From assembly GCF_014251255.1 (NCBI RefSeq), contig NZ_CP059182.1:434001-498000 (forward strand): a stretch of DNA of 64,000 nt, written 5' to 3'. The notes beneath the pieces were generated by a model. The model was not told the origin of the DNA. It searched no databases and saw only the letters and a list, made by a program, of their open reading frames with translations. The position numbers and the translations under genes are program-made. The stretch is from Blattabacterium cuenoti. GTDB taxonomy: Bacteria > Bacteroidota > Bacteroidia > Flavobacteriales > Blattabacteriaceae. This document shows positions 1-64,000 of this stretch, in pieces (positions within the stretch are counted from its first letter, which is position 1; every line of letters starts with the position of its first letter).

Positions 1-1314
1 TTTAAGAAAACTAGAAATATTTTTTTTACTTTTGTTTTTTATAGCTATTCTATATTTAGTAATACAAATCTTATAAAGTGCTTTTTCTTTTAAAATACTT
101 TTAGGAAAATCATTTATGAAATGATTTAAAGAAAACAAAGCGGCATAATCCTTATGCATAAGAAAATACAGATTCGCTATATAATAATCTTTCTTTTCAA
201 GTTTTTTCAACAATTTATTTAATAGAATATCTATTTTCTTTCTTTTAGAACTATTTGGAAATTCTAGAATAAATTGATTTAGCAAATCAATAGCCATATG
301 AATATTTTTCTGATCTAAATTAAAATTTAATGAAGAAAGATAATAATTGAACCCCTTTTTAAAAGAATCATTTTCTATAGATTTTTCTTCTTTTAGTTCT
401 GAATCTGAATATGGATATTTCTTTTTTAAGAAAATTTTTATTTTTTTAAGAAAACTTTTACTTTTTGATTTTTCTTCTTTTAGTTCTGAATCTGAATTCA
501 GAAAACTTTTACTTTTTGATTTTTCTTCTTTTAGTTCTGAATCTGAATTCAGAAAACTTTTACTTTTTGATTTTTCTTCTTTTAGTTCTGAATCTGAATT
601 CAGAAAACTTTTACTTTTTGATTTTTCTTCTTTTAGTTCTGAATCTGAATTCAGAAAACTTTTACTTTTTGATTTTTCTTCTTTTAGTTCTGAATCTGAA
701 TTCAGAAAACTTTTACTTTTTGATTTTTCTTCTTTTAGTTCTGAATCTGAATTCAGAAAACTTTTACTTTTTGATTTTTCTTCTTTTAGTTCTGAATCTG
801 AATTCAGAAAACTTTTACTTTTTGATTTTTCTTCTTTTAGTTCTGAATCTGAATTCAGAAAACTTTTACTTTTTGATTTTTCTTCTTTTAGTTCTGAATC
901 TGAATTCAGAAAACTTTTACTTTTTGATTTTTCTTCTTTTAGTTCTGAATCTGAATTCAGAAAACTTTTACTTTTTGATTTTTCTTCTTTTAGTTCTGAA
1001 TCTGAATTCAGAAAACTTTTACTTTTTGATTTTTCTTCTTTTAGTTCTGAATCTGAATTCAGAAAACTTTTACTTTTTGATTTTTCTTCTTTTAGTTCTG
1101 AATCTGAATTCAGAAAACTTTTACTTTTTGATTTTTCTTCTTTTAGTTCTGAATCTGAATTCAGAAAACTTTTACTTTTTGATTTTTCTAAATTAAAAAA
1201 AGCATGCTTATTCTGTTTCTGTTTTATAAAACTATTATTAGTACATCCTGTTGGATGGAACAATAATAATATATTGAATACAAATAAAAACAATAAAAAA
1301 ACAATTTTTTTCAT
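1..1314 (-). CDS. bamD: BamD-like outer-membrane assembly lipoprotein with repeat-replaced N-terminal half (3' end outside window)
   Basis: Minus-strand frame open from ATG at 1314 to the left edge (438 codons). Residues 1-23 are a lipoprotein signal peptide ending in lipobox HPTGC (Cys24). About 18 unique residues follow, then a partial and 14 complete copies of the 17-residue unit NSDSELKEEKSKSKSFL (to about residue 289). The last ~149 residues resemble the C-terminal half of Bacteroidota BamD: a TPR end (FLKKKYPYSD...), FNYYLSSLNFNLDQKN, then helical TPR pairs (AIDLLNQFILEFPNSS; DYAALFSLNHFINDFPKS). Usual BamD is about 260-280 residues and has N-terminal TPRs where the array lies. BamD is the essential periplasmic TPR partner of BamA in beta-barrel insertion. 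It starts 3 bp after the ferritin gene, in an operon with dapA. Family assignment comes from remembered motif order; only the last few dozen residues should be missing. Confidence 0.82.
   Translation of the reverse strand, partial: MKKIVFLLFLFVFNILLLFHPTGCTNNSFIKQKQNKHAFFNLEKSKSKSFLNSDSELKEEKSKSKSFLNSDSELKEEKSKSKSFLNSDSELKEEKSKSKSFLNSDSELKEEKSKSKSFLNSDSELKEEKSKSKSFLNSDSELKEEKSKSKSFLNSDSELKEEKSKSKSFLNSDSELKEEKSKSKSFLNSDSELKEEKSKSKSFLNSDSELKEEKSKSKSFLNSDSELKEEKSKSKSFLNSDSELKEEKSKSKSFLNSDSELKEEKSKSKSFLNSDSELKEEKSKSKSFLKKIKIFLKKKYPYSDSELKEEKSIENDSFKKGFNYYLSSLNFNLDQKNIHMAIDLLNQFILEFPNSSKRKKIDILLNKLLKKLEKKDYYIANLYFLMHKDYAALFSLNHFINDFPKSILKEKALYKICITKYRIAIKNKSKKNISSFLK
449..1189. repeat. 51-bp tandem repeat array (14 full copies plus 27 bp) inside bamD
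   Basis: Fourteen head-to-tail copies of a 51-bp unit lie at 449-1162, followed by a 27-bp partial copy to 1189. I see no differences between copies. Each carries one GAATTC site, at 494 and then every 51 bp to 1157. The unit length is a multiple of three, so the minus-strand bamD frame stays open. A 31-bp stretch just outside the array (380-410) is identical to part of the unit and probably marks the source sequence. There are no spacers, so this is a coding minisatellite and not a CRISPR array. Confidence 0.97.
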
Positions 1315-1317
1315 AAT

Positions 1318-1836
1318 TTATTTCATGTTAGTAACATAGTTTTTCCTAATATCACGATTAAATAAGTAAAGACCTACTTTTTCATCTCCTATTAATTCAA
1401 TTTGATTAAATATCATTTTACTTAATGCTTCTTCTTCTATTTGTTCTTCTATGTACCATTGCAAAAAATTATATGTAAAATAATCCTTTTCTTGTAAAGA
1501 AAGTTCAACCAGTTTATTGATCTCTTTAGAAATTTCCTTTTCTTGTTCCAACAATTTTTGAAATAATTCTTTTAAAGAACTACGTAAAGAAAATTCTTTA
1601 AAGAAAAGAGAAGATGACTGATTGGGAAAAACAGCATATCCTCCTCTCTTATTAATATATCTGATTAATTTTAACATATGTTTTCTTTCTTCATTTGAAT
1701 GATCATATAAAAATTCACATATTCCATCAAATCCTTTATATTCAGCCCAAGATGCCATGGATAGATATAATTGAGAAGATTCTAATTCTCTAATTAATTG
1801 TTTTTTTAATTCCGTTTGTATTATTTCACTAAACAT
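1318..1836 (-). CDS. ftnA: non-haem ferritin
   Basis: 172-residue iron-storage protein, the usual length for bacterial ferritin subunits that form 24-mers. Ferroxidase-centre residues are visible: Glu in RELESSQLYL near residue 18, Glu-Glu-x-x-His in SNEERKHM near 50, and the acidic run EEQIEEEALSK near 130. Known function: oxidises Fe(II) and stores ferric mineral in the cytoplasm. It lies between dapA (6 bp gap) and bamD (3 bp gap), so it is very probably cotranscribed with both. The ATG at 1836 gives the standard N-terminus. Nothing unusual except low-GC codon use. Confidence 0.93.
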   Translation of the reverse strand: MFSEIIQTELKKQLIRELESSQLYLSMASWAEYKGFDGICEFLYDHSNEERKHMLKLIRYINKRGGYAVFPNQSSSLFFKEFSLRSSLKELFQKLLEQEKEISKEINKLVELSLQEKDYFTYNFLQWYIEEQIEEEALSKMIFNQIELIGDEKVGLYLFNRDIRKNYVTNMK

Positions 1837-1842
1837 AAAAAT

Positions 1843-2730
1843 TTAATTCACTCTGTTTTCAAATCTATCTAAAAAAAATGTCATTTTATTTTTTAAAGTA
1901 TTAGATCCACTTAACAATGGTAATCTTACATAAGATTTACATATTCCCATGATATTTAAAAGTGTTTTAATTCCCGTTGGGTTTCCTTCTTCATATATTA
2001 AATGAATCATATGAAAAATTTCATAAAAAATAGTAAAAGCTTCATTTACTTTGTTCTTTTTAACTAAAGATATCATTTTAAAAATTTTATCTGGAAATCC
2101 TTGTGCAATTACAGAGATAACTCCATTTCCTCCACCTAACATAATAGGCAAAGTAAGAAAATCATCTCCTGAAATAACACTGAAATCTTTCGGCTTTTTT
2201 TCAAGAATTTCATAAGATTGTAATATATTTCCAGATGCTTCTTTTATTCCTATAATATTTTTAAAATCATTAGCTAATCTAATAACAGTATTTGGAAATA
2301 TATTAGATCCAGTTCTTTTAGGAACATTATAAATGATAATGTTTGCTTCCGTATGATTCACAATAGATTTGAAATGCTGATAAATTCCTTCTTGAGAAGG
2401 TCTATTATAATAAGGGGAAACAGAAAGAATAGCTGTAAAATCTGATAAATTTATACTTTTTATTTTTTTTATAATCGATTCAGTATCGTTTCCACCAACT
2501 CCTAATATTAAAGGAAGTTTTTTGTAATTTATTTTTTGAATGCATTCAATGACTTCTTTTTTTTCTTCTTGATTTAAAGTAGAAGTTTCAGCTGTAGTTC
2601 CCAATACTACCAAATAGTTTACTTTATTTCCTACATGCTTTATAAGTTTTTCAAGACCATTAAAATCTATTTTTCCATCCTTTTTAAAGGGAGTAACCAA
2701 CGCCACACCTGTTCCATATAATTTTTTCAT
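1843..2730 (-). CDS. dapA: 4-hydroxy-tetrahydrodipicolinate synthase
   Basis: 295 residues, full length. TIM-barrel aldolase that condenses pyruvate with aspartate semialdehyde, the first step of the lysine/diaminopimelate branch. Visible motifs: the pyruvate-binding GTTAET near residues 44-49 (usually GTTGES), SPYYNRPSQEG with a proton-relay Tyr, YNVPKRTG (the common form has G where K stands), and the Schiff-base lysine in GIKEASGN near residue 161. DAP is needed for peptidoglycan, and lysine provisioning is a known role of insect nutritional symbionts. First gene of the apparent dapA-ftnA-bamD operon; 136 bp separate its start from the RRM gene. Confidence 0.96.
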   Translation of the reverse strand: MKKLYGTGVALVTPFKKDGKIDFNGLEKLIKHVGNKVNYLVVLGTTAETSTLNQEEKKEVIECIQKINYKKLPLILGVGGNDTESIIKKIKSINLSDFTAILSVSPYYNRPSQEGIYQHFKSIVNHTEANIIIYNVPKRTGSNIFPNTVIRLANDFKNIIGIKEASGNILQSYEILEKKPKDFSVISGDDFLTLPIMLGGGNGVISVIAQGFPDKIFKMISLVKKNKVNEAFTIFYEIFHMIHLIYEEGNPTGIKTLLNIMGICKSYVRLPLLSGSNTLKNKMTFFLDRFENRVN

Positions 2731-2866
2731 ATTAGCTTAGTGATTATTATGCTATTAAAAATATAGAAATGTCATTTAATAATCATGATTTCTTTTTTTT
2801 CTCAATTTTTTTTCCTAAACACTAAACAGATGTAGACAAATAAAATATTCTAAAATTAGTTTAGTG

Positions 2867-3139
2867 TTAAAAATCTCTTTTTGTTCTTGGTCTTGCAGCA
2901 GATACAATAATATTCCTTCCCATAAATTCTGTTCCATTTAATTTTTCTATAGCTTGTTTTGCATTCTCTTCATTAGACATTTCTATAAATCCAAATCCTT
3001 TACTCCTTTTACTTGATGCAGATTCATCAAAAATTATTTTTGCATGAGTCACTTCTCCTACAGATTCAAAATATTCTTTTAATTCTTTTTCTGTCATGTT
3101 ATAGGATAAATTACCAACGTACAATTTCGTATTGTCCAT
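2867..3139 (-). CDS. small RRM-family RNA-binding protein
   Basis: 90 residues consisting of one RNA-recognition motif: RNP2 (KLYVGNL) near residue 4 and RNP1 (KGFGFIEM) near residue 46, then a short basic tail (RPRTKRDF). I start it at ATG 3139 because the fold begins four residues later. An in-frame ATG at 3166 would add nine residues without family support. Such one-domain RRM proteins are common in Bacteroidota and are thought to bind A/U-rich RNA; the target here is unknown. A 10-bp inverted repeat with a 31-nt loop (arms 2818-2827 and 2859-2868) overlaps the stop codon and may form a 3' stem. Confidence 0.92.
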   Translation of the reverse strand: MDNTKLYVGNLSYNMTEKELKEYFESVGEVTHAKIIFDESASSKRSKGFGFIEMSNEENAKQAIEKLNGTEFMGRNIIVSAARPRTKRDF

Positions 3140-3376
3140 ATTAAAAATAAATTGTTTTAAAAGCAAATTTAGAGAAATATTTTTTCTAAAAAAGAAAAAT
3201 ATTTTACTTCAACAAGTTTTTTAACTTAGCAAAAAAAATTATGATTATTTTCATAAATAAAACTTTGCAAAAAAAAAATTGAATATATAATAGATTTTAT
3301 ATAAAAAAAAAAGAGAACTCTTCATTAAAATTAAAAATGAATAAATTTTTAATAATTACAAAGAAAGTATTTTTTG

Positions 3377-4558
3377 ATGAATGAATTCATGACAGTATCA
3401 TCTTTGTTAGACAATGATTTTTATAAATTTACCATGCAAAATGCTATAATAAAATTATTTCCTTTAGCAAAAGCTAAATATGAATTTATAAATAGAGGGA
3501 ACCATTTTTTTCCAAAAAATTTTGCAAACATTTTAAAAGAAAATCTTCAAAAAATGTCAAAATTAAGACTTTCAAATGATGAAAGAACATTTTTAGAAAA
3601 AAATTGTCCTTATTTAGATTCCACATATTTAGATTTTCTAAAAAGATACCAATATAATCCCAAAGAAATTTATATATCACAAAATGGAAAAAATCTAAAA
3701 ATGCATATTGAAGGATTATGGAGTAGAACTATATTATGGGAAGTCCCTTTAATGGCTACTATGTCGGAATTATATTATCAGTTAACAGGAAAAAAACCTA
3801 TTTCAGATAAAAAAATATTTTCTTTAACAAAAGAAAAATTAAAAAAATACAAAGAACTAAATGTTAAAATTGGAGAATACGGCACAAGAAGAAGATATTC
3901 TTATCAAGTACACAAATTAGTTTTAAATCTTTTGATAGAAGGAAAATATCCTTTTTTTACAGGAAGCAGTAATGTTCATTTATCTCATATTTTTTCAAAA
4001 AAACCTATAGGAACACATGGACATGAATGGATTATGTTTCACGCAGCTAAATATGGATTTAAAATAGCAGACAAAATAGCAATGGAAAATTGGTTAAATA
4101 TTTATGGAAAAAATTTAAGAATTGCTCTATCTGATACATATACCACTCCAGTTTTTTTAAAAAACTTTGACAAAAAATTATCAACTCTTTTTGAAGGCGT
4201 TAGACATGATAGTGGAAATCCTATTCTGTTTACAAAACAAATGATAGAACATTACAGAAAATTGAAAATCAATCCTATTAATAAAAAAATTATCTTTTCA
4301 GATAATTTAAATCCACATAAAGTAACTATGATTTCTTCTTTTTGCAAAGAAAAAATCAATCCTATTTTTGGAATAGGAACTAATTTTACTAATGATGTAG
4401 GACTTCCTTCTCTAAATATAGTTATTAAAATGGTAAAAGCACTTCCAGAAAAAACAAAAAAATGGATATCCGTTGTTAAACTTTCTAATGTAAAGGAAAA
4501 ATCTACAGGAAATAAAAATATGATTTTTTTAGCTAAAAAAATTCTTCATATTGTATAA
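3377..4558 (+). CDS. pncB: nicotinate phosphoribosyltransferase
   Basis: 393 residues, full length. Makes nicotinate mononucleotide from nicotinate and PRPP in the NAD salvage (Preiss-Handler) route. Visible: N-terminal LLDNDFYKFTMQNAI, GEYGTRRRYSYQ, the GTHGHEW segment near residue 213 (the region holding the phosphorylated His of the family), GVRHDSGNP, and FGIGTNFTNDVG near the C-terminus, all typical of PncB. The ATG at 3377 is chosen over an adjacent in-frame TTG (3374). It stands alone between divergent and codirectional neighbours; the hairpin at 4564 follows its stop. Confidence 0.96.
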   Translation: MNEFMTVSSLLDNDFYKFTMQNAIIKLFPLAKAKYEFINRGNHFFPKNFANILKENLQKMSKLRLSNDERTFLEKNCPYLDSTYLDFLKRYQYNPKEIYISQNGKNLKMHIEGLWSRTILWEVPLMATMSELYYQLTGKKPISDKKIFSLTKEKLKKYKELNVKIGEYGTRRRYSYQVHKLVLNLLIEGKYPFFTGSSNVHLSHIFSKKPIGTHGHEWIMFHAAKYGFKIADKIAMENWLNIYGKNLRIALSDTYTTPVFLKNFDKKLSTLFEGVRHDSGNPILFTKQMIEHYRKLKINPINKKIIFSDNLNPHKVTMISSFCKEKINPIFGIGTNFTNDVGLPSLNIVIKMVKALPEKTKKWISVVKLSNVKEKSTGNKNMIFLAKKILHIV

Positions 4559-4563
4559 AATAC

Positions 4564-4594
4564 AAATCAAAAATTATATTGATTTTTTTTTTTT
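4564..4594 (+). terminator. intrinsic terminator after pncB
   Basis: A 7-bp stem (AAATCAA 4564-4570 with TTGATTT 4579-4585), an 8-nt loop, and a T-rich tract directly following, six bases after the pncB stop. The stem has few GC pairs, so it is a weak but well-formed intrinsic terminator. Confidence 0.65.
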
Positions 4595-4606
4595 ATTTTA
4601 TCTTTG
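4579..4606 (+). promoter_or_regulatory. Bacteroidota-type promoter for miaB
   Basis: TTG at 4579-4581, 17-nt spacer, then TATCTTTG at 4599-4606. This matches the Flavobacteria/Bacteroides housekeeping consensus TTG-N(17-23)-TAnnTTTG. A start near 4613 would give a leader of about 65 nt before miaB. The TTG overlaps the descending arm of the pncB terminator. Confidence 0.5.
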
Positions 4607-4679
4607 ATTCTAATCAGCTAAAGTATCTAGAATAGATCTCTGTACCAGTACATATTTAGATTAGATTGTGTATATAATT

Positions 4680-6116
4680 ATGGATAATCATAATATCAAT
4701 AATTTTTCTTATAATAAGAATAAGAAAAAGAATAAAAAGGAAGAAATATTACAATTACAAAAAACTTATATAGAAAGTTATGGGTGTCAGATGAATATTT
4801 CTGATAATGAAATTATAGCTTCTTTTTTGTTGAAAAAAAATTTTTCTATTACAAATAATTTAGAAGAAGCAAATATTATACTCATAAATACCTGTTTTAT
4901 TCGGAAAAAAGCAGAATTAACTTTAAAATATAGATTACAAAATCTAAAATATTTGAAATTAAAAAAAAAACCTCCATTATTTGGAATTTTAGGATGCATA
5001 TCAAAACATATAAAAAAATTGGACAAAGAGAATATTGTAGATTTTGTTATTCCTCCAGATTCTTATAGAAAAATACCAGATATTATCTTTTTGGTTAAAA
5101 AGAAAAAAGAATATTCACAAATACTCTCTCAAAAAATAAATGAAACTTATGCAGATATAACTCCATATCAATTAAATAAAGAAAAGAAAGTAACATCATT
5201 TATAAGTATTACAAGAGGATGTGATAATATGTGTACATTTTGTGTAGTTCCTTTTACGAGAGGAAGAGAAAGAAGTAGTGATCCTGACTCCATTCTTAGA
5301 GAATGTAAAAAATTATATGACAAAGGATATAAAGAGGTAACTCTTTTAGGTCAAAATGTAGATTCTTATCTATGGGTTGGAAGTAATTTATTGAAAAAAC
5401 AAATTTACAAAATTAGAAATAACAAAAACTTTATAGACTTTTCTATGCTATTAGATTTGTTAGCAAAAGAAATCCCTCTTATGAGAATTCGTTTTTCTAC
5501 ATCTAATCCTCATGATATGTCTGAAAATGTTATAAAAGTAATATCAAAACATTCAAATATATGTAAACATATTCATTTACCAGTTCAATCAGGAAGTAAT
5601 AAAATATTAAAACTAATGAATAGAAAATATACTTGTGAAAGTTATATATCTTTAATAAAAAAAATTAGATCCATAATCCCTCAATGTTCTATTTCACACG
5701 ATATTATGACTGGATTTTGTAATGAAAATGAAGAAGATCATCAAAAAACTATTAGTTTAATGAACAATGTTAAGTATAATTATGGATATATGTTTTCTTA
5801 TTCTCACAGACCTGGAACTTATGCATATAAAAAATTTAAAGATAATGTTCCAGAATATATAAAAAAAAGACGTTTAAAAGAAATCATTGATTTACAAAAA
5901 AATCATTCTATTTTTCATATGAAAGAATATATAGGAAAAATACAAGAAGTTTTAATAGAAGGAGTTTCCAAAAAAAGAGATCAAGATTGGTATGGAAGAA
6001 ATACTCAAAATACTGTAGTAGTATTTCCTAAGATTAATAAAAAAAAAATAGGAGATATAGTTCATCTAAAAATAACAAATTATACTTCTGCAACATTAAT
6101 AGGAAATATAATTTAA
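4680..6116 (+). CDS. miaB: tRNA-2-methylthio-N6-isopentenyladenosine37 methylthiotransferase
   Basis: 478 residues from ATG 4680; an upstream in-frame GTG (4668) is less likely. MiaB is a radical-SAM enzyme that adds the 2-methylthio group to i6A37 of tRNAs reading UNN codons. Domains: N-terminal UPF0004 with three auxiliary-cluster Cys (YGCQMN, NTCFIR, LGCISK), radical-SAM motif RGCDNMCTFC, and a C-terminal TRAM domain. The N-terminus has a Lys/Asn-rich extension of about 28 residues before the conserved start. Its partner miaA, which makes the i6A substrate, is also in the window (25627-26550). Confidence 0.96.
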   Translation: MDNHNINNFSYNKNKKKNKKEEILQLQKTYIESYGCQMNISDNEIIASFLLKKNFSITNNLEEANIILINTCFIRKKAELTLKYRLQNLKYLKLKKKPPLFGILGCISKHIKKLDKENIVDFVIPPDSYRKIPDIIFLVKKKKEYSQILSQKINETYADITPYQLNKEKKVTSFISITRGCDNMCTFCVVPFTRGRERSSDPDSILRECKKLYDKGYKEVTLLGQNVDSYLWVGSNLLKKQIYKIRNNKNFIDFSMLLDLLAKEIPLMRIRFSTSNPHDMSENVIKVISKHSNICKHIHLPVQSGSNKILKLMNRKYTCESYISLIKKIRSIIPQCSISHDIMTGFCNENEEDHQKTISLMNNVKYNYGYMFSYSHRPGTYAYKKFKDNVPEYIKKRRLKEIIDLQKNHSIFHMKEYIGKIQEVLIEGVSKKRDQDWYGRNTQNTVVVFPKINKKKIGDIVHLKITNYTSATLIGNII

Positions 6117-6176
6117 CAAAGAAAAAAGAAAAATATTTTAAACTTTCTTATGTCCAAGAAAATAATTTCCATATCC

Positions 6177-7451
6177 ATGGAATCTATCCATAAGATAAAA
6201 CAAAAATTTAATATTATTGGAAATGATTCTGCTTTGAATAGAGCTTTAGAAAAAGCAATTCAAATTGCTCCAACTGATATTTCAGTATTGATTCTTGGAG
6301 AAAATGGAGTTGGAAAAGAATTTATTCCAAAAATTATTCATTCTTTTTCTCACAGAAAACATTGTTCTTATATTACTGTAAATTGTGGAGCTCTTCCAGA
6401 AGGAACAATTGATAGTGAATTATTTGGACATGAAAAAGGTTCTTTTACAGGAGCTACAAGTATGAGAAAAGGTTATTTTGAAGTAGCAAACGGAGGAACA
6501 ATTTTTTTGGATGAAGTAGGAGAACTTCCTTTAACAACACAAGTACGTCTTCTTCGTATTTTAGAATCAGGAGAATTTATAAAAGTAGGGGCTTCTCAAG
6601 TACAAAAAACAAATTTTCGAGTAGTATCTGCCACTAATTCAAGTATGTCGGATTCTATTCAAAAAGGAAAATTTAGAGAAGATTTGTATTATCGTCTTAA
6701 CACAGTACAAATTATTGTTCCACCTTTAAGGTGTAGGAAAAATGATATTCAATTATTATTGAAAAAATTTTCAAATGATTTTTCTGAAAAATATCAAATG
6801 CCATCCATAAAATTTACTGAAGAATCTATGAAATATTTGGAAAATTATTCTTGGCCAGGAAATATAAGGCAATTAAAAAATCTTGTAGAACAAATATCTG
6901 TAGTAGAAACAAAACGAGAAATTTCTGTGGAAAAACTAAAAGAGTATATTCCAGAAAATATTCCTTCGTTATCTTTTCATCATTCAACAATAAATAACGA
7001 ATATTTTTTTAAAAATTTTTCTAATGAAAAAGATTTGGTTTATAAAGTTTTATTTGATATGCAAAAAAACTTTAATGACTTAAAAATTTTAACATTACAA
7101 TTGATAAAAAACAATAAAAATACTAATTTTATAGAAAATAATCAACAACTTATGGAAAAAGTATTCGGAAAAATGATTCATCATTCAGATTCAGATGACT
7201 CTCTTTTTCTAGAAGATTCTTCAAAATTATCCACTCATAATAACAATGATTTAGATTTTGAAGAAATAGAAGAAGATGATCACAATACATCTAAAAATAA
7301 AAAAAATTCTAATTTTTCTTTACAAAAGAAAGAAATAGAATTTATTCAAAAGGCTTTGATAAAAAATAGTGGAAAAAGAAAAATGACTGCAAAAGAATTA
7401 GGAATTTCAGAAAGAACATTATATAGAAAAATAAAACAATATGGATTGTAG
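6177..7451 (+). CDS. sigma54-dependent transcriptional activator lacking a receiver domain
   Basis: NtrC-class AAA+ activator. Walker A GENGVGKE near residue 40, the sigma54-contacting loop as GSFTGA near 87 (canonical GAFTGA), Walker B GGTIFLDEVGEL near 110, and a C-terminal Fis-type helix-turn-helix (TAKELGISERTLYRK near 404). There is no N-terminal response-regulator or GAF domain, so activity cannot depend on a conventional phosphorelay. ATG 6177 gives the usual Flavobacteria N-terminus (MESIHKIKQKF); an in-frame ATG at 6150 would add nine residues. The section between about 270 and 380 is acidic and variable. It overlaps lptE by 11 bp and precedes secG-groES-groEL, where a sigma54-like promoter is seen at 8395. 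The sigma54 gene itself is not in this window. Confidence 0.93.
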   Translation: MESIHKIKQKFNIIGNDSALNRALEKAIQIAPTDISVLILGENGVGKEFIPKIIHSFSHRKHCSYITVNCGALPEGTIDSELFGHEKGSFTGATSMRKGYFEVANGGTIFLDEVGELPLTTQVRLLRILESGEFIKVGASQVQKTNFRVVSATNSSMSDSIQKGKFREDLYYRLNTVQIIVPPLRCRKNDIQLLLKKFSNDFSEKYQMPSIKFTEESMKYLENYSWPGNIRQLKNLVEQISVVETKREISVEKLKEYIPENIPSLSFHHSTINNEYFFKNFSNEKDLVYKVLFDMQKNFNDLKILTLQLIKNNKNTNFIENNQQLMEKVFGKMIHHSDSDDSLFLEDSSKLSTHNNNDLDFEEIEEDDHNTSKNKKNSNFSLQKKEIEFIQKALIKNSGKRKMTAKELGISERTLYRKIKQYGL

Positions 7452-8034
7452 AAGACTTTTTTTTCTTATTATTTCATTTTTATTATTGAATAGTTGTTAC
7501 AAACCTCTTTATTCTAAACTAAATGAATACAAAAAAAAAATACAAATCAATGAATTTGTAGAACTTGTTAAGTTACCTTTTCATGGAGCAGGAAGTTACA
7601 TTTCTTATGATATTAAAAGAATGTTTGAAAATTATATAATAGATCATGGTCCTTTTAATTTAGCATTTAAAGAGGGAGGAGATATTGTTATAGGAGGAAA
7701 AATTGTAGACTATTCTATTATAGAAGGAGATGGAAAAAATCAAAAAATTAAAATAATAGTTCAAGCTTATTGTAAAGATATACGAAATTCAAAAAATAAT
7801 TGGAAAGAGGATTTTGAAATTATAGAAAATTTTCACGAAGAAAAAGATGCTTTGAATGAAGGTCCAATAAGAAATAAGATTGTAGTGAATTTAGTTGATC
7901 AATTGTATAAAAAAACAATTGAAGTAATGGATATAAATAGTAAAGAAAATGATGATGGGGAAAAAGTGAACTTATATGATGATGATAAGAATGAAGATGA
8001 TAATGAAAATGAAATGGAGTATTTTGAATTATGA
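7441..8034 (+). CDS. lptE: LptE-like lipopolysaccharide-assembly lipoprotein
   Basis: 197 residues with a signal peptide and lipobox LLNSC (Cys19). The position between the sigma54 activator and secG is that of LptE in Flavobacteria, and the length without its tail (about 165) fits. LptE plugs the LptD barrel that exports LPS to the outer membrane surface. Sequence conservation in this family is low, so the call rests on context, lipobox and size. The last 30 residues are strikingly acidic (DDGEKVNLYDDDKNEDDNEN...), unlike usual LptE. The start codon lies inside the end of the activator gene. Confidence 0.72.
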   Translation: MDCRRLFFLIISFLLLNSCYKPLYSKLNEYKKKIQINEFVELVKLPFHGAGSYISYDIKRMFENYIIDHGPFNLAFKEGGDIVIGGKIVDYSIIEGDGKNQKIKIIVQAYCKDIRNSKNNWKEDFEIIENFHEEKDALNEGPIRNKIVVNLVDQLYKKTIEVMDINSKENDDGEKVNLYDDDKNEDDNENEMEYFEL

Positions 8035-8087
8035 CACATTCATATTTAATGAATTAATTAAAATTAACAATTTTAACAATAAAAAAT

Positions 8088-8333
8088 ATGAAACATATAT
8101 ATTCAACAATGTTTGGATTTTTAATCATTTTAATGTGTATTCTTCTTATTGTAGTAATTTTAATTCAAAATCCTAAAAAAGAAAGTATTTCTCAATCTTT
8201 TATGGAAAAAAATTTTAGATTTTTTGGAATAAAAAGAACAAATACTTTTTTGGAAAGAATTACTTGGATATTATCTATTTTCATAGTTTTTTTAACTTTG
8301 TTTTTCAATTTTTTGTTAAAATTAAAAAAATAA
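8088..8333 (+). CDS. secG: preprotein translocase subunit SecG
   Basis: 81 residues with two transmembrane helices (about residues 8-27 and 57-77) and, between them, the short polar loop typical of SecG (QNPKKESISQSF...). SecG assists SecYE in protein export through the inner membrane. It follows lptE after 53 bp and precedes groES. YajC (14481) and SecE (40647) from the same export machinery are also in the window. Confidence 0.9.
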   Translation: MKHIYSTMFGFLIILMCILLIVVILIQNPKKESISQSFMEKNFRFFGIKRTNTFLERITWILSIFIVFLTLFFNFLLKLKK

Positions 8334-8394
8334 ATATGTCATAATGTCATTCAAATATGTTTTCAAAATTATGTAAAATCTAAATATTTTTTGT

Positions 8395-8411
8395 TTGGCA
8401 TGTTTTTGGCT
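8395..8411 (+). promoter_or_regulatory. candidate sigma54 (-24/-12) promoter for groES-groEL
   Basis: TTGGCATGTTTTTGGCT matches 11 of 13 defined positions of the sigma54 consensus YTGGCACGNNNNTTGCW. The invariant GG (8397-8398) and GC (8409-8410) are exactly 12 nt apart. A start near 8422 would give a leader of about 31 nt before groES. Two direct repeats of ATGTCAT (8336-8342, 8344-8350) lie just upstream. A match to the housekeeping TAnnTTTG box is absent in this interval. No wet-lab support. Confidence 0.6.
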
Positions 8412-8452
8412 ATGAATGATTAGTATAGTTAACCTTAAAAATTATTTTAAAT

Positions 8453-8731
8453 ATGGTGGAAGTTAAGATTAAACCTTTGGCAGATCGTGTTCTTGTACAA
8501 CCAGATCCTGCTGAAACAAAAACAGCTTCAGGAATTATTATTCCTGATACAGCAAAAGAGAAACCACAAAAAGGAACTATAATAGCTGTTGGAAATGGAA
8601 AAAAAAATGAACCTATGGTTCTGAAAAAAGGAGATAGAGTTTTATATGGAAAATATTCAGGGACTGAATTAAAATGGGAAGGAGAAGAATATTTAATCAT
8701 GAGAGAATCTGATGTAATTGCAATCATATAA
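8453..8731 (+). CDS. groES: co-chaperonin GroES
   Basis: 92 residues. Heptameric lid of the GroEL chamber. Visible: [12 protein letters not shown] at the start, the mobile loop ([19 protein letters not shown], near residues 20-38) that docks on GroEL, and the closing [13 protein letters not shown]. It lies 123 bp upstream of groEL in the usual order. Chaperonin is typically made in very large amounts by insect endosymbionts. Upstream lies the sigma54-like element at 8395. Confidence 0.98.
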
Positions 8732-8848
8732 TGTCACATCACAAGAATCATCATCATTATAGAATAAAATTATTTTGTTAATTAAGGATAAAGATCTTAA
8801 GTAAAGATTATAATGTTAAGATTAATAAGATAACTTTAAAAAATCTAA

Positions 8849-10495
<1,647 letters not shown>

Positions 10496-10542
10496 ACTTA
10501 GACTGATAAGAAAAAAAGTTATCTACCTAATAATCTGATTAT

Positions 10543-10582
10543 AAAAAAAATAGTGTCTTTTTTTAGAGACACTATTTTTTTA
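10543..10582. terminator. bidirectional terminator between groEL and kdsC
   Basis: An 8-bp stem (TAGTGTCT 10551-10558 with AGACACTA 10567-10574) is flanked by eight A on the left and seven T on the right. The extended stem therefore ends in a U tract when read from either strand. It serves the convergent groEL (plus) and kdsC-like (minus) genes. Confidence 0.88.
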
Positions 10583-10591
10583 TAACCATTT

Positions 10592-11095
10592 TTATAACCA
10601 ATTTCTTTGAACTTTCAAAGTTTGTTCTATTACATCTCTTACACAACCTTTTCCACCTTCTTTTGGAGAAATATATTTAGATATTTCTTTTACTTCTTGA
10701 ACAGCATCTATTGGAGAACATGGCAAAGCTACAGACTTCATAATTTCAATATCTGGAATATCATCTCCCATATAAAGAATTTTTTTCTTAGTAATATTTA
10801 ATATATTACAATACTCATCCAAATATTTTTTTTTATTATCAACTCCTTGATAAATATAACGAATATCAAGTCTTCTTAAACGCCTAAATACCATCAAATC
10901 TGATCCTCTCGTTATAATACACAAATTATATCCTTTTTTTTTTGCTAATTGCATTGCATATCCATCTTTAGCAAACATTTGACGAACCATGTTTCCGTCA
11001 GGAAATAAATTTAAACTACAATTAGTTAACACTCCATCTACATCAAATATAAAAGTATTAATATCATTCATTATGTTTCTATAGCTACTGTCCAT
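10592..11095 (-). CDS. kdsC: KdsC-like HAD-family phosphatase
   Basis: 167 residues from ATG 11095; an in-frame ATG at 11113 would add six residues that homologues lack. HAD motifs: nucleophile FDVDGVLT near residue 17, motif II Thr in IITRG, and motif IV MGDDIPD near 110. The C-terminus ISPKEGGKGCVRDVIEQ matches Bacteroidota KdsC-type proteins. KdsC removes phosphate from KDO-8-P to give Kdo for LPS inner core. Substrate identity is inferred from the family. The gene ends at the terminator shared with groEL. Confidence 0.85.
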   Translation of the reverse strand: MDSSYRNIMNDINTFIFDVDGVLTNCSLNLFPDGNMVRQMFAKDGYAMQLAKKKGYNLCIITRGSDLMVFRRLRRLDIRYIYQGVDNKKKYLDEYCNILNITKKKILYMGDDIPDIEIMKSVALPCSPIDAVQEVKEISKYISPKEGGKGCVRDVIEQTLKVQRNWL

Positions 11096-11185
11096 AAACC
11101 CATTACATTTCATTTGTAAACGTTCCTATCCATTTGTATAAAAAATGAATAAACATATAACACAAATTATTAATTTTACAATTAA

Positions 11186-11581
11186 CTAAATATCTTCAAA
11201 ATTAATATTTGTAAAATTTTTTATTTTTGATGTTTTTTTTTGAACATCTTTCATTTCTTGATGAAATGTATGATTTTTAAAATCTTTTTGATGACGTTCT
11301 GAAATGACTTCTCTTCCTTTTTCATTTATAATAAATCGAATCATATCATCAAGAATACTTTGAAATTTAGAAAAATCTTCTTTATACAAATAAATTTTGT
11401 GTTTTTTATAAGTTATTTCTCCTGTTTCAGAAAAATTTTTCTTACTTTCAGTAATAGTTAAATAATAATCTCCTGCTCTCGTTTCTCTCGCGTCAAAAAA
11501 GTATGTTCGACTTCCAGTTTTTAGAGTACGTGAACAAATTTCATTTCTTTCTTTAAGATTTTCTTTTTCTTTTTCTTCCAT
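11186..11581 (-). CDS. PUR-family (DUF3276) nucleic-acid-binding protein
   Basis: 131 residues. The core, roughly residues 17-96 (RTLKTGSRTYFFDARETRAGDYYLTITESKK... through the helix FSKFQSILDDMIRFI), matches the Bacteroidota DUF3276 family, which folds like eukaryotic Pur-alpha repeats. Characterised relatives bind RNA and DNA; the physiological target is unknown. The C-terminal 35 residues are Lys-rich and not conserved in my memory of the family. It is separated from the ABC exporter (minus strand, 11683-13440) by 101 bp and may be its downstream neighbour in one transcript. Confidence 0.88.
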   Translation of the reverse strand: MEEKEKENLKERNEICSRTLKTGSRTYFFDARETRAGDYYLTITESKKNFSETGEITYKKHKIYLYKEDFSKFQSILDDMIRFIINEKGREVISERHQKDFKNHTFHQEMKDVQKKTSKIKNFTNINFEDI

Positions 11582-11682
11582 TTCAAACAGTGTTATAATT
11601 AATACTAATTCAGCAAATCTAAATAAAAAAAATGGTCCATACTATTTTTAGTAAAATAATTCAGAATAAATTTCTAAATTTT

Positions 11683-13440
11683 CTAACAAAAAATACTACG
11701 ATCTCCCATTTTAAATATCTTTCCATTTTTCAAAGTAATAACAAGATCAAAATCAGAGATATAAGATAAATCATGAGTTATAATTATAATAGTTGTATTT
11801 TTCATCTTTTTTTTTAAAGAACAAATTATTAATTTTCTAGTATTTTGATCTATAGCAGAAAAACTATCGTCCAATACAAGAATACTAGGGTTTCTTATAA
11901 TAGCTCTTGCTATACATATTCTTTGTTTTTGACCTCCTGATAAAGTAATTCCTCTTTCTCCTATAATAGTTTCATATCCATTTTTAAAATGAAGAATCTC
12001 ATCTTCTATCATTGCTTTTCTAGCAGCATCATAAACTTTACATGATTCTACTTCTTTTTCAATACTTCCAAAAGCAATATTATTATAAATTGAATCTGAA
12101 AATAGAAAAGGTTCTTGAGGAACATATCCTATACAATTTCTAAAATTGTATAAATTATGAGATTTCAAAGATATATTGTCAACAAATATTTCTCCTTGAT
12201 TTGGATCATATAAACGAGTTATTAATCTTCCTATAGTAGTTTTTCCTGATCCTGTTTCTCCAGTCAATATTAAAGTTTTTCCTTTATGAAGAGTAAAAGA
12301 AATTTCGCTTATAGTTTTAATTCTATCTTTATTTACTATCAAATTTGAATCATAAATAAACCCAACATTTTTAAACTGAATTTTACCAAAAATTTTAGTT
12401 TTTATTAAACTGTTGTTGAATATTTCAGGAATTTCTTGTAAAAATTTATTTATACGTATTTGTGATACTTTTGCTCTTTCAACAATAGAAACAACCCATC
12501 CTAAAATAATAAACGGAAAAACTAATACATTTATATAGGTAAAAAATTCAGCAAGAGTCCCTACATTTTTTATTTTTCCTTCAAAAAATTTTTTTCCTCC
12601 AAAAAAAATAATTAGTAAATGACTAATTCCAACAAAAAATATTATTATAGAAGATAAAAAAATATCAATTTTTGCTAATTCAATATTTTTTTTTTTATAT
12701 TTTAATAGAATATTCTTATGTTTTTCTTGAAAAGAAATTTCAGAAACAAATGATTTAATAATCTGAATTCCAGAAAAAGTTTCTTGTATAAAAGAACAAA
12801 TAAGAGATTGATAATTTTGAACTTCTTCACTTTTTCTAGTGATAAAAACACTGATATAATAAATAGAAATAAAAAGAACTGGAATAGGTAATATTCCGTA
12901 AAGGGTCAAAGTTTTATCTAAACGTAACATTTGTACAAATACCATAAAAAACAAAACTATAAGATTAACAAAATACATAACTCCTGGACCAATATACTGT
13001 CTAATAAAAGAAACATCTTCAGTAATTCTATTCATTAAATCTCCAGTTGAATTTTTTTTATAAAAGGATAAACTTAATTTTTGATAATGCGAAAAAATTT
13101 CATTTTTTATATCAAATTCTATCATTCTTGATGTTGTAATAATACACTGTCGCATATGATATTTCACTACCCCACCTATAATTGGAACTATTAATATGAT
13201 ACTTGTATCAATGAAAATATCTGTTTTTAAATTATTAAAAAATATAGATGATATAGATTGATTTTTAGAAAAAAAAACAAAAATATTTTTTATTGTATTA
13301 ATAGATTTTCCTATATAAGGAATAGGAAGTAAAGTTAAAATATTTGATACTAAAATTAATATAAATCCTCTGAACAAACGAAACTTATATTTCTTAAAAT
13401 ATTTTTTGCTAAAAGCAAATAAACCACACATACGGAACAC
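11683..13440 (-). CDS. ABC exporter half-transporter (fused membrane and ATPase domains)
   Basis: 585 residues. The N-terminal exporter domain (residues about 20-320) has six predicted membrane helices; the C-terminal ATPase has Walker A GETGSGKTT, signature LSGGQKQR and switch His in ITHDLS. The Walker B end reads VLDDSFSAID, with Asp where the catalytic Glu normally stands. This is the pattern of the degenerate ATPase in MdlA-like heterodimeric exporters. The substrate cannot be read from sequence; lipid A/lipid (MsbA-like) or drug are options. Start uncertain: ATG 13440 or 13431. It is divergent from nusB across a 17-bp palindrome (CAAACTT-TTT-AAGTTTG, 13448-13464). Confidence 0.88.
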   Translation of the reverse strand: MFRMCGLFAFSKKYFKKYKFRLFRGFILILVSNILTLLPIPYIGKSINTIKNIFVFFSKNQSISSIFFNNLKTDIFIDTSIILIVPIIGGVVKYHMRQCIITTSRMIEFDIKNEIFSHYQKLSLSFYKKNSTGDLMNRITEDVSFIRQYIGPGVMYFVNLIVLFFMVFVQMLRLDKTLTLYGILPIPVLFISIYYISVFITRKSEEVQNYQSLICSFIQETFSGIQIIKSFVSEISFQEKHKNILLKYKKKNIELAKIDIFLSSIIIFFVGISHLLIIFFGGKKFFEGKIKNVGTLAEFFTYINVLVFPFIILGWVVSIVERAKVSQIRINKFLQEIPEIFNNSLIKTKIFGKIQFKNVGFIYDSNLIVNKDRIKTISEISFTLHKGKTLILTGETGSGKTTIGRLITRLYDPNQGEIFVDNISLKSHNLYNFRNCIGYVPQEPFLFSDSIYNNIAFGSIEKEVESCKVYDAARKAMIEDEILHFKNGYETIIGERGITLSGGQKQRICIARAIIRNPSILVLDDSFSAIDQNTRKLIICSLKKKMKNTTIIIITHDLSYISDFDLVITLKNGKIFKMGDRSIFC

Positions 13441-13507
13441 AAAAGTACAAACTTTTTAAGTTTGATATTTTATTTACATTGTGAAGAAAAAATTCATAAA
13501 AAAAATA

Positions 13508-14428
13508 ATGTTAATAAGACGACATTTCAGAATAAAAAGTTTACAATTTTTATATGCTCAATACTTATCTAAAATGAATTCTAAAAAAGTAGAAGAAAAC
13601 ATGTTAAAAAGTATTGAAGAATTACATAATTTGTATATATCTCTTCTTTATTTAATATTAAAAATTAGAGATAGAGCTATCATAAAAATAAAAAAAAATA
13701 AAATTTCTAAAAATCTTGATCCTACTCAAAAACTAGCTTACAATTCTGTAATAAAAATATTGTCTAATAATAAACATTTATTAGAATATAATTCTGAAAA
13801 AATATTGTGGAAAAAAAAAGATGAATATATTTTTTTTATTATAGAAGAAATAAAAAAATCAAAATTTTTTATAAATTTTGTTGAAAAATCCAATTCTTCA
13901 TTTGAAAATGATAAAATATTTATCATAAAATATTATCAAAGTTTTTTGATTCCAAACAAAAAATTAAAAGAATGCGTTGAAGAACAATATACTATAGAAA
14001 TATATGATTTATGTATAGCACATACGATGGTTTGCAAAACTTTGCAATACATAAAATTGTCTACTCCAAAAAATTTTCAATTATATAATATTTATAATAA
14101 TAATGAAAATAAAAAATTTATTATTAATTTGTATAGAAATACTATTTCTCACAAAAAAGAATTTAATAGTTTAATAAATAGAATCTCCAACAATTGGAAC
14201 ATTCATAGAATATCTATGATAGATTTAATTATATTACAAATGGCTATTTGTGAATTTTTATATTTTCCCAATATACCACCAAAAGCAACTATGAATGAAT
14301 ACATAGAGATAGCAAAAATGTTTTGTATGGAAAAAAGTAAAATTTTTATTAATGGGATATTAGATCAAGTATTCAAATTATTATATAATAAAAATAAAAT
14401 ATTTAAAATAGGAAAAGGATTAATGTAA
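13508..14428 (+). CDS. nusB: transcription antitermination/rRNA-processing factor NusB
   Basis: 306 residues from ATG 13508 (MLIRRHFRIKSLQFLYAQ). An upstream in-frame GTG at 13481 is less likely because family members start at MxxRRHxR. About twice the E. coli length, as is usual in Bacteroidota: an extended N-terminal region and the NusB helical fold in the C-terminal third (RISMIDLIILQMAICEFLYFPNIPPKATMNEYIEIAKMF). NusB with NusE binds boxA RNA and prevents early termination in rRNA operons. It is followed by yajC and coaE in the standard Flavobacteria order. Confidence 0.92.
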   Translation: MLIRRHFRIKSLQFLYAQYLSKMNSKKVEENMLKSIEELHNLYISLLYLILKIRDRAIIKIKKNKISKNLDPTQKLAYNSVIKILSNNKHLLEYNSEKILWKKKDEYIFFIIEEIKKSKFFINFVEKSNSSFENDKIFIIKYYQSFLIPNKKLKECVEEQYTIEIYDLCIAHTMVCKTLQYIKLSTPKNFQLYNIYNNNENKKFIINLYRNTISHKKEFNSLINRISNNWNIHRISMIDLIILQMAICEFLYFPNIPPKATMNEYIEIAKMFCMEKSKIFINGILDQVFKLLYNKNKIFKIGKGLM

Positions 14429-14480
14429 TTATTATTATCATTTTCACTAAATTTTATTTTTATTAAATAAATAAAAATTT

Positions 14481-14873
14481 ATGTTTTTCATACTAATCCA
14501 ACAAAATCCTATAATAAATACTCTTTGGATGTTTGCATTAATTTTTATAGTTTTTTATTTCTTTATGATACGTCCTCAAATAAAAAAACAAAAAATTGAA
14601 AAAAAATTTCAAGAAAATATAAAAAAAGGAAATTATATAGTGACAAGTTCAGGTATTCATGGAAAAATTATAGAAATAACAAATAATTTTTTTGTATTAG
14701 AAACTATTATAGGAAAAATAAAATTAGAAAGAAATACTGTTTCTAAAGAATTAACTCAATTACGTTATGGAGACCTTGTAAAAAAAAATAAAGAAAAAGA
14801 AAAAAAAATAATAGAAAAAGAAAAAAAAATAATAGAAAAAGAAAAAAAAATAATAGAAAAAGAAAAAAAATAA
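14481..14873 (+). CDS. yajC: preprotein translocase accessory subunit YajC with repetitive tail
   Basis: 130 residues. One membrane helix (about residues 14-31) followed by FMIRPQIKKQKIEKKFQENIKKG and a small beta domain (NYIVTSSGIHGKIIEI...), typical of YajC, which works with SecDF. The conserved part ends near residue 100. Beyond it the protein is a tandem repeat of the heptad EKEKKII (three full copies and a partial), encoded by a 21-bp minisatellite. Normal YajC ends at about 90-110 residues, so the tail is an extension. It lies 11 bp before coaE. Confidence 0.93.
   Translation: MFFILIQQNPIINTLWMFALIFIVFYFFMIRPQIKKQKIEKKFQENIKKGNYIVTSSGIHGKIIEITNNFFVLETIIGKIKLERNTVSKELTQLRYGDLVKKNKEKEKKIIEKEKKIIEKEKKIIEKEKK
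14793..14870. repeat. 21-bp in-frame tandem repeat at the end of yajC
   Basis: Copies at 14793-14813, 14814-14834 and 14835-14855, and a 15-bp partial copy 14856-14870, then the stop codon. The unit is (G)A5GA9TAATA-like and contains only A, G and T. The period is a multiple of three, so copy-number change lengthens the Lys/Glu tail without a frameshift. Confidence 0.95.
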
Positions 14874-14884
14874 CAAGTACAGAA

Positions 14885-15505
14885 ATGAAATCTTTATTAA
14901 TAGGAATTACTGGACAAATGGGATCCGGAAAAAGTTTATTTTCTTCCTTTTTTAAGGAAAAAGGAATTCCTGTTTATTCTTCAGATAAAAGAAGTAAATA
15001 TTTGATGAATCAAAAAAAGAACATAAAAGAAAATATTATTAAATTTTTTGGAAAAAAATCTTATAAAAAGAATAAAATAAACAAAACATTTTTATCTAAA
15101 AAAGTTTTTAAAAATTCTAATGCATTAAAATTGTTATGTTCTATAGTTTATCCATCTATTTTTTTAGATTTTAAAAATTGGTTTTTTTATCAAAAAACTC
15201 TTTTTTCCATAAAAGAATCTGCTCTCTTATTTGAAAGTGGATCATATAAAAAATGTGATTTAATTATTACTATTAGTAGTCCTACCAAAAAAAAAATTGA
15301 AAGAGTAATAAAAAGAGATAAATTAAATGAAATCCAAATTATGGATCGTATAAGAAATCAAATATCGGATAAAGAAAAAGAAAAACATTCTGATCTTATT
15401 ATAAGAAATAATCAAAATATTTCTTTTTTGCAAAAAGAAGCAGAAAGAATTCATAATAAAATTATGAATATTCAAAATATCATCAAAAAATATGGGAAAA
15501 GGTGA
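14885..15505 (+). CDS. coaE: dephospho-CoA kinase
   Basis: 206 residues. Phosphorylates dephospho-CoA, the last step of coenzyme A synthesis. P-loop GQMGSGKS near residues 10-17, the acceptor-binding YSSDK near 31-35, ESALLFESGSYKKCDL in the middle and the lid residue region RVIKRDKLN. All family landmarks are present. Its end overlaps the THX gene by 14 bp in another frame, implying one transcript nusB-yajC-coaE-THX. Confidence 0.94.
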   Translation: MKSLLIGITGQMGSGKSLFSSFFKEKGIPVYSSDKRSKYLMNQKKNIKENIIKFFGKKSYKKNKINKTFLSKKVFKNSNALKLLCSIVYPSIFLDFKNWFFYQKTLFSIKESALLFESGSYKKCDLIITISSPTKKKIERVIKRDKLNEIQIMDRIRNQISDKEKEKHSDLIIRNNQNISFLQKEAERIHNKIMNIQNIIKKYGKR

Positions 15506-15608
15506 CAAAAAAACTAGAAGAGGAAAAATAAAAAATAAAACTTATGGAAATCTTCGTCCGAATCCAAAAAATTATAAAAATTATAAAAAAAAGAAGAAAA
15601 AAAACTAA
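15492..15608 (+). CDS. 30S ribosomal protein THX
   Basis: 38-residue, very basic protein beginning MGKGDKKTRRGKI and containing TYGNLRP, then a Lys-rich tail. This is the signature of the THX family, a tiny peptide in the head of the 30S subunit of Thermus and Bacteroidota. The reading frame differs from coaE, which it overlaps by 14 bp, and the stop lies just before the convergent peptidase gene. It is easily missed by gene finders because of its length. Confidence 0.9.
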   Translation: MGKGDKKTRRGKIKNKTYGNLRPNPKNYKNYKKKKKKN

Positions 15609-15610
15609 TA

Positions 15611-16306
15611 TTATTCATCTCTTTTATGATTAAGAAAAGACATAAAATATATTAATTGCGATAAACTTCCTAAGGCATAAACAACATATGTCATAGCCGC
15701 CCATTTCAAAGAATCTTTTGCCTGATTGTATTCTTGATAATTTACTATATTTTTATTCTTTAACCAAATCAAAGCTCTTTTACTTGCATCAAATTCTATT
15801 GGAAGAGTAATGAAAGAGAAAATAACTGCTAAAGAAAATAATCCTATTCCTAACTTAAGAAAAAAAGAATTTTCTCCTTCTGAACTATAAAAAATTGCAA
15901 GTCCAAACATAATTGTAAAATTAGTTAATTTTGAACTAAAATTTAAAATGGGAACCATTTGATTTCTTAACTTCAACATTTTATAACCTACTTTATGTTG
16001 TAAAGCATGTCCACATTCATGTGCTGCAACTGCAATTGCTCCCACAGTTTTTCTGTAAAAAACTATTTCGCTTAAATTAACAGTTTTATTTAAAGGATCA
16101 TAATAATCCGTTAATTCTCCTTCTACAGAAAGAACATTTACATCATAAATTCCATTATCAGATAACATTTTTTCCGCTACTTCTTTCCCACTCATATGAA
16201 TATTCATCTGCAATTCTGAATAAAACCTGAACTTATTTCTTAAGATTTTACTAACAAGAACACTAATAAAAAAAATAATAGAAACAATCCAATAATAATA
16301 GTTCAT
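15611..16306 (-). CDS. membrane zinc metallopeptidase, YugP family
   Basis: 231 residues. Zinc site HECGH (AAHECGHALQHK, near residue 95) between membrane segments at about 4-20, 127-142, 149-168 and 205-222. The N-terminal SGKEVAEKML and VNLSEIVFYRKTVGAIAVAAHE segments match the neutral zinc metallopeptidase (DUF/Peptidase_M-like YugP) family widespread in Bacteroidota. Physiological substrate unknown; the active site probably lies at the membrane face. It is convergent with THX (2 bp apart) and divergent from ndh. Confidence 0.88.
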   Translation of the reverse strand: MNYYYWIVSIIFFISVLVSKILRNKFRFYSELQMNIHMSGKEVAEKMLSDNGIYDVNVLSVEGELTDYYDPLNKTVNLSEIVFYRKTVGAIAVAAHECGHALQHKVGYKMLKLRNQMVPILNFSSKLTNFTIMFGLAIFYSSEGENSFFLKLGIGLFSLAVIFSFITLPIEFDASKRALIWLKNKNIVNYQEYNQAKDSLKWAAMTYVVYALGSLSQLIYFMSFLNHKRDE

Positions 16307-16333
16307 CTAAATAAAATTTTTTTTATCAAAAAA

Positions 16334-16363
16334 ATCATTATTTAATTTAAATAAAATAATGAT
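16334..16363. repeat. inverted repeat in the peptidase-ndh divergent intergenic region
   Basis: Arms ATCATTATTT (16334-16343) and AAATAATGAT (16354-16363) pair perfectly over 10 bp around a 10-nt loop. It lies between the divergent peptidase and ndh starts. There is no T tract suited to termination of either gene, so an operator or DNA structure is more likely. The AT composition raises the chance of coincidence. Confidence 0.45.
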
Positions 16364-16400
16364 CAAATAATAATTAATTTAATAATTAAAAAAAATTAAG

Positions 16401-16419
16401 ATATTTGTACGTCAAATAT
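16401..16419. promoter_or_regulatory. palindrome just before ndh
   Basis: ATATTTG (16401-16407), five bases, CAAATAT (16413-16419): a 7-bp inverted repeat ending six bases before the ndh ATG. Its placement would let a bound repressor or a small RNA hairpin affect ndh expression. No regulator is identified. Confidence 0.35.
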
Positions 16420-16425
16420 TTGACT

Positions 16426-17709
16426 ATGAATATTCCAACAGTAAATAATCTAAAAAGAGTTGTTATTATTGGCGCTGGGTTTGCTGGCTTACAAGTAGCA
16501 AAAAAATTAAAAAGAGAAAAATTTCAAGTTATACTTATAGATAAAAACAATTATCATACATTTCAACCTTTGTTATATCAAGTAGCTACAGCAGGTTTGG
16601 AACCAGATTCTATTGCACATTCTATTAGAACAATTATAAAAAAAAAAAAAAATTTCTTCTTTCGATTAGCATACGTTCATTACATTGATACAAAAAAACA
16701 AAAAATATACACAAATGTAGGATCTTTATCCTATGACTATTTAATTCTGGCTACAGGCTCTGTAACTAATTATTTTGGAAATAAAAACATTGAATCTTTT
16801 GCTTTACCCATGAAATCTATTCCGGAAGCATTAGACTTGAGAAGTCTTATTTTACAAGATTTTGAATCTGCTTTACTCACTAAAGATTCAAAAGAAAAAG
16901 AACGACTTATGACCTTTGTTATTGTTGGAGGCGGGCCAACTGGAGTAGAACTAGCTGGAGCTTTAGCAGAAATGAAAAGATATGTTTTACCAAATGATTA
17001 TCCTGATTTGGACATTCAACAAATGAATATACACTTATTACAAGCTTCTACTAGATTGTTAGATGGTATGTCTGAAAAATCAGCAAAACAAGCTTTTAAA
17101 AATTTAAAAGAATTAGGAGTTACTATTTGGTTAGATTGTTTAGTAAAAGATTATAATGGAAAAATTGTTTTTATAGACAAAAATAAGAGGATAGAATCCT
17201 CTAATGTAATATGGGCTGCAGGAGTAAAAGGAGCAATCATAAAAGGATTTCTAAAAGAGGATATGAAAGGTCAAAGAATTTTAGTAGATGATTATCTAAA
17301 AGCAATTAGATACAAAAACATCTTCGCTATTGGCGATATTGCTTGTATGATAAAAAATCCATCTTACCCCAATGGTTATCCTATGACGGCACAACCAGCT
17401 ATACAACAAGGAAATTGTCTTGCAAAAAATTTAAATCTTTTTTCAGAGAAAAAACCTATAAAACCTTTTGAATATAAAAATTTAGGATCCATGGCAACTA
17501 TTGGAAGAAACAAAGCAGTATGTGATTTTCCATATTTTAAATTAAAAGGGTTTCTAGCATGGATCATATGGATGTTTGTTCATTTAATAAGTTTAGTTGG
17601 ATTTAGAAATAGAGTCATTGCTTTGATGAATTGGATCATTCAATATTTTCATTATCATAAAAGTGTAAGATTAATCATAAGACCGTTTCATAGAAAAAAA
17701 ATTAATTGA
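16426..17709 (+). CDS. ndh: type II NADH:quinone oxidoreductase
   Basis: 427 residues from ATG 16426; an upstream in-frame TTG (16405) is not supported. Single-subunit, non-proton-pumping NADH dehydrogenase feeding the menaquinone pool. FAD-binding GxGxxG in VVIIGAGFAGLQ near residue 13, NADH-binding FVIVGGGPTGVELAGALAEM near residue 166, the second flavin motif AIGDIA near 300, and C-terminal amphipathic/membrane-associating helices (FLAWIIWMFVHLISL). Codons around residues 71-76 contain a run of 15 A (16638-16652), a slippage-prone site. The 3' end overlaps the convergent menF by 22 bp. Confidence 0.95.
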   Translation: MNIPTVNNLKRVVIIGAGFAGLQVAKKLKREKFQVILIDKNNYHTFQPLLYQVATAGLEPDSIAHSIRTIIKKKKNFFFRLAYVHYIDTKKQKIYTNVGSLSYDYLILATGSVTNYFGNKNIESFALPMKSIPEALDLRSLILQDFESALLTKDSKEKERLMTFVIVGGGPTGVELAGALAEMKRYVLPNDYPDLDIQQMNIHLLQASTRLLDGMSEKSAKQAFKNLKELGVTIWLDCLVKDYNGKIVFIDKNKRIESSNVIWAAGVKGAIIKGFLKEDMKGQRILVDDYLKAIRYKNIFAIGDIACMIKNPSYPNGYPMTAQPAIQQGNCLAKNLNLFSEKKPIKPFEYKNLGSMATIGRNKAVCDFPYFKLKGFLAWIIWMFVHLISLVGFRNRVIALMNWIIQYFHYHKSVRLIIRPFHRKKIN

Positions 17710-18761
17710 GATAAAATATTTTTTATTTTATTTTCTGTTTCTAAATATTCTTTATCTGCAATACTTTGTTTAGTGATTCCACTTCCGGCATATAATGATA
17801 TTTCTTTTTTATCTAAATTAATCTTTGCACATCTTAAATTAAGATACAATTCTATATTATTGTTATTATCAACTGTTCCAATATATCCTGTATAAAAACC
17901 TCTTTGATATTCTTCATTTTCTTTAATAAAATCTAAGGATTTTTTTTTAGGAAATCCACATATAGAAGGAGTTGGATGTATTTTTTTTAAAATTTCAAAA
18001 TAATTAGGTTTATTGAAAAATGAAAAATTGATAGGAGTTTGAAGATGAAATAAATGTCCCATATTAATAATTCTTGTTTTTCCTACATAAATATTTCCGG
18101 AATATATTCTTAATAAAGTTACAAGATACTCTGTTACTATTTTATGTTCTTCCAGTTCTTTTTTTGTCCATTTTTTATTATTCCCAAAAACTGTACCAGC
18201 TAGAGAAATAGTTTTAAATTCTTTATCATAAGATTTGATGAGTAATTCTGGAGATGCTCCTATCCAAAATCCATAATAAGAATCATACCAAAGACTAATA
18301 AAAGCATTAGGATAATAAAAAATCAATTTTTGAAAAGTTCTTTTAAAAGAAAAACGACAAAATGAAAATTTTATGAATCTAGAAACAACTACTTTTTTTA
18401 AAAATCCATTTTTTATAGAACTAATAGCTTTTTTAATTAAATTTTTATATTTATGTGAATAAGTTAAAACATAAGAATTATTTTCATAATCATTATTTTT
18501 TTCATGACTATCACTAGTCTCAATCTGAAGATTCTTTATATTTATAAAATATATTTTTTTTGGATGTATTTCTATAGTATTCTTATGATCAAAACTTCTA
18601 ATTAAAAAGAATTTTTCTTTTTTATTATTTTTTTTATTTTGAGAATAGAAAAAAATTCTATTTTCGTATGGTTTTTTGAAAAGAACAAAACTTTTTCTAT
18701 CTGAATAATTTTTAATTATTTTTCTATATAAACTTAAAAAAGTTATTTGTTTTTGTTTCAA
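17688..18761 (-). CDS. menF: isochorismate synthase (menaquinone-type)
   Basis: 357 residues of the chorismate-binding family. Motifs: SLAGTVFGNNKKWTKKELEEH with the conserved AGT and EH, then GHLFHLQTPI, HPTPSICGFPK, and GYIGTVDNN...LNLRCAKI near the end. Converts chorismate to isochorismate at the head of menaquinone synthesis (or of a siderophore route, less likely here). The N-terminal ~100 residues are poorly conserved, as usual. Its ATG overlaps the thioesterase stop by 4 bp. aroC, which makes chorismate, is 6 kb away. Confidence 0.88.
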   Translation of the reverse strand: MKQKQITFLSLYRKIIKNYSDRKSFVLFKKPYENRIFFYSQNKKNNKKEKFFLIRSFDHKNTIEIHPKKIYFINIKNLQIETSDSHEKNNDYENNSYVLTYSHKYKNLIKKAISSIKNGFLKKVVVSRFIKFSFCRFSFKRTFQKLIFYYPNAFISLWYDSYYGFWIGASPELLIKSYDKEFKTISLAGTVFGNNKKWTKKELEEHKIVTEYLVTLLRIYSGNIYVGKTRIINMGHLFHLQTPINFSFFNKPNYFEILKKIHPTPSICGFPKKKSLDFIKENEEYQRGFYTGYIGTVDNNNNIELYLNLRCAKINLDKKEISLYAGSGITKQSIADKEYLETENKIKNILSQLIFFL

Positions 18762-19183
18762 AAATATATGTTTTTTTTAGGTATTATTATATTCGTCATT
18801 TTACAGAAACTCACAAGATTTTTTTTGTCATTTAAAATTCTAATTTGAATCAAATGAAGAGTTTTTCCTTTATGAATTATTTTTGCATTCGCAAAAATAA
18901 TTCCTTCTTTAACAAATCGTACATGATTCGCAGAAATTTCAACGTTGAAAACATTAAAAAAATTTTTGTTAACATTTAAAGTAGATAATAAACTTCCAAC
19001 ACTCTCAGCCAATGCAACTGTGGCTCCTCCATGAAGAAATCCTAAAGGTTGAAATACCTTTTTATTAACAGGCATTTTTGCAACTAAAAAATTTGTTCCC
19101 ACATAAATATACTTTATTTGAAGGGTATTCATCAATGTGTTTTTTCTCAATCTATTTAATTCTTTCAACATTTTTCTTTTCAT
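18758..19183 (-). CDS. hotdog-fold thioesterase, probable DHNA-CoA hydrolase
   Basis: 141 residues. PaaI/YdiI-type hotdog domain with the catalytic segment LGFLHGGATVALAESVGSLLS near residues 46-66. Translationally coupled to menF (ATGA overlap). This context suggests it hydrolyses 1,4-dihydroxy-2-naphthoyl-CoA in menaquinone synthesis, although the family also includes phenylacetyl-CoA and other acyl-CoA hydrolases. Start could be ATG 19183 or 19171. Confidence 0.82.
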   Translation of the reverse strand: MKRKMLKELNRLRKNTLMNTLQIKYIYVGTNFLVAKMPVNKKVFQPLGFLHGGATVALAESVGSLLSTLNVNKNFFNVFNVEISANHVRFVKEGIIFANAKIIHKGKTLHLIQIRILNDKKNLVSFCKMTNIIIPKKNIYF

Positions 19184-19214
19184 TCAAATAAGAAATAAAA
19201 ATTTGTAAAAATAA

Positions 19215-19248
19215 TTTAAAATTTATGCTTTTTTACATAAATTTTAAA
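19215..19248. repeat. 13-bp perfect inverted repeat between the thioesterase and idi
   Basis: Arms TTTAAAATTTATG (19215-19227) and CATAAATTTTAAA (19236-19248), 8-nt loop. Located in the 163-bp divergent interval upstream of both genes, 32 bp from the thioesterase start. There is no following U tract. Candidate operator or cruciform, or a 5'-leader stem. Confidence 0.5.
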
Positions 19249-19346
19249 GAAAAAGAACTAATAAAATTGATTCAATTTCATTTATTTTGTTTATCTTAAT
19301 TATTTGACTAAATACATTATCCACACATGCCATAAATCCATAAATC

Positions 19347-19874
19347 ATGATAAAAAAAAAAGAAAATCGCATTCCTTTGATAGGAAAAAAAAATCAAATT
19401 ATTGGATTTGAGAATAAAGAAAAAATTCATATTGAAGGATTGTTACATAGTGCGGTTTCTGTTTTTGTTTTCAATACAAAAAATAACATGTTAATGTTGC
19501 AAAAAAGATCATCAAAAAAATATCATTCTTCTCTTCTTTGGACCAATACATCTTGTAGTCATCCTAGAAAAAATGAATCTGTTTTAACAGCTGCTCATCG
19601 TTGTTTAATAGAAGAGATGGGATTTGATTGTTTTTTAGAACAAAAATTCTATTTTACTTATCATGAATTATTAAATAATGGACTAATAGAGAACGAATTA
19701 GATCATGTTTTTGTAGGATATTATTCTCTTCCTCCCATAATCAATTCCAAAGAAGTAGATAATTGGAAATGGATAACGTTAAAAGAACTCATCAAAGATA
19801 TTAATATTTCTCCAGATTCTTATACTATCTGGTTAAAAATAATTATAAAAGATCATCTAAACAAAATAAATTAA
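19347..19874 (+). CDS. idi: isopentenyl-diphosphate delta-isomerase, type 1
   Basis: 175 residues, Nudix fold. Active-site Cys in TNTSCSHPRKNES near residue 68 and catalytic Glu in ENELDHVFVG near 116; Nudix-like AAHRCLIEEMGFDC between. Interconverts IPP and DMAPP for prenyl chains (menaquinone side chain, undecaprenol) and for the i6A tRNA modification made by MiaA. First gene of a plus-strand run to miaA with short gaps. Confidence 0.94.
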   Translation: MIKKKENRIPLIGKKNQIIGFENKEKIHIEGLLHSAVSVFVFNTKNNMLMLQKRSSKKYHSSLLWTNTSCSHPRKNESVLTAAHRCLIEEMGFDCFLEQKFYFTYHELLNNGLIENELDHVFVGYYSLPPIINSKEVDNWKWITLKELIKDINISPDSYTIWLKIIIKDHLNKIN

Positions 19875-19893
19875 TTATTTTTTCCAAATCCCA

Positions 19894-20307
19894 ATGAAAA
19901 TGAAAGCAACCATCAGCAGAAAAGGATATTTTAGTGCAGCACACAAACTTTACAATCCTCACTGGAATTATCAGGAAAATATTGAAAAATTTGGAAAATG
20001 TGCTTATCTAAACTATCATGGACATAATTATAAATATATTGTTAGTTTAACAGGAGAAATTGATCCAGAAACAGGATTTGTTTTCAGTTTACAAAAATTA
20101 AAAAATCTTCTTTGCGAAGAAATAGAAGATCTTTTAGATCACAAAAATATCAATTTAGATATTAAAGAATTTTCCCATAAAAATCCTACAGCGGAAAATA
20201 TTTCTATTTTTATATGGAAAAAAATTCATAAAAAAATATCTTCTTCCTTAAATTTAAAAATAACTCTATACGAAACTGACAATAATTTCGTTCAATATGA
20301 AGGATAA
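19894..20307 (+). CDS. queD: 6-pyruvoyl-tetrahydropterin synthase/QueD-family protein
   Basis: 137 residues. Zinc ligands in SAAHKL near residue 16 and NYHGHNY near 50, catalytic-Cys region FGKCAYLNYHGH, DHKNLN-like DHKNINLD, and the closing ETDNNFVQYEG with the substrate-binding Glu. QueD makes 6-carboxytetrahydropterin for queuosine; other members act in pterin or folate metabolism. No other queuosine gene is in the window, so the exact reaction is open. It overlaps gcvT by 11 bp. Confidence 0.85.
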   Translation: MKMKATISRKGYFSAAHKLYNPHWNYQENIEKFGKCAYLNYHGHNYKYIVSLTGEIDPETGFVFSLQKLKNLLCEEIEDLLDHKNINLDIKEFSHKNPTAENISIFIWKKIHKKISSSLNLKITLYETDNNFVQYEG

Positions 20308-21400
20308 TTTTAATTTAAAAAAAACAATTTTGTATGAATGTCATATTAAGTTAAAAGCTAAAATGACTCCTTATTCTGGATTCTTAATGCCTCTTCAATA
20401 TACCTCTTCTTTAAAAGAACATATGTCCGTAAGAAATTCTGTGGGAATTTTTGATGTAAGTCATATGGGAAAATTTCTTTTAAAAGGAAAAGAATCTCAA
20501 AAATTACTTCAATATTTAACAACAAATGACATAAGTAAAATCACATATGGACAAGCTCAATACTCTTGTTTCGTTAATCATTTAGGAGGAATTATAGATG
20601 ATTTAATTATTTATAAAATTTCAGAAGTAGAATTTTTACTTATAGTTAACGCATCTAATATTGAAAAAAATAAAAAATGGATTTATAAAAATATAAAAAA
20701 TAAAGAGAATTTAAAATTTTTGGATCTCTCTCAAAGAGATTCTATATTATCCATACAAGGACCAAATTCTTTGAAATCTATTCAAAAATTCACGAATATT
20801 TCATTAGATAAAATTCCTTTCTATCATTTTGTAATAGGAAAATTTGCAGGAGTAGATGAAGTTTTGATATCTAGGACAGGATATACAGGATCAAAAGGAT
20901 TTGAGCTTTACATTCACAATAAATATGCAGAAAATATTTGGAATGAAATTTTAAAAATCAAAACGAATTCTTTCAAAGTGATTCCTTGTGGAATCGCTAG
21001 TAGAGATTCATTGAGATTAGAAATGGGATATCGGTTGTACGGACAAGATATTTCTGAAAGTATTACCCCTATAGAAGCTGGATTATCTTGGATTACAAAA
21101 TTAGAAAAAAAATTTATCGCAAGAGAAATATTGAAAGAACAAAAAAAAGAAGGAAAATATAAAAAATTTCTATCTTTCGTAATAGAAGAAAAAGGAAAAA
21201 TTCCTAGAAAAGGATTTTTACTGAAAGATAAAAATAATTTTGTTGTTGGAAATGTAACTTCTGGATCTTTTTCTCCAATTTTAAAAAAAGGAATCGGATT
21301 AGGATATCTAAATGATTCAGAAAAAAATTCTTATTTTGTTTCAATAAGAGGAAAAAATATACCCATTAGAATAGTAAAATTACCTTTTGTAAAAATTTAA
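20297..21400 (+). CDS. gcvT: glycine-cleavage system T protein (aminomethyltransferase)
   Basis: 367 residues, full length. Transfers the methylene group from the H-protein aminomethyl-lipoate to tetrahydrofolate, releasing ammonia. Typical blocks: PYSGFLMPLQY, GIFDVSHMGKF near residue 50, GGIIDDLIIYK near 96, ISRTGYTGSKGFELY near 190, and GYRLYGQDISESITPIEAGL near 250. Starts inside the end of the queD-like gene, so translation is coupled. Glycine cleavage gives one-carbon units for purine and thymidylate synthesis; folC (27935) acts on the folate carrier. Confidence 0.96.
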   Translation: MKDNFNLKKTILYECHIKLKAKMTPYSGFLMPLQYTSSLKEHMSVRNSVGIFDVSHMGKFLLKGKESQKLLQYLTTNDISKITYGQAQYSCFVNHLGGIIDDLIIYKISEVEFLLIVNASNIEKNKKWIYKNIKNKENLKFLDLSQRDSILSIQGPNSLKSIQKFTNISLDKIPFYHFVIGKFAGVDEVLISRTGYTGSKGFELYIHNKYAENIWNEILKIKTNSFKVIPCGIASRDSLRLEMGYRLYGQDISESITPIEAGLSWITKLEKKFIAREILKEQKKEGKYKKFLSFVIEEKGKIPRKGFLLKDKNNFVVGNVTSGSFSPILKKGIGLGYLNDSEKNSYFVSIRGKNIPIRIVKLPFVKI

Positions 21401-21510
21401 TATCAAATTAAAAAAAAAACGAAACCTTTTTCTCTTCAACAAAGAAACTCCTATCATTCTTCTTATTCTTAAGATGTTTCTCTTCTCTTTCTCTTCTATT
21501 AGAAAAGTCA

Positions 21511-22866
21511 ATGTCTGAAACATATTTACAACATTTTAAAAAAAATTTTTTATTAGCCATTCCTGTTTTTTTCACTCAACTAGGAGTAATTTTTGTTGGA
21601 TTTTCTGATAACATGATGGTTGGTTTTTTAGGAAAAAAGGCTTTAGCTTCAGTTTCATTATCCAATGCTGTTTTTTTTATTACAATCATATTCGGATTAG
21701 GAATAGCAACAGCAATTTCTTCTATAATAGCATCATTGGATGCTAAACATGAATATAAAAAAGGAGCTATTATTTTATATCATGGGATAATTATTAATTT
21801 TTTATTATCAATTTTTATGTACATATCCATACGGATTTTTTTATTATATATTCTTCCACATTTAGGACAACCTAAAGAAATATTAAATGACACTACATCT
21901 TTTTTAAAAATAACAGCTATTTCTTTTATTCCATGGATGGTTTTTGAAGTATTTAGAAAATTTTCAGAAGGATTATCTTTAGTTTTTCCTGGTCTTGTTA
22001 TTACTTGGATATCGGTATTTATTAATATAATATTGAATTATTTTTTTATAAATGGATTTTATGGATTTCCTAAATTAGGTGTTATAGGAGTTGCTTATGC
22101 AACTTTAATTTCCCGTATAACTATGTTAATAGGAATTAACTTGTTATTATTTAAACATAAAAAAGTTCGTGATTATTATAGTCATATAAAAATATTTTTT
22201 TTTGAAAAAAAATATTTTAGAAAAATTCTAAAAATAGGTATTCCTTCAGGATTACATATGTTATTTGAAATGAGTGCTTTTTCTATTTCTTCTTTCATCT
22301 CAGGAAAATGTGGAATCAAAGAACTTTCGGCTCATCAAATAGTTATTAATTTAATTTCATCTACATTCCTATTATGTACAAGTTTTTCTGTTGCAGCTAC
22401 AATTAGAGTAGGAAATCAGCATGCATTAAAAAATTATTACGAATTAAGAAAAATAGGATGGTCTGTAATTTTTATGGGAATGATATTTATGTTTATATGT
22501 AGTTCTTTATTCCTATTTTTTAGGGATTATATCCCCTATATGTATATCAAAAATGATCGTGAGGTTATTCACATAGCAAAAAAAATAATTCTAATAGCTA
22601 GTATTTTTCAATTTCCAGATGGAATACAAGGAATAATTATTGGGGCTTTAAGAGGAATGCAAGATGTAAAAATCCCTATGTGGATAAGTTTTTTTTCTTA
22701 TTGGATCATAGCATTACCTATAGCATGTTTTCTTTCTTTATATTTGAATATGGGAACTCAAGGAGTTTGGATTGGGTTGGGAATTGGTTTAACTATATCC
22801 GCTGTACTAATGGTTTTCAGATATCATAATATAACTAAAAAACTTATAAACAAAAAAAATAAGTGA
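21511..22866 (+). CDS. MATE-family multidrug/cation exporter
   Basis: 451 residues with twelve predicted membrane helices in two homologous halves. N-terminal FTQLGVIFVGFSDNMMVGFLGKKALASVSLSNAVF and second-half GIPSGLHMLFEMSAFSISSFISG are MATE-type, closest to the NorM/DinF-like group. Such transporters expel cationic compounds with Na+ or H+. The substrate is unknown. The 110-bp interval before it is pyrimidine-rich with no recognisable promoter. It precedes the helicase gene by 13 bp. Confidence 0.9.
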   Translation: MSETYLQHFKKNFLLAIPVFFTQLGVIFVGFSDNMMVGFLGKKALASVSLSNAVFFITIIFGLGIATAISSIIASLDAKHEYKKGAIILYHGIIINFLLSIFMYISIRIFLLYILPHLGQPKEILNDTTSFLKITAISFIPWMVFEVFRKFSEGLSLVFPGLVITWISVFINIILNYFFINGFYGFPKLGVIGVAYATLISRITMLIGINLLLFKHKKVRDYYSHIKIFFFEKKYFRKILKIGIPSGLHMLFEMSAFSISSFISGKCGIKELSAHQIVINLISSTFLLCTSFSVAATIRVGNQHALKNYYELRKIGWSVIFMGMIFMFICSSLFLFFRDYIPYMYIKNDREVIHIAKKIILIASIFQFPDGIQGIIIGALRGMQDVKIPMWISFFSYWIIALPIACFLSLYLNMGTQGVWIGLGIGLTISAVLMVFRYHNITKKLINKKNK

Positions 22867-22879
22867 TCCATTTTTTTTT

Positions 22880-24523
22880 ATGAAAACATTTAAAGAAAAT
22901 AATTATTTGAATAATAAAATTATTCAAGCTTTAGAAGATATTGGGTTAAAAAGACCAACTCCCATACAAAAAAAAATTATTCCATATTTGTTAAAAAAAA
23001 ACGAATTAGAAAAAAAAGATTTAATTGCTTTATCTCAAACAGGAACAGGAAAAACAGCAGCGTTTGGATTACCAATTATTCAAAAAATAAATTTAAATTT
23101 TAGGGATCCTCAAGTTTTAATTTTATGTCCTACAAGAGAACTTTGCATACAAATTACACGTGATCTTTGTCGTTTTTCAAAATATATATCCTTGATAAAA
23201 ATCATTCCATTATATGGAGGAGTAAATATAGAAAATCAAATTAAATCTCTTCAAAAGAAAACTCATATTATTGTTGGAACTCCAGGGAGAATTATTGATT
23301 TAATTAAAAGAAAAAAACTTCATCTATCTGATATTAAATATTTGATTCTTGATGAAGCAGATGAAATGCTAAACATGGGATTTAAAGAAGAATTAGATTT
23401 TATTATAGAAAAATTACCAAAAAAAAGACAAAGTCTTCTATTTTCTGCGACAATGTCAAAATACATGAGTAAAATTGCGTATACTTATTTAATAGATCCT
23501 ATAGAAATTATTGCAGGAAAAAAAAATGTGGGTTCTGATGATGTTCATCATATTTATTATATAGTAAATAATAAAAAAAATAAATATTCTGTTTTAAAAA
23601 GAATTCTAGATATAAATCCAGATATTTATGGAATTATATTTTGCAAAACAAAAAAAGAAACAAAAAAAATAGCAAATTTTTTAATTCAAGATGGATATAA
23701 TGCAGATGCTATTAATGGAGATTTATCACAATCTCAAAGAGAATTTGTTATGAATCGATTTAGAAAAAAATGTTTACAATTTCTTGTAGCAACAGATGTT
23801 GCTTCTCGTGGAATAGATATCAATGATATAACTCATGTTATTCATTATAACATACCAAATGAAAGTGAAATTTATGTTCATAGAAGCGGTCGGACAGGAA
23901 GAGCTGGAAATACAGGAATTTCTGTTTGCATTATTCATTCAAAAGAAACTCATTATATGAAAGAATTTGAAAGAAAAATAGGAAAAAATTTTGAAAGAAT
24001 TATGGTTCCTACTGGAAAAGAAATATGTGAAAAACAACTCCTACATTTTGTAGAAAAAATTAAAAAAGTATCCGTGGAAAAGACATCTATTATGGATAAA
24101 TTTCTTCCAACAATACAAAAAAAATTAGAATCTATTAACAAAGAAGAATTGATAAAACGATTTTCATGGATAGAAATGAATCGTTTTTTTTATAGAAAAA
24201 ATTCTCATCAAGATCTTAACGAAGATCACTTTCTTTATAAAGAAAGAAAAAAAAAATTAAGATCAAGAAAAAAAAAAAAAGAATTTTTTTCTAAACTATT
24301 CCTAAATATAGGATATAAAGATAATTTAACAAAATTAGGATTGATCCATTTAATTAATAAAGCTACTAATAATTCACGTATTAATATTGGACACATAGAA
24401 ATTTTATCTAATTTTTCATTATTTGAAGTTGAAAAACGTTATCAAAATAAAATATTAACAGGAATGAATAGAATCAATAATCATTCTTATGGAAGACCCC
24501 TTTCCATAGAAATAAAAAATTAA
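22880..24523 (+). CDS. deaD: DEAD-box RNA helicase (DeaD/CsdA-like)
   Basis: 547 residues. Motifs in order: Q motif [16 protein letters not shown] near 55, Ia [42 protein letters not shown]. After the helicase core (about 370) there is a basic linker rich in Lys/Arg with a 12-A run (24267-24278). A C-terminal DbpA-like RNA-binding domain ends RPLSIEIKN. Unwinds structured RNA in ribosome assembly or mRNA decay. RNase Y at 62984 may act in the same decay path (inference). Confidence 0.92.
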
Positions 24524-24545
24524 ATTTTTATATTTTTTGTATATT

Positions 24546-25637
24546 ATGGCTGGAAATATTTTTGGAAATCTATTTAGATTAACTACTTTTGGAGAAAGTC
24601 ATGGAAACGCTTTGGGAGGAATCATAGACGGATGTCCAGCAGGAATAAAATTGAATTTTGAAAAAATTCAATACGAATTAAATCGTAGAAGACCAGGGCA
24701 ATCATCAATTGTTACTCAAAGAAATGAACCTGATCAAGTGAATTTTCTTTCTGGAATTATGGAGGACATTACAACAGGAACTCCTATTGGTTTTATTGTG
24801 TATAATAAAGATTATAAATCCAAAGATTATAATCATATTAAAAATATATATAGACCTTCTCATTCAGATTTTACATATGAAAAAAAATATGGAATTAGAG
24901 ATTATAGAGGAGGTGGACGTTCATCAGCTCGTGAAACAATATGCAGAGTTGTTGCTGGAGCTATCGCTAAACAATTAATAAAAGACATTAAAATTATATC
25001 TTATGTTTCATCTGTAGGAAATATATCCGTGAATAAATCTTATAAAGATCTAAATTTATCTAAAAAAATGATAGAACACTCACCTATAAGATGTCCTGAT
25101 CCTGATATTTCAAAAAAAATGATATCCATGATTCATGAAATAAAGAAAAAAGGAGATACGATAGGAGGGACTATCACTTGTGTGATAAAAAATGTTCCAG
25201 TCGGATTTGGAGAACCTGTTTTTCAGAAATTACATGCGGAGTTAGCAAGAGCTATGCTTTCCATCAATGCAGTAAAAGGATTTGAATATGGAAGTGGATT
25301 CCGTGGAACAAAACTAACGGGATCACAACATAATGATTTATTTGATACTCCTAATGGAATAACTAAAACTAATTTATCTGGAGGAATTCAAGGAGGAATA
25401 TCAAATGGAATGGATATTTATTTTAAAATAGCATTTAAACCTGTGGCGACCATAATGAGAAAACAAAAAACTATAGATAAATATGGTAATTTTGTTTTTA
25501 TGGAAGGAAAAGGCAGACATGATCCTTGCGTTCTTCCTCGTGCTATTCCTATTGTAGAATCTATGACCGCTTTGGTTTTAGCAGATTATTGGATGTATAA
25601 AAAATTATCTAAATATTCTTCAATTATTGAAAAATAA
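24546..25637 (+). CDS. aroC: chorismate synthase
   Basis: 363 residues from ATG 24546 ([20 protein letters not shown]). An in-frame TTG at 24537 would add three residues. FMN-dependent lyase that makes chorismate from EPSP. Signatures GESHGxALGxIIDGxPAG, the Arg-rich [16 protein letters not shown] and [22 protein letters not shown] are complete. Supplies aromatic amino acids and, through menF, menaquinone. miaA starts 11 bp before its stop. Confidence 0.98.
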
Positions 25638-26550
25638 AAAATTTCTCATTTTTATTGTAGGTCCAACAAGTGTTGGAAAAACATCTATTTCTATTTTTTT
25701 AGCAAAAAAATTTAAAACGGAAATTTTATCTTATGATTCTAGACAATTTTACAAAGAATTAAAAATAGGATCTTCTATGCCCACTTCAGAAGAATTAAAT
25801 TCTGTTCCACATCATTTTATAGGACATTTAACAATTCATAAAAATTATAACGTAAAATCTTTTCAAAAAGAATCTTTTAAAAAAATTAAAGAATTATTCA
25901 GTAAAAATTCCATTTTAATCATGGTTGGAGGATCTGGATTATATGAAAAATCGATAACAGAAGGATTATCTGATATTCCAAATATTGATCTTAACATCAG
26001 AAAAGATTTAATTTTGAATTTTTCAAAAAAAGGAATCATTTTTTTACAAAAAGAATTTCTAAAATTTGAAAAAAAACCTTATCCGATAGATATTAATAAT
26101 CCTAAACGTTTGATTAGATACTTAGAAATCGTTAAATCCACAGGACATCCTCCTTATTTTTTTTTCAAAAAAAAGAAATCATGTCTTCTAAACAAAGATT
26201 TTACTATTTTGAAAATAGGATTAATTTTACCAAGAAATGAAATTTACTTTCGAATCAATAATAGAGTAGATCAAATGATAAAAAATGGATTGATAGATGA
26301 AGCTAAAAAATATTATCCTTACAAATATTTGAATGGTTTACAAACCATAGGTTATAAAGAAATTTTCGATTTTATCGAAAAAAAAAATTCTATTTCTGAA
26401 ACAATAGAAATGATAAAAAAAAATACTAGAAAATACGCAAAAAGACAATTAACATGGTATAAAAAAGACACATCTGTTATGTGGTTCGATCCGAAAGAAA
26501 AAAAAAAAATATTCAATTTTATTGAAAAAAAAATATTAAATAAAAAGTAG
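25627..26550 (+). CDS. miaA: tRNA dimethylallyltransferase
   Basis: 307 residues. Adds the dimethylallyl group to A37 of tRNAs reading UNN codons. P-loop [11 protein letters not shown] at the N-terminus, [17 protein letters not shown] near 38-54, [10 protein letters not shown] near 100, and the C-terminal [12 protein letters not shown] with [12 protein letters not shown]. No ATG is available before the P-loop; TTG at 25627, inside the end of aroC, is the only usual start. A run of 12 A (26508-26519) lies near the 3' end. It supplies i6A-tRNA to MiaB; idi provides the substrate DMAPP. Confidence 0.94.
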
Positions 26551-26557
26551 TAGTGAG

Positions 26558-26633
26558 TGGGCAATACTGGATTTGAACCAGTGACCCCCTGCTTGTAAAA
26601 CAGATGCTCTAAACCAAACTGAGCTAATTGCCC
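26558..26633 (-). tRNA. tRNA-Val (UAC)
   Basis: 76-nt cloverleaf: acceptor GGGCAAT/ATTGCCC, D-arm GCTC/GAGC, anticodon loop TTTACAA giving UAC, T-loop TTCAAAT. No encoded CCA. The anticodon stem includes two G-U pairs. TACATTTG upstream on the minus strand (26671-26678) fits the -10-like TAnnTTTG box, but no TTG sits at the right distance. Confidence 0.95.
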
Positions 26634-26687
26634 GTTTCTCATGATCATGAAAACATGAAAAGAAACAACTCAAATGTAAATAAAAAT

Positions 26688-27935
26688 TTACAATGTAAAT
26701 AATAATACTTCAGATACGGTAAAAGAACTTCCACTGACTAAGATAAAATCTGTTTTTTTAGCTTTGTTTTTAGCTGATAAAAAAGCTTCTTTTACAGAAA
26801 AAAAGAAAAAAATTTTTCTATGATTTTTAAAAATACTTTTAACTAAATTTTTTAAATCATAAATAGAAAACTTTCTTTCTATATTCGGTTGACAAAAATA
26901 ATAGAAAGCTTCAATGGGAAAGTATTTTAATAACTTTTTCACTTTTTTTTCTTTCAAAAAACCTAATACTAAATGTAAATCATCATATGACTCTTTTTTT
27001 AATTGATTTTTTATCATATAAATCCCTTCTTCATTATGAGCTATATCACAAACAATTTTTGGATGATGTTGCAAAATATGCCAACGTCCTTTAAAATTTG
27101 TATTTTTAATCACATTCTTTAATCCTTTTTTTATTGAGCTATCTGAAACTGTTATATTTTTTCTTTTATGTAAAATATTTATAGTTTTTAATACAATAAT
27201 TTTATTCATGATTTGATAATCAGCTTCAAAAGGAGTTTTATATTGAAAATAATCTTTCATATTTTTAGAAAAATATATAGGAGCATTTTTTTTTAAAGCT
27301 TCCTTAAAAAAAAGGAATCGTATATTTTTTGATATTTTACTTCCAATTATAACTGACACATTTTTTTTTATGATTCCTGCTTTTTCTAAAGCAATTTTCA
27401 ATTTATTCTCTCCAAGAGATTTTGTGTGATCTATACTAATATTTGTAATAACAGATATTTCTGGACATATAATATTAGTGGAATCTAAACGTCCCCCCAT
27501 TCCTACTTCAATAATAGCTATTGAAACTTTTTTTTCTTTAAAATATTGAAATGCCAATCCTGTATTCATTTCAAAAAATGACATTTGTTCTTTTTCTATA
27601 AATTTTCTATTTTCCTTTATGAAATCTATAATAAAATCTTTTTCTATTAAAAATCCATTGTAGGTAATTCTTTCTCTAAAATCTATTAAATGAGGAGATA
27701 TAAATAATCCAATATTATATTTTTCTTCTTGCAAGATAGAAGATAACATATGAACTGTCGATCCTTTTCCATTTGTCCCTCCTACATGAATACTTTTGAA
27801 AGAGTTTTGAGGATTTCCCAAATGAGAACAAAAAACTTGAATTCTTTTTAATCCAGGTTTATATGATTTTAATCCAACATTTTGGTAGATTGGAAGACGA
27901 TTAAAAATCCATTGTACTGTTTCAGAATAATTCAC
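26688..27935 (-). CDS. folC: bifunctional dihydrofolate/folylpolyglutamate synthase
   Basis: 415 residues. Mur-ligase fold. N-terminal substrate region (MNYSETVQWIFNRLPIYQ), P-loop VGGTNGKGSTVHML near residue 52, IIEVGMGGRLDSTN near 140, the ISIDHTKSLGENKLKIALEKAGIIK block near 165, and IVCDIAHNEEG near 290. Adds glutamate to folates, retaining them in the cell and completing dihydrofolate synthesis. It is transcribed away from glnS and ends 54 bp before tRNA-Val. Confidence 0.96.
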   Translation of the reverse strand: MNYSETVQWIFNRLPIYQNVGLKSYKPGLKRIQVFCSHLGNPQNSFKSIHVGGTNGKGSTVHMLSSILQEEKYNIGLFISPHLIDFRERITYNGFLIEKDFIIDFIKENRKFIEKEQMSFFEMNTGLAFQYFKEKKVSIAIIEVGMGGRLDSTNIICPEISVITNISIDHTKSLGENKLKIALEKAGIIKKNVSVIIGSKISKNIRFLFFKEALKKNAPIYFSKNMKDYFQYKTPFEADYQIMNKIIVLKTINILHKRKNITVSDSSIKKGLKNVIKNTNFKGRWHILQHHPKIVCDIAHNEEGIYMIKNQLKKESYDDLHLVLGFLKEKKVKKLLKYFPIEAFYYFCQPNIERKFSIYDLKNLVKSIFKNHRKIFFFFSVKEAFLSAKNKAKKTDFILVSGSSFTVSEVLLFTL

Positions 27936-28038
27936 AATTTATTTTTTATTTAGTTGAGTAATTTTTTTATTAATAAAACATGATAACATGATCCAAAAAA
28001 TAGATTAAAAAAAATTAATTAAATTTACAAACTAGTAA

Positions 28039-29742
28039 ATAAATAAATTAGTTCATATAAAAACACATTTACACTTTATTGATAAAATAATAAAAGAAGA
28101 TATCCTAAAAAAAGGATTTCCTATAAATAAAATTAAATTTAGATTTCCTCCAGAACCAAATGGATATCTTCATATTGGACATGCAAAAGCTATATATCTC
28201 AACTTTCAATTAGGAGAAAAATACAAAGCTCCTGTTTATTTAAGATTTGACGATACAAATCCCATAGGGGAAGAAAAAAAATTCATAGACTCTATTAAAA
28301 AAGATATTCTATTTTTAGGATTTAAATGGGATTATGAAAGTTATGCTTCAGATTATTTTCATAAACTTTATGAATGGGCGGTAAAACTTATCAAAAAGAA
28401 TAAAGCTTATGTAGATCATCATTCTAAAGAAACGATTCAATTTCAAAAAAAAACTCCACTTGAATATGGAATTAATAGTAATCATAGAAATAGATCCATA
28501 AGTGATAATTTATATCTTTTTGAAAAAATGAAAAATGGATTTTTTGAAGAAGGATCATGTGTTCTAAGAGCTAAAATAGATATGAGATCTCCAAATATGA
28601 ATTTAAGAGATCCAATCATGTATAGAATTTTAAAAAAAAAACATCATAGAACTGGAACTCAATGGTGTATTTATCCAACTTATGATTGGACTCATGGACA
28701 GTGTGATTATATTGAACAAATATCTCATTCTTTATGTTCATTAGAATTTGAAAATAGAAGACCACTATACAACTGGTATTTAGATCAGATTTGTGAAAAA
28801 AACAAAATACGTCCTAAACAAATAGAATTTTCAAGATTAAATTTAAGTCAGACTATAACTAGTAAAAGGGAAATTCAATTTTTAATTGAAAAAAAAATGA
28901 TTCAATCTTGGGATGATCCTAGAATTTTAACTATATCCGGATTACGTCGTAGAGGATATACTCCAACAGCTATTAAAAATTTTATTCAAGAAGTAGGAAT
29001 TTCAAAAAGAAATAATATCATTAATACATCTCTTTTAGAATTTAAAATCAGAGAACATTTAAACAAAATAGCTCCTAGGGTGATGGTTGTCCTTCATCCA
29101 GTTCGATTAGTTATAGATAACTATTCAAATCTCACTGAATGGGTTCATGCAGAAAATAATCCAGAAAATAAAAAATTTGGATTTAGAAAAATTCCTTTTT
29201 CTAAATTTCTATATATTGAGAAATATGATTTTTTAGAAAAAAAAAGAAAAAAATTTTTTCGTTTATCAATTGGAAATGAAGTAAGACTTAAAAATGCCTA
29301 CATTATTAAAGCAAATTATCTTGTAAAAGATTCTCAAGGAAAAATAATAGAAATCCATTGCTCTTATGATCCTAAAAGTAAATCTGGAAAAAAAGAAAAA
29401 GTAGAAGAAAAAAAAAGAGTCAAAAGTACTTTACACTGGGTTTCTATAAACCATTCTATTCCTATAAAAATACATCTATATCATCCTATTTTTTTGGATA
29501 GAAATCCAAATATAGAAAATTTAAAAAAACATATTAATAAAAAAGAAACAGTAGAAAAAATTGTTGCCTATGCAGAACCCACTTTAAATCAAGCAAAAAA
29601 AGGAGATCATTTTCAATTCCAAAGAATAGGATATTTTTATGCAGACATAGACGCTACTAATAAAGAAAAACTTATTTTTAATAAAACAGTTTCTATTAAA
29701 GATAAATGGAAAAAAATACAAAATTCAAATAATAATGATTAG
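28039..29742 (+). CDS. glnS: glutaminyl-tRNA synthetase with no standard start codon
   Basis: Class I synthetase frame open from 28039 (after TAA 28036) to 29742, about 567 codons; usual length about 555. HIGH motif in [15 protein letters not shown] near residue 44, [34 protein letters not shown], the KMSKS-equivalent TITSKRE near 273 (family norm VMSKRK), and [19 protein letters not shown]. The first in-frame ATG is 28528, deep within the catalytic domain. The conserved N-terminus ([10 protein letters not shown] at 28075) is preceded only by ATA (28039, 28057) or ATT (28078) as possible starts. The gene looks intact otherwise, so a rare start codon or a start-codon error is likely. The 3' end overlaps rpoC by 4 bp. 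Confidence 0.9.
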
Positions 29743-32700
29743 AAAATTTCTGAAGAAATATTTTCATATTCTTTTAATCCAGTCCCTGCCGGTATTTTAT
29801 GCCCCACTATAACATTTTCTTTCAATCCATATAAATAATCTGTTTTACTACTGATAGCCGCTTCACTTAATACTTTTGTAGTTTCTTGAAAGGAAGCTGC
29901 AGATATAAAAGATTTTGTCTGTAAGGCAGCTCTTGTTATTCCCTGTAATATAGGTCTAGCAGTAGCTGGTATAGCATTTCTAGTTTTTATTAATTTTTTA
30001 TTTTTATACTTTAAAACTGCATTTTCATTTCTAAAATCTCTATAACTAATTAAATCTCCAGATTGAAAAATTTCAGAATCTCCTAAACATTCAATAACTC
30101 TCATCTGAGAAATTCTATCATTTTCCTCGATAAAATCATCTTTATATTCAATATTTCCTTCTAAAAATTTAGTATCTCCCACATCAATAACTTCTACTTT
30201 ACGCATCATTTGCAGAACAATCACCTCAAAATGTTTATCATTAATTTTAACCCCTTGCAAACGATATACTTCTTGTATTTCTTTTACTAAATATTCTTGA
30301 ACAGCTCTAGCCCCTCTGATATTTAAAATATCATTAGGTGTTACAGCTCCATCTGATAAAGGCATTCCTGCTTTTACATAATCATTCTCTTGAACTAAAA
30401 TCTGATTAGAAAGCTTCACAAGATATTTTCTAATATCTCCAGTTTTAGATTCAACTACAATTTCTCTATTTCCTCTTTTTATTTTACCATGACTCACTAT
30501 TCCATCCATTTCAGAAACCACAGCAGGATTAGAAGGATTTCTAGCTTCAAATAATTCAGATAAACGAGGTAATCCTCCTGTTATATCTCCTGATTTAGCT
30601 GATTTTCTAGGAACTTTAACTAAAATTTTTCCAGCTTCTATACTTTCTTTATCTTCAACCATTAAATGTGCTCCTACCGGAAGATTATACACTTTTAATT
30701 CCTCATCCTCATTATTTTCGTTAATAATTTTTAATGTTGGAATTAAATTTTTATTTCTTACTTCTGTAATTACTTTTTCTTGAAATCCAGTTTGCTCATC
30801 TATTTCAATTTGAAAAGTAATTCCTTGTTCTAAATGTTGATAAGAAATTGTTCCAGAAAACTCCGCAACAATCACGGCATTATACAAATCCCATTGGCAT
30901 ATTTTATCTCCTTCTTTTAATTTATCTCCATGTTTTACATATAAAGTTGCTCCATAAGGAACATTATTGGTCATTAAAACAGATGATCTATTTGTATTAA
31001 AAAGTTTCATCTCTGTAGATCGAGAAACAACAATATAAATTTTATCACCAGAATCACTTTTCTTTTGTACAGTTTTCAAATCTTCAAATTCTATAATTCC
31101 ATCATACTTTGCTCTTATTTGTGAAGATTCTGCAATATTTCCTGCAGTTCCTCCAACATGAAAAGTACGTAAAGTTAATTGAGTTCCAGGCTCTCCAATA
31201 GACTGTGCAGCAATAACACCCACAGCTTCACCTTTTTGAACAATTCTTCCTGTAGATAAATTACGACCATAACACTTAGAACAAATCCCCATTTTTGCTT
31301 CACAAGTAAGAGGAGAACGAACTTCCACGAAGTCTATTCCAGATTTTTCAATCAATCCTGCTATTTTTTCATCAATCATGTCTCCAGATGAAACTATTAA
31401 TTTTTTGTCTTTTGGATGAAAAATATCATTCAAAGAGATACGCCCCAAAATTCTGTCAAATAAAGTTTCTACTATCTCCTCATTTTTTTTTAATGAAGAG
31501 ATTTCTAATCCTCTAAGAGTATTACAATTCTCTATTGTTATAATGACATCTTGAGCTGCATCAACTAAACGCCTTGTAAGATATCCTGCATCTGCCGTTT
31601 TCAATGCAGTATCTGCTAATCCTTTACGAGCTCCATGAGTTGATATAAAATATTCTAAAATAGAAAGTCCTTCTCTAAAATTAGATAAAATAGGATTTTC
31701 AATAATTTCTCCACCAGAAGATCCTGCTTTTTGAGGCTTTGCCATTAGTCCACGCATTCCAGAAAGTTGACGAATTTGTTCCTTAGATCCTCTTGCTCCA
31801 GAATCTAACATCATATATACAGGGTTAAACCCTTGTTTATCTTCACGCATATGTTTCATCACTTTTTCTGTTAACATGGCATTTGTATTTGTCCATATGT
31901 CAATCACTTGATTATAACGTTCATTATTTGTTATCAATCCCATGTTATAATTTATTTTGACATTATCAACTTGTTTAATAGCATGAAAGACCATGTCTTT
32001 CTTATCATTTGGAATAATAATATCTCCTAATCCAAATGATAAACCTCCTTTAAATGCATTATAAAAACCTAATTCTTTAATATCATCTAAAAATTTAGAA
32101 GTTGTCGGAACATCTGTAAGATGTAAAATTTTTCCTATAATTTCTCTTAAAGATTTTTTAGTCAGTGATTCATTAATATATCCTACTTTTTTAGGAACAA
32201 CTTGATTAAATAAAACTCTACCTACAGTTGTTTCTATTAATTTTTTTAAAAATTTATCCTCTTCACGAAGATCTACTTTTACACGAATTAAAGCATGTAA
32301 TGCTACTTTTTTTTGATTATAAGCTATTTCTACTTCTTCTGGAGAATAAAAAGTAAGACCTTCTCCTTTTACTTTTTTATTTGAACTTGACAATAAAGGT
32401 TTAGTCATATAATATAATCCTAATACCATATCTTGAGAAGGAACAGTAATAGGAGATCCATTAGCAGGATTCAAAATATTTTGAGATGCCAACATAAGAA
32501 GTTGTGCTTCTAAAATTGCTCCGTAAGATAAAGGTAAATGAACAGCCATTTGGTCTCCATCAAAATCCGCATTAAAAGCAGCACAAACTAAAGGATGCAA
32601 TTGAATTGCTTTTCCTTCTATTAATTTAGGTTGAAAAGCTTGAATTCCTAATCTATGTAAAGTAGGAGCTCTATTCAATAATATCGGATGCCCTTTCAAT

Positions 32701-33986
32701 ACATTTTCCAAAATATCCCATATCATGGGATCTCTTCTATCTATAATTTTCTTTGAAGATTTTACTGTTTTAACAACTCCTCTTTCAATCAATTTTCGTA
32801 TGATAAAAGGTTTGTAAAGTTCCGCAGCCATATCTTTAGGAAGACCACATTCATGTAATTTTAAATGGGGCCCCACTACAATAACTGATCGTGCAGAATA
32901 ATCAACTCTTTTTCCAAGTAAATTTTGTCTAAAACGTCCTTGTTTTCCTTTTAAAGAATCAGATAAAGATTTTAAAGGACGATTTGCCTCAGATTTTACT
33001 GCAGAAACTTTTCTTGAATTATCAAATAAAGAATCAACTGCTTCTTGCAACATTCTTTTTTCATTTCTAAGAATAACTTCGGGAGCTTTAATTTCTATAA
33101 GTCGTTTTAAACGATTATTTCTTATGAGAACACGACGATATAAATCAGTCATATCAGAAGCAGCATAACGACCTCCATCTAAAGGAACCAAAGGACGTAA
33201 TTCAGGAGGGATCACAGACAAAACATGAATTACCATATAAGAAACATTTCCTCCATTTTTTTTTCCTTCTCTAAAAGATTCCACAACTTGTAAACGTTTT
33301 AAAGCTTCAGTTCTTCTCTGTTTAGAAGTTTCATTATGAGCTTGATTTCTTAATTCTATAGATAAAAGATCTAAATCAATACGATTTAAAAGATCTTCTA
33401 TGCACTTAGCGCCCATTTTTGCAATAAACTTATTTGGATCAGTATCTTCTAAATATTGATTTTCCTTTGGAAGTTTATTTAAAACATATAAATATTCTTC
33501 TTCCGTAAGAAAATCTCCTTTTTGAAAAGAAGATCCATCTGAACGAGATGCTCCCCCTCCTTGTATAACGACGTATCGTTCATAATAAATAATCATTTCA
33601 AGTTTTTTAGAGGATAATCCTAATAAATATCCTATTTTATTAGGAGAAGAACGAAAACACCAAATATGGACAACAGGAACAACAAGACTAATATGCCCCA
33701 TCCGTTCACGTCTTACTTTCTTTTCAGTAACTTCTACTCCACATCTATCACATACAATTCCTTTGTAACGAATTCTCTTGTATTTTCCACAAGCACATTC
33801 ATAATCTTTTACTGGACCAAAAATACGTTCACAAAATAAACCATCTCTCTCTGGTTTATGAGTTCTATAATTTATCGTTTCTGGTTTTAAAACTTCTCCA
33901 TGAGATTCTTTTAAAATAGATTCTGGAGATGCTAAACGAATAGTTATCTTACTAAATTTATTTTTATTATTCTTTTTTCTACTCAT
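29739..33986 (-). CDS. rpoC: RNA polymerase beta' subunit
   Basis: 1415 residues, full length for Bacteroidota. Active-site [14 protein letters not shown] near residue 467, N-terminal zinc site [20 protein letters not shown] near 63-83, second zinc site [13 protein letters not shown] near 890, bridge and trigger helix regions ([16 protein letters not shown]). Last gene of the rplKAJL-rpoBC cluster, 15 bp after rpoB. No hairpin terminator is seen; its stop overlaps the convergent glnS end by 4 bp. Confidence 0.99.
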
Positions 33987-34001
33987 TTTTAATAAAAAAA
34001 A

Positions 34002-37000
34002 TCATTCTTCCAAATCAATATCTAATCCTAATCCTTTTAATTCGTAACATAAAACATTAAAAGATTCTGGGTTATTCGGTTCTGGCATTGGCTCTCCTTT
34101 TACTATTGCCTCATAAGTTTTTGCTCTTCCTACCACGTCATCTGATTTAACAGTTAAAATTTCACGTAAAACATTAGAAGCTCCAAAAGCTTCTAGAGCC
34201 CAAACTTCCATTTCTCCAAAACGTTGTCCTCCAAATTGAGCTTTCCCACCTAAAGGTTGTTGTGTGATAAGAGAATAAGGACCTATAGAGCGAGCATGCA
34301 TTTTATCATCTACCATATGACCAAGTTTTAACATATATATCACTCCTACTGTTGCAGGTTGATCAAATCTTTCTCCTGTCCCTCCATCAAATAAATAAGT
34401 TGTTCCAAAACAAGGAAGACCAGCTTTATTTGTATATTCAGAAATTTGATCTATGGTAGCTCCATCAAATATAGGAGTAGAGAATTTCATATTAAGTTGA
34501 TATCCTGCCCAACCTAATACTGTCTCATATATTTGTCCAATATTCATTCTAGATGGAACACCTAATGGATTCAATACTATATCTACAGGATTTCCATCCT
34601 CTAAAAAGGGCATATCTTCTTCACGTAAAATTCGCGCTACTACACCTTTATTTCCATGTCTTCCAGCCATTTTATCTCCTACTTTTAATTTTCTTTTTTT
34701 TGCAATATATACTTTAGCCATTTTAATAATTCCAGAAGGTAATTCATCTCCAATTGTAATAGAAAACTTCTTATGTTTTAAAGTACTAGTCAAATCATTG
34801 AATGCTATTTTATAATTATGTATAATTTCAGATACAAGATTGTTTATTTCCACATCATCCGTCCAACCATAAGAAGATATATTCATTATATAATCAGATA
34901 TCTTATGAAGAAATTGAAGAGTAAATTTTGTTCCTTTTTTTATTAGGATTTTTTGTTTTTTTTCATCAAAAATTTCTTGAGAAATTTTCTCATACAAAAG
35001 AGTATGCAATTTTTTTAACAAAAGATTCCTTAAATCAGAAAACTTTTTATCATATTCTTTTTCTATCCGTTCTATCTGTATTTTATCCTTAATTCTAGAT
35101 ACTTTATCTTTTATACTCCTAGTAAATAATTTTGTATCTATAACAATACCAAATAAAGAAGGTTCAGCTCTCAAAGAGGCATCTTTGACATTTCCTGCTT
35201 TTTCTCCAAATATAGCTCTTAATAATTTTTCTTCTGGAGTAGGATCAGATTCCCCTTTAGGAGTAATCTTCCCAATAAGAATATCTCCAGGTTTCACTTC
35301 TGCTCCGACACGAATAATTCCATTTTCATCCAAATCTTTAGTTGCTTCTTCACTCACATTAGGAATATCATTTGTTAATTCTTCCATTCCTAATTTTGTA
35401 TCACGAACGTCTAAAGAATATTCATCTATATGGATGGAAGTAAACCAATCTTCACTAACTACCTTTTCTGAAATTAAAACAGCATCTTCAAAATTATATC
35501 CATTACAAGGAATAAAAGCCGCCCTTAAATTTCTTCCCAAAGCTAACTCTCCACTCTCTGTTGCATATCCTTCACATAAAATTTGTCCTTTCACAACTTT
35601 CATTCCTTTTTTAACAATAGGTTTCAAAGTAATACATGTGTTTTGATTTGTTTTTCTAAATTTAATTAAATCATATACTTTAATTTCAGAATCAAAACTA
35701 ACCAAAGATTCTTTCTCTGTTCTATCATAACGAATGATAATTTTTTTAGCATCAATATATTCTACTATTCCGTTTTTCTCTGCATTAATTAAAATTCTAG
35801 AATCTCTAGCTACTTGTTTTTCCAAACCTGTTCCTACAATAGGAGATTCAGGTTTTAATAATGGAACTGCTTGACGCATCATATTAGAACCCATAAGAGC
35901 TCTATTTGCATCATCATGTTCTAAAAAAGGAATTAAAGATGCAGATATAGAAGCAATTTGATTAGGAGCAACATCTACATAATCCACTTGTTTTGGTTTT
36001 ACTATTGGAAAATCTCCATCTTCTCTAGAAATAATTCTATCAAAAACAAAAATTCCATTTTTATCTATGGCATTGGCTTGTGCTATAATTTTCCCTTCTT
36101 CTTCTTCTGCACTTAGATATTTTACTTCATCTTTAAAATTTACTTTTCCGTTGTGAACCAATCTATAAGGAGTTTCTAAAAAACCCATTTTATTAATTTT
36201 TGCAAAAACAGAAAGAGAAGATATTAATCCAATATTTGGACCTTCTGGAGTTTCAATTGGACACAATCTTCCATAATGAGAATAATTCACATCCCTTACT
36301 TCAAATCCCGCTCTTTCTCTAGATAAACCTCCAGGGCCCAAAGCAGACAATCTCCTTTTATGTGTTATTTCAGATAATGGATTAGTCTGATCCATAAATT
36401 GAGATAATTGGTTCGTTCCAAAAAAAGTATTAATTACGGACGATAAAGTTTTAGAATTAATCAGATCTACAGGCATAAATACTTCATTATCACGAACATT
36501 CATTCTTTCTCTAATTGTCCTAGCCATTCTAGCCAAACCGATACTAAACTGTGTATAAAGTTGTTCTCCTACAGTTCTTACACGTCTATTTGACAAATGA
36601 TCTATATCATCTACTTCTCTTTTAGAATTAAATAAAGCATTCAAATGTTCAATAATAGCAATTATGTCCTCTTTTGTCAAAACTAAATGAGTTGGATCAA
36701 TCTCTAATCCAAGACGTTTATTTAAACGATATCTCCCTACAGGACCTAAACTATATCTAGTATCAGAAAAAAAAAGCCTATCTATAACACTTCTTGCTGT
36801 TTCCTCATCTGGAGGTTCTGTATTTCTAAGTTGTTTGTATATATATTCTACAGCTTCTTTTTCAGAATTAGTAGGATCTTTTTGCAAAGTGTTATAAATA
36901 ATAGAATAATCTTTTTTTCTTCCTCCTTCTTTGTGTAATAAAACTGTTTTTATTTCATGTTTAATAATTAAATCAATATGTTCTTGTTTTAGGGTTACAT

Positions 37001-37835
37001 CTCTATCTATAAGAATTTCATTTCTTTCTATAGAAACAACTTCTCCTGTATCTTCATCCACAAAATCTTCATGCCAAACATTCAAAATTCTAGCTGCCAG
37101 AGTTCTATCTAAAATTTGATTGACATTTTCATTTTCTCCTAACACTTTGACTTCTTCTGCTAAATCAAATATTTCTAATATATCTTTATCTCTTTCATAT
37201 CCAATAGCACGAAGTAAAGTAGTCATTGGTAATTTTTTCTTTCTATCTATATAAGCATACATTACATTATTTATATCTGTTGCAAATTCTATCCAAGATC
37301 CTTTAAAAGGAATAATTCTAGCAGAATATAATTTAGTTCCATTTGCATGATGAGATTGTCCAAAAAACACTCCAGGAGAACGATGTAATTGAGAAACAAT
37401 TACACGTTCTGATCCATTGAAAATAAAAGATCCAGAAGGAGTCATATATGGATATGTTCCCAAATACACATCTTGATATACTGTTTCAAAATCTTCATGT
37501 TCAGGGTCTGTACAATACAGTTTTAATTTAGCTTTTAAAGGAACACTATAAGTTAATCCTCTTTCAATACATTCTTCTATAGAATATCTAGGAGTATCAA
37601 TAGAATAACCTTTAAATTCTAAAACAAAGGAATTTCTTGCATCAGAAATTGGAAAATTTTCTGAAAAAGCTTTGAATAATCCTTCATTTTTCCTATCTTC
37701 TGGTTTCGTTTCAAGTTGAAAAAATTCTTTAAATGATTTTATCTGAATATCCAAAAAATCAGGATATTCTACTCGTTTTTTGACTGAAGCAAAAGTAATT
37801 CTTTCTAAAGATTTTTCTATATTCACCAAATTCAA
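34002..37835 (-). CDS. rpoB: RNA polymerase beta subunit
   Basis: 1277 residues. Catalytic core motifs: [34 protein letters not shown] (the rifampicin-pocket region, with residues of the sensitive form visible), [43 protein letters not shown], and the C-terminal [16 protein letters not shown]. Separated from rplL by 151 bp, with a short hairpin, and from rpoC by 15 bp. Confidence 0.99.
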
Positions 37836-37986
37836 CAGTAATTAGTAATTAAAATTTTTATAAAAAAAAACATAGTTCCACTCTTCTATTCTATTTTCTA
37901 TAGTTCATAATATAGAACTAGAAACTAGAATTAAAACAAACTATGAATAAAAAATAAACAAAAATAATAAAAAAACATTGAAATAA
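37836..37986 (-). other. rplL-rpoB intergenic region with a small hairpin
   Basis: 151 bp of AT-rich sequence. A 6-bp inverted repeat TAGTTC/GAACTA (37901-37906 with 37915-37920) has an 8-nt loop and no U tract on the minus strand. Partial termination or RNA processing occurs in this position in E. coli. Here it is only a weak structural hint. Confidence 0.35.
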
Positions 37987-38367
37987 TTATTTCAATTCTA
38001 CTTCAGCACCAATTTCTTCAAATTTATTTTTTAAATTTTCTGCTTCTTTTTTGTCAAGAGATTCTTTAAGAACATTTGGAAGATGATCCACTAATTCTTT
38101 CGATTCTTTAAGTCCTTTTCCAGTAATTTCTTTTACTAATTTAACCACAGATAACTTAGAATTACCAGAAGATTTTAAAATTAAATTGAAAATATTTTTT
38201 TCTTCTTTATCAGAAAAACTTTCTTTTTTTTCTTTCCCAGAATCTAATGATGTTTCTAAACCAATATTAGACGGTTCTATCCCATATTCTTTTTTCAAAA
38301 GAAGAACTAACTCATTAACTTGTTTCACAGTTAGATTGACCAATTGTTCTGCTAACTTTTCTATCAT
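37987..38367 (-). CDS. rplL: 50S ribosomal protein L7/L12
   Basis: 126 residues: N-terminal dimerisation helices (LAEQLVNLTVKQVNELVLLLKKEYG), a shorter Lys/Ser/Asp-containing hinge instead of the usual Ala-rich one, and the C-terminal domain KLSVVKLVKEITGKGLKESKELVDHLPNVLKE. Stalk protein that recruits translation GTPases. Lies 11 bp after rplJ. Confidence 0.98.
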   Translation of the reverse strand: MIEKLAEQLVNLTVKQVNELVLLLKKEYGIEPSNIGLETSLDSGKEKKESFSDKEEKNIFNLILKSSGNSKLSVVKLVKEITGKGLKESKELVDHLPNVLKESLDKKEAENLKNKFEEIGAEVELK

Positions 38368-38378
38368 CTTATTTTTTT

Positions 38379-38921
38379 TTATTTATTGTTTTTTTTTTGT
38401 GATAATTCTTTCAAAATTCTAAAAATTTTAGATTCTCCTAATTTCAAATAGAAAATAACATCCCGAATTGGATTTTTAAGCATATTCAAAATATCAATAA
38501 TAAAATCTTTTTTAGATTTTATGTTAATTAATAAATCCAAATCTTTATTTCCAAAATAAAAAGATTCTTCAGCATAAGCTCCCTTTAAATAAGGCTTTTC
38601 TATTTTTTCTATAACATGAAAATTTTTTATAATTTTAGATGGAATACTACTTCCTGAATTAGAAAATAAAACAGAAGTATTTCCATTTAAAATAGAAAAA
38701 AAAGAATCCAATTTTTTATTTTTAATCTTTTCCAAAGCCTTTTTCAATAAGGTATTCTTTACAACTTTCATTCGAATACTAAATTCATAAAAATTTTTTC
38801 TAAGAATAGAAATTTGATTAGAATTTAAATCAGAAATATCAATTAAATATATTGTATTATAATCAGATATAATAGAAACTAATTCTAATAATTCTTTTCT
38901 TTTTTTTTCTTTTTTCTTCAT
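38379..38921 (-). CDS. rplJ: 50S ribosomal protein L10
   Basis: 180 residues. N-terminal rRNA-binding domain (IYLIDISDLNSNQISILRKNFYEFSIRMKVVKNTLLKKAL) and a C-terminal helix for L7/L12 dimers. The base of the ribosomal stalk. It lies between rplA (9 bp) and rplL (11 bp). Confidence 0.96.
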   Translation of the reverse strand: MKKKEKKRKELLELVSIISDYNTIYLIDISDLNSNQISILRKNFYEFSIRMKVVKNTLLKKALEKIKNKKLDSFFSILNGNTSVLFSNSGSSIPSKIIKNFHVIEKIEKPYLKGAYAEESFYFGNKDLDLLINIKSKKDFIIDILNMLKNPIRDVIFYLKLGESKIFRILKELSQKKNNK

Positions 38922-38930
38922 TTGATTTTT

Positions 38931-39632
38931 TCATAAAATAAAACTTTTGGAATCCACTAAAATACTACTACTCATGGTCGTGGATAAATAAATGCTTTTT
39001 ATATAAGAACCTTTTTTACAAGAGGAAGGTTTACTTCTAATAATCTTGTTTAGAAATTCTTTTGCATTATTGAATAAATATTGATGAGAAAAAGAAACTC
39101 TTCCAATAGAAACATGAATAATTCCATAACGGTCTGCTTTAAAAGATATTTTTCCAGATTTGATTTCTTTAATAGATTTCCCTGGATTCATAGTCACTGT
39201 ATCTAATTTAGGATTTGGCATTAAACCTCTAGGTCCAAGTATTTTTCCTAAAGATCCTAATTGAGGCATTACTGATGGAATAGTAATTATAATATCAATA
39301 TTTTTTGTCCATCCAGATTTAATTTTTTCTATGTAACCTAATCCTACATAATCCGCTCCAGCTTCTTTCACTTCCAATTCTTTATCTTTAGGAACTAAAG
39401 CTAAAATACGAATATTCTTCCCTGTTCCATGTGGCAATTTTACAAATCCTCTTATCATCTGATTTGGTAATTTTGTATCTATTCCTAGATGAACAGAAAT
39501 ATCTATAGAAGCGTCAAAATTAACAAATGAAATTTTTTTAACAAGAATAGATGCTTCTTCCAAAGAATATTTTTTATGATTATTTATTTTTTCTAAAATT
39601 TTTTTTCTATTCTTAGTTAATTTTTTTGACAT
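38931..39632 (-). CDS. rplA: 50S ribosomal protein L1
   Basis: 233 residues. Conserved L1 blocks: FDASIDISVHLGID, RGFVKLPHGTGK, the central domain ADYVGLGYIEKIKSGW, and LGPRGLMPNPKLDTVT near residue 127-140. Binds 23S rRNA in the L1 stalk and in many bacteria represses its own operon. Follows rplK after 19 bp. Confidence 0.98.
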   Translation of the reverse strand: MSKKLTKNRKKILEKINNHKKYSLEEASILVKKISFVNFDASIDISVHLGIDTKLPNQMIRGFVKLPHGTGKNIRILALVPKDKELEVKEAGADYVGLGYIEKIKSGWTKNIDIIITIPSVMPQLGSLGKILGPRGLMPNPKLDTVTMNPGKSIKEIKSGKISFKADRYGIIHVSIGRVSFSHQYLFNNAKEFLNKIIRSKPSSCKKGSYIKSIYLSTTMSSSILVDSKSFIL

Positions 39633-39651
39633 AAAAATAATGAATAATTAT

Positions 39652-40086
39652 TTATTTTTTTTCGTAAACTTCTATCCCCATTGAACGGGCTGTTCCAGAA
39701 ATCATAGAGACAGCAGATTCAATGGAAAAACAATTCAAATCTTCCATTTTATTTTTTGCTATTGTTTTTATTTGATCTAAACTTATTCTTCCTATTTTAG
39801 AACGATTGGGTTCATTTGATCCTTTTTCTAATTGAATCAAATTAAGTATTTGAATAGAAACTGGAGGTTTTTTAATGAAAAAAGAAAAAGATTTATCTTC
39901 ATATACTGTAATAATTACTGGACATATTTGTCCTTTTCTACTTTTAGTTAGAGAATTATATTGCTTACAAAATTCCATAATGTTCACTCCTGCACTTCCT
40001 AAAATAGGTCCTATAGGAGGAGAAGGGGTAGCATTTCCTCCATTTATTTTCTGTATTTTAATTCTTTTTATTATTTTCTTTTTCAT
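39652..40086 (-). CDS. rplK: 50S ribosomal protein L11
   Basis: 144 residues. N-terminal GGNATPSPPIGPILGSAGVNIMEFCKQYN, and the C-terminal rRNA-binding part DLNCFSIESAVSMISGTARSMGI. Part of the GTPase-associated centre. Its start follows the nusG stop directly (1 bp between). Confidence 0.98.
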   Translation of the reverse strand: MKKKIIKRIKIQKINGGNATPSPPIGPILGSAGVNIMEFCKQYNSLTKSRKGQICPVIITVYEDKSFSFFIKKPPVSIQILNLIQLEKGSNEPNRSKIGRISLDQIKTIAKNKMEDLNCFSIESAVSMISGTARSMGIEVYEKK

Positions 40087-40087
40087 T

Positions 40088-40642
40088 TCAAATTTTTTCT
40101 ATCTGCGTAAAATTTAGTTCAAGTGGAGTTCTTCTTCCAAAAATCAAAACAGCTAATTCCAATTTTCTTTTTTCTTCATTAATTTTTTCAATTGTTCCGT
40201 TAAATCCACTAAAAGGCCCATCTATCACTTTTATAGTTTCTCCTACTACGAAAGGTATCGTTATATTTTCATAACTTTCTTCTGATAATTGATCTATTTT
40301 CCCCAACATTTTGTTTACTTCTTCCGTTCTCATAGGAATAGCAGAACCTCCTTTTCCTTCACTTAAAAAAGTAATAACTCCAGGTACATTTTTGATTGCA
40401 TGTACAGCCTCTCCTTCAAGATTTGCTTCCACCATAACATATCCAGGATAGTGAACTTTTTCTCTATGTATTTTTTTTCCTTTTCTCATTTGGATTACTT
40501 TTTCTATTGGGACTAAAACTTTTCCTATATGTTCTTGAAATCCATTATCTCTAACTTCATTCTCAATATATGATTTTACTTTATTTTCTTGACCACTAAT
40601 GGTTTTAATTACATACCATTTTCTTTCCAAATCACTCATCAA
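40088..40642 (-). CDS. nusG: transcription elongation/termination factor NusG
   Basis: 184 residues. NGN domain (KWYVIKTISGQENKVKSYIENEV..., HYPGYVMVEANLEGEAVHAIKNVPGVITFL) and a C-terminal KOW domain (VIDGPFSGFNGTIEKINEEKRKLELAVLIFGR). Links RNA polymerase to ribosome or Rho. Starts 4 bp after secE. Confidence 0.98.
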   Translation of the reverse strand: MMSDLERKWYVIKTISGQENKVKSYIENEVRDNGFQEHIGKVLVPIEKVIQMRKGKKIHREKVHYPGYVMVEANLEGEAVHAIKNVPGVITFLSEGKGGSAIPMRTEEVNKMLGKIDQLSEESYENITIPFVVGETIKVIDGPFSGFNGTIEKINEEKRKLELAVLIFGRRTPLELNFTQIEKI

Positions 40643-40646
40643 TATT

Positions 40647-40835
40647 TTATTTTACTGAAAATAATTTTTTTATAAAAAAAATAAAAAAAACATCCACTCC
40701 ATATAAAAATATGGATAAAAACATAGAAAAAAACGACACAATCAATGTAGACATTTGCAAATCGATCCATTTAGGCCATGTCATACAATAAAAAAATTCA
40801 TCGTAAATTTCCAAAAAAAATTTTTTTACTTTCAT
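40647..40835 (-). CDS. secE: preprotein translocase subunit SecE
   Basis: 62 residues with one membrane helix (about 28-55) preceded by the amphipathic helix and conserved TWP motif (FFYCMTWPKWIDLQ). Essential clamp of SecY. It sits between tRNA-Trp and nusG, its standard place. Confidence 0.93.
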   Translation of the reverse strand: MKVKKFFLEIYDEFFYCMTWPKWIDLQMSTLIVSFFSMFLSIFLYGVDVFFIFFIKKLFSVK

Positions 40836-40858
40836 AGTAATCTACGATTTTTTTTTTG

Positions 40859-40931
40859 CACGGACGGTAAGAATCGAACTTACGACCTTCGGTTTTGGAG
40901 ACCGATGCTCTACCGACTGAGCTACATCCGT
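40859..40931 (-). tRNA. tRNA-Trp (CCA)
   Basis: 73-nt cloverleaf: acceptor ACGGATG/CGTCCGT, anticodon loop CTCCAAA giving CCA, T-loop TTCGATT. Discriminator G. Located between tuf and secE, as in most Bacteria with this cluster. Confidence 0.97.
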
Positions 40932-40965
40932 TTTAATTTTTTTTGTTTCTTTCTTTATTTATTAA

Positions 40966-42153
40966 TCAATCCATAAGTTGAACAACTTGTCCTGCTCCAA
41001 CAGTTTTCCCTCCTTCACGGATAGCAAAACGTAAATTTTCACTTAATGCAACAGGTTGATGTAATTCTACTTCCATAGAAACATTATCCCCTGGCATTAC
41101 CATTTCTACCCCCCCTGAGAGATGAATCTCTCCGGTGACATCTGTAGTTCTTAAATAAAACTGAGGTCTATATTTATTATGAAAAGGAGTATGTCTCCCT
41201 CCTTCTTCTTTTGTAAGAATATATACTTCTGATTTAAATTTCTTATGAGATTTTACAGATCCTGGTTTTCCTATTACCATTCCACGTCTAATATCTTTTT
41301 TTTCTATTCCACGTAATAATAATCCTACGTTATCTCCTGCTTGTCCTCTGTCTAAAATTTTTCGGAACATTTCTACTCCTGTTACTGTAGATGATAATTT
41401 ATTTTCTCCCATTCCTATAATTTCTACCAAATCTCCTGTATTAATAATTCCACACTCTATACGTCCTGTTGCTACAGTTCCTCTCCCAGTTATTGTAAAG
41501 ATATCTTCTACAGGCATTAAAAATGGTTTATCCATTTCACGAATAGGTTCTGGAATATATTCATCTAAAACCTTCATAAGATCTTGTATTTTTTCAACCC
41601 ATTTTTTTTCTCCATTCAAAGCGCCTAATGCAGAACCTTTCACAATAGGAATATTATCTCCATCATATTCATATTTAGAAAGTAATTCCCGGATTTCCAT
41701 TTCTACTAATTCCAATAATTCTGGATCATCTACTTGATCCACTTTATTCATAAAAACAACAATTTTAGGAACACCTACTTGACGTGCTAACAAAATATGT
41801 TCTCTTGTTTGAGGCATAGGTCCATCTGTTGCAGCAACTACCAAAATAGCCCCATCCATTTGAGCAGCTCCAGTTATCATATTTTTAACATAATCTGCAT
41901 GCCCAGGACAATCCACATGAGCATAATGTCTTTTAACTGTTTCATATTCTACATGAGAAGTATTAATCGTAATTCCTCTCGCTTTTTCTTCTGGAGCATT
42001 ATCAATTGCATCAAAACTTTTTTCTTCTGCTAATCCTATTTCTGATAAAACTTTAGTAATAGCAGCAGTCAAAGTTGTTTTTCCATGATCTACATGACCT
42101 GTTGTTCCTATATTTAAATGTGGTTTTTCCCGTTTAAATTTTTCTTTTGCCAT
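40966..42153 (-). CDS. tuf: elongation factor Tu
   Basis: 395 residues. G1 GHVDHGKTT near residue 19, G2 [15 protein letters not shown]3 [10 protein letters not shown]4 NKVDQVDD, then domains 2 and 3 through the closing GREG-like [18 protein letters not shown]. Delivers aminoacyl-tRNA. It is flanked by tRNA genes on both sides, presumably processed from a common transcript. Confidence 0.99.
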
Positions 42154-42192
42154 GATGAATAAAAATTTCTAAAATTAAAATTATAAAAAAAA

Positions 42193-42264
42193 AGCCAATG
42201 GCGGGAATTGAACCCGTGACCTCTTCCTTACCAAGGAAGTGCTCTTCCACTGAGCTACATTGGC
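42193..42264 (-). tRNA. tRNA-Thr (GGU)
   Basis: 72 nt: acceptor GCCAATG/CATTGGC, anticodon stem CTTCC/GGAAG, loop TTGGTAA giving GGU, T-loop TTCAATT. Fourth tRNA of the cluster, 39 bp before tuf. Confidence 0.97.
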
Positions 42265-42304
42265 CATTTATTTTTTGATCACTACACACTAATTAACTTC
42301 ATTG

Positions 42305-42379
42305 AGCGGAAGACGGGATTCGAACCCGCGACATTCAACTTGGAAGGCTGATGCTCTAAACCAACTGAGCTACTTCCGC
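42305..42379 (-). tRNA. tRNA-Gly (UCC)
   Basis: 75 nt: acceptor GCGGAAG/CTTCCGC, anticodon loop CTTCCAA giving UCC, T-loop TTCGAAT. The anticodon stem contains a G-U pair. Confidence 0.96.
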
Positions 42380-42436
42380 TTTTTTTTTGATGATGTTATT
42401 AGGATCCCAATGGGCCTATAAATTTATATTATATGA

Positions 42437-42520
42437 TGGGGAGAGCAGGATTCGAACCTGCGAAGGCAAAGCCAACAGATTTACAGTCTATCCTCGTTAA
42501 CCAAACTTGAGTATCTCCCC
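42437..42520 (-). tRNA. tRNA-Tyr (GUA)
   Basis: 84 nt, class II with a long variable arm. Acceptor GGGGAGA/TCTCCCC, anticodon loop CTGTAAA giving GUA, T-loop TTCGAAT. Only 3 bp from the upstream tRNA-Thr. Confidence 0.96.
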
Positions 42521-42523
42521 AAA

Positions 42524-42597
42524 AGCCGGTAGAGGGATTCGAACCCACGCCCCCGAGATTACAAATCACGTGCTCTTACCATCTGAGCTACACCGGC
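42524..42597 (-). tRNA. tRNA-Thr (UGU)
   Basis: 74 nt: acceptor GCCGGTG/TACCGGC, loop TTTGTAA giving UGU, T-loop TTCGAAT. The anticodon stem (CGTGA with TCTCG) has a U-U mismatch at the middle pair. First gene transcribed in the tRNA-tuf unit. Confidence 0.94.
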
Positions 42598-42653
42598 AAA
42601 CAAATTTCTGTATAAGAACTGTTAATTCACTAACAATGGAAATCAGGTTGATA

Positions 42654-42683
42654 CAAATCTATAGAGATTTTTATAAATCTCAA
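42654..42683 (-). promoter_or_regulatory. housekeeping promoter of the tRNA-tuf-rpl-rpo cluster
   Basis: On the minus strand TTG (42683-42681), 19-nt spacer, TAGATTTG (42661-42654): a perfect TTG-N19-TAnnTTTG element, about 57 bp before tRNA-Thr. A start near 42648 is expected. The spacer contains a 7-bp inverted repeat (GAGATTT/AAATCTC, 42664-42681), also just downstream of the lspA stop. Confidence 0.72.
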
Positions 42684-42697
42684 AAAAATAATAAATT

Positions 42698-43348
42698 TCA
42701 AAAAATTTTTATATTTCTAATTTTATTATTGAATATTAACAATAAAACAAAACCAAAGAATATCACAAAATCTGAAAAATTAAAAACTGGTTTAAAAAAT
42801 TGAAAATTATATCCACCAAAAAATGGAATCCAATTTGGGATATTAGTATCTATTATAGGAAAATAAAAAACATCAACGACACATCCTTCCATAAAAGAAG
42901 CATAACCTTTTCCTCCATAAAAAAAAGAACTATTAATCTTAGATATTCCAGAATAAGGAATCCATTTATGAGATGTTTTATGACAGATTGTTCCTGTATC
43001 AAATAACAAACCATATAAAGCACTATCCAAAAAATTTCCTATTGCTCCTGAAAGAATCAAACTAGTGGGAAAAATTAAAAAATTGGAAGATTTTTTTTTC
43101 ATATTTTTATAAAGAAAAATGGAAATAAAAAATATTAATAAAAAACGAGAAATACTTAAAAATATTTTCCCATAATACCCAGGAGCAAGAAAAAAGCCAT
43201 AAGCCATTCCAGGATTTTCTACTAAAAAAATCCAAAAGAAAGAAAAGATAGAAACTCTACCTCCCAACTCAAGATGAGTTTTTATATAAATTTTTAAAAA
43301 TTGATCTATTAATAAAATAGAACAAATAATTAAAACAATTTTTTTCAA
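42698..43348 (-). CDS. lspA: lipoprotein signal peptidase II
   Basis: 216 residues with four membrane helices. Catalytic Asp pair in SGAIGNFLDS near residue 108 and FNFSDFVIF near 192; N-terminal SILLIDQFLKIYIK and ENPGMAYGF (usual N-x-G-x-A-F/Y) match. Cuts prolipoproteins such as BamD, LptE and the lipoprotein at 51917. A longer periplasmic loop (about 115-180) than E. coli, as in Bacteroidota. Starts 3 bp after the dksA-like gene. Confidence 0.95.
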   Translation of the reverse strand: MKKIVLIICSILLIDQFLKIYIKTHLELGGRVSIFSFFWIFLVENPGMAYGFFLAPGYYGKIFLSISRFLLIFFISIFLYKNMKKKSSNFLIFPTSLILSGAIGNFLDSALYGLLFDTGTICHKTSHKWIPYSGISKINSSFFYGGKGYASFMEGCVVDVFYFPIIDTNIPNWIPFFGGYNFQFFKPVFNFSDFVIFFGFVLLLIFNNKIRNIKIF

Positions 43349-43351
43349 AAA

Positions 43352-43759
43352 TCAAAAATTTTTTTTACTTTCTTCTACTTGTCTTTTTCCTTCAATACTC
43401 AAAGTAGTATGAGGAACAGCTATAAGACGTTCTTTAGGAATCAATTTTTTTGTTACACGACAAATTCCATAATCTTTATTAGATACTCTAATTAAAGCAG
43501 AATTTAAACTTTGTATAAATTTTTGTAAATGTTCCATAATCTGAGCATTTTGTTCTTTACTTAGCGTTTCTGATCCTTCTTCAAAAGCTTTAAATGTAGG
43601 ATAAGTATCATCTGTTCCATTATTATTTTGATCATTAGAAAATGACTCTTTTAACAGAGCTAAATTTTTTTTAGCTTTTTCTAATTTTTCAATTATCAGT
43701 TGACGAAACTCTTTTCTTTCTTTCATAGAATAATATCGTTTTCTTACTTTCTCTTCCAT
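43352..43759 (-). CDS. DksA/TraR-family RNA polymerase-binding protein lacking the zinc cysteines
   Basis: 135 residues: an N-terminal helical hairpin (about 10-80) and the C-terminal DYGICRVTKKLIPKERLIAVPHTTLSIEGK block of Bacteroidota DksA-like proteins. Only one Cys remains of the four zinc ligands in E. coli DksA. Likely binds the polymerase secondary channel. It is placed between ileS and lspA as in Flavobacteria, with 11 and 3 bp gaps. Confidence 0.88.
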   Translation of the reverse strand: MEEKVRKRYYSMKERKEFRQLIIEKLEKAKKNLALLKESFSNDQNNNGTDDTYPTFKAFEEGSETLSKEQNAQIMEHLQKFIQSLNSALIRVSNKDYGICRVTKKLIPKERLIAVPHTTLSIEGKRQVEESKKNF

Positions 43760-43770
43760 TTTATAATATT

Positions 43771-46700
43771 TTAGGATTTTTGAGTCAGTAGATAGATTGA
43801 ATTCTTTTCAAAAAATACTCTAGTTCCTTTTTTTTCTATATTTTTTTCTAAAAAAATATCTAAAGCAAGAGTTTCTTGACAGATATAATCTTTATTTTTA
43901 TGGATAACCAATTGTATTTCTTTATTAGCATTTATGTATACAAATATTTTTTCTATTACATTATAGTTACACTTTTTTCTTAATTTTTGTATATTTCTAA
44001 TTAATTCTCTTACAAAACCTTCCTCCCAAAGAGGCTTAGTTATATTTAAATCCAAAGCAATTGTCAATTGCCCCTCAAAAAGAACAGACCAATTTTTTAC
44101 AAATTCAGTTGTAATTATTACATCTTGTAATGAAAGCACAATTTTTTTTTCTTCAATAAAAAAAATATATTTTTTATTAACTTCTATTCTTTCAATATCT
44201 TTTTGAGTAAATTTTTTAATGATATTAGAAATAATTTTAGTTTTATTTCCAAATTTAGGCCCCAAATTTTTATAATTTGGTTTAATATGTTTAATAACTT
44301 CCAAAGATTTATAAGACGTAGGAAATTCAACTTCTTTGACGTTAACTTCTTGTTTAAGAATTTCTAAAACTTTTTGTAATTCATTAGTTCTTTCTTCAGA
44401 AAGAAAAACAAGTAATTTTTGAAGAGGTTGACGAATTTTTATTCCACTTTTTTTCCTAATAGAAAAAACCATAGTTGTAATTTTTTGAACTAAAAACATT
44501 TGATTTTCTAGTTCTTTATTTACAAAATGTGAATTATACTTTGGAAAAAATGTTAAATGAACACTTTCAAAATTTTCTCTATTTGTAATAGAATTTAGAT
44601 CTATGTATAATTTTTCTGAAAAAAATGGAACAATAGGTGAAATTAATTTAGCTATTGTGATCAAACATTGGTAAAGTATTTGATAGGCAGATATTTTATT
44701 TTTAGTATATTTTTCTTTCCAAAATCTTCTACGACATAATCTAATATACCAATTACTTAATTGATCTAAAACAAAAGATGAAATAAAGCGAGCAGCTTTG
44801 GTAGGATTATAATTTTCATAAGATTGATCTACAATATTAATCAAGGTATTCAATTCAGAAAGAATCCAAAAATCTAATTCTGTATAATTTTCTAAAGAAC
44901 AATCTTCTTCTTTATAAGAAAATCCATCAATATTAGCATATAAAACAAAAAAAGAATAAATATTATGAATCGTTCCAAAAAATTTATTGATTATTGTACG
45001 AATTTCTTTTACATTAAATTTTAAATTATCCCAAGGTTCAGAATTAAATATAATATACCAACGAATGGCATCAGATCCATAATTCTCTATTAAATCAAAA
45101 GGATTTATAGTATTCCCTTTACTCTTGGACATTTTATGACCTTTTTCATCTAGAACTAAACCAGTGGATATAACATTCTTATAGACTATAGAATTTAAAA
45201 ACATACACCCAATAGTATGTAAAGTAAAAAACCATCCTCTTGTTTGATCAATTCCTTCGACAATGATATCTGCAGGAAAAAACAAATTTTTATCTATATA
45301 TTCTTTATTTTCAAATGGATAATGAAATTGAGCATATGGCATAGATCCAGAATCAAACCATACATCTATTAAATCCGGTTCTCTTTTCATTGGAGTTCCT
45401 TTACTAGAAACTAATACAACCTCATCTAAAATATGTTTGTGTAAATTTATTTTTTCGTAATTTTCATCACTCAGATCGTCCAATATAAAGTTTTCAAATA
45501 CATTGTGTGACATAAATCCACATCGAACAGATTTTTGAATTTCAAGATATAATTCTTTAATTGATCCTATTACAATTTCTTCCTCTCCATTTTTTGTTCT
45601 CCAAATAGGTAAAGGAGTCCCCCAATATCTAGAACGTGATAAATTCCAATCTTTTATATTTTCCAACCAAGAATCAAAACGTTTTTTTGTTGATTTAGGA
45701 TACCAATTAATTCCTTTATTCAAAAAAATCATTTCTTCTTTTACTTTCGTCGTTTTAATAAACCATGAATCTAAAGGATAATAAAGAATAGGTTTTTCTG
45801 TTCTCCAACAATGTGGATAGAAATGAGTATGCATTTCTACTTTAAAAACTTTCTTTTCCTTTTCAAGAAAAGAAACTATTTCTCTATCTACTGAGAATGA
45901 TCGTAAATTATTTGAATTATTTTTTTCTTTTTGAAAATCATCTTTAACATATCTTTCCCCAAATCCATAGGGAGAATTTTTTAAAAACTTTCCTTGTAAA
46001 TCAACTAAAGGAACAGGAATATTTTCTTGATTCAAAATTAACATAGATGGAATCTCGTATTTTTTAGCTACTGTGAAATCATCTATTCCAAATGTAGGAG
46101 CAATATGAACAATTCCGGTTCCTTCATTTGTATTCACAAAATCCGCTTCTATCACTTGAAAAGCATTTTCTTCTTTTTGATAAGGTTGAAACCAAGGTAA
46201 CAATTGTTCATATCTACTTTTAAAGAGTTCTTTTCCTTTAAATCTACTCGCTATAAAGTAAGGAATTCTTTTTCTTTTACAGAAACTATTATTGTTTTTT
46301 TCAAAAACTGTATCTAATTCAAAAATATTAGAAACAGAATAAAATCTGTCTATTGATAATATTTTATTAATTAATTTCTCAGAAAAAATGATATTTTCTT
46401 TAGAAAAGATATAATAATATGGATTATAAGTTATAACTAAAACATAATCTATATTATATCCAACAGCTAATGCTGTATTAGATGGAAGAGTCCAAGGAGT
46501 CGTCGTCCAAGATATTAAATATATATCTCCTGGAATTTTTTGAATTTTTTCTGGTAAAGTCTTTTTCCTAGTTTTAAATTTTAAAATAGGTGCTATCTGT
46601 TTTACTTTTTTATAGGAACCTGGAAAATTCAATTCATGATAACTTAATCCTGTTCCAGCTGCAGGAGAATATGGTTGAATTGTATAACCTTTATACAGAA

Positions 46701-47220
46701 TTTTTTTTTGATATAATTTTTTGATTAACCACCATACACTTTCTATATATTTTGTATTGTATGTTATAAATGAATTTTCCATGTCGACCCAATATCCTAT
46801 TTGTTTCGTAAATTGGATCCACTTTTTCAAAGATTTTTTCACAAAACATTTACAAACATTATTGTACTCTTCTATACTTATTTTTTTTCCTATATCTTTT
46901 TTAGTAATCCCTATTTTTTTTTCTACATTAAGTTCTACAGGAAGTCCATGTGCATCCCAACCTGCTTTTCTTATCACTTTTTTTCCTTTCATAGTGTGAT
47001 ATCTACAAAAAATATCTTTGATAGTTCTAGCGACTACATGGTGTATTCCAGGATTCCCATTTAAAGAAGGAGGTCCTTCATATAAGACATAGCATTTTTT
47101 AGAATTCTTTCGATATTGAAAACTTTTTTTAAAAATGTTATGTGTTTTCCAATATTGATTGATTTCTATAGTAATTTTTTTGAGATCTAGTTTTTTATAT
47201 TCTCTAAATATTTTTGACAT
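43771..47220 (-). CDS. ileS: isoleucyl-tRNA synthetase
   Basis: 1149 residues, class Ia. HIGH region GPPSLNGNPGIHHVVART near residue 50, editing (CP1) domain with TTPWTLPSNTALAVG near 245, KMSKS in GHKMSKSKGN near 695, anticodon-binding domain WILSELNTLINIVDQSYENYNPTKAARFISSFV near 780. Divergent from mutS across 95 bp. Heads the ileS-dksA-lspA unit. Complete and without frameshift. Confidence 0.98.
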   Translation of the reverse strand: MSKIFREYKKLDLKKITIEINQYWKTHNIFKKSFQYRKNSKKCYVLYEGPPSLNGNPGIHHVVARTIKDIFCRYHTMKGKKVIRKAGWDAHGLPVELNVEKKIGITKKDIGKKISIEEYNNVCKCFVKKSLKKWIQFTKQIGYWVDMENSFITYNTKYIESVWWLIKKLYQKKILYKGYTIQPYSPAAGTGLSYHELNFPGSYKKVKQIAPILKFKTRKKTLPEKIQKIPGDIYLISWTTTPWTLPSNTALAVGYNIDYVLVITYNPYYYIFSKENIIFSEKLINKILSIDRFYSVSNIFELDTVFEKNNNSFCKRKRIPYFIASRFKGKELFKSRYEQLLPWFQPYQKEENAFQVIEADFVNTNEGTGIVHIAPTFGIDDFTVAKKYEIPSMLILNQENIPVPLVDLQGKFLKNSPYGFGERYVKDDFQKEKNNSNNLRSFSVDREIVSFLEKEKKVFKVEMHTHFYPHCWRTEKPILYYPLDSWFIKTTKVKEEMIFLNKGINWYPKSTKKRFDSWLENIKDWNLSRSRYWGTPLPIWRTKNGEEEIVIGSIKELYLEIQKSVRCGFMSHNVFENFILDDLSDENYEKINLHKHILDEVVLVSSKGTPMKREPDLIDVWFDSGSMPYAQFHYPFENKEYIDKNLFFPADIIVEGIDQTRGWFFTLHTIGCMFLNSIVYKNVISTGLVLDEKGHKMSKSKGNTINPFDLIENYGSDAIRWYIIFNSEPWDNLKFNVKEIRTIINKFFGTIHNIYSFFVLYANIDGFSYKEEDCSLENYTELDFWILSELNTLINIVDQSYENYNPTKAARFISSFVLDQLSNWYIRLCRRRFWKEKYTKNKISAYQILYQCLITIAKLISPIVPFFSEKLYIDLNSITNRENFESVHLTFFPKYNSHFVNKELENQMFLVQKITTMVFSIRKKSGIKIRQPLQKLLVFLSEERTNELQKVLEILKQEVNVKEVEFPTSYKSLEVIKHIKPNYKNLGPKFGNKTKIISNIIKKFTQKDIERIEVNKKYIFFIEEKKIVLSLQDVIITTEFVKNWSVLFEGQLTIALDLNITKPLWEEGFVRELIRNIQKLRKKCNYNVIEKIFVYINANKEIQLVIHKNKDYICQETLALDIFLEKNIEKKGTRVFFEKNSIYLLTQKS

Positions 47221-47315
47221 GATAAATAATAATTAAAAAAACAAGGATTTTATCGTCATTAAAATATAATTTAAACTTTAACAAAGTAAAAGAATATCCT
47301 ATTAATTAATATTTT

Positions 47316-49880
47316 ATGAATAAAAACAAAAATTCTTTTTCTGAAGAAACTCCACTAATTAAACAATATAATAATATAAAAGCTAAATATACAGAAGACA
47401 CTATTCTATTATTTCAAGTTGGAGATTTTTATGAAACTTTCGGAAAAGATGCTATCAAATGTTCCAAAATATTAAATATTGTTTTAACCAAACGATCAAA
47501 TATTCCCTTAGCAGGATTTCCCTATCATTCTTTAAATAATCATTTGCCAAAATTAATCCAGTCAGGACATCGTGTTGCTATTTGTGATCAACTAGAGGAA
47601 CCTAAAAAAGGAAAAAACATTGTAAAAAGAGGAGTCATAGAATTAGTGACTCCAGGAATAACTATAAACGAGAAGATTTTACAAACCAAATCTAATAATT
47701 TTTTAGCCTCTATTTACGTGGATAAAAAAAAATTAGGATTTAGTTTTTTAGACATTTCTACAGGAGAATTTTTTATAGCAGAAGATAATCAAAAAAATAT
47801 TTTGCAATATCTAAAACATTTTAATCCGAGTGAAATTCTTTTTCAAAGAAAAGAAAAAAAATTTTTTAATAGATTTTTAAAAGACAAATATTATACATTT
47901 TTTATGGAGGATTGGATATTCAACTATTCATTTGCATATGAAAAATTGATAACTCATTTTCAAACAAATTCTTTAAAAGGATTTGGAATAGATGATTTAA
48001 AATTAGGAATTATTGCTTCTGGAGTCATATTAAGTTATTTATATGATACTCAACATTATAAAATAAAACATATTTCCACTATACGAAGAATAAAAAAAGA
48101 AGAACATATGTGGATTGATGATTTCACCTTTAGAAATTTAGAAATATTTCGTTCTTTAAATAAAAAAGGAGTTTCTTTAATAGATATTATAGATAAAACA
48201 ATCACTCCTATGGGGAGTAGATTATTAAAACATTGGATTCTTCTTCCATTAAAAAATATACTACATATTCAAAAACGTCATAATATAGTACAAGAACTAT
48301 TTTCTAATCCCTATATTCATAAATATATAAAAAAAAAATTGAAAGAAATTTATGATATAGAACGAATGATTTCCAAAATAGCTATTGGAAAAATATCTCC
48401 TCGTGAACTAATAGCATTACATAAATCCTTAGCATCTATTGTTCAAATAGAACAAAAAGTTTCCTTTTATAAGGAAAAAAAAGAATTACAAAAACTTATA
48501 AAAGTTGTAAATTCTTTTCAAAACTGTAACTATATTTCTAAAAATATTATTCAAACAATACACTCCGATTCTCCTCAGAATATTGAAAAAGGAAATGTCA
48601 TTATGAAAGGTGTTTCTAAAGAATTGGATGAAATACGTCATCTTTATTCTTCTAAAAAAGAATATTTAGAAAAACTTTGTTCAATTGAACAATTGAATAC
48701 AGGAATACAAAATTTAAAAATTGGATATCACAATGTGATTGGATATTTTTTTGAAATAAGAAATTCTAAAAAACATAAAATCCCATCGTATTGGATACGG
48801 AAACAAACACTTTCTAACTCAGAAAGATACATTACAGAGGAATTAAAAAATTATGAATTTCAAATTTTAAATGCTGAACAGAAAATTTTATCTCTAGAAA
48901 AAGAAATATTTTATGATTTGATCAATCAAATTTTAAAATTTATAAAACCTTTACAAAAAAACGCCAGAATTGTTGCAAAATTAGATGTTTTATGTTCTTT
49001 TTCTACCGTTGCATTAGAAAACAATTATGTGAAACCAGAAATAAATCACTCTTTCAAATTGTGCATAAAAGAAGGAAGACATCCAGTTATTGAAAGACAA
49101 TTTCAATCCAAAACATCATATATTCCTAATGATATTATTCTAAATAAAAAAGATCAGCAAATTATGATAATAACGGGCCCAAATATGTCAGGAAAATCAG
49201 CTCTTTTACGTCAGACTGCAATTATTATATTAATGACACACATTGGAAGCTTTGTTCCTGCAACCTATGTAAAAATGGGATTAGTGGATAAAATATTCAG
49301 TAGAGTTGGAGCTTCAGACAACATTTCTTTAGGAGAATCTACTTTTATGGTAGAAATGAATGAAACTGCAAATATATTAAATAATCTTTCTAAAAGAAGT
49401 TTTCTTATTTTAGACGAAATAGGAAGGGGGACAAGTACTTACGATGGAATTTCAATAGCTTGGGCTATTATTGAATTTTTGCATGAAAATTCTTTTAGAC
49501 CTATTACCTTGTTTGCAACTCATTATCACGAGTTAAATAAAATGAGTTCTAATTTTAACAGAATTAAAAATTCTCATTTTTATGTAAAAAAAATTGATGA
49601 AGACATTATTTTTATGCGTAAACTAATTGATGGAGGAAGTGAACATAGTTTTGGAATTCATGTTGCTAAAATATCAGGAATGCCTATAAAAATTATTCAT
49701 AGAGCAAAAGAAGTATTAAAAAACAAAGAAAATTTATATAAAAATGATAATGATTCTCAACACAAAAAAAAATTAGAAAAAATAATTCATTTTTTAAAAA
49801 AAATAAATATTAATTATTTAACTCCTGTAGACGCTCTTGTAAAAATCAGTGAAATTAAAAATTTATTGGATAAGTTATAA
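47316..49880 (+). CDS. mutS: DNA mismatch recognition protein MutS
   Basis: 854 residues. Mismatch-binding Phe in LLFQVGDFYETFGKDA near residue 34, P-loop ITGPNMSGKSALLRQTA near 618, Walker B FLILDEIGRGTSTYDG, and FATHYHELNK. Full length, so mismatch recognition is probably functional; mutL is not in the window. Retention matters for a genome carrying long homopolymers and minisatellites. Confidence 0.98.
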   Translation: MNKNKNSFSEETPLIKQYNNIKAKYTEDTILLFQVGDFYETFGKDAIKCSKILNIVLTKRSNIPLAGFPYHSLNNHLPKLIQSGHRVAICDQLEEPKKGKNIVKRGVIELVTPGITINEKILQTKSNNFLASIYVDKKKLGFSFLDISTGEFFIAEDNQKNILQYLKHFNPSEILFQRKEKKFFNRFLKDKYYTFFMEDWIFNYSFAYEKLITHFQTNSLKGFGIDDLKLGIIASGVILSYLYDTQHYKIKHISTIRRIKKEEHMWIDDFTFRNLEIFRSLNKKGVSLIDIIDKTITPMGSRLLKHWILLPLKNILHIQKRHNIVQELFSNPYIHKYIKKKLKEIYDIERMISKIAIGKISPRELIALHKSLASIVQIEQKVSFYKEKKELQKLIKVVNSFQNCNYISKNIIQTIHSDSPQNIEKGNVIMKGVSKELDEIRHLYSSKKEYLEKLCSIEQLNTGIQNLKIGYHNVIGYFFEIRNSKKHKIPSYWIRKQTLSNSERYITEELKNYEFQILNAEQKILSLEKEIFYDLINQILKFIKPLQKNARIVAKLDVLCSFSTVALENNYVKPEINHSFKLCIKEGRHPVIERQFQSKTSYIPNDIILNKKDQQIMIITGPNMSGKSALLRQTAIIILMTHIGSFVPATYVKMGLVDKIFSRVGASDNISLGESTFMVEMNETANILNNLSKRSFLILDEIGRGTSTYDGISIAWAIIEFLHENSFRPITLFATHYHELNKMSSNFNRIKNSHFYVKKIDEDIIFMRKLIDGGSEHSFGIHVAKISGMPIKIIHRAKEVLKNKENLYKNDNDSQHKKKLEKIIHFLKKININYLTPVDALVKISEIKNLLDKL

Positions 49881-49883
49881 AAT

Positions 49884-49915
49884 TTGCGATATATATAAAA
49901 GTGTCTTTACCTTTG
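49884..49915 (+). promoter_or_regulatory. promoter for tRNA-Gly and tRNA-Leu
   Basis: TTG (49884-49886), 21-nt spacer, TACCTTTG (49908-49915) fits TTG-N(17-23)-TAnnTTTG. A start near 49922 lies about 49 bp before tRNA-Gly. Four bases after the mutS stop. Confidence 0.65.
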
Positions 49916-49970
49916 TCGAAGAACAGCATTTCATTTCATGTACGACTATAATTTTTTCATAAAAAAAAAT

Positions 49971-50043
49971 GCGAGAATAGCTCAGTTGGAAGAGCACGAT
50001 CTTGCCAAGATCGGGGTCGCGGGTTCAAGTCCCGTTTCTCGCT
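49971..50043 (+). tRNA. tRNA-Gly (GCC)
   Basis: 73 nt: acceptor GCGAGAA/TTCTCGC, anticodon stem CGATC/GATCG, loop TTGCCAA giving GCC, T-loop TTCAAGT. 25 bp before tRNA-Leu. Confidence 0.97.
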
Positions 50044-50067
50044 TTTTATTTTTTATAAAAAAAATAA

Positions 50068-50152
50068 ATCCGGGTGGTGGAATTGGTAGACACACAGGAC
50101 TTAAAATCCTGTGATCATTGTGATCGTACGGGTTCAAATCCCGTCCCGGGTA
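50068..50152 (+). tRNA. tRNA-Leu (UAA)
   Basis: 85 nt, class II: acceptor ATCCGGG/CCCGGGT (one U-G pair), anticodon loop CTTAAAA giving UAA, long variable arm (TGATCATTGTGATCGT), T-loop TTCAAAT. It reads UUA, the main Leu codon in this AT-rich genome, and is a MiaA/MiaB substrate type. Confidence 0.95.
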
Positions 50153-50172
50153 CTTGGTCCTTTTTTTATTAC

Positions 50173-51645
50173 TTATTTGTTTTTATAATTAAAATAATTT
50201 GGAGATTCTTTTGTAATGCTTACACTATGTGGATGATTTTCTTTTAATCCAGAATTAGTAATTCTAACAAATTTTCCAGTTTTCATTAATTCTGTAATGG
50301 TAGAGACTCCACAATATCCCATTCCAGAACGTAATCCCCCACAAATTTGATAAAGAACATCTTTCATTTTTCCTTTGTAAGGAACTCTAGCTTCTATTCC
50401 TTCTGGAACAAATTTTTTGTTGAATTGAAAATAACGATCTTTGCTTCCTCTTTTCATGGCCACTAAAGACCCCATTCCCACATATGTTTTAAATTTTCTT
50501 CCTTGAAAAATAATTTCTTCTCCTGGAGCTTCATCTGTTCCAGCAAATAAACTTCCAATCATAACAGAACTGGCTCCAGCTGCAATAGCTTTTACAACAT
50601 CTCCTGAATATCGAATTCCTCCATCAGAAATTACATTCACATTTCTTGTTTTTGCATATTCATAGACATCATTTATGGCCGTAATTTGAGGCATTCCAAC
50701 TCCAGCTATAACTCTTGTTGTACAAATAGATCCTGAACCAATTCCTACTTTTAAAATAGTAGATCCAGCATCAATTAAATCTTTTGCGGCTTTCATAGTT
50801 ACTATATTTCCAGCTAATAGGGCTATATCTGGAAAATATTTTCTGATTGATTTTATCATTTTCAATATTCTATCGGAATGCCCATGAGCTGAATCTATGG
50901 ATATAATATCTGTTCCAACTTTTACTAAAGAATCAACTCTTTCTAAAGTATTTTTATCGATTCCTACAGATGCTCCTACTCGTAAACGACCTTTAGAATC
51001 CTTGCATGCATTTGGATATTCTATTAAATTATCAATATCCCTAATTGTAATTAAACCCACCAATTTTTTATTGTCGTCTACAATAGGTAATTTTTCTATT
51101 CTTTCCTCTAAAAGAATTTTTTTTGCTTTTTCTAAAGTTATATTTCTTTTAGTAGAAGTAATCAATTTTTCTTTTGTCATAACATCTTCTACCAAAGAAT
51201 CTAAATCCATCCTATATTTAATATCTCTACTCGTAATAATTCCAACCAAAGAATTATCTTTTTCAATTACAGGAAGACCAGAAATATGATATTTTCTCAT
51301 AAGAGATTGTGCATGTCTTAGTGTTGAATTTCTAGAAAGGGTAATAGGATCATCTATCATTCCGCTTTCACTTCTTTTTACTCTATAAACTTCTTCTGAT
51401 TGATTTTTTATATTCATATTTTTGTGAATAATTCCTATTCCACCTTCTCTTGCTATAGAAATAGCAAGAGAAGATTCAGTCACTGTATCCATAGCAGCAC
51501 TTAATATAGGAATATTAAGAGTAATGTCAAATGTTAAAGAAGTTTTAAGAGAAACTTCTGATGGATGAATAGAAGAATAAGATGGAACAAGTAAAACATC
51601 ATCAAAAGTTAAAGCTTCTTTTAAAATTTTTTTATTTAAAGACAT
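50173..51645 (-). CDS. guaB: IMP dehydrogenase
   Basis: 490 residues from ATG 51645 ([24 protein letters not shown]). A longer in-frame start (51738) would put a non-homologous, Phe/Tyr-rich stretch in front. TIM barrel with two inserted CBS domains (about 95-205), active-site Cys in [13 protein letters not shown] near 307, and the mobile flap RGSKDRYFQ. Rate-limiting step to GMP. A terminator-like hairpin lies about 70-100 bp upstream of the start. Confidence 0.97.
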
Positions 51646-51713
51646 AATTCTTGAATTTTTATTCAAAATATATATAAATTTGGTTATTTGATTAGTTATA
51701 TTATGTGACGTAT

Positions 51714-51746
51714 AAAAAAAAAATAAGAATTGTAACATTCTTATTT
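51714..51746 (-). terminator. terminator-like hairpin in the guaB leader
   Basis: On the minus strand, AAATAAGAAT (51746-51737), 6-nt loop, ATTCTTATTT (51730-51721), then seven more U (51720-51714). It ends 68 bp upstream of guaB. No gene lies directly upstream on this strand until rplS (start 52670). It could attenuate guaB or end an unannotated minus-strand transcript. Confidence 0.55.
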
Positions 51747-51871
51747 ACAAAGACATAAAAAAAATGAAAATGTATAAATTGTTTTTTATATATGAGAGTA
51801 TATAGATAATTTTTCATTTTTATATGAAAAAAATACAAATAATGTATATTTTATCATTCCAAATTTTTATA

Positions 51872-51879
51872 TAAATTTG
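51872..51879 (+). promoter_or_regulatory. possible -10-like box for the small lipoprotein gene
   Basis: TAAATTTG matches TAnnTTTG 38 bp before the lipoprotein ATG. The expected TTG at 51850-51852 reads TTT, so support is partial. Confidence 0.4.
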
Positions 51880-51916
51880 CCCATAATATGTTATAACTGA
51901 AATAATATTATTGATT

Positions 51917-52198
51917 ATGATGAAAAAATTAAGAATTACTATTACCACGATCTTGTTAGCAATCTTTTTATTTGCAAGTAGTAGTTGTAATAACAAATCT
52001 AAAAACGAAAATACTTCTAATACAACAGAAGAGGAAAAAACAGCTAATAATAATGAAAATCAAACAAATTCCACAAATACGACTCCTCCTTCTACTTCAG
52101 AAGAATCCTCAAAAAATAATGGGGAAGATGCTGCTGCAGGATCCAACAATAATGATAAAGAAAAAATAACTCCTGAAGAAAACGAAAAAAATAAATAA
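51917..52198 (+). CDS. small low-complexity lipoprotein of unknown function
   Basis: 93 residues from ATG 51917 (ATG 51920 also possible). Signal peptide with membrane stretch TITTILLAIFLFAS and lipobox SSSC (Cys near residue 24). The mature part is almost all Asn, Thr, Ser, Glu and Lys (for example NNENQTNSTNTTPPSTSEES), with no fold motif; likely disordered. I do not recognise a family. It is a single-gene unit on the plus strand between two minus-strand genes, with its own possible promoter and a strong terminator, so it is probably expressed. Confidence 0.78.
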   Translation: MMKKLRITITTILLAIFLFASSSCNNKSKNENTSNTTEEEKTANNNENQTNSTNTTPPSTSEESSKNNGEDAAAGSNNNDKEKITPEENEKNK

Positions 52199-52205
52199 AA
52201 AAAAT

Positions 52206-52256
52206 AATCTAAAAAAAGAGGGGAATCAAATATTTCTCTCTTTTTTTAGATTTTTT
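52206..52256 (+). terminator. strong intrinsic terminator after the small lipoprotein gene
   Basis: A 15-bp perfect stem (AATCTAAAAAAAGAG 52206-52220 with CTCTTTTTTTAGATT 52238-52252) with a short loop, followed by T residues. Eight bases after the stop. It could also act on the opposite strand, but rplS ends 73 bp away. Confidence 0.85.
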
Positions 52257-52328
52257 ATATTCTAGACTTGGAATAAATAATTTTAATCTAAGGAAGATTT
52301 GTATTTTTATGCTTTTTTGAATCCAAAA

Positions 52329-52670
52329 TTATAGAAATCTTGCTTTCTTTCCTTTAAGGAATCTAAAATAATAAATTTTAGCTCGTCTTACTTTTCCTTT
52401 CTTATTCACTTCTATTTTTTGTATACTGGGTTGATTAAAAAAAAATATTCGTTCTATTCCTATTTCTCCACTCATTTTTCGAATAGTGAAAGTTTTTGTT
52501 AATCCTTTTCCTTGTTTTTTGAGAACAACTCCCTTAAAAGATTGGATTCTTTTTTTTTCTCCTTCTTTAATTTCAAAAAAAACGGTTATAGTATCTCCAG
52601 AATTAAATAAAGGAAAATCATTCTTTTTAAGAAATTTATTTTTCACGTATTGAATGTAATTTTCTGACAT
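52329..52670 (-). CDS. rplS: 50S ribosomal protein L19
   Basis: 113 residues. Typical blocks: FNSGDTITVFFEIKEGEKKRIQSFKGVVLKKQGKG, TFTIRKMSGEIGIERIFFFNQPSIQKIEV, KVRRAKIYYFRFLKGKKARF. Lies at the 30S-50S interface. 10 bp after glmM. Confidence 0.98.
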   Translation of the reverse strand: MSENYIQYVKNKFLKKNDFPLFNSGDTITVFFEIKEGEKKRIQSFKGVVLKKQGKGLTKTFTIRKMSGEIGIERIFFFNQPSIQKIEVNKKGKVRRAKIYYFRFLKGKKARFL

Positions 52671-52680
52671 AAATATTTTT

Positions 52681-54090
52681 TTAATGAAAATTTTTTATTT
52701 CGGATATTATTTGATTTACTAAAAAAGATGCTCTTTTTTTTGATCGACTTTCTGCATATATTCGAATAATATTTTCAGTTTTAGATTTTCTTACATGAAT
52801 CCATTCATGACTTTTAAAATGAATTTTAATTCCATCATTGACATCTATTTCTTCTTCCTTATATTTCTTTTTAATTTTTTCTAAAAAAACATTAACTTTT
52901 TGATCATGAAATAATTGAATCTTCTTTTTAGACATAAAATAATTAGGATATTTTTTTCTCAATTTAGTTAATGGAATTTTTGAAAGTGAGGCTACATAAG
53001 TTAAAAATAAGGCAATTCCTACCAATGCATCTCTCCCATAACGCAAATCTGGATAAATAATTCCTCCATTTCCTTCTCCTCCAATCACTGCATGAACTTT
53101 TTTCATCTTTTTGACAACATGAACTTCTCCCACGGAAGTGGAATAATAAGGAACTCCTCTATTAATGGATAAATCTTTCAATGCATGAGAAGAAGATAAA
53201 GTAGAAACAATAGGGCCTAATTTTTTTTTTAAAATATAATCTGCAATAGACACTATTGTATACTCTTCTCCAAAAAAATTTCCATTTTCACAAATAAATA
53301 CAACACGATCTACATCTGGATCTACAGATATTCCCAAATCCGCTTGCATTTTTGGTACTTTTTTGCATATTTCTTTCAAATTTTTTCCAACAGGTTCAGG
53401 ATTATGAACAAAATTTCCATGAGGATCACAATACATTTTAACTATTATTTCAACTCCCAAAGATTTTAAAAGATTAGGAACAGCTATTCCCCCTGTAGAA
53501 TTAATTCCATCTACTACGATTTTAAATTTAGCTTTTTTAATCATTTTGACATCTACCAATGGTAATGAAATAATAGTATTTATATGTTTTTGAACATAGT
53601 TTTCTATGTATTTGTATTGTCCTAATTCATTAAATGGAACAAAATGTAAATATTTTTCTGTTTTGTCATCTACTATGCATAGTAATTTTTTGAAATCTTT
53701 TTCTGATAAAAATTCTCCTTTAGAATTGAATATCTTTAATCCATTCCAATTTTTTGGATTATGACTTGCGGTTAACATAATCCCACCATCTGCTTTTTCA
53801 TTCATAACTGCAATGCCTACAGTAGGTGTTGTAGATAACCCAATATCAAAGACATCCACTCCAAGACTTTGAAAAGTGATAATTAAAAATTTTTGTAAAC
53901 TAAAAGAAGTAGTACGACCATCTCTCCCTAAGATTATTAAATACTTCTCTCTACTTTTTTTTTTATATTTTCTTTTCATCCAGGAAACATAACCAGCAGA
54001 AATTTTTATTATGTCTATAGGAGAAAAACTTTCTCCAACTTTTCCTCCTAATGTTCCCCTTATTCCAGATAAAGATTTGACAAGTATCAA
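52681..54090 (-). CDS. glmM: phosphoglucosamine mutase
   Basis: 469 residues of the phosphohexomutase superfamily. Phosphoserine loop LTASHNPKNWNG near residue 107, metal site SVDPDVDRV near 253, sugar loop GGEGNGGII near 338, phosphate-binding C-terminal region RIYAESRSKKRA. Most likely converts glucosamine-6-P to glucosamine-1-P for peptidoglycan and LPS; Bacteroidota members of this shape are annotated GlmM, though other hexose phosphates are possible. Heads into rplS. Confidence 0.88.
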   Translation of the reverse strand: MILVKSLSGIRGTLGGKVGESFSPIDIIKISAGYVSWMKRKYKKKSREKYLIILGRDGRTTSFSLQKFLIITFQSLGVDVFDIGLSTTPTVGIAVMNEKADGGIMLTASHNPKNWNGLKIFNSKGEFLSEKDFKKLLCIVDDKTEKYLHFVPFNELGQYKYIENYVQKHINTIISLPLVDVKMIKKAKFKIVVDGINSTGGIAVPNLLKSLGVEIIVKMYCDPHGNFVHNPEPVGKNLKEICKKVPKMQADLGISVDPDVDRVVFICENGNFFGEEYTIVSIADYILKKKLGPIVSTLSSSHALKDLSINRGVPYYSTSVGEVHVVKKMKKVHAVIGGEGNGGIIYPDLRYGRDALVGIALFLTYVASLSKIPLTKLRKKYPNYFMSKKKIQLFHDQKVNVFLEKIKKKYKEEEIDVNDGIKIHFKSHEWIHVRKSKTENIIRIYAESRSKKRASFLVNQIISEIKNFH

Positions 54091-54140
54091 AAAAATTCAT
54101 TTTTTTATGATGGCAAAAATACAAAATTAAATTTTTAGAT

Positions 54141-55400
54141 TTACTCAAATTCTATAACTCTTATGAGAGTTATTTTATTTATAATAAAAAAAACAGTAAA
54201 AAACATAGTAGAAATACATATAAAAATAATGGATAAATTAATAAGAACTATATCATTGATATTCAAATAAACAGGAACAAAATCAATATAATATTGTACT
54301 TTATTTAAAGATAAGAATCTAAATTTTTTTTGTAAAATTAAAAAGGAAATCCCTATAATATTTCCTATTATCAATGAAGGAATTAAAATTTTCATCACAT
54401 AATATAAAAATATCTTATAAATAACTTTGTTTTTAGCTCCTATAATTTTTAAAATTCCTATAGTTTTCATTCTTTCTAAAATGAGTATTAAAAGAAATAC
54501 AACCATATTAATAATGATAGATATCAAAACTATAAAACTAATAACAAGAATGTTTACATTAAATATATGAATCCATTCTAAAATATTATCAGAATCAAAC
54601 TGATCGTAAATAGTTTTTACTAAAAAATTATTTGGAATTTTCTTTTTAATTTTATTCTCAAGGAGTTCCATTTTTTTATGGTCAATAATAGAAGATAAAA
54701 ACAATTCAATTCCTTCTAAAAAATTTTCATTCCAATTATTTATATGCTGTATATGTTTCATATCTCCAATCATATAAACATTATCAAATTCTGGAATTCC
54801 AGTATCATATAATCCACATACATAAAATTTTTTAGAAGTAAAGAAAGGAATTCCTTTTTTAAAAGAAAGAAAATTTAGATGAATAATTGAACCTATGTTC
54901 AACCCTAATGAACAGGAAATTTTTTGAGATAAAATAACTTTCTGACTAGAAAAAAGATTTTTTTTTATTTTTGAAAAAGATCCTTTAACTAAAAAATATT
55001 TAAAAAAAGCAGTATTATAATCTTTTTCATAGAATCCTTTAAATACGAATTTTTCTACATTTTTTTGATTTGTAACAATCATTACATTTTTTTCAGAAAA
55101 AGGATGAATCTGACGAATAGAACAATTTTTATTAGAAAATTGATTGAGTAAAATAGGGATTTTTTTTTTTAAAAATCCCCTTTTTGAATTATTATAAATA
55201 ATAATTTGACCTTGAATATTTAATAATTTTTTGATTATAAATTCTTTAAATCCAAATCCTATAGAGAAAGTTAGAAGAGTTATAATTACACTAAATATTA
55301 TTGTTACTTGTGTAATTAAAACTATTGTAAAAACCATTTTACTTTTACTAGAATCTTTCCAAATCGTTTTTTTTGAAAAAAACCATTCAAAATTATTCAA
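54141..55400 (-). CDS. LolC/E-like (FtsX-family) ABC transporter permease
   Basis: 419 residues. Membrane helix near 25-48, a large periplasmic domain (about 50-270), then three C-terminal helices (about 275-300, 325-352, 380-408) in the FtsX arrangement; MKTIGILKIIGAKNKVIYKIFLYY is the cytoplasmic coupling motif. LolCDE extracts lipoproteins from the inner membrane. The ATPase LolD is not adjacent. Contains T11 on the plus strand (55160-55170), an A11 run in the coding strand. Starts 2 bp after the dnaB stop. Confidence 0.85.
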   Translation of the reverse strand: MNNFEWFFSKKTIWKDSSKSKMVFTIVLITQVTIIFSVIITLLTFSIGFGFKEFIIKKLLNIQGQIIIYNNSKRGFLKKKIPILLNQFSNKNCSIRQIHPFSEKNVMIVTNQKNVEKFVFKGFYEKDYNTAFFKYFLVKGSFSKIKKNLFSSQKVILSQKISCSLGLNIGSIIHLNFLSFKKGIPFFTSKKFYVCGLYDTGIPEFDNVYMIGDMKHIQHINNWNENFLEGIELFLSSIIDHKKMELLENKIKKKIPNNFLVKTIYDQFDSDNILEWIHIFNVNILVISFIVLISIIINMVVFLLILILERMKTIGILKIIGAKNKVIYKIFLYYVMKILIPSLIIGNIIGISFLILQKKFRFLSLNKVQYYIDFVPVYLNINDIVLINLSIIFICISTMFFTVFFIINKITLIRVIEFE

Positions 55401-55402
55401 AA

Positions 55403-56980
55403 TTAAAAAGAAAAATTATCCTCCTCTTTTATAAGAGGATCTTTAAAATCAATATCATCGTATGATGACGTCATAATAGAAGGTTTTTCTATGAAAAAAC
55501 TATCTTTATCTAAAACATTTTTTTTATAATCTTCTTCCCAATCTAAAAAAGATCTTTTTTTCTTTTCAAAATCCATAAATTTTGATTGATTACTTATAAA
55601 TTTTAAACGAAATTTATCCAATATTCCATTTCTATGTTTTGCTATTATTATTTCTGCTTGCCCAATGCAAGAATCATTCTCATCCGTATCCCAAGTATTG
55701 AATCCATAATATTCAGGTCTGTAAATAAATAAAACAATATCTGCATCTTGTTCTATAGCTCCAGACTCACGTAAATCAGACAACAAAGGACGTTTACTTC
55801 CACCTCTTGTTTCTACAGCTCTAGATAATTGAGATAAAGCAATGATAGGAATATCTAATTCCTTTGCTATAGATTTTAAACTCCTAGAAATTATTGATAT
55901 TTCTTGCTCTCTATTTATTCTACTACTAGAATAACCATGATCTCTAATTCCCATTAATTGCATATAATCTATCAAAATTAACTTTATCCCATGCTGGGAT
56001 ATTAAACGACGACATTTTGTACGTAAACTAAATATAGATAAAGAAGGTGTATCATCTATAAAAAGAGGTGCTTCTTTTAATTTTTTAGTTTTTAAAAAAA
56101 GTTGTTTCCAATCTAAATCAGATAAATAAGATCTTTTTAGTTTTTCTGAAGATATTCCAGATTCTGATGAAATTAATCTTGTAATTAATTGAACAGAGGA
56201 CATTTCTAATGAAAAAATAACAGCAGGAATTTTTTGTTCTATCACAATGTTTCTAACCATAGACAACATAAAAGTCGTTTTTCCCATACCAGGTCTAGAA
56301 GCAAGTATAATTAAATCAGAATTCTGCCAACCAGAAGTAATTTTATCCATTTTATAAAAACCAGAAGAAATCCCACTTAATCCATCCTTATTTTTTCCTA
56401 TTTTCTTTATTTTTTCAATAGCTTTCATAATGAGAGATGGTGTACTTTCATATTTTTTTGATTTTAAATATCTTTGGTTTATCTCAAAAAGTTTAGATTC
56501 TGCTTTATCTAAAAGTTCAAAAACATCTGCTCCATTATCATAACAATTTTCTATAATCTCCGAAGAGATACTGATCAATTTTCTAAGTAGGAATTTTTGT
56601 TGGACTATACGACTATGATATTCTATATGTGCAGAAGAAATAACTTTTTGTGTCAATTCTATTAAATATAATTCTCCTCCTATAATATCAAGTTTCCCAT
56701 CTTGACGTAGTTGATTAGAAACAGTATAAATGTCGACCGGTTTAGAATTATGATATAACTTTTGAATAGCACGAAATATATCTTGATGTTCTTTCTTATA
56801 AAAAACTTCAGGAAAAAGAATATCAACAATTTCATCTAATCCTTTTTTATCAATCATAATAGCACCTATTATCGCATATTCTAAATCTAATGCTTGAGGA
56901 GGGATTTTTCCATCCTTTATAATAAAATCAGAACGTAATTTATTTTCTTCCTCTTGGATTAGATGATTCATTTCTCTCAT
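55403..56980 (-). CDS. dnaB: replicative DNA helicase DnaB
   Basis: 525 residues. N-terminal primase-binding domain (QALDLEYAIIGAIMIDKKGLDEI...) to about residue 150, RecA-like core with Walker A ASRPGMGKTTF near 228, ...ILIDYMQLM near 325, and LSQLSRAVETRGGSKRPLLSDLRESGAIEQDAD near 390. Hexameric fork helicase. Start could be the second Met (56971). No intein. Confidence 0.97.
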   Translation of the reverse strand: MREMNHLIQEEENKLRSDFIIKDGKIPPQALDLEYAIIGAIMIDKKGLDEIVDILFPEVFYKKEHQDIFRAIQKLYHNSKPVDIYTVSNQLRQDGKLDIIGGELYLIELTQKVISSAHIEYHSRIVQQKFLLRKLISISSEIIENCYDNGADVFELLDKAESKLFEINQRYLKSKKYESTPSLIMKAIEKIKKIGKNKDGLSGISSGFYKMDKITSGWQNSDLIILASRPGMGKTTFMLSMVRNIVIEQKIPAVIFSLEMSSVQLITRLISSESGISSEKLKRSYLSDLDWKQLFLKTKKLKEAPLFIDDTPSLSIFSLRTKCRRLISQHGIKLILIDYMQLMGIRDHGYSSSRINREQEISIISRSLKSIAKELDIPIIALSQLSRAVETRGGSKRPLLSDLRESGAIEQDADIVLFIYRPEYYGFNTWDTDENDSCIGQAEIIIAKHRNGILDKFRLKFISNQSKFMDFEKKKRSFLDWEEDYKKNVLDKDSFFIEKPSIMTSSYDDIDFKDPLIKEEDNFSF

Positions 56981-57047
56981 TTATCATGATTTTTTTGTTT
57001 TTTTTTTTATGACATAAAAAATAAAGTTCTTTACATATCCATTAAAA

Positions 57048-57071
57048 TAAAAAAAATCAATGAAAATTGAT
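57048..57071 (-). terminator. weak terminator after accA
   Basis: Minus strand: ATCAA (57071-57067), 6-nt loop, TTGAT (57060-57056), then eight U. Eight bases beyond the accA stop codon. Confidence 0.55.
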
Positions 57072-57078
57072 GATTTTT

Positions 57079-58035
57079 TTAATCATAAAAAAAACCTATA
57101 GAAATATACTTATTTTTCCTATTTCTGATTAAAACTTCTGTATCAAAAAATGATAATTGTTTATAATATTTCATGATTTGTTTTTTAACAACTTTGTATG
57201 CTAATTCAGGATGAAAATGAGCTCCTCCTAAAGGTTCTTTAATAATGTCATCTATAAGATTTAATTTATACATATCTTCTGCAGTTAATTTCAACAACTC
57301 TGCTGATTTTTCTTTTTTTTCCCAATTTCCCCAAAGAATTGTAGAACAACTTTCAGGAGAAATAACAGAATACCAAGAATTTTCCATCATAGAAACCTTA
57401 TCTCCTATTCCAATCCCCAATGCTCCACCACTTGCTCCTTCTCCTATAATTATAACAATTATAGGAACTTTCAAACACATCATCTCATAAATATTTTTTC
57501 CAATAGCTTCTCCTTGACCTCTTTCTTCTGCTTCAATTCCAGGAAAAGCACCTGGGGTATCTATAAAAGATACAATAGGTTTATGGAACTTTTCCGCTAA
57601 TTTCATAAGACGTAATGCTTTTCTATATCCTTCTGGATTAGGCATTCCAAATCTTCTATATTGTCTTTCTTTAGTATTTTTTCCTTTTTGAGTTCCTATA
57701 AACATAAAAGTTTTATCTTCTATTTTTCCAAAACCCCCTATCATTGCTTTGTCATCTCCAATATGACGATCTCCATGCAACTCAATAAAAGAATCTTTTT
57801 TCGTAATAGAAAGAATATAATCTAAAGTGTAAGGTCTGTTTGGATGTCTAGACAATTGAACTCTTTGCCAAGGAGTTAATTTATGATGTAACCTTTTAAT
57901 AGTTTGTTCCAATTTCTCTTGTAATTGAGTACAAACTTCTTTCATATTTACACCACTTTTCTTTTGTATAAGAATACAATTAATATACTGATCCTGAATT
58001 TCTTTTATAGGCTTTTCAAAATCTAAATATTCCAT
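57079..58035 (-). CDS. accA: acetyl-CoA carboxylase carboxyltransferase alpha subunit
   Basis: 318 residues. Crotonase-fold carboxyltransferase: [72 protein letters not shown], and [14 protein letters not shown] near 195-208. With AccD it transfers carboxyl from biotin to acetyl-CoA, the first step of fatty acid synthesis. 99 bp before dnaB with a terminator between. Confidence 0.97.
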
Positions 58036-58057
58036 GATGAAAAAAAAATATATTTGA

Positions 58058-58816
58058 CTATGTCAATGAAAAAATATATTCTTTATTCAAAAGAGAAATG
58101 TATTCTGTAGAAATTCCTTTTGGACATTCAATTTCACAAGATTTAGTATTAGTACAACTTCCAAATCCTTCCTCATCCATTTTTTTTACCATATTTAATA
58201 CACGATTTTTTCTTTCTATTTGTCCTTGTGGAAGAAAAGAAAATTGTGAAACTTTTGCTGAAACAAATAACATAGCTGATCTATTTTTACATACAGCAAC
58301 ACACGCTCCACACCCAATACATGTAGCAGCATCAAAAGCTTTATCTGCATCTTCTTTTGGAATAGGAATCATGTTTCCATCTACTGTTTTTCCGAATGTA
58401 TTCACAGAAATAAAACCTCCTGAGATAATAATTCTATCAAAAGATGATCTATCAACAACAAGATCTTTAATAACAGGAAAAGGTTTTGCTCTCCAAGGTT
58501 CAATATATATAGTTTCTTCATCATGAAAACGACGCATATGCAATTGACAAGTTGTAACTAAATTATCTGGACCATGAGCTCTTCCATTTATGTATAACGA
58601 ACACATTCCACAAATTCCTTCACGACAATCGTGATCAAACGATATAGGATATTCTTTTTTACTATATAAAATTTTGTTATTTAAAACATCTAACATTTCT
58701 AAAAAAGAACTATCAGGAGATATATTATTAATTCTATAAGTTTTAAATTTTCCCTTTTCTTTATTATTTTTTTGCCTCCATATTTTTAATGTAAAATTAA
58801 GTAATCCTTTCTTCAT
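58058..58816 (-). CDS. sdhB: succinate dehydrogenase iron-sulfur subunit
   Basis: 252 residues. [2Fe-2S] ligands in [11 protein letters not shown] near residue 63 and a downstream Cys in TTCQL; [4Fe-4S]/[3Fe-4S] Cys groups in [11 protein letters not shown] near 158 and [14 protein letters not shown] near 225. Electron link between SdhA and the membrane quinone site. Third in the order sdhC-sdhA-sdhB. Confidence 0.97.
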
Positions 58817-58833
58817 AAAATTATAATTTTTCT

Positions 58834-60852
58834 TTATTTATAAGAACGAGATTGCAATTTTACAAAATTAAAAGATAAATTTTCTTTGTGCATAATTTCT
58901 TCACTAAGAAGTTTTTCTTTTTGATATTCCCATACAGAAATATATTTATAATGAATATCGTCTCGTAAGGCTTCTCCTTCTTTTGTTTGATATTCTTCTC
59001 TAAAATGACTTCCACAAGATTCTTTTCTATTTAAAGCATCCATTGCTATTAGTTCTCCTAATTCTAAAAAATCTGCAACACGTTCAGCTTTTTCTAATTC
59101 TGAATTGAATCCATCATTTTTCTTTCCAGGAACATAAATATTTTTCCAAAATTCATCACGTAGTTCTTGTATTCTTTCTATGGATTCAGATAATCCTTTA
59201 TGATTTCTACTCATCCCAACATATTTCCACATGATTTTTCCAAGTTCCTTGTGAAAAAAATCAACAGAAAAATCTCCATTATTATGAAGAAATCGTTTTA
59301 TTCTATCTTTTACATTTTTTTCAGAATTATCAAATTCTATATGTTTTGTAGATATATTTTTTTTATGTACAACATATTGAGATAAATAATCCGCTATAGT
59401 ATATGGCAAAATAAAATAACCATCAGCTAATCCTTGCATTAATGCAGAAGCTCCAAGACGATTTGCTCCATGATCTGAAAAGTTAGCTTCTCCTATAACA
59501 TAACATCCTTTTATAGAAGACATTAAATTATAATCTACCCATAATCCCCCCATAGTGTAATGAACAGCAGGATAAATTTTCATGGGATTTTTATAAGGAT
59601 TTTTATTGGTTATTTTCTCATACATATGAAATAAATTTCCATATTTAGATTCCATAACACTTTCTCCCAACTTTTTAATTTCTACGAAAGTTGGATTTTT
59701 AATTCCAAGTTCATTTGCTTTTTCTATTCCATATTGTTTTATAGAATAAGAAAAATCTAAAAAGACACCTTCTTTTTCTTCATTATTCTCTATTCCTAAT
59801 CCTTTATCACAACGTTCTTTAGCCGCACGTGATGCCACATCTCTTGGAACAAGATTTCCAAATGATGGATAACGTCTTTCAAGATAATAATCTTTTTCTT
59901 CTTCAAGAAGATCTTCAGGAGATTTAGTTCCATTTCTTATAGAAATAGCGTCTTCTATTTTTTTTGGAACCCAAATACGTCCATCATTTCTCAATGATTC
60001 AGACATCAATGTTAATTTAGATTGATAATTTCCATGAACTGGAATACAAGTTGGATGTATTTGAGTATAACAAGGATTTGCAAAAAATCCACCTTTTTTA
60101 TGAACTTTCCAAATAGCACTAGCATTAGCTCCCATTGCATTAGTTGATAAAAAAAACACATTTCCATAACCTCCAGATGCAATAATAACAGCATGTGCTG
60201 TATGACGTTCAATTTCTCCAGAAATTAAATTTCTAGCAATGATTCCTCTAGCAGCTCCTTCTATGACAACTAAATCAAGCATTTCATGACGATTATACAT
60301 TTTTATTCTTCCTTTTCCAATTTGTCTAGACATAGCTGAATAACAACCCAATAAAAGTTGTTGTCCTGTTTGTCCTTTAGCATAAAAAGTTCTAGAAACT
60401 TTAGTTCCTCCAAAAGATCTATTTTCAAGATACCCAGCATAATCACGAGCAAATGGAACTCCTTGAGCAACACATTGATCAATAATATTAGAAGAGATTT
60501 CTGCCAAACGATAGACATTTGCTTCTCTAGATCTATAATCTCCTCCTTTAATAGTATCATAAAAAAGTTGATAAACAGAATCATTATCTCCTTTGTAATT
60601 TTTAGAAGCGTTAATTCCTCCTTGTGCAGCAACAGAGTGAGCTCTTCTAGGAGAATCTTGATAACAAAAAACTTTAACCTTATATCCTAGTTCAGCCAAA
60701 GAAGCGCAGGTAGATCCACCAGAAAGTCCTGTTCCAATCACTATAATTTCTATCTTAGATCTATTATTAGGAGATACTAATTTTAAAGTAGATTTATGAT
60801 TGGTCCATTTTTGAGACAGTTCTCCACTCGGTATTTTTGAGTTTAGTTTCAA
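58834..60852 (-). CDS. sdhA: succinate dehydrogenase flavoprotein subunit
   Basis: 672 residues. FAD-binding [17 protein letters not shown] near residue 38, covalent-flavin region [14 protein letters not shown] near 69, active-site [15 protein letters not shown] near 440. Length and blocks match Bacteroidota (B-type) SdhA rather than the ~590-residue proteobacterial type. Oxidises succinate to fumarate, or the reverse, with menaquinone. Confidence 0.97.
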
Positions 60853-60906
60853 TATATTATGATTATTATTATTTATAACTAAAAATAAAAAAAAATAATA
60901 CGACTC

Positions 60907-61548
60907 TCATTGAATGAAAAAAAACCAAATAGCTATAATAGAAAATCCAGAACAAATAAGCCAAAAATAAAAACAACCTAATTTCTGTATCCAATACAAT
61001 CTTCTTTTGTTAGTAGATAATCCTAATGATTGAAAAGACGATTGAAATCCATGACTCAAATGGATTCCTAGAATGAAAAATGAAAAAACATATACAAATG
61101 TATATATAGGATTTTTAAATAATGAAACAACTATATTATAATCTGAATTTTCATGATGATATTTCATAGGAATCATAAAATTCATCAAATGTAAAATTAA
61201 AAAACATAAAATTAAAAATCCTGTATAAATCATAGTACGGCTCCCAAATGAAGAAACAGATTGTTGAACAGCATAATCTTCTCTTCCCTTTGTTTTTCTA
61301 TTTTTTAAATGCAATCTAATTCCAAAAAAAATATGAATAATAAATCCTAATGCAAGAACATATTCTAATATTCTAACAATCATATTCCTTCTCATAAAAG
61401 CAACAGCTTCATTAAATGATTTTTCTCCACAAAAAAGAAAAAGGTTCACACTTAAATGTAACGATAAAAAAGACATAAGAAAAATCCCCGTAATAGCCAT
61501 TACGATTTTTTTACTTACAGAAGATTGAATAAAGTGACATTGATTCAT
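60907..61548 (-). CDS. sdhC: succinate dehydrogenase cytochrome b subunit
   Basis: 213 residues from ATG 61548 (MNQCHFIQSSVSKKIVMAITG); an in-frame ATG at 61593 is less likely. Five membrane helices with haem-ligand His candidates in FLSLHLSVNLFLF, LGFIIHIFFGIRLHLKNRK, CFLILHLMNFMIP and ILGIHLSHGFQSS. Single-subunit di-haem anchor, as in Bacillus and Wolinella, suited to menaquinone. Upstream of sdhA by 54 bp. Confidence 0.93.
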   Translation of the reverse strand: MNQCHFIQSSVSKKIVMAITGIFLMSFLSLHLSVNLFLFCGEKSFNEAVAFMRRNMIVRILEYVLALGFIIHIFFGIRLHLKNRKTKGREDYAVQQSVSSFGSRTMIYTGFLILCFLILHLMNFMIPMKYHHENSDYNIVVSLFKNPIYTFVYVFSFFILGIHLSHGFQSSFQSLGLSTNKRRLYWIQKLGCFYFWLICSGFSIIAIWFFFIQ

Positions 61549-61607
61549 TAGAGAATTTCTATGTAAGTAAATATATTTAAAAAAATATTTCAATCAAAAA
61601 TTTATTT

Positions 61608-62780
61608 TTATCTATTTCCTATTTTTTTTTTAAAAGCTTCTATTAAAAAATCAATATCTTTTTTTTCATTGAAAATTCCAAAAGAAATTCTTACAGGCAT
61701 CATTGTTTCCAACAAATGTTTATTTTTTGTAATAGATTGAATAACATGAGATAAATTTTTATTATTATTTGATTTACAAGAACTACCATCAGAAATAGCC
61801 ACTCCCATTAAATCTAAATGGAAATATAACAAGTGATCCTTTTTTGGATAAAAAAAATTTAATATAGTAGGAAGACTCTTCTCAAGAGAGTCTGATAATC
61901 CATTAAAAATAACATCTGGAATTATTTTTTTTAATTCTGAAATACAATAAGATTTTAAATATTTCATCTTTTTTAAATGATTTGTTAGATTGCAGCAAGA
62001 TAAATGTAATGCTTTGGATAAGCCAATAATTCCATAAACATTTTCTGTTCCTGAACGAATTCCATACTCTTGATTTCCACCTGTAATTAACGGTTTTATT
62101 TTCTTTATGAGACTTTTTCTAATATACATAAAACCTATTCCTTTTGGACCATAAAATTTATGTGCACTTGCTGTTGCAAAATCAAAAGAAAGCTGTTTCA
62201 TATTAATTGGAACATTTCCTATGATTTGAACGGTATCTGAATGAAAATAAGCATTATATTTTTTACAAAGAGAAAAAACTTTATCTAGTTCTAAGAAATT
62301 TCCTATTTCGTTATTTGCAGACATTAAACTAACAAGCATTTTTTTATTAGATTTATAAAAATTTTTCTTCAATATTTTTTCTAGATGATTTAAATCAATT
62401 GTTCCTTTATCTTGAAGATGAACAAATTCTACAAGAACTTGGTAATTTTTAGATAAATCAAAAACTGTTTGTAATACAGAGTCGTGTTCCAATGGAGAAG
62501 TCAAAATATATTGAACTTTTAGATTCATTATAGATGATCTCAAAACAAAATTATTGGCTTCAGTTCCACCTGAAGTAAAAATAATTTCATCTGGTTCAGC
62601 ATTAATTTCTTTTGCAATATGAATTCTAGATTTTTCTATGATAGAACGAGTTTTTCTTCCATAACTATGTTGTGTAGAAGATGGATTTCCAAATGAATTT
62701 TTTAATGTTTTTAACATCACTTTTATCACTTCATTTCTTACAGGAGTTGTCGCTGCATTATCTAAATATACTTTTTTCAT
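61608..62780 (-). CDS. cysteine desulfurase (NifS/IscS type)
   Basis: 390 residues. PLP lysine in ATASAHKFYGPKGIGFMYIR near 205, N-terminal YLDNAATTPV, EIIFTSGGTEANN near 67, and active Cys in SDGSSCKSN near 333. Releases sulfur from cysteine for Fe-S clusters or tRNA thiolation. A class I (loop-Cys) enzyme. No IscU or SufBCD is in the window, so its acceptor is unknown. It lies 60 bp upstream of sdhC, codirectional. Confidence 0.94.
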   Translation of the reverse strand: MKKVYLDNAATTPVRNEVIKVMLKTLKNSFGNPSSTQHSYGRKTRSIIEKSRIHIAKEINAEPDEIIFTSGGTEANNFVLRSSIMNLKVQYILTSPLEHDSVLQTVFDLSKNYQVLVEFVHLQDKGTIDLNHLEKILKKNFYKSNKKMLVSLMSANNEIGNFLELDKVFSLCKKYNAYFHSDTVQIIGNVPINMKQLSFDFATASAHKFYGPKGIGFMYIRKSLIKKIKPLITGGNQEYGIRSGTENVYGIIGLSKALHLSCCNLTNHLKKMKYLKSYCISELKKIIPDVIFNGLSDSLEKSLPTILNFFYPKKDHLLYFHLDLMGVAISDGSSCKSNNNKNLSHVIQSITKNKHLLETMMPVRISFGIFNEKKDIDFLIEAFKKKIGNR

Positions 62781-62983
62781 TAGAATTATAATTTGTTCAA
62801 ATTCCGATTGTTAAAAAAAAAATATAAAAAAAATCTCGTCATTAATTTTGTATATTTATCATTGTTATTTTTATTAATTCAATTAAAATTTTGATTGAAA
62901 ATTTTTATAATTTCTACTTATTGTTTTTTGTTTTAAAAATGTTATTAAAATGTCTATTTTATTTTTATTTAAATTGAGTAAAT
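62781..62983. other. divergent intergenic region between cysteine desulfurase and RNase Y
   Basis: 203 bp, extremely AT-rich, holding both gene leaders. TAATTTTG (62843-62850) fits the -10-like box on the plus strand, but the nearest TTG (62808-62810) is 32 nt away, too far. I see no convincing hairpin, tRNA or small ORF. Confidence 0.4.
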
Positions 62984-64000
62984 ATGAAAATAAATGTTGG
63001 ATTTTCGGTTCTAATGGGGTTTATGATTGGAATTATTACATGTTATTTTTTTGGAAAAAAAACCATATTAAAAAAATATATTCAATTATTAGAAAAAGCA
63101 AATATTCAAGCAAAGAGAATTATAAAAAATGCTGAAAAAGAAGGAGAATCTATTAAAAGAAAAAAAATAATTCAAGCAAAAGAAAAATTTATAGAACTTA
63201 AGTATAAACATGAAAAAGATGTTCATTTCAGAGAAAAAAAAATAATTGATGGAGAAAAAAAAACAAAAGAAAAAGAAAATAGATTATCAAAAGAAATAGA
63301 AATTTATTTTAAAAAAAACAATCGTTTAGAAGGACAAATACATGATTATGAGAAAAAATTTAAAATTCTTCAAAAAAAACAAGAAGAGTTTAATAACATG
63401 TATACAAAACAAATAGAATTACTTGAGAAAATATCCAATTACTCTTCTGAAGAAGCGAAAAATGATTTAATTGGAATTCTTAAAGAAGAAGCAAAGATAA
63501 AAGCACAATCACACATACAAAACATTATAGAAGAATCTCAATTAACTGCAAAAATGGAAGCAAAAAAAATTGTTATTCAAGCTATTCAAAGAATAGGAAC
63601 AGAACAAGCAGTTGAAAATGCAGTATCTATTTTTAATATAGAATCAGATGATGTAAAAGGTCGTATAATTGGAAGGGAAGGAAGAAATATAAGAGCTTTA
63701 GAAAAAGCAACAGGAGTAGAAATCATTGTAGATGATACTCCGGAAGCAATTCTTTTATCTTGTTTTAATCCCATACGAAGAGAAGTGGCAAGATTGTCTC
63801 TTCATAAATTAGTAATAGATGGACGTATACATCCGGCAAGAATTGAAGAAATAGTAGCAAAAACAGAAAAACAAATTGAAGAAGAAATAGTAGAAATAGG
63901 AAAAAAAAATATAATAGATTTAGGAATTCATGGAATTCATCCAGAATTAATTAAAATGATAGGAAGAATGAAATATCGTTCTTCTTATGGACAAAATCTT
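62984..64000 (+). CDS. rny: ribonuclease Y (truncated by window end)
   Basis: 339 codons from ATG 62984 to the right edge; full proteins are about 520. N-terminal membrane anchor ([16 protein letters not shown]), a long Lys/Glu coiled coil (about 30-190), KH domain [23 protein letters not shown] near 222-245, then the beginning of the HD nuclease domain (RYSSYGQNL-like [10 protein letters not shown] region). The HD active site lies beyond the edge. Membrane-bound endonuclease starting mRNA decay in many non-gamma-proteobacteria. Confidence 0.95.

Follow-up and report, generated by a model that had tools for sequence, protein, structure and literature searches.

The bamD gene of Blattabacterium cuenoti, an endosymbiont of cockroaches, raises the question of what a long array of identical repeats is doing between the lipoprotein signal of BamD and its tetratricopeptide repeats (TPRs): has the array taken the place of the N-terminal TPRs, as the original prediction had it, or did it grow in a gene that had lost them before? 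The gene lies at the start of the window, by which we mean the whole stretch of 64,000 nucleotides analysed, in a genome of 632,233 bp on one contig (G000:C1). Its features are as follows.

Window 1..1314, minus strand: truncated, repeat-bearing bamD (codons 1-438 of 464; full ORF G000:C1:433920-435314)
Window 13..366, minus strand: BamD C-terminal homology region (TIGR03302 positions 110-227; TPR3-5 part), from profile and predicted fold
Window 380..410, minus strand: 31-nt exact copy of part of the repeat unit, outside the array, coding for SDSELKEEKS of the ancestral linker
Window 448..1161, minus strand: 14 copies of the 51-nt unit (NSDSELKEEKSKSKSFL), residues 52-289
Window 1162..1189, minus strand: 28-nt partial copy at the 5' edge of the array, from unit comparison
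Window 1243..1314, minus strand: signal peptide with a lipobox-like PTGC at its end, the Cys being residue 24, from the sequence by eye
Window 1318..1836, minus strand: ferritin-like gene directly upstream of bamD, a conserved neighbour

The array-bearing bamD gene and its C-terminal part

The minus-strand frame is uninterrupted over window positions 1-1314, and the complete ORF codes for 464 amino acids, with its stop at G000:C1:433920, outside the window, followed by rpoZ. The conserved ferritin-like neighbour was used to locate bamD in other genomes, and the orthologous position between ferritin and rpoZ holds in the bamD-bearing Blattabacterium genomes. As had been predicted, the protein starts like a lipoprotein: judged by eye, a hydrophobic N-terminus is followed by PTGC, in which the Pro at -3 is atypical. 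In the genus alignment, the lipobox Cys is missing from BamD of the two closest relatives, one of which also lacks the LDQ segment. Tandem Repeats Finder (TRF) places the array at window positions 449-1189 (period 51, 14.5 copies, 100% matches, score 1482), and the expected 14 copies plus a partial one were recovered from the assembly sequence by unit comparison as well. Thirteen of the 14 full units are exact; the 14th differs by a single synonymous change, its last codon being CTT in place of CTG. The array amounts to 238 residues, which are in frame, charged and of uniform composition; its copy number in the assembly is provisional.

Profile matches and predicted fold both identify the last ~150 residues as BamD, in agreement with what had been proposed for this end of the protein. 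Pfam PF13525 (YfiO) matches the ORF with 32.7 bits, above the 25-bit cut-off, and places the C-terminal half in the BamD family, whereas the TIGR03302 match (E=1.3e-10) stays under the family cut-off because it covers only positions 110-227 of 239; the family assignment by HMM thus stands for the first profile and falls short for the second. In profile comparisons the C-terminal part also matched BamD from F. johnsoniae, B. thetaiotaomicron, Rhodothermus and E. coli. Window positions 1-420 were modelled with AlphaFold2 at a pLDDT of 91.1, and the 26 best PDB matches of the model are all BamD or BamA-BamD chains, with TMq values of up to 0.73. The N-terminal half of the BamD profile gave no match, in keeping with the predicted absence of the first TPRs. 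The five TPRs of BamD are accordingly not present, about 105 N-terminal profile positions being missing here and genus-wide, and we class the array-bearing protein as a truncated BamD remnant, not as canonical BamD. A normal, full-length bamD elsewhere was sought in a profile search of the whole genome, which found no second copy.

Truncation across the genus and origin of the array

The truncation extends across the genus. A search of 49 Blattabacterium genomes found bamD either missing or without roughly the first 100 profile positions in every one of them, and none of the 49 yields a full-length TIGR03302 match or passes the family cut-off. The match at the bamD locus starts at TIGR03302 position ~95-131 in nearly all of them; the best matches of G009 and G019 lie at positions 28-121, a shift that is read as TPR cross-register since a genus profile covers both proteins like those of the other genomes. 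Within a sample of the order comprising 79 genomes, 8 of them Blattabacterium, 62 pass the TIGR03302 cut-off with near full-length matches, and a genome of ~345 kb from the same family (G064) matches over positions 3-227. Based on the presence of the N-terminal half in these outgroups, we infer that it was lost before the genus diversified. The suggestion that the N-terminal TPRs look dispensable in this symbiont is in line with their absence from all bamD-bearing Blattabacterium genomes searched. A split bamD was also considered for several genomes with weak second TIGR03302 hits (~3-97), and was rejected: in the two genomes examined for this, G042 and G012, the hit is a TPR protein of its own, whose gene follows a CorC-like gene and precedes ribH and mutL; as this protein coexists with bamD in G012, it is not the missing half of BamD.

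That the array stands in place of the TPRs is contradicted by the same comparison, as the TPR loss is genus-wide without an array and BamD of array-free relatives aligns to both array flanks (KKIKIFLKKKY...ENDSFKKGFNYYLSSLNFNLDQ versus NIFRKLNLFSKKKY...ENESFKRGLNYYFKSLNFDLDQ). The lipobox Cys and the LDQ segment are 309 residues apart here, 238 of which belong to the array; without these 14 x 17 residues the spacing is ~71, which falls inside the range of 29-83 found in those Blattabacterium relatives where it is measurable, and it is 105-116 in eight of nine other Bacteroidota examined. The linker between anchor and TPRs is short and unconserved in the relatives. The array is confined to this genome, with no comparable anchor-TPR array in other Blattabacterium, and since the N-terminal loss is common to the genus, the loss came first and the array later. 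Judged by these alignments, the array is a recent insertion in an already degenerate linker. The 31-nt stretch that is identical to part of the unit sits 37 nt past the downstream edge of the array, in its 3' flank; the chance expectation for matches to the unit is 0. Local duplication is the simplest reading of how the array arose, and the flank copy is probably its seed or birth scar. Different tandem repeats are found at the C-terminal end of bamD in G003 (L026) and G009 (L047).

In-frame arrays in other envelope genes of this genome also argue against the array having taken the place of the TPRs. Four more envelope proteins carry them, all with periods divisible by three: an OmpA-family protein (G000:C1:248114-251662) with 38 x 60 bp, that is 38 copies of 20 residues, which separate its N-terminal region from the OmpA domain; an NlpC/P60 protein (4.6 x 39 bp); a PBP (8 x 12 bp); and YajC (4.4 x 21 bp, window positions 14780-14870), where the array forms a repetitive C-terminal tail. 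The open frame of the OmpA-family protein is 1220 aa long here, compared with ~400-450 in most relatives and 781 in G009. The bamD array is an ordinary repeat expansion, and it shows that, in a reduced genome, linkers of envelope proteins that are under weak constraint can be enlarged by in-frame repeat growth. A 28-copy, 27-bp array at G000:C1:350770-351524 lies in no recognised gene.

Decay and loss of bamD with BamA retained

More interesting than the array is the recurrent loss of bamD in genomes that keep BamA. In the interval between ferritin and rpoZ, bamD is missing or present only as fragments in 15 of the 49 Blattabacterium genomes (G042, G044 and G017 among them), and its frame is interrupted in one. 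Mapping loss onto the ferritin plus rpoZ tree, or onto the tree with BamA added, gives 11 changes in either case, and the strongly supported branches of the latter alone force at least 8. BamA is present in 48 of the 49 genomes, the array-bearing one included, and is mostly full length. As the whole gene has been lost in relatives that keep BamA, the gene content indicates that BamD is dispensable at least in those lineages. In G023, a bamD ORF remains, yet BamA gave no match even at E up to 1, and an OmpA-family query was also without a match. Short lipoprotein-like ORFs with no Pfam match occupy the place of the lost bamD in G014 (L044) and G006 (L049), and the ferritin-rpoZ interval of G014 contains repeat-rich sequence and 176 N.

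Where bamD survives, the substitution rates point to constraint that is relaxed and still present. Against the two closest relatives, dN/dS is 0.36 and 0.58 for the C-terminal part, 0.29 and 0.19 for ferritin and 0.10 and 0.17 for rpoZ; over pairs of surviving bamD it is 0.16-0.69, hence below 1, and above the ferritin and rpoZ values in most pairs. A search for compensating changes in BamA gave no signal: among bamD-less lineages, recurrent residues occur in 15 columns, the background mean being 16 (sd 11). The BamG profile PF03349 matched none of the 49 Blattabacterium genomes; it also misses four of ten other genomes of the order.

Taking these gene contents together, we lean towards the view that barrel assembly in Blattabacterium would run on BamA with half of BamD, and that BamD has been wholly lost at least 8-11 separate times. 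If true, this would be a natural and repeated bypass of a subunit that is reported to be universal in Bacteroidota and is apparently essential in F. johnsoniae. A genus that halved BamD at first and later lost it repeatedly while retaining BamA would offer a natural series on the roles of the two BamD halves and on the conditions under which BamA can work by itself. Searching the literature for Blattabacterium together with BamD yielded no paper; subscription work was mostly outside the reach of this search, and earlier reports of bamD loss may exist.

Proposed history and comparison with known BAM systems

We consider it likely that the locus as a whole is explained by a halved BamD remnant, whose linker was later enlarged by in-frame repeats, with the array being tolerated and not selected. 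The N-terminal half, comprising about two TPRs and the first part of TPR3, would have been lost before Blattabacterium diversified, leaving the lipoprotein signal, a poorly conserved linker and the TPR3-5 part that faces BamA. A short piece of the linker would then have been duplicated locally in this lineage and the copies multiplied in frame to 14.5, probably by replication slippage or unequal recombination. According to the structural model, the C-terminal part probably still folds; it probably also still docks on POTRA5 of BamA, anchored to the outer membrane via a charged spacer of ~250 residues that is presumably tolerated and near-neutral. A functional replacement of the N-terminal TPR domain by the array, with a long tether selected for its function, would fit the placement of the array after the lipoprotein signal and ahead of the retained TPRs, the open frame and the uniform charged composition. 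We regard it as highly improbable, as the TPRs are missing genus-wide without any such array, the linkers of relatives at this site are short and unconserved, and similar arrays arose in other, unrelated proteins that this genome encodes.

By now the C-terminal part may have lost its function: the lipobox Cys is gone from the two closest relatives, and the LDQ segment from one of them. The strongest rival goes further and takes bamD to be a pseudogene here, an expressed or silent relic heading to deletion, with the array as growth in a dead gene. The 15 losses and one broken frame among the 49 genomes, the fast evolution of bamD and the missing Cys of the closest relatives all speak for this reading; we nevertheless think it rather unlikely, given an ORF intact across 464 codons at 26% GC, a dN/dS below 1 in the C-terminal part and a predicted fold that is still that of BamD. 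Finally, the existence or length of the array could be an assembly artefact, since 741 bp of 100% identical units exceed the span of short reads, and a run of N stands in the repeat-rich bamD locus of G014. The 31-nt copy in the flank supports a local duplication, as does the variant unit at the end of the array, and the other arrays of the assembly have different units, which makes an artefact distinctly unlikely and any error most likely one of copy number, not of the existence of the array. We thus prefer the halved remnant with a tolerated repeat expansion.

BamD has been described as universally conserved across Bacteroidota, and in F. johnsoniae bamD could not be deleted (PMC12611786). 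The protein described here resembles BamD/YfiO of this phylum (F. johnsoniae 9n2d chain F; B. thetaiotaomicron 9hiv chain D) in its C-terminal TPR profile and fold and in its lipoprotein-like N-terminal signal, but lacks the first ~105 profile positions and has a 238-residue array inserted. With the other Blattabacterium bamD genes it shares the ferritin-bamD-rpoZ locus, the N-terminal truncation and the C-terminal core, whereas the anchor-TPR array is found only here, and the repeats of G003 and G009 are different ones, at the C-terminus. TPR3/4 of BamD is reported to bind POTRA5 of BamA, and E. coli can lose BamD given certain bamA alleles, for example bamA E470K (PMC13067283). The bypass in E. 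coli is similar in that the outer membrane is assembled with BamA and without BamD, while the Blattabacterium case is deduced from natural gene loss, with no recurrent BamA substitutions above background. Loss of BAM lipoproteins is also seen in other insect symbionts: three Buchnera strains retain BamA, BamD and BamE and one is without any Bam protein (PMC3246468), and Moranella retains bamA and bamD (PMC3620526). In these symbionts, according to the two papers (PMC3246468, PMC3620526), BamD stays where BamA stays or all Bam proteins are lost, in contrast to some Blattabacterium, which have kept BamA and lost BamD.

Follow-up and report, generated by a model that had tools for sequence, protein, structure and literature searches.

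A gene for a bamD/yfiO-type lipoprotein at the left edge of the analysed stretch of Blattabacterium cuenoti DNA (64,000 nucleotides, hereafter the window) carries a perfect tandem array with a period of 51 bp, and the question that this locus raises is where such an array came from. The first-pass annotation had proposed that a piece of the native TPR region next to the array was duplicated and then amplified in frame. The array's origin from the adjoining flank is well supported, and we consider it highly probable that the array is an in-frame minisatellite born in the linker of a truncated BamD, for which an 87-bp flank segment was duplicated, one copy was shortened by 36 bp and the 51-bp version was amplified. 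The proposed direction and the in-frame growth were thus upheld, while the source had to be reassigned from the TPR itself to the linker with the first helix turns.

The array lies on the reverse strand at 449-1189 (14.5 copies, 100% match in TRF, exact extent) and encodes the 17-residue unit KSKSFLNSDSELKEE plus a KS overlap; the copies stand head to tail, the period is a multiple of three and the frame is open throughout. Exact decomposition yields 14 complete 51-bp units, all identical, at 467-1180 on the same strand. The array is flanked by segment B (380-410, reverse strand), which encodes SDSELKEEKS and, as annotated, is identical to 31 bp of the unit; this 31-mer has 15 exact hits in the genome, one at 380 and the other 14 spaced 51 bp apart through the array, starting at 467. 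The identity is not due to chance: the longest exact match to the unit elsewhere in the window, outside 380-1189, is 13 bp, and in 500 first-order Markov samples of 300-448 it was at most 16. The rest of the flank had been described as diverged from the unit, which is only part of the picture, since 449-466 equals the 18 bp that follow in the unit and the real difference is 38 bp versus 2 bp. In coding order the flank consists of segment A (466-449, 18 bp, an exact match to the unit), segment X (KKIKIFLKKKYPY, 448-411, 38 bp, missing from the unit) and segment B (410-380, 31 bp), all on the reverse strand, and the unit consists of A, two bases (GA) and B, so that the 38 bp of X stand opposite 2 bp. 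The flank at 380-466 therefore contains 49 of the 51 bp of the unit, interrupted by 38 bp at 411-448, and the sequence from 1180 to 380 reads as fourteen 51-bp units followed by one 87-bp version with zero mismatches. The flank is a longer version of the unit, not a diverged fragment; 380-410 does belong to the source, but the source comprises the whole 87 bp at 380-466, and the unit is that version minus 36 bp.

The host gene occupies 1-1314 on the reverse strand, crosses the left window edge and is complete in L074:2578-3969, where the ORF read beyond the window edge gives a protein of 464 aa. On the evidence of the ORF, PF13525 and Foldseek, it is best read as the bamD/yfiO-type lipoprotein gene of Blattabacterium, and its product is better called a truncated BamD orthologue than a full BamD. 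PF13525 matches from residue 331 with 32.7 bits, above its cut-off of 25. The TIGR03302 match (41.2 bits, E 1.3e-10) starts at residue 317, enters the model at position 110 of its 239, and lies under the cut-off of 81.4, which was not reached by the other five Blattabacterium proteins scanned either and was passed by the one free-living relative scanned (129.7). Of the five TPRs expected of BamD/YfiO, the N-terminal ones are absent from the array protein. When a profile of seven Blattabacterium proteins was searched against the PDB, BamD chains ranked first (best 9n2d_F, E 4.9e-21), and the alignments of the two best hits begin at chain residues 120 and 104, from which it follows that the N-terminal TPRs are missing. 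The C-terminal half has a TPR fold with AlphaFold pLDDT mostly above 90 and BamD chains as its best PDB hits; by Foldseek the predicted fold comes closest to the BamD chains of F. johnsoniae and B. thetaiotaomicron, the best hit being chain F of the F. johnsoniae BAM complex (E 1.4e-06). This retained TPR block corresponds to 1-379 on the reverse strand, as delimited by profile, AlphaFold and Foldseek. At the other end, a candidate lipoprotein signal peptide (residues 1-24, 1243-1314, reverse strand; predicted helix 2-19) places a putative lipid anchor at its last residue, Cys24, after a hydrophobic stretch, with the lipobox judged by eye. A ClfA match (NCBIfam) was rejected, as its 33 bits against a cut-off of 1150 reflect serine-rich composition. 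A small gene 3' of bamD, presumably rpoZ, is present in all 12 loci searched (10 from other genera, 2 from Blattabacterium) and had no match in Pfam, and dapA was found within the 1.5-kb flanks searched at 5 of the 12 loci, three of them in other genera. A promoter scan gave nothing beyond chance (11 found, 16.8 expected), and a search for a plasmid homologue found none.

AlphaFold assigns nearly all of residues 23-291 a pLDDT below 50, with an array predicted to be almost structureless, and lets the well-folded block begin at about residue 311. SDSELKEEKS comprises residues about 302-312, at the start of the predicted helix 304-328, where the pLDDT of the block climbs from 69 to 94, and is N-terminal to both the TIGR03302 and the PF13525 matches. 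The motif had been placed inside the preserved TPR end; it instead forms the border between the linker and the first retained TPR helix.

The direction of the copying was assessed in 49 Blattabacterium genomes, searched whole and including the array genome (G000), a set whose other members are all more distant than conspecific or very closely related strains. The 31-mer, allowing up to 3 mismatches, occurs in none of the other 48, and an array without the motif in its flank, which would have spoken for the opposite direction, was found in none of the 49. A tree of five neighbouring proteins makes G000 and G054 sisters (0.997), joined by G008 (1.000). G054 has lost its linker together with the beginning of the TPR block, and this sister therefore cannot test the ancestry of SDSELKEE. 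Shuffles of the whole linker against those of the other relatives gave mixed results (G013 1/2000, G040 1/2000, G007 14/2000, G060 16/2000, G008 228/2000, G053 411/2000), after which X and B were tested separately. X shuffled alone reached the observed linker score in 0 of 2000 trials for G013, 1 of 2000 for G040 and 10 of 2000 for G007, three matches that belong to one clade and are not independent. For the remaining five of the eight linkers this comparison gives no clear sign of X, which is weak in G060 (99/2000) and not detectable in G053 (397/2000), G062 (497/2000), G051 (1150/2000) and G008 (1645/2000). From the matches in G013, G040 and G007 it follows that X is old and the unit a reduced form.

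Segment B is lacking from the linkers of G007, G040 and G013, whereas the array-free G008 shows a likely counterpart, YSETKEEK, in the corresponding position (p 0.0218, 0.0034, 0.0188 and 0.015 for four lengths). Shuffling of the B stretch against three linkers only gave 45/5000 for G008, 246/5000 for G013 and 537/5000 for G060. An ancestral SDSELKEE is hence backed by G008 (p about 0.01) and not by the G007, G040 and G013 clade, where the motif is absent. The length of the protein adds a further point: without 14 x 17 aa the array protein would have 226 aa, and eight array-free relatives in its own clade and those next to it (G007, G040, G013, G060, G051, G053, G015 and G008) have 209-244 aa, counted from the second Met in G013; in these clades the proteins of G054 (177 aa) and G002 (183 aa) are shorter. 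The age of X, the B counterpart in G008 and the usual length without the array together favour the direction from flank to array. The reverse course, in which the motif at 380-410 is the last array copy and the 38-bp X was inserted later, would account for the identity of flank segments A and B with the unit, as expected of a terminal copy, and for the slightly better alignment of the G008 linker without X (32 versus 25). It leaves the X matches in the linkers of G013, G040 and G007 unexplained and has to contend with the likely counterpart of B in G008, and we regard it as decidedly improbable.

If the array grew out of its flank, the ancestral gene would have carried A-X-B, 87 bp long, immediately ahead of the first TPR helix that is retained. 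This segment may then have been duplicated in tandem, possibly through misalignment at the 9-bp sequence AGAAAAATC, which borders the array on its upstream side (1181-1189, reverse strand) and again, identically, at the end of segment B (380-388). It could be a misalignment site or a partial copy, and the relatives are too diverged at AGAAAAATC to separate the two. In a second step the copy closer to the signal peptide would have lost a net 36 bp of X, for which an imperfect 20-bp direct repeat within X and A (421-466, reverse strand, found by TRF) is a possible slippage site, and in a third, slippage or RecA-type unequal exchange would have multiplied the 51-bp version until 14 identical copies stood in a row. 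The original would survive at 380-466. The order of the first two steps is inferred, and a single template switch would lead to the same arrangement. RecA is encoded in all 49 genomes, so unequal recombination is possible. The linker probably tolerates such growth because BamD of this genus lacks the N-terminal TPRs and the stretch between anchor and TPR block varies freely, and a 51-bp step keeps the frame.

No difference was seen between the array copies, while NG86 dS to G054 amounts to 0.33-0.53 in five neighbouring genes. Our own estimate, from 801 bp unchanged, puts the age of the array below about 2% of the G054 split if the copies are neutral and not homogenised; the amplification is probably recent, or the copies are under homogenisation. 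The same uniformity could come from the assembler, with a real array whose copy number or perfect identity is artificial: the perfect repeat of 741 bp exceeds a short read, the array occurs in 1 of 49 genomes, and the copy number of 14 rests on one assembly. However, the frame is maintained across 14 copies, independent in-frame arrays occur in other genomes of the genus, and short-read assemblers usually collapse such arrays and do not expand them, all of which makes an artefact very unlikely.

Those independent in-frame arrays include two at the bamD C-terminus, KLLINNK in G004 (L092; 21 bp x 5.8) and NKT/NKP in G044 (L108; 9 bp x 21.4). Counting arrays with at least 3 copies, a period of 6 or more and 90% match, 3 of 6 fall in the bamD slot, which makes up 4.6% of the sequence (p 0.0017), or 2 of 5 without G000 (p 0.019), an enrichment that is post hoc and only suggestive. 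Elsewhere in the window, a YajC protein (ORF 14481-14873, PF02699, E 2.7e-23) has a second in-frame array (14780-14870, 21 bp x 4.4, IIEKEKK) at its C-terminus. In G010 (L121) an 18 bp x 6.6 array (SNSSSS) directly follows an N-terminal hydrophobic stretch, in a gene that adjoins a sigma-54-type regulator and occupies the place of the window ORF 7441-8034; we take the gene at this place to be LptE-like, and it had no match in Pfam.

The array stands in a gene that is eroding in Blattabacterium. The TPR profile matches 34 of 49 genomes, four of the 34 with stops inside the match, and found no bamD in the other 15, in 14 of which the ferritin gene and the small gene are 20-469 bp apart (787 in G047). 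This suggests that parts of the genus can do without bamD, or almost, although the gene is essential in E. coli. BamA was found in 48 of the 49 genomes, in five of these above the cut-off of the model. G017 has a BamD match and no BamA match. The TPR block shows an NG86 dN to G054 of 0.317 (dS 0.627), compared with 0.076-0.105 in five neighbours; it is under looser constraint, and constraint is still present.

This mixture of erosion and constraint bears on whether the array is of use to the cell, as a long flexible periplasmic chain linking the BamA-binding TPR block with its lipid anchor, a role that would be compatible with the origin proposed here. The kept frame, a linker predicted to be disordered next to a TPR block predicted to be well folded, the presence of BamA in 48 of 49 genomes and a TPR block dN below dS (0.317/0.627 to G054, 0.223/0.775 to G008) would fit a selected spacer, as might, by analogy, the altered stress tolerance that the available part of PMC3477136 attributes to tolA copy number in E. 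coli. Relatives nevertheless manage without the array, 15 of 49 genomes lack a bamD match, in dN to G054 bamD stands at about three to four times the level of its neighbours, and neutral growth accounts for the same facts, so that selection for length seems unlikely. Going further, it is conceivable, though doubtful, that BamD of the genus was rebuilt, with the substrate-handling N-terminal TPRs dropped, the BamA-binding TPRs kept and disordered linkers filling the gap, and that the 14-copy array, about 250 residues long, tethers the lipid anchor adjustably to the BAM complex, varying in length among symbiont populations.

Birth of an array in the linker, as favoured here, belongs to a kind of repeat growth that is already known, and its record is unusually clear. 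The birth of a coding array is rarely caught with its unmodified source still adjoining, and here a single gene holds the source, shortened and amplified versions next to each other, and array-free relatives can be compared with it, so the steps of duplication, shortening and amplification become testable. The setting is the small, shrinking genome of a cockroach endosymbiont in which RecA is kept and outer-membrane assembly is eroding. A literature search for Blattabacterium with BamD, in a collection without one main gene-loss study of the genus, found no paper, and for BamD with tandem repeats such an array appeared in no title among the matches listed; PMC4567559, in its available part, mentions tandem repeats only in general terms.

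Endosymbionts are already known to carry tandem arrays within genes for envelope proteins. According to the available text of PMC4389277, five of six species of Blochmannia, an endosymbiont of ants, have such arrays (81-102 bp, 4.4-6.5 copies) in tolA. Like the array described here, these are lineage-specific, lie in an envelope-protein gene of an insect endosymbiont and have a relative that lacks them, whereas gene and phylum differ, the arrays occur in five of six species and not in 1 of 49 genomes, and, as far as that text goes, an unmodified source segment is identifiable only in Blattabacterium. E. coli tolA, as presented in the accessible portion of PMC3477136, has an intragenic tandem repeat with 8-16 copies among strains, likewise an in-frame array in the connector between a membrane anchor and a C-terminal periplasmic domain. 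Its connector is helical, its functional effect has been shown and its RecA-dependent contraction measured, whereas the Blattabacterium array is known from sequence and predicted structure. With the BamD/YfiO proteins of other Bacteroidota (F. johnsoniae 9n2d, B. thetaiotaomicron 9hiv), the array protein shares the C-terminal TPR block in profile and fold; unlike in these, the N-terminal TPRs are replaced by a variable linker that contains the array.
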